36,309 nt of DNA from an uncultured Anaerolineae bacterium (GTDB lineage Bacteria > Chloroflexota > Anaerolineae > Anaerolineales > Villigracilaceae): NCBI GenBank assembly GCA_903908605.1, contig CAIVSQ010000365.1, positions 1-36,309 on the forward strand. The letters are read 5' to 3'. The notes beneath the pieces were generated by a model. That model was not told the origin of the DNA and did not search any database. It saw only the letters and a list, made by a program, of their open reading frames with translations. This document shows, piece after piece, positions 1 through 36,309 of the stretch (its first letter is position 1; each line of letters opens with the position of its first letter). The position numbers were made by a program, and so were the translations under genes.

Positions 1-158
1 ATTATTTTTATTCTATAAAAAAATCAATACCGACACACTACCCGCCAAATTGGGCTCTCTTATCCTTCACCTAATAATCCCTTAATTTAATAGCCACCAT
101 ATACCAGTCTTTCGGGCCAAGATATCGCATACGTCACTATGGCGCGATGTCATGCCTG

Positions 159-187
159 TTGACGCGACACCATGCATCTGGTAAAAT
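159..187 (+). promoter_or_regulatory. Sigma70-type promoter for rplI
   Basis: A TTGACG -35 box (159-164) and a TAAAAT -10 box (182-187) are separated by exactly 17 bases. Transcription would begin near 194, giving a leader of about 80 bases before the L9 start. The upstream 158 bases are A+T-rich and show no convincing gene. Confidence 0.7.
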
Positions 188-273
188 CATTGTTCCGTGA
201 GCGTTGTACCCTTCGCTCCATTCCATACTGCGCAATGCGCGGTAACTTATACGCCAGAAAGGGCTTAAAGAAA

Positions 274-798
274 ATGAAAGTTTTATTACTGAAAGACGTT
301 TACAAACTCGGTCGCGCAGGCGACGTTAAGAAAGTTGCTGATGGTTACGGTCGCAACTTCCTTCTGCCGCAAGGCATGGCACTCCTCGCCACTCCCGGCG
401 CTATGAAAACAGCCGAGAAAATTCGCGGCGAAGCCACCCGAAAACGCGCCGCGCTGAACAATGAGATGAGCTCGGTTGCTCAAGTAATCAGTGGCATGGC
501 TCTTGCCTTCGGTTCCAAGGCTGGCGAGACCGGCAAACTGTACGGTTCCATCACCGCCCAGGACGTAGTCGTAGCCATCAAAGCCAAGACTGGTATCGAA
601 ATCAAACGCCCACAGGTCGATCTTCAGCCCATTCGCACTCTGGGCGAACACAAGGCGCATGTCCGCCTGACCATGGACCTCATCCCCGACATCCGGATTG
701 TTGTTTACCGCGAAGGCGAAACCAACCCGGTTGAAGAAGCTGCAAAAGCTGCCGCCAAGGCTGCCGAAGCCGCCGCCCAAGCTGCTGCCGCAGCTTAG
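274..798 (+). CDS. rplI: 50S ribosomal protein L9
   Basis: L9 is a two-domain structural protein of the large ribosomal subunit that binds 23S rRNA and helps keep the reading frame. The N-terminus (MKVLLLKDVYKLGRAGDVKK) followed by the VADGYGRNFLLPQG segment is the L9 signature, and the C-terminal globular domain follows a long charged helix. I start at the ATG at 274, because an upstream in-frame start at 172 would add about 34 residues unlike any L9 and would precede the predicted transcription start. At 174 residues it exceeds the usual length of about 150. The excess is an Ala/Lys/Glu-rich tail (about residues 150-174) that is probably helical or disordered. It is preceded by a good promoter and followed by a RodZ-like gene. 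The family call is secure; the role of the tail is unknown. Confidence 0.95.
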   Translation: MKVLLLKDVYKLGRAGDVKKVADGYGRNFLLPQGMALLATPGAMKTAEKIRGEATRKRAALNNEMSSVAQVISGMALAFGSKAGETGKLYGSITAQDVVVAIKAKTGIEIKRPQVDLQPIRTLGEHKAHVRLTMDLIPDIRIVVYREGETNPVEEAAKAAAKAAEAAAQAAAAA

Positions 799-820
799 TT
801 TTTCCACTCAGCCAACCACG

Positions 821-856
821 TCACCGATTTATGCCCATCCGGGGGTGAATCGGTGA
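821..856 (+). terminator. Stem-loop after rplI, possible weak terminator
   Basis: The 9-base arms TCACCGATT (821-829) and AATCGGTGA (848-856) are perfectly complementary, and the loop can add a CCC/GGG pair. Only a short T-rich stretch follows, so this may be a weak or factor-assisted terminator or an RNA-processing hairpin. Confidence 0.4.
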
Positions 857-912
857 TGTTTGCTTAACACCATAATTAGAGCACTTCCTACAGGAAGAAT
901 CAGTACCAGCCC

Positions 913-2268
913 ATGGCAACCATCGGTGAACAACTAAGACAGGCACGCGAAAGTCGGAAATTGACCATCAAACAGGTGACCCAGGCCACCCGTCTTCGCG
1001 CTCATTACCTGCAAACCATGGAAGATGATGATTTTTCGGCAATGCCCTCAGCCGCCCAGGCACGGGGCTTTTTACGCCTCTATGCCGATTTTCTAGGCCT
1101 TGACATCGATGCACTCACCAACGATTTGAGCACCGAGTTCAAGCCCAGGGTCACTGAAACACCCTCCATCGAACTGCCCCCCTCACCAAGTTTACCCGCC
1201 CGCCCTGCCAGCCCTGTCCCTACCCAAATAGTGGAGACATTGCCTGAGAAGGAAATGCAACCGCTGGGGCCTTCAGCCATGATCTTCAAGGAAATCGGCT
1301 CCAGCCTGCGCGAGCGACGCGAATTAATCAGCCTGACTCTCGAAGAAGTGGAACGGCATACACGTGTTCGCAAACATAATCTCGAGCTGATTGAAGCTGG
1401 CGATTTTGACGAACTACCTTCGCCCGTGCAACTACGCGGAACACTGAGTGCGTATGCCGCCTTCCTGGACCTGGATGCCGATACCCTGCTGCTGCGCTAT
1501 GCAGACGGGATCCAATCCAAGCGGGTTGAACGACAGCAATTTGGTCACAAAAAGATCCAGAATTCCAAAAGCCGCCTGGCTTTGCCATTCTGGATCAGCC
1601 GCTTCATCAGCCCGGACCTGATCTTTGGCGCAAGTATGATCCTGACCTTGCTCGCACTCGGTATTTGGGCCGCAGGGCGGATTTTTTCCAGCGACACAGT
1701 CGTCCAAAGCTCGCCCACCCCAGGGCCTTCGATTTCAGACGTATTGCTGGCTTCGCCAGTTGCCAGCCCAACCTCCCAGGGGGGTGGATTACCTTCCAGC
1801 CTGGTGGAAGATGGCACCGTTCTGCCGACCCTGGACCCTGCGCTGGCTCCGCCCAATGAGACACCAGTAGCAACTGTCTCATACGCCGTCCAACTCACCA
1901 TCATCGTCACCCAAAGAACACTGGTGCGGGTGATTGTAGATGGAGAAACAAAGCAGGATGGACGCCTCGCACCGGGAACAGCATTGACTTTTGATGGTGC
2001 TTCGCGCATCGAGGTACTGACCGGTTCTGGAGCCGGCGTCCAGATCATTTTCAATGGTGCAAACCTGGGCATTATGGGCAACTTTGGCGAGGTTGTTAAC
2101 CGGATATTTACCATTAATGGGATCGAAACCCCAACCCCAACTGTCAGCCCCACGCCCACTATCACGCCAAAACCATCGGCGACACCCAGACCGAGCGCCA
2201 CATTACGTCCGTCCAGCACACCGCGCTCAACCAGCACCACCCGCCCGAGCCCGACTCCTGCACGATAA
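913..2268 (+). CDS. RodZ-like membrane protein with two helix-turn-helix domains
   Basis: RodZ-type proteins link the MreB cytoskeleton to the cell-wall elongation machinery. Visible layout: a first HTH_25-type domain at about residues 5-64, a second similar one at about 129-205, a single membrane segment at about 237-257, a Ser/Pro/Thr-rich spacer, a beta-rich DUF4115-like extracytoplasmic domain at about 322-402, and a Pro/Thr/Ser tail to residue 451. Both HTH units share the pattern of LR..RE....T...V...TR.R.H.L..ME/IE..DF..LPS..Q.RG. E. coli RodZ has only one such domain, so the tandem arrangement is notable. The ATG at 913 gives the typical RodZ opening (MATIGEQLRQARE), although the AGGAAG upstream is rather far away. 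The next gene is rimO, and rodZ-rimO neighbourhoods are known in other phyla. The family is well supported; binding to MreB is inferred. Confidence 0.85.
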   Translation: MATIGEQLRQARESRKLTIKQVTQATRLRAHYLQTMEDDDFSAMPSAAQARGFLRLYADFLGLDIDALTNDLSTEFKPRVTETPSIELPPSPSLPARPASPVPTQIVETLPEKEMQPLGPSAMIFKEIGSSLRERRELISLTLEEVERHTRVRKHNLELIEAGDFDELPSPVQLRGTLSAYAAFLDLDADTLLLRYADGIQSKRVERQQFGHKKIQNSKSRLALPFWISRFISPDLIFGASMILTLLALGIWAAGRIFSSDTVVQSSPTPGPSISDVLLASPVASPTSQGGGLPSSLVEDGTVLPTLDPALAPPNETPVATVSYAVQLTIIVTQRTLVRVIVDGETKQDGRLAPGTALTFDGASRIEVLTGSGAGVQIIFNGANLGIMGNFGEVVNRIFTINGIETPTPTVSPTPTITPKPSATPRPSATLRPSSTPRSTSTTRPSPTPAR

Positions 2269-2352
2269 AATCTGGCAGAACCGCTGACTAGTTTGCCGTG
2301 GTGTAACGGGTAACCAAGATAGAATTAAACCCTTTCAAAGGATACTATTGGT

Positions 2353-3699
2353 ATGACAAAAAAAACATTTCACCTGGTTTCACTTGGCTGTGCAAAGAAC
2401 ACTGTCGATTCCGATTCCATGTCGCAGTTACTGATGGATGGCGGATACGAGATGGTCGATTCCCCGCGCAAAGCTGGTGTACTCATCGTAAACACTTGCG
2501 GTTTCATCGGCCCGGCCAAGGAGGAGTCAGTTAACACCCTCAAAGACCTGGCAGCACACAAACGTGGCGACCAGCTGCTGATTGCGGCAGGTTGCCTGAC
2601 CCAAAGGTATGGCGTGGAAGTCGCCCGGCAAGTGCCCGGAATCGATGGAATCCTGGGAACCCGGCGCTGGATGGATATCCTGCAGGTAGTCGATCAGCTG
2701 CGCGCCACCCCCCACCCCGAGCCGATCTATCACTTGCCCGAAGCCGCCACAATGGGGACGGATGAAAAAGGCGCCATCCGCGCCAGCGTTGCTGGTGCCA
2801 GCGCATACCTGAAGATAGCCGATGGCTGTCGCCGGCCATGTGCTTTTTGCGCCATTCCGCTCATCAAGGGCACCATGGTCAGCCGTCCAGTGGAAACCAT
2901 TCTGTCAGAGGCACAGGAATTAACCGAAATCGGTGTGCGCGAATTAATCCTGATCGCACAAGACACCACAGATTATGGTCATGACCTCGGGCTGAAAGAT
3001 GGGCTCGCCAGCTTGCTGGAAAAACTAACCGAACATGTACCCGGTATGGACTGGATCAGGGTCATGTATTCCTACCCTGGCTATGTTACTGATCGCATGA
3101 TCGAAGTAATGTCCAACCACAAGCAGATATTGCCCTATCTCGATATTCCGCTTCAACATGCACACCCCAGCACCCTGGCACGTATGAAACGTCCAGCCAA
3201 TATCGATTGGGTCCACAAGACGCTGGCAAAAATGCGCGCCAACATATCCGACCTATCCATCCGGACGACCTTTATCGTGGGCTATCCCGGTGAAACCGAG
3301 CAGGAATTCCAGTCCCTGATGGATTTCATACAGGAAATCCGTTTTGATCGGGTGGGGGCCTTCAAATTCTCGTTTGAACCGGGCACCAGCAGTGAACCAC
3401 TTGGTGACCCCGTCCCGGCTGAAGTGAAACAGGAACGCTGGGAACGGCTTATGTCTACCCAACAAAACATCTCCCTGCAAATCAATCAGTCGTATGTTGG
3501 CAAGACCCTGGACGTACTCATTGAAGGACATGACAAAAATCTTTCAATCGGCCGTTCATACCGCGATGCCCCAGAAATTGATGGGTTGGTCTTTGCCGAA
3601 GGTCAGGCGGAAATCGGATCCATCGTCCCGGTGAAAATCAGCGGTGCAATGGCTTATGATCTGACCGGAACACTCGCCAGGAAATTGATCACCCTATAG
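2353..3699 (+). CDS. rimO: Ribosomal protein S12 methylthiotransferase RimO
   Basis: RimO is a radical-SAM enzyme that adds a methylthio group to a conserved aspartate of ribosomal protein S12. The N-terminal UPF0004 domain shows the SLGCAKNTVDSD motif, supplying cysteines for the auxiliary [4Fe-4S] cluster. The radical-SAM core contains the CRRPCAFCAIP motif (CxxxCxxC) at about residues 157-167 and the later PYLDIPLQHA and RTTFIVGYPGE motifs. A TRAM-type RNA/protein-binding region closes the protein. The SLGCAKN.VDSE/D type of N-terminus separates RimO from the tRNA enzyme MiaB. Its length of 448 residues is normal. An AAAGGA lies 10 bases before the ATG. It follows the RodZ-like gene by 84 bases and ends at a strong shared terminator. 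Confidence 0.94.
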   Translation: MTKKTFHLVSLGCAKNTVDSDSMSQLLMDGGYEMVDSPRKAGVLIVNTCGFIGPAKEESVNTLKDLAAHKRGDQLLIAAGCLTQRYGVEVARQVPGIDGILGTRRWMDILQVVDQLRATPHPEPIYHLPEAATMGTDEKGAIRASVAGASAYLKIADGCRRPCAFCAIPLIKGTMVSRPVETILSEAQELTEIGVRELILIAQDTTDYGHDLGLKDGLASLLEKLTEHVPGMDWIRVMYSYPGYVTDRMIEVMSNHKQILPYLDIPLQHAHPSTLARMKRPANIDWVHKTLAKMRANISDLSIRTTFIVGYPGETEQEFQSLMDFIQEIRFDRVGAFKFSFEPGTSSEPLGDPVPAEVKQERWERLMSTQQNISLQINQSYVGKTLDVLIEGHDKNLSIGRSYRDAPEIDGLVFAEGQAEIGSIVPVKISGAMAYDLTGTLARKLITL

Positions 3700-3741
3700 G
3701 ATTGTCGTTATTCCCCTGGAACAAAGTGGAAGACAGGCAGT

Positions 3742-3775
3742 AAAAATCCCCGCGAATGGCTCGTGGGGATTTTTA
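3742..3775. terminator. Bidirectional rho-independent terminator
   Basis: The arms AAAAATCCCC (3742-3751) and GGGGATTTTT (3765-3774) extend inward through GCGA/TCGT to give a stem of about 14 pairs with a 5-base loop. A/T runs flank both sides, so it can serve rimO on the plus strand and the convergent gene on the minus strand, whose stop codon is at 3780-3782. Confidence 0.88.
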
Positions 3776-3779
3776 TATT

Positions 3780-4883
3780 TCAGGAAGAAGGAGTGGGGAC
3801 GATATTCGGATCTGTGAAATCACCAGGCGGCGGTGGCTGGGTAGGTGGGTTACACTCAGTATCGAGCTGTCGATATTTATTTGCATATTCATCGGTCAGA
3901 GGCGCGATGTTGCTGGCCTCATTCCATAAATCCAGCGCCCCACAGCGATCTTTCAACTTGGGATTTCCGGATTTCTGATCGCCATACTTAAGCAGCGCCC
4001 TGTAAAGGCGTTGATTGGAAGTGACATTTGAAGAATCTCGCAAATTGGGAGCATACTGACTGACCTGGCGGAAGTAGTCCACAGCCTGCGGCCAGTTGAC
4101 ATCCCAAAAAGAAGCGCCAATGATGTACATGCGGGTGAAGTTGCGCAAGCCATCGGCGTAACCATCCAACGGGCCAAATTTTTCTGCGCGGGTCAAATCA
4201 TAAATGCCACCCTCCATATTGGAGATGGTATAGGCACCAATTCCGAGAATTTGATCCATGCCACGGTTACGTAGGGCAGTGTAATACATGCCATCCACAG
4301 TCACCGCGTTGTAGGTCGGGTCTGCCTTGCGCAGTGAATCGAGTGATTCCATCAAGCCGGTCCATTCCTTGGCATCATATTGCTGGCGGGCCTGGGCATA
4401 GATGGCCTCCTGGTTTCGGAGGTCTGGGGTTGGCGTCAGGGTGGGCGTTTCAGTGGGCACCGGCGAGGGCGTAATGGCAGAGGCCACCATCACCTGGGCT
4501 AGCTTATCTGTGGCACCAGGAAAAGAAGGATCTTGCTTGATGATGTATTCCAATCGCTGGCGGGCAATGCCATAACGACCTGCGTCAATATCTTGCTGAA
4601 CCAGTGCCAGTTGAGCATCGAGCTGCTTGGTTACCTGGGTGCTCTGGGCATCCATACGTTCAGATACTCCACGTCCATACCCCGCCATGCTGCCTAGACC
4701 CAGTGCAACCACAATCACCAGCAGACTTAGCCAAAAACCCCAAAAAGATCGTTTCGGTTTCTTCTGGGGCGCGAGATCTGCGGCAACTTGGGGCTCGGTA
4801 CTCGACAAGTTATCTGGTTTTGATTTTTTCACCTTGATAGGTTGTGTGTCTATAAGTTTGTTTGGTTGAGGTTCGTTCGTCAT
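3780..4883 (-). CDS. Membrane-anchored TPR-like protein with Pro/Thr linker
   Basis: I do not recognise a named family. The 367-residue product has a charged cytosolic N-terminus with many Lys and Pro residues (1-46) and one membrane segment at about 47-69. An extracytoplasmic helical region at about 75-135 follows and reads like a TPR unit (RQRLEYIIKQDPSFPGA). Next come a PTPTETPTLTPTPD linker near 140-155 and a second helical, TPR-like half to about 345. The tail is Pro-rich. Such proteins usually act as scaffolds. Its ATG lies only 7 bases after a TATAAT box, so the transcript may be leaderless. It sits 21 bases downstream of murJ on the same strand, so it could also be cotranscribed with murJ and may share a cell-envelope role, but this is a guess from context. 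Confidence 0.7.
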   Translation of the reverse strand: MTNEPQPNKLIDTQPIKVKKSKPDNLSSTEPQVAADLAPQKKPKRSFWGFWLSLLVIVVALGLGSMAGYGRGVSERMDAQSTQVTKQLDAQLALVQQDIDAGRYGIARQRLEYIIKQDPSFPGATDKLAQVMVASAITPSPVPTETPTLTPTPDLRNQEAIYAQARQQYDAKEWTGLMESLDSLRKADPTYNAVTVDGMYYTALRNRGMDQILGIGAYTISNMEGGIYDLTRAEKFGPLDGYADGLRNFTRMYIIGASFWDVNWPQAVDYFRQVSQYAPNLRDSSNVTSNQRLYRALLKYGDQKSGNPKLKDRCGALDLWNEASNIAPLTDEYANKYRQLDTECNPPTQPPPPGDFTDPNIVPTPSS

Positions 4884-4890
4884 ACCAGAT

Positions 4891-4896
4891 ATTATA
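4891..4896 (-). promoter_or_regulatory. TATAAT -10 box directly before the TPR-like gene
   Basis: On the minus strand a perfect TATAAT lies 7 bases before the ATG at 4883, so transcription would start at or next to the start codon. No good -35 box is visible at 16-18 bases (the best is CTTTTC). The site sits between the murJ stop and the next gene. Confidence 0.45.
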
Positions 4897-4904
4897 CCTT
4901 ATGC

Positions 4905-6449
4905 TTAAAGTCGGAAAAGCAGGCGGGCTTCTGTCCACACCATTACAATCGCAAGTGCACCGCCTACACCCATGCCAATCAAGGCAGTCAAATACCCAGG
5001 TCCCGGGAGATAAACAGCCAGGCCGTAAGCCAGGCATCCGCTGAGTACAGCAGCAACCAGGCCCTTCCCTACCGGTTGCCAGAGCCGTACAGGGGTAGCC
5101 AGACGTTGGTTTAACCAGGTCAGCATCAGCACAGCCTCAACCAACAGGGATAACTCAGCGGCAGCAATCAGAGGAGCGCCAAGGGCACGAAAGTAGGTGG
5201 TGCCTACTAATCCGATGGAAATGTATATACCCATGCGTATCAAGACACCATAAAGCGGGATAAGTGGTTCCTGGCGGGCATAGAAGGAACGCGCAAGGGT
5301 TTCCTGCATGACATATCCCACAAGTGTCAACAGGTATATTCGTGACGTCAAAACCACCAGGTTGGTTCCCGCTTCATCAAAATGAAATGCCACCTGCAAC
5401 AAGGGCCGCAATCCGGCCGCCATCACTGCCGCGGCCGGAATGGCCAGGGCCAGCATGACCCGCATGGCCTTTTCAAGCGTTCCTGAAAATTTTGACCAAT
5501 CTTTTTGGGCAGCATACTCAGCCAGCGAGGGCAGCAAGGCTGTAGCGATGGCTGTACCCAGGAGCGTCTCGGGCACCTGCATGATCATCCACCCCAGGGT
5601 GAGTGAGGTCACTGCGCCAACCTGATCCAGGCGCGAAGCCAGGTTATCACGAGCAATAAACATCAACTGGATGCCAAACATCGTCAACAGACGCGGGGCG
5701 ATCAGCTTAAGCGCGGTAAGCAGCCCAGAATCGCGCAAATCCAGGGTTGGCGTCCATCGGAATTGGTACATTACTAACCCGGGAATCTGTACGCACAAAT
5801 GCAACAATGCGCCAAGGATAACTCCATATACCAACCCATGCACACCCAGGCCCAGCGAAGGCAGGCTAATGGGACCTAACCGATATGGTATAGAGGGCGA
5901 GAACACCAACGCACCAATGATCATACCGATGTTATACAACATAGGCGCCATGGCTGGAAATAGAAAATGTTGGTTAGCCTGCAGCCCAGCCATGACCAAC
6001 CCGCTGATGGAGAAGATCAGGGTGCCAAACAGGTTGAGACGCATCAACTCCACCACCAGTTGCTGCTGTTGTGGACCGAAACCTGGCGCAATACCCACCC
6101 TGGCGCGCACAATTTGATCTGCGAAGATCGCGATCAGCACTGCAAAGAGCGCAGTAGCCAGAAATGCAACATTCGCCACCCGTGAAAATAAATCCCAAGC
6201 AGCAGCCCGTCCCTTGGTAGTCAGATACGCACTCAGTAGGGGAATAAAGGCCATGGCAATGGCCCCACCCGAAATTAACGCAAAGAGCAGATCAGGCAGG
6301 TTGTTAGCGACATTGAATGCATCCAATTCGGGGGAAAGTTGAAACTGGCGGGTGATGATGATTGAACGACCAAAGGCCAGCACTTTGTCCAGCAAAAAAA
6401 AGAAACCCAGCAACAGCGATGATCTTGTGAGGTGAGAAAGTTTTTTCAT
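4905..6449 (-). CDS. murJ: Lipid II flippase MurJ
   Basis: MurJ is a MOP-superfamily membrane protein that moves lipid II across the cytoplasmic membrane for peptidoglycan synthesis. The product is almost wholly hydrophobic with about 14 membrane segments. It opens with a Ser/Arg-rich region, then the segment KVLAFGRSIIITRQFQLS and the motif DAFNVANNLPDLLFALISGGA, both typical of MurJ/MviN. I start at the ATG at 6449 (514 residues, the family norm), preceded by an AGG-containing stretch. A longer in-frame start at 6512 would place a strong terminator hairpin inside the gene. MurJ next to a RodZ-like gene argues that this organism makes peptidoglycan. The TPR-like gene follows on the same strand. 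Confidence 0.93.
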   Translation of the reverse strand: MKKLSHLTRSSLLLGFFFLLDKVLAFGRSIIITRQFQLSPELDAFNVANNLPDLLFALISGGAIAMAFIPLLSAYLTTKGRAAAWDLFSRVANVAFLATALFAVLIAIFADQIVRARVGIAPGFGPQQQQLVVELMRLNLFGTLIFSISGLVMAGLQANQHFLFPAMAPMLYNIGMIIGALVFSPSIPYRLGPISLPSLGLGVHGLVYGVILGALLHLCVQIPGLVMYQFRWTPTLDLRDSGLLTALKLIAPRLLTMFGIQLMFIARDNLASRLDQVGAVTSLTLGWMIMQVPETLLGTAIATALLPSLAEYAAQKDWSKFSGTLEKAMRVMLALAIPAAAVMAAGLRPLLQVAFHFDEAGTNLVVLTSRIYLLTLVGYVMQETLARSFYARQEPLIPLYGVLIRMGIYISIGLVGTTYFRALGAPLIAAAELSLLVEAVLMLTWLNQRLATPVRLWQPVGKGLVAAVLSGCLAYGLAVYLPGPGYLTALIGMGVGGALAIVMVWTEARLLFRL

Positions 6450-6485
6450 TGAACCTGTTAGGACAGGATGCCTGTTTGGAAATTT

Positions 6486-6543
6486 AAAAAAGCGGCTGGG
6501 CATCTGTACCAATTGGAATGATACCAGATGAAGCCGCTTTTTT
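6486..6543 (-). terminator. Long stem-loop terminator upstream of murJ
   Basis: The arms AAAAAAGCGGCT (6486-6497) and AGCCGCTTTTTT (6532-6543) enclose a second paired part, CATCTG with CAGATG, forming a long interrupted stem with A/T runs on both sides. On the minus strand it would end transcription from the small zinc-ribbon gene before murJ. It also excludes the longer murJ start. Confidence 0.8.
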
Positions 6544-6564
6544 CAGAAGCGTGATTTTTGTTAG

Positions 6565-6753
6565 TTAGTGATCGTGGTTGGCCGGTATAAGGGTTTCTGC
6601 CCCTGGGAGTTTCCCAACCAGGTTTTGTGGTTTGTGGATCATCACCGGCAGGCACTGTGGGCAGAGATAATAGGTCTCTCCACGAAAATCAAGGGTCATC
6701 AAAGGGGCCTGGTCAGAACTGCGACCACAATTCAAGCATGTTTTTTCAGTCAT
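6565..6753 (-). CDS. Small zinc-ribbon protein
   Basis: The 62-residue product has two CxxC knuckles (CLNCGRS near residues 6-9 and CPQCLP near 31-34) separated by about 20 residues, the pattern of a treble-clef or zinc-ribbon metal site. A His-rich end (NHDH) follows. No named family is recognised. A clear AGGAGA precedes the ATG by 6 bases, and a strong terminator follows on the same strand, so it is probably a real, separately expressed gene. The function is unknown; such mini-proteins may bind nucleic acid or a protein partner. Confidence 0.7.
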   Translation of the reverse strand: MTEKTCLNCGRSSDQAPLMTLDFRGETYYLCPQCLPVMIHKPQNLVGKLPGAETLIPANHDH

Positions 6754-6837
6754 TTTTTCTCCTGGGTTAGTTTTATTGAACCATATTACCGTGTTTGAAT
6801 AGGCAAGTCTGTGACAATGGTCACACCTTTGAGCATG

Positions 6838-7629
6838 CTAAAAAGTTCCTTTTAGCATGCCACCATCCACCGGGAGCATCACCCCGGTTAAATAGGATGC
6901 AGCCGGAGAAACGAGGAAAACAGCCGCATTCGCAAATTCCTGCGGCGTGGACATACGCCCAAGTGGGCTTTCGGCCGCCTGCCTGGCCATTTCTTGTTCC
7001 ATGCTGGTGCCATTCGCCCTGGCACGGGCTGACATCAAATCGGTTACCCTTTCGGTTTCCGTCCAGGCCGGTAAAATGGAGTTGAAACGAATGCCTTCCT
7101 TGCCCAATTCCAGGGCCAGCGACTTGGTCAGGCCTACCGTGGCAGCCCGAATAGAGTTCGAGAGCACCAGATTGGGAATCGGCTGCTTGACTGAATAAGA
7201 AGTAACCGTCAGCACGCTGGCCGAATCTGATTTGCGCAGGAAAGGCAGGCCAGCCTTGATCAAGCGCACATTACTCATAAAAGAAAGATCGATGGCTTTT
7301 TGCCAGGTAGCTTCATCAAAAGACTCGAACGTCCCGGGAGGGGGGCCACCGGCATTGCACACCAGGATATCCAGGCCACCCAGGACTTGCACAGCAGCCT
7401 GGAGCAATGCATCCGCGACGGACGCTGAACTAACATCGCCAGCCAGACCATAGACCGGCGAACCAGTTTCACTGGTCAACCTGAGTGCCGCCGCCCTGAT
7501 GCGTTCCTCATCCCGGCCATTGATCGCCACAATTGCGCCTTCCTGCGAAAGCACCCGGGCAGTAGCATAACCCAGTCCACGCGAAGCTCCGGTTACCAGG
7601 ACACGTTTATTCTTCAATCCGAGATCCAT
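6838..7629 (-). CDS. SDR-family oxidoreductase with altered catalytic residues
   Basis: This is a Rossmann-fold short-chain dehydrogenase/reductase of 263 residues, the usual length. The cofactor motif TGASRGLG (residues 13-20) and the NAG motif (92-94) are intact, and the catalytic Ser region is present (near 143-144). The usual YxxxK pair is missing: the aligned stretch LVLSNSIRAATVGLTKSLA has Ser157 and Arg161 where Tyr and Lys are expected. I recall that a subgroup of FabG-like SDRs with an LSN..R motif shares this departure, so it is probably a family trait rather than decay. AAGGAGAG lies 5 bases before the ATG. Its substrate is unknown. The gene follows the DUF503 gene on the same strand by 57 bases. 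Confidence 0.85.
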   Translation of the reverse strand: MDLGLKNKRVLVTGASRGLGYATARVLSQEGAIVAINGRDEERIRAAALRLTSETGSPVYGLAGDVSSASVADALLQAAVQVLGGLDILVCNAGGPPPGTFESFDEATWQKAIDLSFMSNVRLIKAGLPFLRKSDSASVLTVTSYSVKQPIPNLVLSNSIRAATVGLTKSLALELGKEGIRFNSILPAWTETERVTDLMSARARANGTSMEQEMARQAAESPLGRMSTPQEFANAAVFLVSPAASYLTGVMLPVDGGMLKGTF

Positions 7630-7686
7630 ACACTCTCCTTCTATAATAATTCCAATTAGGTACCTGACTTGTAATGAAGACCCAGG

Positions 7687-7971
7687 TCAAGGGATTAATT
7701 CCATCTTTTGATCAATAACATCTCCATCCGTCCAATGCCCCTCCACCCAACGCATCACAGTTTGCAACGATGCTTCCAGATAGACCCGGTCGTTACCGAT
7801 CATGGCGCAACCAACCAATGCCTGCTGCCAATGATCCTGGTAACCCATCTCGGCCACCGAAAGGTTATACTCCCGCTGCAAACGCGCCATAAAAGGTTTG
7901 ATGATCCCACGTTTTTCTTTTAGTGAAGCGCAGCCAGGGATATGAACGTAAATGAGCAAGGTGGCGAGCAT
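7687..7971 (-). CDS. DUF503 family protein (YlxP-like)
   Basis: The 94-residue product matches the DUF503 family in length and pattern: a beta-strand start (MLATLLIYVHIPGCASLKEK), then KRGIIKPFMARLQREYNLSVAE and a central DHWQQALVGCAMIG stretch. Family members are small proteins often found beside rbfA, truB or infB; their function is not firmly known. Here the gene is instead divergent from folC. A near-consensus promoter lies directly upstream and predicts a leader of only about 5 bases. No ribosome-binding site is visible. Confidence 0.85.
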   Translation of the reverse strand: MLATLLIYVHIPGCASLKEKRGIIKPFMARLQREYNLSVAEMGYQDHWQQALVGCAMIGNDRVYLEASLQTVMRWVEGHWTDGDVIDQKMELIP

Positions 7972-7982
7972 GATTGCGAAAA

Positions 7983-8011
7983 ATTGTACATGCCGTGGCG
8001 CAGAAAGTCAA
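7983..8011 (-). promoter_or_regulatory. Sigma70-type promoter for the DUF503 gene
   Basis: Read on the minus strand, TTGACT (8011-8006) and TACAAT (7988-7983) are separated by exactly 17 bases. Only 11 bases separate the -10 box from the ATG at 7971, so the mRNA would be leaderless or nearly so. Confidence 0.75.
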
Positions 8012-8081
8012 TAAATGAAGGCGAACAGGCCAGACAAAGCTGACACGCTAAAAATCTGGTCGATAGCAGCTAATAAATCAA

Positions 8082-8110
8082 TTTACGTTTTCGCTTTTTC
8101 GATTTACAAT
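8082..8110 (+). promoter_or_regulatory. Sigma70-type promoter for folC and the downstream run
   Basis: TTTACG (8082-8087) and TACAAT (8105-8110) are separated by exactly 17 bases. The folC ATG begins 8 bases after the -10 box, so the start codon would lie at or within a few bases of the transcription start. It faces away from the DUF503 promoter about 70 bases to the left. Confidence 0.72.
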
Positions 8111-8118
8111 GATTAACG

Positions 8119-9438
8119 ATGAAAACAGATATCGCCTACAACCTCGCCTTGGATTATCTCTACAGCTTTGTAGATTACAGCCTAAAACACTCTTCAGAGA
8201 TGGCCAAGGCTGATTTTAACCTCAATCGTATGCGGGCTTTAATGGCTGAATTGGGAAACCCGCAGGATAGTTACCCGAGCATCCATGTCGCCGGCACAAA
8301 AGGCAAAGGCTCCACCTCTGCCCTGTGCGCCTCAGCATTGCAAGCATCCGGGCGCAAGGTGGGTCTCTACTGCTCACCGCACTTGTTGGATTATACTGAA
8401 CGCATCCAAATCAACGCGATCCCCATATCCCACGCGGAGCTGGTGCACCTGGTGGAATTAATCAAACCGGCCGTGGCCAAAACCCCAAAGCTGACCACGT
8501 TTGAAATCACCACTGCACTGGCATTTATGCATTTTGCTCGTCAAAAAGTGGATACCGCGGTGATCGAAGTCGGGCTGGGTGGCCGCCTGGATGCCACCAA
8601 TATCATCACTCCCAGAGTGTCGGTCATTACATCACTTTCCTATGATCATACTGCCGTACTGGGCAACACTCTGACCCAAATCGCAGGTGAAAAAGCCGGG
8701 ATTATAAAGACCGGCGTACCAGTGGTATCTTCCATCCAAAAGGACGAGGCATTGAAAGTCCTGGAAGCAATTTCGGCTGAACGTGGTTGCAAATTGACCC
8801 TGCTCGGTCGGGATGTACAGTATAGCGCGGGAGAACATACTCTCCAGGGACAGTCGCTCGAAGTAGCCATGGCCGGCGATGCCGCTCCACTCGGGGTGTT
8901 TATCCCACTGCTCGGTCAACACCAGGTGGAAAATGCCGCCACGGCTTTCGCCGCACTGGAAGAAGGCAACTTTGGATTAAGTGCAAGTGAAATTGTGCAA
9001 GGATTTGCACAAGTCCATTGGCCATGCAGGTTCGAGATTGCCTCACTCCACCCTGTGGTCATTTTCGACTCAGCGCACAACGAGGATGCGTTTATAAGGC
9101 TGGCCCAAACCGTTAGAACCTATTTCCCAGGTAAAAAAGTGGTTTTGATCTTGGGCATTTCGGAAGATAAACATCTTAAAGCCATGCTGACCGCCATCCA
9201 AGACGTAATTGATACCTTGATTATCACGCGCGCAAATCACCCACGCGCACTTGACCCCGCAAAAATCCATGAGATTGCCTTGGAAGTAGGCTTGGCGTGC
9301 GAATCAGTTTCTCCAGTTGAAGACGCTCTTGAGCGCGCGCTGGAAATTGTAAAATATAATGGTAGTATTATTGTTTCCGCAGGAAGCATGTTTGTAACAG
9401 CTGAAGTCAAATTGGCATGGCAAAAGAAAGCGATGTAA
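8119..9438 (+). CDS. folC: Bifunctional folylpolyglutamate / dihydrofolate synthase
   Basis: FolC is an ATP-dependent Mur-ligase-family enzyme that adds glutamate to dihydropteroate and further glutamates to folates. The P-loop is seen as GTKGKGSTS (residues 59-67), followed by the VGLYCSPHLLDYTERIQIN segment that contains the family's SPHL.....RI motif. Later motifs include VEVGLGGRLDATN-type (here VIEVGLGGRLDATN), GEKAGIIK and, in the C-terminal domain, FDSAHN. Its 439 residues fit the family. No Shine-Dalgarno sequence is visible and a promoter lies almost on top of the ATG, so translation probably starts on a leaderless message. The lon gene follows after 3 bases, so the two are very likely cotranscribed. 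Confidence 0.93.
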   Translation: MKTDIAYNLALDYLYSFVDYSLKHSSEMAKADFNLNRMRALMAELGNPQDSYPSIHVAGTKGKGSTSALCASALQASGRKVGLYCSPHLLDYTERIQINAIPISHAELVHLVELIKPAVAKTPKLTTFEITTALAFMHFARQKVDTAVIEVGLGGRLDATNIITPRVSVITSLSYDHTAVLGNTLTQIAGEKAGIIKTGVPVVSSIQKDEALKVLEAISAERGCKLTLLGRDVQYSAGEHTLQGQSLEVAMAGDAAPLGVFIPLLGQHQVENAATAFAALEEGNFGLSASEIVQGFAQVHWPCRFEIASLHPVVIFDSAHNEDAFIRLAQTVRTYFPGKKVVLILGISEDKHLKAMLTAIQDVIDTLIITRANHPRALDPAKIHEIALEVGLACESVSPVEDALERALEIVKYNGSIIVSAGSMFVTAEVKLAWQKKAM

Positions 9439-9441
9439 CGC

Positions 9442-11946
9442 ATGACAGAAAAGCGCAATACCCCCCAGGACAACTGGAACGAAGAAGACGAAGAAAATTT
9501 TAACATGGCTATTTCGCAGCGGACAGAGGAACTGTACCGCGTGCCAACCCATGAAACGGACGCAAACGGTATTTTTGAAGCGCTGGTGCTGCCCATGCGC
9601 GACCTGGTGGTTTTCCCACACATGGTTTCGCCAGTCTTTGTCGATAACGAAGCATCCATCCTGACCCTGCAAACCGCCCACGAGCGGAATCAAACCGTCA
9701 TCGGGCTAACCCAGAAAGACCCCGAAAAAGAATCACCTCGCGCAATTGATTTTCTCCAAATTGGCGTGGAAATGGCAGTCGGGCGCTTGTTAACCATGCC
9801 CGATGGAAACAGCTCCGGCCTGGTTCAGGGACGACGCCGGGTGGAAGTGGTCGAATTCACCCGTTTTACCCCCTACATCAAGGTCAAGGTTAAAGTCATT
9901 ACCGAAGTGGAAAAGGCCGACAAACAAGCCCAAGCCCTGATGCGTACCGCCTTGAGCCAGTTTGAACACTGCGTGCAGTTGAACCGGTCCATCCCTGAGG
10001 AAGCCCACCTGTTCGCACTCAATATCGCCGAACCGGGCTGGTTGGCCGATATGATCGCCACCTCCATCTCAGTTTCGTTTGATGAGCGCCAGAAGCTATT
10101 GTTGATGCCAGATCCCAAAGCACGCCTGGAACGCATCAATGAATTACTGGCAGCCGAAGTGGATGTGCTCGAACTCGAAGAAGATATCCACACGCGCGTC
10201 CAGAATGAAGTGGACAAAAGCCAGCGTGAGTTTTACCTGCGCGAGCAGATGAAAGCCATCCAGAATGAGCTGGGAGAAGGTGATATCTGGACACGCGACA
10301 TCAGCGAATTACGCGAAAAGGTGGATAAAGCCAAGCTACCTGAGGAGGCCCGAAAAACCGCCCTCAAAGAAATCGAACGTCTCGGGCAAATGCCACCCAT
10401 GGCACCCGAGGTGGGTATTATTCGCTCTTACATTGAGTGGATCCTCGACCTGCCCTGGTCAGTGATGACCGACGATAACCTGGATGTACGCCATGCCGCT
10501 GAAGTGCTCGATAATGATCACTATGGACTGCAAAAAGCCAAAGATCGCATCCTGGAATTCATCGCCGTGCGCTCGCTGAAACCAAAAAAGGAACGACAGC
10601 CCATCCTATGCTTTGTTGGGCCTCCTGGTACGGGCAAGACTTCCCTCGGGCGATCTATCGCCGAAGCACTGGGACGAAAATTTGTAAGAATTTCCCTGGG
10701 CGGTGTGCGTGACGAAGCTGAAATTCGCGGTCACCGGCGCACATACATTGGCGCTCTGCCTGGTCGCATCATCCAAACCATGAAACGCGCCGGCAGCGGC
10801 AACCCGCTCTTTATGCTGGACGAGATCGACAAGCTGGGCAGCGACTTCCGTGGAGACCCCGCCTCGGCCATGTTGGAAGTACTTGACCCGGAACAAAACA
10901 ACTCTTTCAGCGATCATTACCTTGAAATTCCCTTTGATCTCTCCAAGGTCATGTTTGTCACTACCGCCAACAACCTGAATACCATCCCAGAAGCCCTGCT
11001 CGATCGCCTGGAAGTGATTGAATTTCCCGGCTACATTGAAGAAGAGAAAATGGCGATTGCAGACAGGTTCTTGATTCCACGGCAGATGGATGAAAACGGT
11101 ATGCACGAAACCAACCTGCGCTTTTCTGAAAACGCCTTGCAACGCATCATTCGCGAATACACCTATGAAGCTGGCGTGCGCAATCTGGAGCGTGAAATTG
11201 GACGCGTGATTCGTAAAGCGGCCCGTCTCAAGGCAGAAAAACGCGAATTTCCAACTATCATCACCCCCAACATGGTTGAAAAATTCCTTGGCCCACCGCA
11301 GTTTCTGCGAACCGAGGCCGAGCTGCGCGATGAAGTAGGTGTGGCAACCTCGCTGGCCTGGACTGAAAACGGTGGAGAAATTATGGCCATCGAAGTCGCC
11401 GTGCTGGAAGGCAAAGGCGGTTTGCAAATGACCGGCCAAATTGGCGATGTCATGCAAGAATCCGGCCAGGCCGCACTGACGTATATAAAATCAAAGGCGG
11501 ACTTGTTTGGCATTGAGCCTGATATTTTTGAGCGTATGGACATCCATGTTCACATGCCCGAAGGCGCTGTTCCGAAGGATGGTCCAAGCGCTGGCATTAC
11601 CCTGGCCACGGCCATCATTTCGGCCCTTACCGGTCGCCCGGTCTACCGTGAAGTAGGCATGACCGGTGAAATCACCTTGCGCGGGCGCATCCTGCCAATC
11701 GGTGGCGTGCGCGAAAAACTGCTGGCGGCTCACCGTACCGGGCTAAAAGTGGTCATGCTGCCCCAAAAGAATATGAAAGATCTGGTGGATGTCCCCAAGC
11801 GAGTCCGCACCGATTTGAAAATTATCCCGGTTGAGCACATGGACCAGGTATTACAGGTTGCCCTATACCCCGAACCGGTTGTTCAACCACCTCGTCCCCG
11901 AAAGCGCCCCGAGGAAAGCCAACAGCAGTACGGCGAAGAAGATTAA
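9442..11946 (+). CDS. lon: ATP-dependent protease Lon
   Basis: Lon is a homohexameric cytosolic AAA+ serine protease that degrades damaged and regulatory proteins. Domain order: an N-terminal substrate-binding LAN domain (about residues 45-240), a coiled helical part, an AAA+ module with Walker A GPPGTGKT at 393-400 and Walker B FMLDEIDK, then the Lon protease domain. The catalytic dyad is Ser716 in PKDGPSAGIT and Lys759 in GGVREKLLAA. Its 834 residues are normal for LonA. The first 40 residues are acidic and variable, so the exact start is less certain, and no strong ribosome-binding site is seen. It lies 3 bases after folC; an SDR gene follows after 24 bases. Confidence 0.96.
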   Translation: MTEKRNTPQDNWNEEDEENFNMAISQRTEELYRVPTHETDANGIFEALVLPMRDLVVFPHMVSPVFVDNEASILTLQTAHERNQTVIGLTQKDPEKESPRAIDFLQIGVEMAVGRLLTMPDGNSSGLVQGRRRVEVVEFTRFTPYIKVKVKVITEVEKADKQAQALMRTALSQFEHCVQLNRSIPEEAHLFALNIAEPGWLADMIATSISVSFDERQKLLLMPDPKARLERINELLAAEVDVLELEEDIHTRVQNEVDKSQREFYLREQMKAIQNELGEGDIWTRDISELREKVDKAKLPEEARKTALKEIERLGQMPPMAPEVGIIRSYIEWILDLPWSVMTDDNLDVRHAAEVLDNDHYGLQKAKDRILEFIAVRSLKPKKERQPILCFVGPPGTGKTSLGRSIAEALGRKFVRISLGGVRDEAEIRGHRRTYIGALPGRIIQTMKRAGSGNPLFMLDEIDKLGSDFRGDPASAMLEVLDPEQNNSFSDHYLEIPFDLSKVMFVTTANNLNTIPEALLDRLEVIEFPGYIEEEKMAIADRFLIPRQMDENGMHETNLRFSENALQRIIREYTYEAGVRNLEREIGRVIRKAARLKAEKREFPTIITPNMVEKFLGPPQFLRTEAELRDEVGVATSLAWTENGGEIMAIEVAVLEGKGGLQMTGQIGDVMQESGQAALTYIKSKADLFGIEPDIFERMDIHVHMPEGAVPKDGPSAGITLATAIISALTGRPVYREVGMTGEITLRGRILPIGGVREKLLAAHRTGLKVVMLPQKNMKDLVDVPKRVRTDLKIIPVEHMDQVLQVALYPEPVVQPPRPRKRPEESQQQYGEED

Positions 11947-11970
11947 TTCTAGCCAACCCCGGGAGTCACA

Positions 11971-12789
11971 ATGACCATCAACCTGAAAGACAAGGTCGTG
12001 TTGATCACCGGCGCATCCTCTGGCTTTGGAGGAGATGCAGCGCGCCTGTTCGCTGCCCAGGGTGCGCATGTCATCCTGGTCGCCAGACGATTGGAAAGAC
12101 TGCAAGATGCTGTCGAACGCATCCAGGCAGCCGGTGGCAACGCCATGGCTGTACCGGTGGACGTGAACAATCGTGCAGACATCCAAAACATGGTGCAGAA
12201 AGTTATTGAAATTTACGGGCACATCGACATCCTGTTCAATAATGCCGGATTCGGACGATTAAACTGGTTCGACGAATTGGAACCCGTCCACGACATCCAG
12301 ACCCAGGTCAATGTAAATCTGACCGGTCTGATGCAAGTCACTCATGCTGTTCTGCCAGGCATGATTGCGCGGCGTAGAGGGCATATCATCAATATCTCCT
12401 CTGTGGCCGGGTGGATTGCTGTTCCAATGTATACAGTCTACGCTGCCACCAAGTATGGGGTACGCGGCTTCACCGACGCGCTGAGACGGGAGGTAAGTAC
12501 CCTGGGCATCCATGTCTCTGGTATCTACCCCGGCCCTGCCCACACTGAATTCGGCCAAAACAGTCGCCCCAGTTCTTCCACAAGCAATTTTAAATTGCCT
12601 GAATGGTCCTTCCTTACTTCTGAATACGTGGCCAGCAAAGTCGTGCAGGTCGCCCTCCGACCCCGCCGGAATTTGATCCTGCCGTGGTGGTTCCGCTCTG
12701 TGCTATGGGCTGACGCGCTCCTGCCAGGTGGCGTGGATTGGTTCGTTAAACATTATTTTGTTCAAAAATACCGTCGCAATTCATCGTAA
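11971..12789 (+). CDS. Classical SDR-family oxidoreductase
   Basis: This is an NAD(P)-dependent short-chain dehydrogenase/reductase of 272 residues. The cofactor motif TGASSGFG spans residues 13-20, NNAG sits at about 90-93, and the catalytic Ser144, Tyr157 and Lys161 are all present (YAATK). An Arg pair after the second strand (VARRLERL) suggests a preference for NADP(H), as is usual when basic residues follow beta-2. A hydrophobic, basic C-terminus (about residues 228-272) resembles SDRs that associate with membranes and act on lipids, but the substrate is unknown. GGGAG lies 6 bases before the ATG. It is likely part of the folC-lon transcript. Confidence 0.88.
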   Translation: MTINLKDKVVLITGASSGFGGDAARLFAAQGAHVILVARRLERLQDAVERIQAAGGNAMAVPVDVNNRADIQNMVQKVIEIYGHIDILFNNAGFGRLNWFDELEPVHDIQTQVNVNLTGLMQVTHAVLPGMIARRRGHIINISSVAGWIAVPMYTVYAATKYGVRGFTDALRREVSTLGIHVSGIYPGPAHTEFGQNSRPSSSTSNFKLPEWSFLTSEYVASKVVQVALRPRRNLILPWWFRSVLWADALLPGGVDWFVKHYFVQKYRRNSS

Positions 12790-12864
12790 GAACATACCAC
12801 TTCTTGATTTCAACATATATTTTCGTGGACCAAAGCCATCTATCCCAAATACCAGGAGAAAACC

Positions 12865-13971
12865 ATGATCAAAGCAAGACTTGAGAAATTGTATAAGGCC
12901 ATGTCAGCCTCCCACCTGGATGCCGTCGCCATCAACCCTGGCCCAACCCTGGCTTATCTGACCGGTTTAAGTTTTCACCTGATGGAACGCCCAGTGGTGA
13001 TGTTTTTTGCCCCGGGCCAGGACCCGGCCTTTATCCTCCCAGAATTGGAAACCCCCAAGCTGGAACATCTGCCTTATAAAGTACAGGCATTCCCATATCC
13101 CGAGCTACCCGGGGAATGGGTAAAAGCCTTTTCAAAGGGTGTCCAGGCTCTCGGTCTGGCAGGCAAAGCCATCGGCGTCGAGCCGCGCGCCCTGCGCATC
13201 CTGGAATACCGTTTCATCGAAGCCGCCGCGCCTGGGTCTGTATTCCCAGATGCATCCACAGCACTCACCGCTCTGCGTATTACCAAGGACGCCGATGAAA
13301 TTGCCAAAATGCAACGCGCAGTTGTGATTGCTCAGGATGCCCTCAAGGCCTGCCTGCCCCTGGTAAAAATTGGTATGAGTGAAAGGGAGCTGGCGGCCGA
13401 ACTGACCATTCAGCTGCTGCGCAACGGCTCCTCTCCCGAAATTCCCTTCTCGCCCATTGTGTCCAGCGGACCCAACAGCGCCAATCCCCATGCATCACCT
13501 TCTGCACGCAAACTTCAAGCCGGCGACCTGTTGGTGGTAGATTGGGGTGCCGCGTATGATGGCTACATCTCCGACCTGACCCGCACCTTTGCAATTGGCC
13601 AGGTGGATGCGGAATACCAAAAAATCCACAAAATTGTCCAGGAATCCAACGCAGCCGGACGCGCGGCTGGCAAACCAGGCGCCCCCTGTGCCCATGTAGA
13701 CAAAGCTGCCCGTGACGTGATTGAGAATGCGGGCTACGGCGTTTATTTCACCCACCGCACCGGTCACGGGATCGGCATGGAAGGTCACGAAGACCCCTAC
13801 ATGCGTGGTGATAACATGCAAATTCTGGAACCAGGCATGTGTTACACCGTCGAACCCGGTATTTACCTGCCTGGCCGGAATGGGGTTCGCATTGAAGATA
13901 ACATGGTGATCACCGCTCAGGGTGTTGAAAGTCTTAGCGACATGGAACGGGAAATCCGGGTTCTTGGCTAG
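12865..13971 (+). CDS. M24-family aminopeptidase (Xaa-Pro dipeptidase-like)
   Basis: The protein is a pita-bread-fold metallopeptidase, probably cleaving Xaa-Pro bonds in peptides. A creatinase-like N-terminal domain covers about residues 1-135 and the catalytic domain about 145-365. The five metal ligands can be read as Asp226 (VDWGA), Asp237 (SDLTR), His301 (GHGIG), Glu330 (EPGIY) and Glu344 (RIEDN). The length of 368 is typical of bacterial PepQ/YpdF-type enzymes. AGGAGA lies 6 bases before the ATG. There is no signal peptide, so it acts in the cytosol. The peptide specificity cannot be decided from sequence alone. Confidence 0.92.
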   Translation: MIKARLEKLYKAMSASHLDAVAINPGPTLAYLTGLSFHLMERPVVMFFAPGQDPAFILPELETPKLEHLPYKVQAFPYPELPGEWVKAFSKGVQALGLAGKAIGVEPRALRILEYRFIEAAAPGSVFPDASTALTALRITKDADEIAKMQRAVVIAQDALKACLPLVKIGMSERELAAELTIQLLRNGSSPEIPFSPIVSSGPNSANPHASPSARKLQAGDLLVVDWGAAYDGYISDLTRTFAIGQVDAEYQKIHKIVQESNAAGRAAGKPGAPCAHVDKAARDVIENAGYGVYFTHRTGHGIGMEGHEDPYMRGDNMQILEPGMCYTVEPGIYLPGRNGVRIEDNMVITAQGVESLSDMEREIRVLG

Positions 13972-13997
13972 TCTTTACCAATGCGAATGGAACGAAC

Positions 13998-14555
13998 ATG
14001 CCCTCTTACTGTGAATATTGCCTTAACCACCCAGAAGACATCCTCAATCGCGGCTATCACGATTCACAATATGGTTTTCCAATTAGCGATGACAACGGGC
14101 TGTTCGAGCGCCTGATCCTGGAAATCAACCAGGCCGGGCTTTCATGGATCACCATTCTTAAAAAAGCAGATCATTTTCACCGAGCATATGATGGTTTTGA
14201 TATTCAGACAGTGGCCGGGTACGGCGAGGCTGAGACCGCCCGTTTATTGGCAGATGCCGGTATCATACGCAACCGCTTGAAAGTCAATGCGGCTATTCAC
14301 AACGCAAAAATAATTGAAACACTGCAAGCCGAGTTTGGATCATTCAAGAACTGGCTGGATGCAAACGCCCATCTTGATCACGCCGGATGGACAAAACTCT
14401 TTAAGAAAACCTTTGTCTTCACTGGTGGCGAAATCGTGAACGAGTTTCTAATGTCCACCGGTTACCTTCCCGGCGCTCACGATCAGGACTGTCCTGTATT
14501 TCTGGAAGTTGAAAAGCAACAACCCGCATGGATGAGTAAAGGCAAACAACGATGA
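13998..14555 (+). CDS. tag: DNA-3-methyladenine glycosylase I
   Basis: Tag removes 3-methyladenine from alkylated DNA, starting base excision repair. The opening (CEYCLNHPEDI..YHDSQYGFP), the segment FERLILEINQAGLSWITILKK and the C-terminal TGYLPGAHDQDC pattern are those of the Tag family. The zinc-snap ligands of the E. coli enzyme appear to be matched by Cys5, His21, His161 and Cys165. The N-terminal loop is a little longer than in E. coli. The length of 185 residues is normal. The stop codon overlaps the start of the next gene by 4 bases (ATGA), so the two are translationally coupled. Confidence 0.92.
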   Translation: MPSYCEYCLNHPEDILNRGYHDSQYGFPISDDNGLFERLILEINQAGLSWITILKKADHFHRAYDGFDIQTVAGYGEAETARLLADAGIIRNRLKVNAAIHNAKIIETLQAEFGSFKNWLDANAHLDHAGWTKLFKKTFVFTGGEIVNEFLMSTGYLPGAHDQDCPVFLEVEKQQPAWMSKGKQR

Positions 14556-15319
14556 AACATATCATTCCAACCGCCGAACCTTTTTTCTTTCCCGGATCAC
14601 GCACCGGCATCTTAATGGTGCATGGCTTTACCGGAACGCCCAAAGAAATGCGATTGATGGGCGAATACCTGCACAGGGAGCACAATTTTTCCGTCCTGGG
14701 AGTGCGTCTATCTGGTCACGCCACCAAGCCAGAAGATATGATTCGCTCCAGTTACACAGATTGGCTGGCATCCGTCGAGGATGGGTTTGCGATGCTCTCA
14801 GGGGCCACAGACTCGATCATCCTGATGGGGCACTCGATGGGCGGTGTTCTTTCGCTGACCAGTGCGGCCTCTCTGCCCGTAATTGGCGTTGTAGCAATGT
14901 CCACCCCGTACAAATTACCAGATGATCCGCGCCTCAGGCATATCGGCTGGATCAGTAAAATCACAACCTACATGCCCAAGACCAATGACGCTCCCGATGC
15001 CAGTTGGTTTGACAAGCAAGCCTTTAAAGACCACATCTCCTACCCACAGAACCCAGTGCATGCGATTGGCGAATTGAATAAATTGATCGACGAGATGCAC
15101 CTCGCCCTGCCGCAAATCAAGGTTCCAGTGCTGCTGATCCACTCTCACGATGATGATTATGTGATTAAAGACAGTATGCCGCGCATCCACGCCGACCTGA
15201 CCACCAGCGATAAGTCGATGGTTTGGATTGAAGAATCCGGTCATGTCATCACCCGGGATGCTCAACGCATGACCGTCTTCAAAACAGCCGCGGATTTTGC
15301 CAAAAGAATTTCTGCATGA
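14552..15319 (+). CDS. Alpha/beta hydrolase (carboxylesterase / monoacylglycerol lipase type)
   Basis: The 255-residue product has the alpha/beta-hydrolase fold and resembles the small carboxylesterases of the Est30 group. The oxyanion-hole region is LMVHGFTGTP (about 21-30). The nucleophile is Ser95 in GHSMGG, the acid is an Asp near 201-202 (HSHDDDYV), and the base is His231 (ESGHVI). No signal peptide is present. It overlaps tag and the following MFS gene by 4 bases each, so all three belong to one transcript. The natural substrate is probably a short-chain ester or monoacylglycerol, judged from the family only. Confidence 0.88.
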   Translation: MKHIIPTAEPFFFPGSRTGILMVHGFTGTPKEMRLMGEYLHREHNFSVLGVRLSGHATKPEDMIRSSYTDWLASVEDGFAMLSGATDSIILMGHSMGGVLSLTSAASLPVIGVVAMSTPYKLPDDPRLRHIGWISKITTYMPKTNDAPDASWFDKQAFKDHISYPQNPVHAIGELNKLIDEMHLALPQIKVPVLLIHSHDDDYVIKDSMPRIHADLTTSDKSMVWIEESGHVITRDAQRMTVFKTAADFAKRISA

Positions 15320-16467
15320 ACCCTTCCCTGATCTGGATCGCCGCAGCCCTTTTTACCTGGGGTATCGGGGAGGGCATGTTTTACATGTTCCAACCTTTCT
15401 ACCTGACCGAGCTGGGGGCTAACCCGGTCACAATTGGGTATATCCTCGGGGGTGCAGGTTTGGCCATGATGATCGCGCACGTGCCAGCGGGTTATCTATC
15501 TGACCGGATTGGTCGCCGGCCTATGCTAATCACCGCCTGGATATTCGGCGTCACTTCCACCTGGATCATGGCACTGGCGCCCAGTCTGCCGTTTTTTGTG
15601 GCTGGTCTTTTACTTTACGGGGTGACTGCCTTCGTTTCATCGCCGCTGAACAGTTACATCACCACGGCTCGTGGCTCTTGGAGCGTTGGACGAGCGCTTA
15701 CGCTCAGTTCGGCGACCTTCAACCTGGGCATGGTGTTAGGCCCATTTACCGGCGGCTGGATTGGCCAGCATTACGGTCTACGCAGCGTTTATTTTGTTGC
15801 CGGTGTATTGTTCCTGTTCTCCAGTGGTTTTGTATTTCTGATCGCCCCGCAAGCCCGGGAACGTCACGACCCAACCGCTCCCGGAACTGGACTGCTGAAT
15901 AACCGTCGTTATCTTGGCTTTCTTGCGCTGGGCTGGGTTGTTGTGCTGGCCATGTATTTACCGCAACCCTTCACTCCCAAATTTCTCCAGGATGTACGCG
16001 GTCTTTCACTGGAGCAAATTGGATTATTGGGCGCAATCGGCGGATTGGGTAATACGGTCATCACCTTCCTGATTGGCTTTTTCGACGCCCGGCTGGGTTT
16101 CATCTTAAGCCAGGTTTCAGTTGGTTTATACAGCGGAATTATCTGGAAGATGAATGGATACGGATGGTTCGCGAGCGCCTACTTCCTGCTCGGTGGATAC
16201 CGGGCGGCGCGTTCCTTGTTTATGGCCCAAATACGCCCATTGGTAAAACAATCCCAAATGGGCCTCGCCTATGGGATTGCCGAAAGTGTTCTGGGGTTCA
16301 CCAGTATCATCGCCCCGGTCATAGCAGGTTTTCTTTACCAACAGGATAAGGGCTCCATCTTTCCATTGGCATTTTTTAGTATCCTGACGGTTATTATGAT
16401 CAGTTTTTTCTTTGCCCCGCGCAGCATACATGAAGAACTACCCCTCAGACCCGAAACCATGGAGTAA
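15316..16467 (+). CDS. MFS transporter
   Basis: This is a major facilitator superfamily carrier of 383 residues with about 12 hydrophobic segments. The signature between segments 2 and 3 reads GYLSDRIGRRPML (about residues 58-70), matching the MFS motif A. The protein starts directly with a membrane segment and has a short cytosolic loop between its halves. It overlaps the hydrolase gene by 4 bases and is followed after 6 bases by a metallo-hydrolase gene. The substrate cannot be told; drug or metabolite export are both possible. Confidence 0.88.
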   Translation: MNPSLIWIAAALFTWGIGEGMFYMFQPFYLTELGANPVTIGYILGGAGLAMMIAHVPAGYLSDRIGRRPMLITAWIFGVTSTWIMALAPSLPFFVAGLLLYGVTAFVSSPLNSYITTARGSWSVGRALTLSSATFNLGMVLGPFTGGWIGQHYGLRSVYFVAGVLFLFSSGFVFLIAPQARERHDPTAPGTGLLNNRRYLGFLALGWVVVLAMYLPQPFTPKFLQDVRGLSLEQIGLLGAIGGLGNTVITFLIGFFDARLGFILSQVSVGLYSGIIWKMNGYGWFASAYFLLGGYRAARSLFMAQIRPLVKQSQMGLAYGIAESVLGFTSIIAPVIAGFLYQQDKGSIFPLAFFSILTVIMISFFFAPRSIHEELPLRPETME

Positions 16468-16473
16468 ACCATC

Positions 16474-17112
16474 ATGCCCCTGGAAATTGTCAGATTTATC
16501 CTTGGTCCCGTTCAAACCAACGCCTACCTGATCGCCGACAGCAGCAGCGGCGACGCAGCTGTCATTGACCCGGCCTGGGATGGCCAGGTTATCCTTGCCG
16601 AAGCCCAAAAACGCAATTGGCGCATCGCGCACCTTTGGTATACGCACGCCCATTTTGACCACATTGGCGGCGCTGGGGCCATAGCCGACGCGCTTAACCC
16701 CCTACCGATTGTGGCACTGCACCCTGCCGACCACACCTTGTGGAAAACAGGCGGGGGCGGAGCCAAGTTCGGTTTCAATATTGACCCTGGTCCTGAGCCT
16801 ACGGTTGATTTCAGCCAGGGCCAAATCTTGCACCTGGGCCAGAATGTGCTGGAGGTACGCCACACGCCCGGGCATACCCCTGGTCACGTGGTTATTTACT
16901 GCCAGGCTGACAAGGTATGTTTCTGCGGTGATCTAATTTTCTCCGGTTCTGTTGGGCGCACTGACTTGCCTGGCAGCAGTTCAGAGGCGTTGATAACCAG
17001 CATTCGCCAACAAATCTTTAGCATGCCCGATGACGTTGTCTTGTTCTCCGGTCACGGGGTAGAAACTACAGTTGGTGAAGAAAAATTTTTCAACCCGTTC
17101 GTAAGCCCATAA
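16474..17112 (+). CDS. Metallo-beta-lactamase-fold hydrolase (glyoxalase II-like)
   Basis: The 212-residue product is an MBL-fold hydrolase of the YcbL/glyoxalase II-like group. Metal ligands are visible as His58, His60, Asp62 and His63 (THAHFDHIGG), His134 (TPGHTPGH), Asp153 (FCGDLIF) and His194 (FSGHG). The extra domain that binds glutathione in true glyoxalase II is missing, as in YcbL-type proteins, so the substrate may be another thioester. GGAG lies about 10 bases before the ATG. It ends the tightly packed rightward run; no good terminator is seen before the riboswitch promoter. Confidence 0.9.
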   Translation: MPLEIVRFILGPVQTNAYLIADSSSGDAAVIDPAWDGQVILAEAQKRNWRIAHLWYTHAHFDHIGGAGAIADALNPLPIVALHPADHTLWKTGGGGAKFGFNIDPGPEPTVDFSQGQILHLGQNVLEVRHTPGHTPGHVVIYCQADKVCFCGDLIFSGSVGRTDLPGSSSEALITSIRQQIFSMPDDVVLFSGHGVETTVGEEKFFNPFVSP

Positions 17113-17221
17113 TGGAATAATCGTTCAGTTACCGTTCCAAACCGCCTTCATTCAAGACCACCTTACAAGACTGTAAGCGCTGCCGGTACCACGGTCCTAT
17201 TCCCAAGGGACATCCCGGTTG

Positions 17222-17227
17222 TATAAT
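17222..17227 (+). promoter_or_regulatory. TATAAT -10 box of the riboswitch promoter
   Basis: A perfect TATAAT lies here and would start transcription near 17234, just ahead of the cyclic di-GMP aptamer. The -35 region is poor (TTCCCA at 17200-17205, spacing 16), so an activator or another sigma factor could be involved. Confidence 0.55.
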
Positions 17228-17243
17228 ACAGTGGCATCCGTAC

Positions 17244-17398
17244 GAAGCTTAATAATTTATCCGAAAAAGGCAAACCTGGTGAAAGCCGGGGACGCAAAAC
17301 TATGGGTCTACAGCAGCTTAGCTGCCATGACTGCCAAGTCGCCGAAGTAATAAACTTCATAGCGAAACGACTTGGACTAATCCTCAAGTCGTTTTTTT
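17244..17398 (+). promoter_or_regulatory. Class I cyclic di-GMP riboswitch (GEMM-I) with expression platform
   Basis: The aptamer senses cyclic di-GMP. Conserved GEMM-I elements are present in the right order: GGCAAACC (17269-17276); the P2 stem CCTGG/CCGGG (17275-17279 with 17286-17290) capped by a GAAA tetraloop (17281-17284); GACGCAAA (17291-17298); and a P3 stem in which GG (17304-17305) pairs with CC (17334-17335), GTC (17306-17308) with GAC (17329-17331), and GCAGC with GCTGC (17313-17317 with 17321-17325). A weak P1 can form from TTTAT (17256-17260) with ATAAA (17350-17354). The expression platform is a rho-independent terminator at 17365-17398 that can be disrupted by an alternative pairing with aptamer bases. 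The regulated gene is the secreted beta-helix protein that starts at 17417. Confidence 0.9.
17365..17398 (+). terminator. Riboswitch-controlled rho-independent terminator
   Basis: AAACGACTTG (17365-17374) pairs with CAAGTCGTTT (17385-17394), followed by a run of T. It lies between the cyclic di-GMP aptamer and the beta-helix gene. The copy of CCAAGTCG in the aptamer (17334-17341) is a perfect complement of the first arm (CGACTTGG, 17368-17375) and can form an antiterminator. Confidence 0.87.
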
Positions 17399-17416
17399 AT
17401 TGACGGAGTGTCCAAA

Positions 17417-18937
17417 ATGAACAAGGCAATTTACCGGTTTATCAGTATCTTCTTCGTAATTTCAATCATCCTCGGGGGCTATACCAACGCATCCGCCAGC
17501 AACAGCGCTGCCACTGCAGTTGTAACTTATTTTGACGACCAGGAAAGCGGCTGGAAATATACCGGCACCTGGACCACAACAGTCAGCACCCTGGCATACA
17601 AGGGTATGACCCACACCTCCAACAAAATCGGCAACTACGCCACCTTCCAAATTACCGGATCTTCCTTTACTGTCTTATACACCAAAGCCCTCAACAAGGG
17701 AAAAATTGATGTATTCGTCGATAACACCAAGTTTGCCACCTTAGACCAGAATTATATTTCGACCAATTTCAAGAGCGTTTGGAATAGCCCAGCCATCCCA
17801 AGTGGTACGCACGTCATCAAGGTCGTTCATACCGCTGGCAAACTGGTCGATCTCGATGCCCTCAAGGTAACCCGCACGGTAGCCAATTTTTCCGTGGATG
17901 CCAACCTTGGTTCAGACGCCAACCCCGGCACCCTTGCAAAACCTTGGAAGACCATTCAGAAAGCTGCTAACACCATGCTGAGCAGCGATACCGTCACCGT
18001 GCAGCCTGGTGATTACCCCGAACTTGTTTATGTCAAGCGCTCTGGCAACACCTTCACCGCCAATGGCATGGTAACCATGCGTGGCTTCTATGTCCTCGGC
18101 AGCACCAACGTGGTCCGCGGCTTCACCATCAGCAACCAGGCCAGTGACTTCGGCATCCGTGTGGAAGGCAACAATAACCTGATCGACAAGAACGACATCT
18201 CCAACACCATGCAAGATGGCATTTGGTTCTTCGGGTCAGGCAACAAGTTCACCCGCAACTATATCCATGACATCGTTGATCGCAATGTTTTTGTCGATGA
18301 CCCGCACGCGGACTGCTTCCAAACCTGGGGCCCGGCTGAAAACATCACCTTCGAAAAGAATTTCTGCAACCACACCAGCACCAGCGGCAGCAACCAGATC
18401 ACCCAGATCTCCGCAGTCAAAAACCCGGTTCGCAACATCACCTTCAAAAACAATTTGTTCATCATGAACGACCCTGGTTATTCACCGATGAACTTCAACC
18501 GCCATGTCGGCGAATACGAAATCAGCAACATGGTTGTCATCAACAACACCTTTATTCACAAGAGCACCGGCAGCTCCGCCATCCGCTTCACCAATATCAC
18601 CGGCGCCACCGCCATCAACAACCTGTTCGTCAACTTCGGATACGGCGATCAACCCTACATACTGACCGAAAGTGGTACCACTGGCACCAACTTCATCAAC
18701 AACGCAGTTTCCAAGTCAGACAAAATCGCCCCTAAGACGGGCATCCTGCCTGGTGATATGTGGCAAGCCGACCCCAGCTTTGTCGATGCCAATGCCAACA
18801 ACTTCCACCTGACCCCTGCTTCAGCTCTAATCAACCACGGTATGAATGTGAATACCCAGGTTGCAGATGATTACGATGGTACCCTGCGTCCCCAGGGCGG
18901 CGCTCACGACATCGGCGCTTTTGAATTCAAACCCTAG
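17417..18937 (+). CDS. Secreted right-handed beta-helix protein under cyclic di-GMP riboswitch control
   Basis: The 506-residue product is exported. Its N-terminus is basic and then hydrophobic, with a likely signal peptidase site after an ASA near residue 28. Residues about 35-155 look like a beta-sandwich, carbohydrate-binding-type domain (GWKYTGTW...; SGTHVIKVVHTAGK). From about 160 a DUF1565-like segment (SDANPGTLAKPWKTIQKAAN) leads into a right-handed parallel beta-helix rich in NN and N-I-T turns. A DPHADCFQTWG motif lies at 295-305. I chose the ATG at 17417 because GGAG lies 8 bases upstream; the GTG at 17408 overlaps that site. Beta-helix folds include polysaccharide lyases, hydrolases and epimerases, so it may cut, modify or bind a surface glycan. 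A close paralogue starts at 24118. Confidence 0.88.
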   Translation: MNKAIYRFISIFFVISIILGGYTNASASNSAATAVVTYFDDQESGWKYTGTWTTTVSTLAYKGMTHTSNKIGNYATFQITGSSFTVLYTKALNKGKIDVFVDNTKFATLDQNYISTNFKSVWNSPAIPSGTHVIKVVHTAGKLVDLDALKVTRTVANFSVDANLGSDANPGTLAKPWKTIQKAANTMLSSDTVTVQPGDYPELVYVKRSGNTFTANGMVTMRGFYVLGSTNVVRGFTISNQASDFGIRVEGNNNLIDKNDISNTMQDGIWFFGSGNKFTRNYIHDIVDRNVFVDDPHADCFQTWGPAENITFEKNFCNHTSTSGSNQITQISAVKNPVRNITFKNNLFIMNDPGYSPMNFNRHVGEYEISNMVVINNTFIHKSTGSSAIRFTNITGATAINNLFVNFGYGDQPYILTESGTTGTNFINNAVSKSDKIAPKTGILPGDMWQADPSFVDANANNFHLTPASALINHGMNVNTQVADDYDGTLRPQGGAHDIGAFEFKP

Positions 18938-18970
18938 TTCCTAAGCCTGAAACGCCAAATCATAACAACA

Positions 18971-19002
18971 AAAAATCCCCGTGATCAACAGCGGGGATTT
19001 TT
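18971..19002. terminator. Bidirectional rho-independent terminator
   Basis: AAAAATCCCC (18971-18980) pairs with GGGGATTTTT (18993-19002), with a closing G-C and a G-T inside. It serves the beta-helix gene on the plus strand and may also stop the convergent deacetylase gene. The outer stem is the same 10 bases as in the terminator at 3742-3775. Confidence 0.85.
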
Positions 19003-19059
19003 CATGCTTTTATTTATGACTTTATTTAGGCTTCAATTGTAGTTTCAAATCCAACCTGG

Positions 19060-20226
19060 TTAAATCACCAGTTGGCCATCCTGCAGCGCAGCAGTCGCCA
19101 GCGATTGCTGGTATTCAGCCCCCGCCCGGTATTTCCACCATGTGGCAACATCCCCTGGTAGAGCATGCCAGTAATCAGCACTTTTCTTCATTTCAGCCAG
19201 GAAATCGGCATATACCTTGTAGGTGATAGGTGATTTTAGATAATCCGGGTGGCTGTTTAGCAAGGCCATGCCCCGATACTTCCGTAGGAAATCCACTTTT
19301 TCCATCCAGATTAGCGGAGTGGTTTCCCCAAGGATATTGGTCAACGAAAAATCCTGCACCAGGGTATAGGGCAATTCCACAAACCGCCCCAGGAAGTATG
19401 GCCAAATGCTCATGGCACCGCCTGGGATCGGTTCAAACGGATCGGTATCAAAAAAGGATTCGTCGTAATCAATTTCAAGGGATTGCATCCAAACAGGGTT
19501 GCGATGTGTCAGCGGTGCGCGGAAACCACGCATCTGATATTGCTTTGTTTTTTGATTGATAATCGCCGCCCGACGGGAAAATTCCTCCTGGGAGCTGAAA
19601 AGTTTGCCATCATGTTTAACCCCATGGCAACCAACCTCAAAACCACGCTCACGCAATTCCTCCATTAAAGAAAAATCCAGGGCATAACGTTCCAATACAA
19701 AATTATATGCAGAGCGAAAACCCAGGCCTTCCTCCAAATCGGCAATTTCGCGAACATACGCCTGCCCGGCGGCCGTTTCTATATCATGTGTGAGTACAAA
19801 CGAAAAACGCCTTCCTTCTGGCCAAAGTTGGCGGTATTGTACTGCCTGCCCGCCAGACAACGAGAGCAACTGCCTCAGTACTTCCATCCGAAAAAGGACA
19901 AACCGGTCATCGATCGGCCAGTTCGGTGTATGAACCTGTTTAACATCACCGCTATAAAGCTGGCGCAGAACCTGGATCAGCTTGCGCGGAATGAAGGGTT
20001 TCAGTGTGTAATATACTCGTTTTGGCAGGCTCAGTTGCCAGTGGTCATCACCAAAGCGGGCTTCTCCCAGGGTATTCAGCAACACATCAAATTCAGTCTG
20101 CGCTCCACTTTCAAAGCCCAGGCTTGGCAGGGCAAGCTGGACCGCACGCGTCATAAGCTGTGCGTCGGGCTTACGCTCAAATTGCCAAAACTTTTCAGAG
20201 ACATTTTCCCGGTAAAGATCAATCAT
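19060..20226 (-). CDS. Polysaccharide deacetylase family protein (NodB domain)
   Basis: NodB-type enzymes are metal-dependent deacetylases that remove acetyl groups from amino sugars in glycans or peptidoglycan. The domain starts near residue 141. Motif 1 is THDIE (146-150), motif 2 is HGVKH (201-205), giving the metal triad Asp148, His201 and His205, and motif 3 includes RAPLTHRN (236-243). A late NSHPDYL supplies the family's C-terminal His. An unfamiliar N-terminal region of about 140 residues precedes the domain. No signal peptide is seen, so the enzyme may act in the cytosol, perhaps on a lipid-linked or nucleotide-linked precursor. It is the last gene of the leftward glycan group, 33 bases after the ATP-grasp gene. 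Confidence 0.88.
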   Translation of the reverse strand: MIDLYRENVSEKFWQFERKPDAQLMTRAVQLALPSLGFESGAQTEFDVLLNTLGEARFGDDHWQLSLPKRVYYTLKPFIPRKLIQVLRQLYSGDVKQVHTPNWPIDDRFVLFRMEVLRQLLSLSGGQAVQYRQLWPEGRRFSFVLTHDIETAAGQAYVREIADLEEGLGFRSAYNFVLERYALDFSLMEELRERGFEVGCHGVKHDGKLFSSQEEFSRRAAIINQKTKQYQMRGFRAPLTHRNPVWMQSLEIDYDESFFDTDPFEPIPGGAMSIWPYFLGRFVELPYTLVQDFSLTNILGETTPLIWMEKVDFLRKYRGMALLNSHPDYLKSPITYKVYADFLAEMKKSADYWHALPGDVATWWKYRAGAEYQQSLATAALQDGQLVI

Positions 20227-20259
20227 GTTCTCGTTCCAATCAGAAACTTGTGAAATAAA

Positions 20260-21366
20260 TTATTGACGGTAGGCACGCATTACTTCCGCAATGGGGTCCA
20301 GTAACAGGTAATTAAGACCAACTTCCTTGATGGCAACGTCTTTAAGCTCGGCCTTTCCCAATAACGTGTGCAAGATATGCTTAATGCCTGTTTTTGGATG
20401 AAAATAACGAACTGGATGATAAGCGGACAGCGGGAAAGGGATATCCAACGCTGCCAAGCAGGCAAGGTAAGGAAAATTCACGCCTGCCACCATCGAACCA
20501 CGCAGGCTGCCCCAAAAACGGGCATTGATATCAATGATATTTAGCTGTTGGTCTTGGTCGCAAAGGGTATCCACATTGGCATAACCGTCAAAATTAAGCC
20601 GGGCGACCAACTCGCGCAACGCAAGCTCAAAACGTTCATTCTGAATGAATTTGATCGCGCCTGCCGCCGAATAACGCTTGGAATTTGGGATAACTGCCTG
20701 CTGGATGGTAAAAGCCAACAGTTCGCCTGCGCGGGCAAGAACATTCAACCCGATGACTGGTCCATCGATCAGTTCCTGCACAAGAAACCGGCCGGCAATA
20801 CTCGCCATTTCCAGACTGCCCAGGTGGCGTTCAAGATCAGCAAGCCGGTCAAAGCGCTCAATACCGTCACCATCACGCGATGTAACTGGCTTTAACATGA
20901 CCGGGAATTTCATTTCCTGTAATGCTTGCCAAAACCCAGGATCTGCAGACACCAGTAACGTGTTAGGTCCTGGCAAACCTTGCGTCCGCAAGAACTGCGC
21001 GGTTAGCCATTTATTGTTGGCAATATCAAATTGTTCCGGGCCAGGCAGAGGCGGGAGTGCGACCACCCCCTTGAGAGCATTCCGGTTTGAATTTACAAAA
21101 GCGATCGCATCTGAATCTGTCGGCAGGAAAACATCGATTTTTTTCTGTCGGATAATATCGGTAACACAATCCAGGTAAGCCGGATCATCAAAACGTCCTG
21201 GGCGATAGCTAAAACTGCTGGCATATCGAGAAAAACGCAATGCTGGCCAGGCTTCCTGCCCTAGCACGTGCACGCGTACATTTGGACGGTCAGCAAGGCA
21301 GTGCAGCGTAAACAAAGCAAAACTGCTGGCGGCGTCTGGAATTAATACCGATACTACTTCTTCCAT
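20260..21366 (-). CDS. ATP-grasp family ligase
   Basis: The 368-residue product has a pre-ATP-grasp Rossmann-like N-terminus (VSVLIPDAASSFALFTLHCL) and an ATP-grasp domain from about residue 115. Features include PVMLKPVTSRDGDGI (ATP-binding strand with Lys, about 155-169), FLVQELIDGP (about 195-204) and the metal-binding end NIIDINARFWGSL (about 272-284). ATP-grasp enzymes join a carboxylate to an amine or thiol through an acyl-phosphate. In this family, which resembles carbamoyl-phosphate-synthase-like ligases in glycan loci, the substrate is not known. GAGGAAA precedes the ATG. Its position between FemAB-like and deacetylase genes suggests modification of the glycan or its precursor. Confidence 0.85.
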   Translation of the reverse strand: MEEVVSVLIPDAASSFALFTLHCLADRPNVRVHVLGQEAWPALRFSRYASSFSYRPGRFDDPAYLDCVTDIIRQKKIDVFLPTDSDAIAFVNSNRNALKGVVALPPLPGPEQFDIANNKWLTAQFLRTQGLPGPNTLLVSADPGFWQALQEMKFPVMLKPVTSRDGDGIERFDRLADLERHLGSLEMASIAGRFLVQELIDGPVIGLNVLARAGELLAFTIQQAVIPNSKRYSAAGAIKFIQNERFELALRELVARLNFDGYANVDTLCDQDQQLNIIDINARFWGSLRGSMVAGVNFPYLACLAALDIPFPLSAYHPVRYFHPKTGIKHILHTLLGKAELKDVAIKEVGLNYLLLDPIAEVMRAYRQ

Positions 21367-21555
21367 GAAAAAATTATTTCCTCTTATTCAACTCAATTGG
21401 GTCGGTTGTATCACCAAGTTTCCGCAGGAGGGGAGGTAAATGATCAGTCCACTTATTACCGCCCTCCCACATGGTGGCAGTACAGTGTACCATCCAACAG
21501 TTTAAGATAGAAATAACTTTCAAAATTGTTTGTGATCATCATGACGATTTCCGCT
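21367..21555 (-). other. Spacer between FemAB-like and ATP-grasp genes
   Basis: No gene is seen. An imperfect hairpin can form from GGGAGGTAA (21431-21439) with TTACC..CCTCCC (21456-21467). It has no T-run on the minus strand, so a terminator is doubtful. A separate promoter for the ATP-grasp/deacetylase pair is possible, but I could not pick one out. Confidence 0.35.
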
Positions 21556-22575
21556 TTATAACCAGCGACGCAAGACCTGGTACCCTATCTTCGATAAAAA
21601 CAAAACCGCAGGTTTGTGAACAAAGACATTGCGGCCATAAGAAACAAGCCTGCCACCAAATTTCGCTTTGAAATCGCGCACACCATATTTTTCATCCGGT
21701 TTCCCGGCCCCGCCAAAATCATAATAACGGTAACCCTGCTTCGAGATCCATTCAAGTACATTCCACATGATCAATTCATTTGGAGTGTAACTACTGAATT
21801 CACGATCCACGCCGCCGTACCAGCCATAGACAACGTCCTTATATAACAACTCCACCGAAGTAGCGACATTCGCATCACCCACACGCGCACGAGCAAAACG
21901 AATCATGCCTTTCTCCAACAGAACATCAAAAGCAGCCTCAAATAAGGACCGATCTGCAAGGGGAACCTGGGCGTTTTGATAGGTCATTTGCAACAACCCA
22001 TAACAATCATCCAATTCTTCCCGGCGGGTTATCTCATCAATGAGCACTTCGCCTTTATTCAAACCATGCCTGATATTCTTTCGGGTCCGCGAGCCAATGT
22101 TCTTCAACACCGCCTCCGGACCTTCGTAAAGATCAATTATATAATTCAAGTGAGCTTCGTATACAAAATGCCGTTTTTGTAAAACAGGCAGCGCCTCGGG
22201 CATCTCCCAGATGTTACGCAGTTCGGTGAAAATAGGTGCGTTTTTTTGGTTTCTAGCATACTCAGCCAACAGGAAGTCCAATGCGGCGAGACCATGCTCC
22301 CCGGGCTCCCATAACACGCTGCCGTATACCACTGCACGGGTGGTAAAATGGCGCATTACCCCAGACATTAAGGGGATTTGGACCGGCAGCAACAACGCCA
22401 GGGGCTTCCCAGTAAGATCATTCACCGCTGCCCATAACTGCGGGACAAACCCCCTTGCTTGTTCAAAAACCTGGAACATTTCGGGGGAATGAAAGATATT
22501 TCCATTTGGATTTTCCAAAACAAAACGCCGCCATTCGGCCTGGTCGAGCGTATTGACAATTTTTAATTCACTCAT
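21556..22575 (-). CDS. FemAB-like / GNAT-fold aminoacyl transferase
   Basis: The 339-residue protein has the FemAB layout of two GNAT-like halves. The first spans about residues 1-150; the second contains SRTRKNIRHGLNKGEVLIDE (about 166-185) and LLYKDVVYGWYGGVDREF (about 243-260). It ends with YYDFGGAGKPDEKYGVRDFKAKFGG-type residues, typical of FemX-like proteins (about 292-314). Classical FemAB enzymes move amino acids from aminoacyl-tRNA onto lipid II; homologues also occur in exopolysaccharide loci. I start at the ATG at 22575, because GGAG stands 11 bases upstream, while the GTG at 22584 would be too close to it. In this setting it may attach an amino acid to the glycan or its lipid carrier; that is inference. 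Confidence 0.82.
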   Translation of the reverse strand: MSELKIVNTLDQAEWRRFVLENPNGNIFHSPEMFQVFEQARGFVPQLWAAVNDLTGKPLALLLPVQIPLMSGVMRHFTTRAVVYGSVLWEPGEHGLAALDFLLAEYARNQKNAPIFTELRNIWEMPEALPVLQKRHFVYEAHLNYIIDLYEGPEAVLKNIGSRTRKNIRHGLNKGEVLIDEITRREELDDCYGLLQMTYQNAQVPLADRSLFEAAFDVLLEKGMIRFARARVGDANVATSVELLYKDVVYGWYGGVDREFSSYTPNELIMWNVLEWISKQGYRYYDFGGAGKPDEKYGVRDFKAKFGGRLVSYGRNVFVHKPAVLFLSKIGYQVLRRWL

Positions 22576-22675
22576 AAAAAACACAACTCCTATTTATAAC
22601 TTAAGATAATCGTATGCCTGGTAAAGCAACTTGCAATTATTGCTCAGCTTGGAAAACTGTTTTTATAAAAAAATA

Positions 22676-23863
22676 TCACAGTCGACCAGGGGCCAGTTCT
22701 TCAAGGAGATCCCAATATTTCTGTAGTTCACTCCCCCCGGAATGACGCTGGTTGTAAGTCTGTTCTGCCAGGTCAGCAATTTCAGCACGCATAGCCGGGT
22801 TTTCATATAATCTGACAACACAATCAGCAAATTCTTTTTCATTACCGGGCTCAAAAAACAACAGGGAACCATCATCAAACATTTCCTCCACAATCCTCAA
22901 TCGAGAAGAAATGAACGGCAGTCCCATTGCGGCGAATTCCAACAACTTGCCAGGGATGGCAATGGTCATGTGAGAATCTGGCATGGCTGGGTAAATCCCC
23001 AAATCCGCCTGGGCTAATTGGGCTGGAATTTGATCATTAGGCATCGGCGGTTTGAATTCGACCATCCCGGCAACATTCAACTCATGCACAAGCGGCAGCA
23101 AAACCGACTTGTAATATTCATTCTGGGGTCCGATAATTATCAACTTAAGAGATTTAACCCTGTCTTGCAGCAGCGGCAAGGCACGGATGGCAACATCCAA
23201 TCCATAACGAGCAGCCAGGGTACCCGGAAAAATGAGGGTAAACTGCTCGTGTACTGCACCACTCGTCCCACGCCTTATGTTGGAATTAAATAGATCCGGG
23301 TCAGGAAAATTTTTTACCACCACAAATTTGGCTGGATTCACCCCCCGGTTTTGCATATTGGCTCGAAAATGAACATTGGCAGTAATCACCGCATCCGAAA
23401 ACATGACCGATATTTTTTCCTCAAGCCGGACCAATGCGAGCAGGATGGCGTACTTTTTACCCGGGAATTTTGAAATAAAAACTTCCGGCATGGCATCGTG
23501 GATATCCAAGATGATTTTCGCACCCGTCAACCTGGCAAACAAGGCCGAAAAAACCAGGAAATCAGGCATATTGTGAAAATGAATCACATCATAGCGATTC
23601 TGAAAATTCTTTTTTGTCAGTTGGGAAAACAGCTTAATGAGAGCCAAGCCATACTCAAAAAAATAGGCCAGTGAACTGCCCCGGTTACCCGAGACTCGCA
23701 ATGAAAAAATCCGGACACCATTTTTCTCAGCAACCCGAATTCCCTCCGATGAACGCACCTCAAGAACATCCACCTGGGAACCTTTTTTGACCAGTGCTTC
23801 GGCATAGGCCTTGACCCGGGCATCATTCAAATAATCAAATACGCCAACCATGCAAACTTTCAT
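22676..23863 (-). CDS. GT4-family glycosyltransferase
   Basis: The 395-residue product is a GT-B-fold retaining glycosyltransferase. The N-terminal half contains MVGVFDYLNDARVKAYAEAL and DVIHFHNMPDFLVF; the C-terminal half contains LIFPGTLAARYGLDVAIRAL, LKLIIIGPQNEYY and the nucleotide-sugar-binding segment AIPGKLLEFAAMGLPFI, which is the usual GT4 signature. No membrane span is obvious apart from hydrophobic stretches, so it works at the inner face of the membrane. The ATG at 23863 follows GGA by about 9 bases; a GTG directly before it is less likely. It probably adds one sugar to the lipid-linked repeat unit. The FemAB-like gene follows after 100 bases. Confidence 0.9.
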   Translation of the reverse strand: MKVCMVGVFDYLNDARVKAYAEALVKKGSQVDVLEVRSSEGIRVAEKNGVRIFSLRVSGNRGSSLAYFFEYGLALIKLFSQLTKKNFQNRYDVIHFHNMPDFLVFSALFARLTGAKIILDIHDAMPEVFISKFPGKKYAILLALVRLEEKISVMFSDAVITANVHFRANMQNRGVNPAKFVVVKNFPDPDLFNSNIRRGTSGAVHEQFTLIFPGTLAARYGLDVAIRALPLLQDRVKSLKLIIIGPQNEYYKSVLLPLVHELNVAGMVEFKPPMPNDQIPAQLAQADLGIYPAMPDSHMTIAIPGKLLEFAAMGLPFISSRLRIVEEMFDDGSLLFFEPGNEKEFADCVVRLYENPAMRAEIADLAEQTYNQRHSGGSELQKYWDLLEELAPGRL

Positions 23864-23919
23864 CACAAATCCTCAAATCAATCGCGAATCTCACCTGAAT
23901 GATAATGAAAAAATAATTT

Positions 23920-23990
23920 TACCAATGGAAATAAAAAGGGGTACCAATGGCTAATTCGAATAGGACCTGCGATTCAACCAGCGATTCGAA
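23920..23990. repeat. Cluster of short direct repeats in a divergent promoter region
   Basis: TACCAATGG occurs at 23920-23928 and 23942-23950, 22 bases apart, which is about two helical turns. GCGATTC occurs at 23969-23975 and 23981-23987, and ATTCGAA at 23954-23960 and 23984-23990. They lie between the divergent GT4 and beta-helix genes and could be binding sites for a regulator. Confidence 0.4.
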
Positions 23991-24009
23991 CACGACCAAT
24001 TGAATACGA

Positions 24010-24015
24010 TATAAT
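24010..24015 (+). promoter_or_regulatory. TATAAT -10 box for the second beta-helix gene
   Basis: A perfect TATAAT stands about 100 bases before the lipoprotein start. No good -35 box is at the normal distance (TTCGAA is 19 bases away). The leader carries no recognisable cyclic di-GMP aptamer, unlike the paralogue. Confidence 0.45.
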
Positions 24016-24117
24016 AATTTCAGCTACCAGCCTTAACTCACAGCCAACAAAAGCAAAATCAGGGAAAGGCTCAAACGAAAAGGAACTGGTGAATATCCCG
24101 TATTACAGGTGCATGGA

Positions 24118-25278
24118 ATGTCATTCTCTCTTACTTCCCGCTTTCTTAAACATCTCGCGCTATTCCTGGTACTGACCACAAGCTTGCTTTCTTGCAGTGG
24201 CCCGATAAAACAAGCCTATTATTACATCGATGCCCAAAAAGGCTCTGACTCTAACCCCGGCAGCCAAGACAAGCCGTGGAAATCCATTCAAAAAGCCGCG
24301 GATAGGTTACCTGCTGGTGCCACAGCATTTGTTCAAGCTGGCACCTACCCTGAGCTCGTCCTGCTCACAAAATCCAAGCTAAGCTTTATTGCAGTTGGGC
24401 AAGTTTACATGAATGGTTTTTTTGTCGAGGGCGATAACAACCTTGTGCGTGGATTTATCATTTCCAATCCGGATAGCGATTTCGGTCTTCGTGTTAGCGG
24501 GGATAACAATGTCTTCGAAAAAAACGAAATTTCCAATACAAAACAGGATGGCGTCTGGTTTTTTGGCGCAGGCAACCGCTTTACCAGTAACTACATCCAC
24601 GATATTTTAGACCGGTCGCTCATTACAGACGATCCGCATGTGGATTGCTTCCAGACCTGGGGCCCTGCAGAAAATATCACTATCGAGAAAAACCTGTGCG
24701 ATCACACCAGTACCACCGGTAGCAACCAGATCGTCCAAATTTCCAACGAAAATTCACCGGTCAGGAATATCGTTTTCAAGAACAATGTTTTCATCATGCA
24801 CAGCCCGGGTTATTCGCCAATGAATTTCCATCGGCAGGACGGCCAGGATGTTATCTCTGAAATGTATGTTATCAATAACACCATCGTGCACGCCAACGGC
24901 GGGGGGAAATCTGGCATCCGTTTTAGCAATATCACCGGCGCTTACGCCTTCAACAACCTGTTTGTTGATTATGGGTATGGTGAGGCAGATATTCCATATA
25001 TACTGATTGAGGGACAGACGGGTTACCAGCTTTCCAATAATGCCCTGTACAAATCTGACCATATCAGGCCAAACTCCGGGATGTATGCTCAGGATACCTG
25101 GTTGGATGAACTGCGCGTTACAGATTTACCCGGGCATGACTTTCACCCGCAGAGTGTCTCACCCATCATTAACGCCGGGATGGATGCATCCCAATGGATT
25201 TTGGATGATTTTGATGGCATCAAACGGCCACAGGGCAACGCCTTTGATATTGGCGCGTTTGAATTTGTCGGGAAATAA
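24118..25278 (+). CDS. Right-handed beta-helix lipoprotein, paralogue of the riboswitch-controlled protein
   Basis: The 386-residue product has a type II signal peptide: a hydrophobic core and LLSC with the lipidated Cys at position 26. Unlike its paralogue it has no beta-sandwich domain; the mature protein goes directly into a DUF1565-like segment (SDSNPGSQDKPWKSIQKAAD) and a right-handed beta-helix. The core is very similar to that at 17417, with the DPHVDCFQTWGPAENIT stretch at 172-188. The ATG at 24118 has ACAGG 8 bases upstream; an in-frame GTG at 24109 lies within that site. It is the only plus-strand gene inside the leftward glycan group. It may act on the same glycan while fixed to the cell surface. 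The exact activity is unknown. Confidence 0.85.
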   Translation: MSFSLTSRFLKHLALFLVLTTSLLSCSGPIKQAYYYIDAQKGSDSNPGSQDKPWKSIQKAADRLPAGATAFVQAGTYPELVLLTKSKLSFIAVGQVYMNGFFVEGDNNLVRGFIISNPDSDFGLRVSGDNNVFEKNEISNTKQDGVWFFGAGNRFTSNYIHDILDRSLITDDPHVDCFQTWGPAENITIEKNLCDHTSTTGSNQIVQISNENSPVRNIVFKNNVFIMHSPGYSPMNFHRQDGQDVISEMYVINNTIVHANGGGKSGIRFSNITGAYAFNNLFVDYGYGEADIPYILIEGQTGYQLSNNALYKSDHIRPNSGMYAQDTWLDELRVTDLPGHDFHPQSVSPIINAGMDASQWILDDFDGIKRPQGNAFDIGAFEFVGK

Positions 25279-25295
25279 AATCCGGTAAAATCTTT

Positions 25296-25333
25296 AAAAA
25301 CACCACCCGCGACCCTCTGCAGGTGGTGTTTTA
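25296..25333. terminator. Bidirectional rho-independent terminator
   Basis: AAAACACCACC (25297-25307) pairs with GGTGGTGTTTT (25322-25332), with A/T runs on both sides. It lies between the convergent beta-helix lipoprotein and flippase genes, whose stop codon begins at 25334, and can end both. Confidence 0.85.
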
Positions 25334-26608
25334 TTATTCCTGCTTTTTCGCGCCCAGGTACCAGGCCAGCGAATATGCGAGAAGTGAGCTAAACACACCC
25401 GCCAATACAGCCAGCGAAGCGCCCCAAATACCATAACGTGGGATCAAGCTGATCCCCAGGCTCGCCCCAACCGCCAGTGCAACAAAACGTCCGATGGTTT
25501 CGGTACCCGGGCGATTCTTGCCAACCAGCACAGAGACCATAATGGAGTTCAATCCCGAAATAATGCTGGCGAGAGCCATCACCAGGGCCACCTTGTTTTC
25601 CACCTGGTAATCGATACCGAAGAAATACCTGATGAACGGTCCCAATAAAAGTAAATAACCTACAATGATCACCAGGTTGGTTAAAAGGGCAATCCCAATT
25701 GCACGCCACAACATCTTGGAATGCTGATCCTTGTGGGCGGCTGCCACTTCAGGCAACAGGATCGACGATATGCCCTGCGGCAAAAAGGTAAAAACTGTCG
25801 CAATCGTTACATTCAAACGATACACTCCCACTGCGGAGCTATCAACAAAATGCTCCAGCAATAGAATATCCATAGCGCTGAATAACACATACCCAAACTG
25901 GGAGAGCCAGATGGGCATGGAAAATTTAAAAACTTCCTGCATAATTTCTTTTTTCAGCAAAGACAGGCGCATCCCAAGCGGGGCCAATGGCTTGTAATAA
26001 TGCAGCAAAATCAACGGCAGAAAATAGGATGTACCGTAAATAATGAGCGCTAATTGGGTCGATTGGATACGCAAAACCTGGACCAGGAAAATCACCATCA
26101 GGATTTGGACCAGATTGCTACCCAGGTAAGCTATGGCAAGCCGTCCTGATGCAAGAAAACCTCGCGCCAATCCCCAGTAACTATAGAAAACGGTCTGCCC
26201 AATGAAAATTACCAGCACCCCGAGGGTCAATTCAGGCGCTTTCAACCAAATAAAAGGAGCAGCAACCAAACCCGATACAACCGTAACCGCAACCTGCAGA
26301 AAAGTCAGGTTGGTAAGTGTTTGATCAAGCAATTCAGGCTGATTTTTTTGCCTGGCAACATACTGGGCGATGACATGCATCCCAAAGGGTGTTGTGCCAA
26401 TTGAAACCAGGGTGGCAAGCGTGATGGCGTATTGAACTGAACCAAAATCACTTGGGGAAAACACGCGCGCAAGCACCAACGAATAGGCTAACCCTAACAC
26501 CCGCGCAATCGCAATCGCACCCGATAGCAGGGTGGAGCCCTTGATAAATCGCCAATCCAGATTTTGTAGCCTGGACTTGATGCCTGCGATGGAGAAATGT
26601 TCAGGCAA
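25334..26608 (-). CDS. Wzx-like polysaccharide flippase
   Basis: This is a MOP-superfamily membrane protein (polysaccharide biosynthesis protein family) of 424 residues with about 12-14 hydrophobic segments. The opening (KGSTLLSGAIAIARVLGLAYSLVLARVFSPSDFGSVQYA in parts) is typical: a first helix, then the LAR.FSPSDFG motif of Wzx-type exporters. It would move the lipid-linked repeat unit across the membrane. The start is a TTG at 26608 with GGGG upstream; there is no ATG in a suitable place, so the start is uncertain. It overlaps the preceding glycosyltransferase gene by 8 bases, which suggests translational coupling. It is distinct from murJ in the same window. Confidence 0.87.
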   Translation of the reverse strand: MPEHFSIAGIKSRLQNLDWRFIKGSTLLSGAIAIARVLGLAYSLVLARVFSPSDFGSVQYAITLATLVSIGTTPFGMHVIAQYVARQKNQPELLDQTLTNLTFLQVAVTVVSGLVAAPFIWLKAPELTLGVLVIFIGQTVFYSYWGLARGFLASGRLAIAYLGSNLVQILMVIFLVQVLRIQSTQLALIIYGTSYFLPLILLHYYKPLAPLGMRLSLLKKEIMQEVFKFSMPIWLSQFGYVLFSAMDILLLEHFVDSSAVGVYRLNVTIATVFTFLPQGISSILLPEVAAAHKDQHSKMLWRAIGIALLTNLVIIVGYLLLLGPFIRYFFGIDYQVENKVALVMALASIISGLNSIMVSVLVGKNRPGTETIGRFVALAVGASLGISLIPRYGIWGASLAVLAGVFSSLLAYSLAWYLGAKKQE

Positions 26609-27596
26609 GGATTTTTTCCCCGATCAAATCCTGCAGGCGTTTAAATTCTGACTCCCAGCGAACACGTTTTTCCACTGCCAGTTCGGTGACTTCCTGGCTC
26701 AAGACAGGTCCATTGGCAATCGCTTTTTGAACACCCTCGATAATACTCTCCGGAGTATGTTCAATAAAAACCGTCCCCTTGGTGAAATAATCTACCAGGG
26801 CGGGCTGATTGGATAAAATCAGCGGTTTACCCAGGGCCATGCCATCCTGCCCACCTGCCAACAATGAATATGGATGGGTAGTGAGGACCATAACCGCGTC
26901 AGAAGAATACAAACGATTCCAGTAATCTTCGTTGAACAGGAACCCGGTAAAAGTTACATTGGCAGGTGCCGATTTAAGCAAGCTTTTTTTCGCTAGACCA
27001 GTATCGCCCAAAATATAAAACGAAACATCTGGAAGCTGCCTGGCAGCCTCCAGGATGGGAAGTACAGGTTCATCATCATTGAACGTATTGACAACCGTCA
27101 CGCTATGTTTCAGGGGGTCTTTAATGACTTTTAGATTTTCAATAGCGACATTAATCGGGACTCGTTCCAGCACCAGGGTTTTAGCACCCCAGGACGTAAA
27201 CAGGTTGGTCCGAATTTGTTGGTCAACAATATTCATAATCGCACGACGTGCCAAAAAATGGTGCAGTGGAATACTCCATTTCCACTTCCAGCCACTCATG
27301 GAATTGCCATGCACATCCATAACGAAATTCGCGCCCGAAAAAATGCAATAAATATATACACTCAATGCAGAAAAAATTGGCGAAACCGCTACGTAAATCA
27401 CCTTTGGGCGCTGGCGGGCAAGCACTGACCAGGTCTTGAAAAACTGGAGTACATATTTAAAGGGCGCCAGCCAGGGGCGCTTAGATTTTAGATAATGAAC
27501 CTGGTAAAACGTAGCCTGCAACCGCTTTGAGTACTGGTTTGTTCGTGAGCAGTGCGGAGACCAGGCAACTGCTGCAATAGGGTTGGTACTGTTCAC
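26601..27596 (-). CDS. Glycosyltransferase (GT-B fold)
   Basis: The 331-residue product looks like a GT4-type glycosyltransferase. The N-terminal half includes PKVIYVAVSPIFSALSVYIY and FVMDVHGNSMSG; the C-terminal half includes VSFYILGDTGLAKK, NVTFTGFLFNEDYWNRLYSS and the nucleotide-sugar site GGQDGMALGKPLILS. I start at the GTG at 27596, which shares the bases GTGA with the stop codon of the upstream polymerase gene. A longer in-frame start at 27644 would overlap that gene by 52 bases. It probably adds a sugar to the repeat unit; donor and acceptor are unknown. Confidence 0.85.
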   Translation of the reverse strand: MNSTNPIAAVAWSPHCSRTNQYSKRLQATFYQVHYLKSKRPWLAPFKYVLQFFKTWSVLARQRPKVIYVAVSPIFSALSVYIYCIFSGANFVMDVHGNSMSGWKWKWSIPLHHFLARRAIMNIVDQQIRTNLFTSWGAKTLVLERVPINVAIENLKVIKDPLKHSVTVVNTFNDDEPVLPILEAARQLPDVSFYILGDTGLAKKSLLKSAPANVTFTGFLFNEDYWNRLYSSDAVMVLTTHPYSLLAGGQDGMALGKPLILSNQPALVDYFTKGTVFIEHTPESIIEGVQKAIANGPVLSQEVTELAVEKRVRWESEFKRLQDLIGEKILA

Positions 27597-29023
27597 GCGC
27601 GCGCCTCCACCACCCGCTGGGTGGAGAGTGCCAGCAGAATCCACATATATTCAGCCGTACCAGAATAAGCGAAAACCGCATTGGTAAAACCAGCCATGAA
27701 CATGACCACCATCACCGCAATGGATATAACGATCGCAATCGTCGTGGGATTAATATCCTTGGATTTTAGATATTCGTGCACATGTCTTCGATACAACCAG
27801 TAAAGAGTCACAAACACCCACAACACGAAGCCGATAAAACCTATCAAGCCAAAACCAAACAACAGTGAAATATACTGACTTTCAGTATATTTCCATGAGA
27901 AAGTGTTTGGGATGGTTAAGTCCACGCCCCATAGAATGTGTCCCTTGAGGGATGGCAGGTAAATATCCTGCCAAATACGAAAGCGATCCAACAGTGTTGC
28001 GGGAATCATACCGCCATAACCAAACTGGGTCTGCAAACGTTTATCGATCAGCGCTCCAAAGATCAGGAAGGTAACCACGGTTACAATCGCCATACCCACC
28101 AATAAAATGACCGTCCTGCGATTTAACCCACGTAATAAAACCGTGATGATTAAGATGCCAACCACAGTGGAAAACATACCAGCAAAGGAACCACTAAGCA
28201 CGAGCGCCGCTGTGCAGATCACCATCGCCAAAGCAATAAAACCATTGCCCAATTCATTCGAGCGGGAAACACCAAACGCCCAGGCAATAAACATGTTCAC
28301 CATCAGGAAAATACCAAGACCATTCCACGCAGACATCAGCGAAGTGATGCGGCCAATTCTTACCGCCTGTGCTTCGTGGGAGGACGAATACCAATTGTGC
28401 AGCAGGCTGGTGATTGGACCTACTTTCAACGCCTGCAGCAAGCCGATCCCTGCCACGACTACACCACAAAACAGCATCAGTTTGAGAATATTAGTGCGCT
28501 CTGCCTTGTTATCAGGCAGATAGGTAAAAAGCCAGAATACAACGAAATATTGCAAAGGGGCAAACAGGACGATCAGGTCATCGACGGTAAATTTCAAACC
28601 GCGCAACAGGTATGAGATACCCGGAATTAAGATTGTGCCCAAAGTCAGCGACACAATGGCAGCCAACAACCCGCCCATATCTGTACTCTGACGACGTTTC
28701 GCTACCACCAGTACGACCAGTGCAATTGCTACTGCCAAGACCAGCACTGCTTCGTTAGGAATCAGAAACGGAATCAGCTTTCCACGCGTCATACCAGAGG
28801 TAAAGGCTGTTGACAGAATAACCAGATAACAAATAAAGACTGGTTTTGCCAGGCTGATTAATACAACCATCACCAGGGCAGTTACACCCACGGCAACCAG
28901 TGGAGACACAAAAACCAGCAAGCCAATGAATAGTCCGACAATGCAGGGTAAGATAATTTCCAGAAAATGAATGCCAGAATAACCAAAAAATTTATCAGAA
29001 CGATCAACAGAAGGTTGTACCAT
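27593..29023 (-). CDS. Wzy-like O-antigen / exopolysaccharide polymerase
   Basis: The 476-residue protein is a polytopic membrane protein with about 11-12 hydrophobic segments and a large extracytoplasmic loop late in the chain (about residues 325-370, with DRFRIWQDIYLPSLKGHILWG-type residues). This matches the O-antigen ligase/polymerase (Wzy_C/WaaL) family, where the large loop carries catalytic residues; RFRIW in the loop is a common feature. It would join repeat units outside the membrane. AGGA lies about 8 bases before the ATG. A new promoter and a strong hairpin lie upstream, so it may head a second transcript comprising polymerase, glycosyltransferase and flippase. Confidence 0.83.
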   Translation of the reverse strand: MVQPSVDRSDKFFGYSGIHFLEIILPCIVGLFIGLLVFVSPLVAVGVTALVMVVLISLAKPVFICYLVILSTAFTSGMTRGKLIPFLIPNEAVLVLAVAIALVVLVVAKRRQSTDMGGLLAAIVSLTLGTILIPGISYLLRGLKFTVDDLIVLFAPLQYFVVFWLFTYLPDNKAERTNILKLMLFCGVVVAGIGLLQALKVGPITSLLHNWYSSSHEAQAVRIGRITSLMSAWNGLGIFLMVNMFIAWAFGVSRSNELGNGFIALAMVICTAALVLSGSFAGMFSTVVGILIITVLLRGLNRRTVILLVGMAIVTVVTFLIFGALIDKRLQTQFGYGGMIPATLLDRFRIWQDIYLPSLKGHILWGVDLTIPNTFSWKYTESQYISLLFGFGLIGFIGFVLWVFVTLYWLYRRHVHEYLKSKDINPTTIAIVISIAVMVVMFMAGFTNAVFAYSGTAEYMWILLALSTQRVVEARA

Positions 29024-29078
29024 AATACCGTCCTATTGGGACCAACACCCGGTGTTACATAAACTAATCGCTGGTAAA

Positions 29079-29107
29079 GCTATAAATAACAAAAAAGAAA
29101 CAATCAA
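29079..29107 (-). promoter_or_regulatory. Candidate promoter for the wzy-like gene set
   Basis: On the minus strand TTGATT (29107-29102) and TATAGC (29084-29079) are separated by 17 bases. The transcript would have a leader of about 50 bases that carries the palindrome AACACC-C-GGTGTT (29044-29056), which could be an operator or small hairpin. Confidence 0.45.
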
Positions 29108-29116
29108 GGGCAACCA

Positions 29117-29161
29117 ACCCACCCGCGGCCTGCAACCTGCTTACGCAGGCCGCGGGTGGGT
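29117..29161 (-). terminator. Very stable stem-loop after the aminotransferase gene
   Basis: A 17-base stem, ACCCACCCGCGGCCTGC (29117-29133) with its perfect complement (29145-29161), encloses an 11-base loop. On the minus strand no T-run follows directly, though the sequence becomes T-rich about 20 bases later. It may be a terminator, a partial attenuator or an mRNA-end stabiliser. Confidence 0.6.
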
Positions 29162-29187
29162 ATTGGAATAAAATTAGTACGGACAGG

Positions 29188-30300
29188 TCAGGATTTATTC
29201 CCAGCCTGGAATTCAGCCACCATTTCTACAACGTACTTAACTTGTTCTTCCTCGAGGTCTGCGTACATCGGCAGGGAAAGGATGTCAGAAGTGACCTCTT
29301 CCGTGACAGGGAAGTCACCCTTCTTATAACCAAGATACGCCATTGAATTCTGCAAATGCAGCGGAATGGGGTAATGGATACCGGTGAAAACGCCCTTGCT
29401 CTTCAAGAAATTCTGGAGTTCGTCACGGTTTTCTGTACGAATGACATACAGATGGTAGACATGGCTATTCTCAGATTTCTCGAATGGGGTCGTCACCTTC
29501 AAACCACTCAAAAGCTGGTTATATTGCTTTGCATGCGCGCGGCGAAGAACATTCCATTCTGGCAGGTGCTTAAGCTTCACCCGTAACACAACAGCCTGCA
29601 ATTCATCCAAGCGACCATTAAAACCGAGCATATCGTGGTGATAGCGAACACCTGAGCCATGATCACGGATCATGCGAATCTTTTTCGCCAGATCTTCGTT
29701 GTTAGTGGAAATAAAACCACCTTCACCATAAGCGCCCAGGTTCTTGGAAAAATAGAAGCTGAAACCCGCCGCATCGCCAAGGCTGCCCGCCTTGCGTCCC
29801 TTGTATTCAGCGCCATGGGCCTGGCAGGCATCTTCCACAACCCACAATTTGTGACGCTTGGCAATATCCATCAAGGGATCCATATCAACGGTCTGCCCAT
29901 ACAAATGCACCGGCAGGATAGCCTTGGTATTGCTGGTAATTTTTCCTTCCACCTGCGAAACATCCATCAGCCAGGTATTCGGATCAATATCCACGAAAAC
30001 TGGTTTAGCGCCAGTCAACATAATCGCTTCTGCACTGGCAATGAAGGTGTGCGCAACCGTGATCACTTCATCCCCGGGGCCAACACCCATCGCGCGCAGG
30101 ATGATCTGCAGCGCGGCGGTACCATCGCTGACACCGATACCATATGCGGCACCAGAGTATTGGGCGAAATCCTTCTCCAGGGTCTGGACATTCTCCCCAA
30201 GGAAAAGCTGCATGCTATCCAATACTTTCTCAAAACCAGCAAAGATCTCTTGTTTGAGAGGGGCGTATTGTTTTTTCAAATCAACGAAAGGGACGTTCAT
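29188..30300 (-). CDS. DegT/DnrJ/EryC1/StrS sugar aminotransferase (WbpE-like)
   Basis: PLP-dependent aminotransferase of 370 residues that converts a keto group on a nucleotide sugar into an amine. Motifs: SDGTAALQI (phosphate binding, about 58-66), VVEDACQAHGA with Asp157, and the PLP lysine Lys186 in SFYFSKNLGAYGEGG. Its neighbours are an acetyltransferase and a Gfo/Idh dehydrogenase in the same order as Pseudomonas wbpB-wbpD-wbpE, which make UDP-2,3-diacetamido-glucuronic acid; by analogy this enzyme would place the 3-amino group. AGGAGA lies 6 bases before the ATG. The general family is certain; the exact sugar is inferred from context. Confidence 0.9.
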   Translation of the reverse strand: MNVPFVDLKKQYAPLKQEIFAGFEKVLDSMQLFLGENVQTLEKDFAQYSGAAYGIGVSDGTAALQIILRAMGVGPGDEVITVAHTFIASAEAIMLTGAKPVFVDIDPNTWLMDVSQVEGKITSNTKAILPVHLYGQTVDMDPLMDIAKRHKLWVVEDACQAHGAEYKGRKAGSLGDAAGFSFYFSKNLGAYGEGGFISTNNEDLAKKIRMIRDHGSGVRYHHDMLGFNGRLDELQAVVLRVKLKHLPEWNVLRRAHAKQYNQLLSGLKVTTPFEKSENSHVYHLYVIRTENRDELQNFLKSKGVFTGIHYPIPLHLQNSMAYLGYKKGDFPVTEEVTSDILSLPMYADLEEEQVKYVVEMVAEFQAGNKS

Positions 30301-30318
30301 ACTTTCTCCTAATATGGA

Positions 30319-30798
30319 TTAACTTTTTCGAATGGGACGAGCAGGATTGCCAGCTACAACTGCACCAGCAGGAACATCGCGGGTCACCACGCTACCCGCA
30401 CCAACAATGGCCTTCTCGCCGACGGTAACGCCGCACAATATTGTGGCGTTGCTGCCGATGGAAGCACCATGCTTAATCAAAGTTGGGGTGCAGACCCAGT
30501 CCTGTTCGGTCTGAAGCTGACCTTCTTCGGTTGTCGCACGTGGATATTTGTCATTGATAAACATGACACCATGTCCAATGAAAACTTCATCCTCAATCGT
30601 AACGCCTTCACAGATGAAGGTATGGCTGGAAACTTTGACGCGAGAGCCAATGCGCGATCCCTTTTGGATTTCTACGAAGGTGCCAACCTTGGTATCATCG
30701 CCAATTTCACAACCGTACAGGTTGACAAATGCATAAATTTTTACATTTTGTCCCAGCTTTACATCCGGGGAAATGCGGGAAAATTCGGCATTTACCAT
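30319..30798 (-). CDS. Left-handed beta-helix sugar N-acetyltransferase (WbpD-like)
   Basis: The 159-residue product consists almost wholly of hexapeptide repeats (for example IGDDTKVGTFVEI, IGSRVKVSSHTFI, IEDEVFIGHGVMF and VGEKAIVGAGSVV), the left-handed beta-helix of acetyl-CoA-dependent acyltransferases. It ends with VVAGNPARPIRKS, the usual finish of this family. It likely acetylates the amino group made by the neighbouring aminotransferase, as WbpD does. The start overlaps the end of the dehydrogenase gene by 7 bases and has GAGGTG 6 bases upstream, so translation is coupled. The aminotransferase gene follows after 18 bases. Confidence 0.9.
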   Translation of the reverse strand: MVNAEFSRISPDVKLGQNVKIYAFVNLYGCEIGDDTKVGTFVEIQKGSRIGSRVKVSSHTFICEGVTIEDEVFIGHGVMFINDKYPRATTEEGQLQTEQDWVCTPTLIKHGASIGSNATILCGVTVGEKAIVGAGSVVTRDVPAGAVVAGNPARPIRKS

Positions 30799-31808
30799 TC
30801 GATCACCTCATGGGAAGACCCGTTCTCAATCGAACGCAGGGCAGCTTCAATGATCTTGATTACGTTCAAACCCACCCGCCCAGAACTACGTGGTTCGGTA
30901 TGGTTAATAATGCTTTCGATAAAGTGTTCACATTCCTGGCGCAGCGGTTCCTGGTAGCGAATGACCGGGATGGAAATATCGCCAGAACGATAGTTGTATT
31001 GAAATTCGCCAAAGCCATTGGTGTAACCAGGTGCATCCACGCCCTTGTCGTATATCTTGATTTTGGCTTCTGCTTCCATGTCATTATAGACAGCCATTTT
31101 CTGGCTACCCACCACAGTGACACGCCGAACCTTGCACGGATCCAGCCAACTGACATGTACGTAAGCCGTCAGATTGTTGGGAAATAGCAGGCTCAGGTAA
31201 GCAACATCATAAACGCCATTCAACACGCAGGGCACCGCCTGTGCGCTGACAGAAATTGGTTTTTTCTCAAGCAAAAAGAGCAGGATGGAGATATCGTGAG
31301 TGGCAAGATCCCACAACACATTCGATTTGCGTGAGTAGAGACCCAGGTTTAGCCGGGCAGTGTCAAGGTAATAAATATCACCGAGATCCTTGTTGTTAAT
31401 ATATTGCTTGAGAGCAAGGACAGCAGTGTTGTACTCAAAGGTGTGGCCAACCATCAGGATAAGCCCACCTGCATCGGCCAATTCGATCAATTCCTTGGCG
31501 TCAGCGCTACTATCGGTCATCGGCTTTTCAATCAATACGTGCAAGCCATTCTGCAAGCATTCCTTGGCAATCTTGAAATGTGTGCTGGGTGGAGTGGAGA
31601 TGACCACAGCATCCAGACCGAGAGTAAATAACTCGTGATAATCTTTCACCACGGCAATATGCGGATACTTGGCCTTGGCTCGCGCCAACTGGTCATCTTT
31701 TAAATCGGCAATACCAATCAGGACAGAATCCGGAATTTCAAAAAAATTCCTGGTTAGATTAGGTCCCCAGTACCCAAAGCCAATGATCCCTACTCGAATT
31801 TCACTCAT
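30792..31808 (-). CDS. Gfo/Idh/MocA-family nucleotide-sugar dehydrogenase (WbpB-like)
   Basis: NAD-dependent oxidoreductase of 338 residues with an N-terminal Rossmann fold (VGIIGFGYWGPN, Gly10, Gly12, Gly15), the family's EKP motif in HVLIEKPMTD (near 93-96) and a C-terminal alpha/beta substrate domain. In the WbpB reaction the 3-hydroxyl of UDP-GlcNAc-uronate is oxidised to a ketone for the aminotransferase. I start at the ATG at 31808, preceded by AAGGAA; a longer in-frame start at 31901 would overlap the upstream transferase gene and add 31 unrelated residues. Coupled to the acetyltransferase gene by overlap. Confidence 0.9.
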   Translation of the reverse strand: MSEIRVGIIGFGYWGPNLTRNFFEIPDSVLIGIADLKDDQLARAKAKYPHIAVVKDYHELFTLGLDAVVISTPPSTHFKIAKECLQNGLHVLIEKPMTDSSADAKELIELADAGGLILMVGHTFEYNTAVLALKQYINNKDLGDIYYLDTARLNLGLYSRKSNVLWDLATHDISILLFLLEKKPISVSAQAVPCVLNGVYDVAYLSLLFPNNLTAYVHVSWLDPCKVRRVTVVGSQKMAVYNDMEAEAKIKIYDKGVDAPGYTNGFGEFQYNYRSGDISIPVIRYQEPLRQECEHFIESIINHTEPRSSGRVGLNVIKIIEAALRSIENGSSHEVIEW

Positions 31809-31834
31809 GTTTTTGTTCCTTATTGAATGGATTT

Positions 31835-32590
31835 TTATTCTGCTCCCCTTGCAGATAAAATGACAAACGGAGTTTTTAAAATAATTGTGGTGTCTAGCCA
31901 AAATGATTGACGCTCAACATAATCGATATCGAGCCGCACCTGCTGATCAAAATCAGCGGTGGAACGAGCTGTCACCTGTTGCAGACCGGTAATCCCAGGT
32001 TGGGCTTCGAGCCTGCGTAAATGCCAGGGTTTATACATATCCACTTCATACGGGATGGCCGGTCGGGGACCAACCACACTCATTTCGCCAATCAAGACAT
32101 TGATAAATTGTGGCAGTTCATCCAGGCTGAGTTTTCGCAGGATCTTACCTGGAGCGGTTACCCGCGAGTCTTTCACCAGCTTGCGGACTTCAGTTTTCTC
32201 ACCTTGAAGTTCGGCCATTTTGTCGTGATCATTTTCGATCAGCGCTCGAACATAGGCTTCGTGTATTGCGGTATCCGCGTTCACCGTCATGGTTCGGAAT
32301 TTATAGCACTTGAATGTCTCACGTTTCCAAACCAACTGACCAGCCCTCTTCACCCGTCGGGCACCAACTCTTTCTTGCAAGAAAAAAACCGGGCCTGGAG
32401 AATAAAGAGCTATCACCAAACCAATCAATAAAAACAAAGGAGAAAGAACAATCAACACAACCAACGAAAAAACAATATCAACCAATCGTTTTAAAAAATA
32501 AAATAGCGCACGGTCCCGCGCGAGACCAATATAGGTGTGATCGTTGATATCGTTCGTCTCGTTACTGTTTTCTTCTTGCACAGAAGTCAT
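31835..32590 (-). CDS. Initiating sugar-1-phosphate transferase (bacterial sugar transferase family)
   Basis: This enzyme moves a sugar-1-phosphate from a nucleotide sugar to undecaprenyl phosphate, starting repeat-unit synthesis. The 251-residue protein has a charged N-terminus, one hydrophobic segment (about 36-62) and the cytosolic catalytic part with PGPVFFLQERVG, KCYKFRTM, LRKLSLDELPQFINVL, MSVVGPRPAIPYEV and QPGITGLQQV, all hallmarks of PF02397. It is of the short, single-segment type, without the extra membrane domain of WbaP. The ATG at 32590 has GGGA about 10 bases upstream; a TTG at 32599 is a weaker alternative. The first sugar is not known. Confidence 0.92.
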   Translation of the reverse strand: MTSVQEENSNETNDINDHTYIGLARDRALFYFLKRLVDIVFSLVVLIVLSPLFLLIGLVIALYSPGPVFFLQERVGARRVKRAGQLVWKRETFKCYKFRTMTVNADTAIHEAYVRALIENDHDKMAELQGEKTEVRKLVKDSRVTAPGKILRKLSLDELPQFINVLIGEMSVVGPRPAIPYEVDMYKPWHLRRLEAQPGITGLQQVTARSTADFDQQVRLDIDYVERQSFWLDTTIILKTPFVILSARGAE

Positions 32591-32655
32591 GCTCCACAAT
32601 TCCCAAGTAAATATTATTAGTACTGTCTGGTCTAAGCTGTTTTTTTAACTGTTTG

Positions 32656-32701
32656 CCTGGGTGCATACTCTCCTGGTTAATACAGGGAATATGCACCCAG
32701 G
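32656..32701 (-). other. Intercistronic stem-loop between bcsB-like and sugar transferase genes
   Basis: CCTGGGTGCATA (32656-32667) pairs perfectly with TATGCACCCAGG (32690-32701), and CCTG/CAGG can pair inside. On the minus strand it is followed by A-rich rather than T-rich sequence, so it is not a typical terminator. It may stabilise or separate parts of the mRNA. Confidence 0.55.
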
Positions 32702-32717
32702 GTAATAATATTAGCTG

Positions 32718-35003
32718 TTATTTTCTCTTCATGCGAGTGCGGTTTCGGGCCCAGCCGCTAATAATCACGATCAGCAGCACCACGACAATCAAAACAATCG
32801 ATGCCAGCAGTGCGGGTAGCAGCCAGTTAGGTTTGGCGGCAACCGGAGCTGAGACCGGAACATTCGTATTGCCAGCCGGCAAAACATTTGCCTGGCCTGC
32901 GCCCTGACCGACAGCAGCGGTGGGACCCGCGCTTACATTCAGCAGGGTTGTATCGGTGGTCAATATCTGGCGTTCACTGACAGAAGCGAAGTTACCCGCC
33001 AGACGCCAGCTCAAGGTGGAATCTACCAGCGAGGAAGTCGCCCAATTGACGCCTTCGGTTGAATTACCGAAGACACCGACAACAATATTAGCAGGGTTCC
33101 AACTGGATTGCATAATCTGAACAAAACCCATCTGCGATTCGGGCGAAACTCGGTAGAGAACCCGGTAATTACTGATCACGGGGGTGTCACTACCATCCGG
33201 GAATGGGGCAGGAAGTCCGGCATTCAATTCTTTGACAAAAGGCAGCTCGCTTGGGCGGCCGACCACCATGAAGTTGAATTTTGCCTTCTGATCTTCGGGA
33301 ACAGCATTACCAAAGAATACCGTCAGGTCAACCAGCGGACTATTGACCTGGTCACCCAGGTAAGCAGCCACACGTGAGGCGGCACGCCAGGCTTCCACGT
33401 TGTTCTCGGGCACGACCAGGGCCGTATCGGAAAGAGTCGGGTTATACAGGAAGACAGGCAGGTAAGAAGTCAGGTTTTTCTGGATGGAGGCCGGGGTAAT
33501 GCTGGATTCAACGATCGGTAAATGTAGAACCGATTCAGGCCAGATATTGACCCACAAACCCTGGTTTGCATTGGGCGGGGTGCAGTCGTCTGTTGGCCAG
33601 AGTGTTGTGGCTACCTGCAAAATATTACGCCCAGGCACAATCGCAGCAGAGGGTATCTGGATACGAGCCTTGTTGGTGGCCGCAGCCGATGAAGCCTCGC
33701 CCATGCGTACACTGCCAATCGGGCGATTGTTCAGAAGCACCACAATACCAGACCGTTCAAAATTCAACATGGCTGAATTGCCATAGATCAAATCGAAATA
33801 TGCATCTGAAGCAGTAGTATAGCCAGCCGGAACATTGAAGATATAACGGGTAAAGTTGACACCACGGCTCTGAACGATCGTGTTACGGTAACCCATTTCT
33901 GCCAGTGTGCGGTCAACAGCCTGGCCACCAGTCGCAACCGAAGGCTGAACCTTATCAATTACAGCCACATTAGGAGCCTGGTTGGCCTGCAGGACACCAG
34001 TGCTGACGGCCTGGGCGGCCTTTACAGCCGCAGAATCGGTAGCACCAGAGACAACCAACACAACGTGCGAGGGGCTCCAGGGCGAATTGACCATCTGAAC
34101 CACGCCATCATCATCATTGCCACCAACAGGGGAGAATTTTCCATTCACGGCGGGCATGGCAAGTGTAAGTTCAGAAAGGGTTGGCAGGGAAGCAGCCTTA
34201 CCCACGAAGACTATGTGATTAGCCTTTTGCTGTTCAGGGGTCAGGGAGCTGACCGTTACGAGATCAAGAGCCAGGTTGTTTCCGCTCAAATTGCTCAAAC
34301 CAGCCGAAACAGTGAAGGCAGCTTTCAACTCAGCCGCGCTGGGTTTATCAGGCACCACGATGACAGCCGTATCGGTGATCACCAAGTTTTGAAAAATTGG
34401 GCGCGGGAAATTCACCAGGCTGGTATCGGGCATCACCGTGTCATGGGGGAACACAAACCGGGTGGAGGGGTGAATAAACACATTTGTGGATTGGGCTACA
34501 TTACAAGCATTACCACTGTTCAGCACAAAACTGATCGTCATGGTTTGATCGATGGACTGCGGAATAAGCTGATCCGCAGGCAACGGGACCACAATTTTCT
34601 GTTCTCCAACTGTTTCTAGCGGGAGGACATATACAGCCTGGTTGTCAATCAAAACGGTGAGGGTACCACCACCGGTGAAGACATCATTTTTGGCGTTTTG
34701 GACGAGAGTGTTGAAAGTAACACCCATGTAAATTTCCAGTTGAGCGCCATCGGTAATTTTCCAATCTGCTGGAATGGAGAAATAAAAACCGGCGGAGTCA
34801 TAAGAACCAGACAACTGAATTTCTGAGCGCCGAAGCATTTCGAATGTGATCGTGTTCGGATCGGTCACCGGTATTGTTAGCGCACGGGAGCCTGAAGGGG
34901 TGGGGGTTGGCACAAGGGCCTGCGCACTGGTAGCAACCTGACCCAGGAATACACTAATTGTCAAAATCAAAACGAATAATATTTTTACAAGTCGCTTAAA
35001 CAT
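32718..35003 (-). CDS. BcsB-like membrane-anchored polysaccharide synthase subunit
   Basis: The 761-residue protein has a signal peptide (about 1-29), a PTPTPSGS linker, two repeated carbohydrate-binding/flavodoxin-like halves, and a C-terminal membrane anchor at about 727-749 with a basic tail. Pattern of the BcsB family: a jelly-roll strand set with LSGSYDSAGFYFSIPADWKI, a VLIDNQAVYVLPL segment, then NFPRPIFQ and VVVPDKPSAAELKAA; a second copy begins with NVPAGYTTASDAYFDLIYG and has VLLNNRPIGSVRM. In cellulose systems BcsB is the extracytoplasmic partner of the synthase BcsA. No BcsA-type GT2 enzyme is in this window, so its partner is unknown. AAGGAGA precedes the ATG. It lies 20 bases after the Wzz-GGDEF gene. 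Confidence 0.82.
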   Translation of the reverse strand: MFKRLVKILFVLILTISVFLGQVATSAQALVPTPTPSGSRALTIPVTDPNTITFEMLRRSEIQLSGSYDSAGFYFSIPADWKITDGAQLEIYMGVTFNTLVQNAKNDVFTGGGTLTVLIDNQAVYVLPLETVGEQKIVVPLPADQLIPQSIDQTMTISFVLNSGNACNVAQSTNVFIHPSTRFVFPHDTVMPDTSLVNFPRPIFQNLVITDTAVIVVPDKPSAAELKAAFTVSAGLSNLSGNNLALDLVTVSSLTPEQQKANHIVFVGKAASLPTLSELTLAMPAVNGKFSPVGGNDDDGVVQMVNSPWSPSHVVLVVSGATDSAAVKAAQAVSTGVLQANQAPNVAVIDKVQPSVATGGQAVDRTLAEMGYRNTIVQSRGVNFTRYIFNVPAGYTTASDAYFDLIYGNSAMLNFERSGIVVLLNNRPIGSVRMGEASSAAATNKARIQIPSAAIVPGRNILQVATTLWPTDDCTPPNANQGLWVNIWPESVLHLPIVESSITPASIQKNLTSYLPVFLYNPTLSDTALVVPENNVEAWRAASRVAAYLGDQVNSPLVDLTVFFGNAVPEDQKAKFNFMVVGRPSELPFVKELNAGLPAPFPDGSDTPVISNYRVLYRVSPESQMGFVQIMQSSWNPANIVVGVFGNSTEGVNWATSSLVDSTLSWRLAGNFASVSERQILTTDTTLLNVSAGPTAAVGQGAGQANVLPAGNTNVPVSAPVAAKPNWLLPALLASIVLIVVVLLIVIISGWARNRTRMKRK

Positions 35004-35023
35004 TTGTTTCTCCTTATCTACGC

Positions 35024-36157
35024 CTAGGCGTTGGCTTTATTGGCGGATACGAATGAAGCCTTCATTTCCATAACATACACGGGAACTTCACTCTTCTGCC
35101 TGGCTTGATCCAACGCATTGGTCGCCCTCTCAAACAACTCCGGCGCAGTAATTCGGCTGCCATATTCTGCACCACCGATATGGGCATCGAGATTTAATAC
35201 CAGGTCAAATTGGCCAAGATCCACTGGCTGGGAGAGCGATTGGAAAATCCGCTCAAAAATACGGTTGGCAGCAATACCAGGGGTATTGGGCAGCATAACC
35301 ACAAAACTGATGTCATCCCAACGGCCGATCACATCGTTGCCGCGCAGTTCTTTGTGCAGGGTATCGGTGACATTTTTGAAAACATTCTGAAGTGTAGCGA
35401 CCGGCAAGGTGTCAATCAAATCGCTGATACCGGCCAGTTCAATGATGCCAATACTCATTACCGTATCGGGCTTTTCCGCCAGAACATCTTCTACACGGCG
35501 AACAAGGAAACGCTTGTTGAAGACACCGGTCATATTATCGATGTTAAAGCGCTGCCTAAAGGCCTCGAGCGGCAGACGAATTTGTTCACTCAGGACAGCC
35601 AGTGCCATGCCAATGATCAAACCCAACAGCAGAGCAATCGCAGAGTAAAGCAATGGCTGAGGGCTGACAGGCTCAACGGGTGGGGTAGCAATATCCAAAA
35701 AGTCAACAGTGTAAACCTGGTTCAACTTGCTGACGAATTTGATCGATTCGCTGCTGATGGTATTTGCCATTTCCGACGCCAGCTTCGGATCAGGACCAAC
35801 CACACTGACCTCAAGAACACTGGAACTGGAAACGACCGAGGCGTTGTAGGTATATGCCACGATGTCAGCAGGTTGCAATTTCAAACTAGCCAGGGTTTCG
35901 GTGAGAATGCGCTCGCTGTTCATCACCTCATTAATCGTCAACACAACAGACTGTTTGTCCAACGTACTGAGTGTGTTTACCACATCAGATCTATTGACAA
36001 GATCCGCGCTTGGGCTAACAATCAGGCGTGAAATTGCTTCATACTGGGGAACCGCAATAAATGAAGCCCCCAAAGCACCGACCAGGGCGAAGAGCATGGT
36101 CAATAATATAATCCACCAGCCGCGCCTGAGCATCTGAAAGTAAAGTCTTAATTCCAT
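35024..36157 (-). CDS. Wzz-like chain-length protein fused to a degenerate GGDEF domain
   Basis: The 377-residue protein has two membrane segments (about 13-36 and 169-190) enclosing a Wzz/YveK-type extracytoplasmic domain; VEPVSPQPLL just before the second is the usual Pro-rich motif of Wzz proteins. The cytosolic C-terminus (about 205-353) is a GGDEF domain in outline: DNMTGVFNKR matches DxLTGLxNRR, GRWDDISFVVMLPNT matches GRYGGDEFxxxLPxT, and a closing ELFERATNALDQAR is present. The active-site motif reads DDISF (281-285), and the metal-binding DxD is replaced by ELA (240-242), so cyclase activity is unlikely. The inhibitory-site motif RxxD (Arg272, Asp275) is kept. In related systems a tyrosine kinase often holds this C-terminal place. 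The ATG at 36157 has GGAG 9 bases upstream. Confidence 0.87.
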   Translation of the reverse strand: MELRLYFQMLRRGWWIILLTMLFALVGALGASFIAVPQYEAISRLIVSPSADLVNRSDVVNTLSTLDKQSVVLTINEVMNSERILTETLASLKLQPADIVAYTYNASVVSSSSVLEVSVVGPDPKLASEMANTISSESIKFVSKLNQVYTVDFLDIATPPVEPVSPQPLLYSAIALLLGLIIGMALAVLSEQIRLPLEAFRQRFNIDNMTGVFNKRFLVRRVEDVLAEKPDTVMSIGIIELAGISDLIDTLPVATLQNVFKNVTDTLHKELRGNDVIGRWDDISFVVMLPNTPGIAANRIFERIFQSLSQPVDLGQFDLVLNLDAHIGGAEYGSRITAPELFERATNALDQARQKSEVPVYVMEMKASFVSANKANA

Positions 36158-36309
36158 AATTCTATTCTCCTCTTGAAACAACAAGAAAGGTGTCTTAATT
36201 CCTTCAAACAAAAATTAATCGCATTGCCACAACAGGCAAAACGCGACAAAATCAACGAAAAATTAGGATTCAAAAAGTATTCAGCAATATTAAAAAAATG
36301 AAAGAAGCA
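36158..36309 (-). other. Upstream region of the wzz-GGDEF gene, cut by the window end
   Basis: A+T-rich sequence with no gene. I see no convincing promoter or aptamer in it, so the transcript may begin outside the window. Confidence 0.4.

Follow-up and report, generated by a model that had tools for sequence, protein, structure and literature searches.

A Wzz-type polysaccharide co-polymerase fused to a degenerate GGDEF domain that retains the RxxD motif in Chloroflexota

Whether c-di-GMP can act on a Wzx/Wzy polysaccharide pathway through the co-polymerase itself is the question raised by a gene near the end of the window (the whole stretch of DNA analysed here, which is an entire contig of 36,309 bases and part of a 5.77-Mb draft genome). 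Direct action of c-di-GMP is familiar from synthase-type polysaccharide machines (cellulose, alginate, Pel, and PNAG), and Wzx/Wzy pathways are far more common than machines of this type. Post-translational control of Wzx/Wzy pathways was described in 2025 as incompletely understood (PMC12802240). The gene encodes a Wzz-like polysaccharide co-polymerase (PCP) that continues into a degenerate GGDEF domain (GGDEF*), and it is the only PCP fused to a GGDEF domain in its genome.

The fusion gene and its two halves

The gene and the parts of its product are located as follows.

35024..36157 (-), Wzz-GGDEF* fusion gene, 377 aa; open reading frame confirmed at these coordinates
36167..36174 (-), ribosome-binding site AAGAGGAG, a good match, preceding the ATG at 36157
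35885..36151 (-), Wzz (PCP) domain, residues 3-91 (Pfam E 3e-11)
residues 1-194 (-), whole PCP part (TIGR01006; Foldseek matches to KpsE and Wzc)
36056..36118 (-), membrane segment 1, about residues 14-34 (hydropathy; model helix 14-33)
35576..35650 (-), membrane segment 2, about residues 170-194 (hydropathy; model helix 170-194)
35093..35545 (-), degenerate GGDEF domain, residues 205-355, cytosolic (Pfam E 6e-14; profile search, predicted structure)
35432..35440 (-), ELA, residues 240-242, replacing the metal-binding site (PleD D327; PleD alignment)
35333..35344 (-), RGND, residues 272-275, the RxxD inhibitory-site motif (PleD R359-D362; PleD alignment)
35303..35317 (-), DDISF, residues 281-285, replacing the GG[DE]EF signature (alignment)
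35249..35251 (-), Arg303, equivalent to PleD R390, the secondary inhibitory-site Arg (alignment; R in 28/42 and K in 5/42 homologues)

A TTG-started open reading frame of 395 aa is less likely to have the real start than the ATG with AAGAGGAG at 36157. Only 152 bases of the contig precede this ATG, and the gene upstream of the fusion is therefore out of view.

The Wzz topology read from the sequence in the earlier note, with two membrane segments followed by a cytosolic GGDEF-like domain, was borne out by Pfam, hydropathy, and TIGR01006. This last family (CpsC-family chain length determinant) is the best NCBIfam match of the first half, covering residues 7-191 with an E of 4e-19, which is under the curated cut-off, and GNVR is a weak Pfam match at residues 135-189. 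The fusion shares with PCP-2 proteins a Wzz domain, two flanking membrane helices, and a length of about 190 residues for this part. The two hydrophobic segments flank an extracytoplasmic loop, and the C-terminal domain is therefore cytosolic. The full-length AlphaFold model is poor (pLDDT 51, from a two-sequence input) and of no use for oligomer geometry; its better first half matches the PCP proteins KpsE and Wzc in Foldseek.

For the second half, a profile of the domain made from 16 homologues matches solved diguanylate cyclases, with values down to 1e-18. The AlphaFold2 model of the domain, built from only two sequences, is usable (mean pLDDT 68, pTM 0.68), and in a structure comparison it best matches c-di-GMP-bound PleD and further GGDEF domains, at a Z of about 19; Foldseek likewise finds GGDEF domains. 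The GGDEF fold, which had been fixed beforehand as a test that the proposal could fail, is confirmed by this model (Z 19 to PleD with c-di-GMP). PelD is absent among the fold matches listed for the model, which says nothing against kinship. In the PleD alignment, whose numbering was verified against the PDB entry, R272 falls on R359, D275 on D362, and R303 on R390, and the alignment is gap-free from RxxD to R303. The same alignment confirms what had been read from the sequence: the hallmarks of a diguanylate cyclase (the GG[DE]EF signature and the metal-binding Asp of DxD) are replaced by DDISF and ELA, and RxxD (R272-D275) is intact. The catalytic positions of PleD have changed throughout (D327→E, N335→I, D344→Q, GGEEF→DDISF, and R446→E). 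Judged by its sequence, the protein is a polysaccharide co-polymerase in which the catalytic residues of the GGDEF fold have been lost and the RxxD pocket has been retained.

Conservation of the fusion and of its RxxD motif

Searches for homologues found the fusion in dozens of genomes. A total of 51 distinct full-length fused homologues were gathered from several classes of Chloroflexota, including the same genus, family, order, and class as well as other families of the phylum; identity to the query was 22-51% in a first set of 17. Carriers include two Anaerolineales genome records, the type strain of Herpetosiphon aurantiacus, and a plasmid of Leptolinea sp. HRD-7 (AP024711.1, 212 kb), where the product is annotated as a ‘hypothetical protein’. 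An assembly chimera or one-off event is ruled out, as dozens of genomes, among them a complete type-strain chromosome, share the architecture. In a quick tree of the PCP part, in which many forks are weakly supported, the distribution of fused and unfused proteins needs six changes, against 13.6 in shuffles, and the fusion is therefore probably old, with a few losses or regains.

Residue conservation was counted in 42 of the 51 fused sequences, kept at <80% identity. The survival of RxxD alongside the loss of GGDEF had also been set in advance as a test, and the proposal passed it: RxxD is intact in 39/42 sequences and GG[DE]EF is present in 0/42. Since the signature is missing from all 42, an active cyclase is ruled out. 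No positions in the domain are better conserved than D275 (41/42) and R272 (40/42, one of these misaligned), and the positions of PleD D327, N335, D344, K442, and R446 are not conserved. The recurrence of the fusion in dozens of genomes and the standing of RxxD as the best-conserved element of the domain make the fusion more than a product of chance. The exceptions to RxxD comprise one clade with P for R, one disrupted motif, and one H. In the first two of these three groups, a neighbouring membrane pseudo-GGDEF protein retains RxxD. The Pro-bearing clade (L042-L045, from genomes of family f49), in which the pseudo-GGDEF gene is adjacent, offers a natural test of which receptor matters.

Conservation of RxxD has to be read against its ancestry. 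The window's genome carries 24 ordinary GG[DE]EF domains, so that c-di-GMP is presumably made, and 23/24 of them also have RxxD, which is therefore ancestral. The Asp of RxxD is common to GGDEF domains generally. As the motif is ancestral and the catalytic positions have drifted, the case for a receptor rests on the retention of the Arg.

Gene neighbourhoods and the tyrosine kinase

The cluster in the window runs from the fusion through a BcsB-like protein, an initiating transferase, sugar-modifying enzymes, a putative Wzy, and a glycosyltransferase to Wzx, and by its gene content it is the Wzx/Wzy cluster expected around a PCP-2 protein.

32718..35003 (-), BcsB-like protein, 761 aa, recurrent partner (strong Pfam BcsB match)
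31835..32575 (-), initiating sugar-phosphate transferase (Bac_transf)
30792..31814 (-), Gfo/Idh/MocA oxidoreductase (nucleotide-sugar synthesis)
30319..30798 (-), hexapeptide acyltransferase
29188..30300 (-), DegT-type sugar aminotransferase
27593..29023 (-), putative Wzy (polymerase), multi-pass membrane protein, assigned by position and topology; its product has no match in Pfam or NCBIfam
26601..27644 (-), glycosyltransferase group 1 (weak)
25334..26608 (-), Wzx-type flippase (Polysacc_synt)
22676..23866 (-), glycosyltransferase group 1

Two related secreted proteins of parallel beta-helix-like type are encoded within this cluster on the opposite strand (17408-18937 (+) and 24109-25278 (+)), and relatives occur in a few homologous loci; they are possibly glycan lyases or epimerases, an assignment made by eye.

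Around 48 fused loci (one of them counted twice), a Wzy relative was found in 33, Wzx in 31, and an initiating transferase in 26; contig ends and a span of roughly 10 kb make all neighbourhood counts lower bounds. The Wzx/Wzy setting of the fusion is conserved across classes. A BcsB-like protein lies near 29/48 fused loci and is the next gene in 17, and on the Leptolinea sp. HRD-7 plasmid two tandem BcsB-like genes (L171:15279-19756) directly follow the Wzz-GGDEF gene. BcsB might suggest a cellulose locus, which is ruled out: neither BcsA nor CelA cellulose synthase, the catalytic partner in cellulose synthesis, was found in the window's genome assembly (91% complete), and Wzx and the initiating transferase are present. 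A sequence search of solved structures with the BcsB-like protein gave no match. In Chloroflexota, BcsB seems to have been recruited as a partner of polysaccharide systems in general.

A second pseudo-GGDEF protein is encoded beside the initiating transferase and lies near 20/48 fused loci (e.g., L026:7142-8023 (+) and L161:5151-6029 (+)). It has about four membrane helices, as judged by eye, and its Pfam GGDEF match is 6e-6 in L026 and below the cut-off in L161. At its RxxD position, R is found in 22/27 and D in 26/27 non-redundant sequences. Its outline is similar to that of PelD, with no GAF domain detected, and the window's genome has no full-length match to it.

The earlier note had further proposed that the GGDEF domain takes the place of the tyrosine kinase of other Wzz-type systems, a claim that held in part. 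With two Wzc-type proteins of the same genome as queries (mutual match at 1e-66 as the positive control), no tyrosine kinase was found within about 10 kb of the 48 fused loci (0/48), though one encoded farther away is possible. The protein itself carries none either, so that the fusion has neither the fused kinase of PCP-2a nor the nearby kinase of PCP-2b systems. The two Wzc-type PCP-kinases of the window's genome lie elsewhere. However, no kinase was found nearby in 15 loci with a PCP homologue lacking the GGDEF domain either. A separate membrane pseudo-GGDEF protein occurs in 12 of these 15 loci. As far as gene content tells, the GGDEF domain is not essential to a PCP, since the 15 loci do without it.

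A candidate c-di-GMP receptor and its relation to known systems

The evidence fits best with a c-di-GMP receptor that is built in one piece with a Wzx/Wzy co-polymerase, controls it, and works without a kinase, a reading that we consider probable and in which binding of the ligand is inferred. The two-helix PCP part would be expected to form a ring beside Wzy, with its loop outside the membrane. c-di-GMP from the many ordinary diguanylate cyclases of the genome would bind R272, D275, and R303; the bound form would probably be an intercalated dimer bridging neighbouring GGDEF* domains. The PCP ring could thereby change in its oligomeric state or in its spacing, so that polymerisation is turned on or chain length is set. 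The ligand would in this way do the job of the tyrosine-kinase phosphorylation cycle in Wzc and CapAB systems, and the BcsB-like partner probably takes charge of the glycan once it emerges outside the membrane. The equivalent of Arg303 is kept in only 28/42 homologues, which is a point against this reading.

The retained motif could also be explained by a GGDEF* domain that is a ligand-free scaffold, oligomerising the PCP ring or docking partners, in which RxxD has persisted through common descent or because it serves packing. PCP-2 systems do have scaffolds that are pseudo-enzymes (PMC12004946), RxxD is near-universal in the active cyclases of the genome and could be inherited, and the Arg has been lost in a few homologues; but R272 and D275 outconserve the core of the fold despite large divergence, and conservation of this kind in a surface Arg is hard to explain without a ligand, which makes the scaffold unlikely. 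A good deal less probable is the binding of another nucleotide (GTP, ppGpp, or cGAMP) in the remnant of the active site, for instance as a GTP sensor. The fold is intact and some inactive GGDEF domains bind GTP, but the guanine and metal contacts of PleD (D327, N335, D344) and its phosphate contacts (K442, R446) are the very positions that have not been conserved. Least probable of all, and only barely worth entertaining, is a domain that is decaying as functionless baggage of an ancestral diguanylate cyclase-PCP fusion: the loss of all catalytic residues and the existence of domain-free PCP homologues would suit it, but full-length open frames in 51 distinct sequences from several classes, with RxxD sharply conserved, would not.

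The receptor reading can be extended, tentatively and with more doubt than belief, to a kinase-free class of Wzx/Wzy systems, widespread in Chloroflexota, that is switched by c-di-GMP at two points, the fused and the four-helix pseudo-GGDEF proteins. c-di-GMP dimers would bridge two or several inhibitory sites and so couple initiation with polymerisation, and a BcsB-like protein borrowed from cellulose synthase would guide the chain outside.

If the receptor reading is true, a co-polymerase that carries its own c-di-GMP pocket would connect the signal directly to a Wzx/Wzy pathway within a single protein, and would show that a ligand switch can take over from the kinase cycle considered indispensable for PCP-2 proteins. 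The findings suggest that c-di-GMP switches the common Wzx/Wzy export route directly and not via the usual tyrosine kinase. The hypothesis is open to testing because the full cassette is present in a strain in culture, the type strain of Herpetosiphon aurantiacus. No description of a Wzz-GGDEF fusion was found in the open-licence papers searched; the parts are known, and to judge by those papers the novelty lies in how they are combined, in the pathway concerned, and in the missing kinase.

PelD and BcsE are proven degenerate-GGDEF receptors that bind c-di-GMP through RxxD in other exopolysaccharide systems (PMC8461298; PMC7439463), and the fusion has the same set of features, namely the GGDEF fold, lost catalytic residues, and a conserved RxxD. 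The comparison with PelD drawn in the earlier note is therefore apt, and BcsE adds a second precedent. PelD likewise sits in the inner membrane, ends in a degenerate GGDEF domain carrying RxxD, and is encoded in a polysaccharide gene cluster (PMC8461298). The differences are that PelD spans the membrane with four helices, contains a GAF domain, and works in a synthase-dependent pathway without being a PCP, whereas the fusion has two helices, a Wzz/CpsC-type PCP, a Wzx/Wzy pathway, and no GAF match. The GGDEF* domain of BcsE is also catalytically dead and binds c-di-GMP through RxxD (PMC7439463), but belongs to a soluble REC-GGDEF tandem for cellulose secretion with no membrane PCP. Alg44 of the alginate system, which is also termed a co-polymerase, is a direct binder of c-di-GMP (PMC8461298), but binds it through a PilZ domain, acts with the synthase Alg8, and is not Wzz-like.

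Among co-polymerases, the CpsC/CapA proteins (PCP-2b, TIGR01006) have the same two-helix PCP of about 190 residues, but their short cytosolic tail pairs with a separate tyrosine kinase, where the fusion has GGDEF* and no nearby kinase. Wzc (PCP-2a) similarly unites in one chain a PCP and a large regulatory domain that follows the second helix in the cytosol, but that domain is a P-loop kinase with a tyrosine tail in place of a GGDEF fold. In Myxococcus, a scaffold role alongside EpsV has been proposed for the pseudokinase EcpK (PMC12004946), and the precedent of EcpK and HfsB indicates that PCP-2 proteins can work without phosphorylation (PMC12004946). EcpK/EpsV and HfsB/HfsA thus share with the fusion a phosphorylation-independent control of the PCP by a catalytically dead cytosolic module (PMC12004946), but their module is a pseudokinase on a separate chain with no known ligand, whereas that of the fusion is a pseudo-cyclase on the same chain with a predicted ligand pocket.
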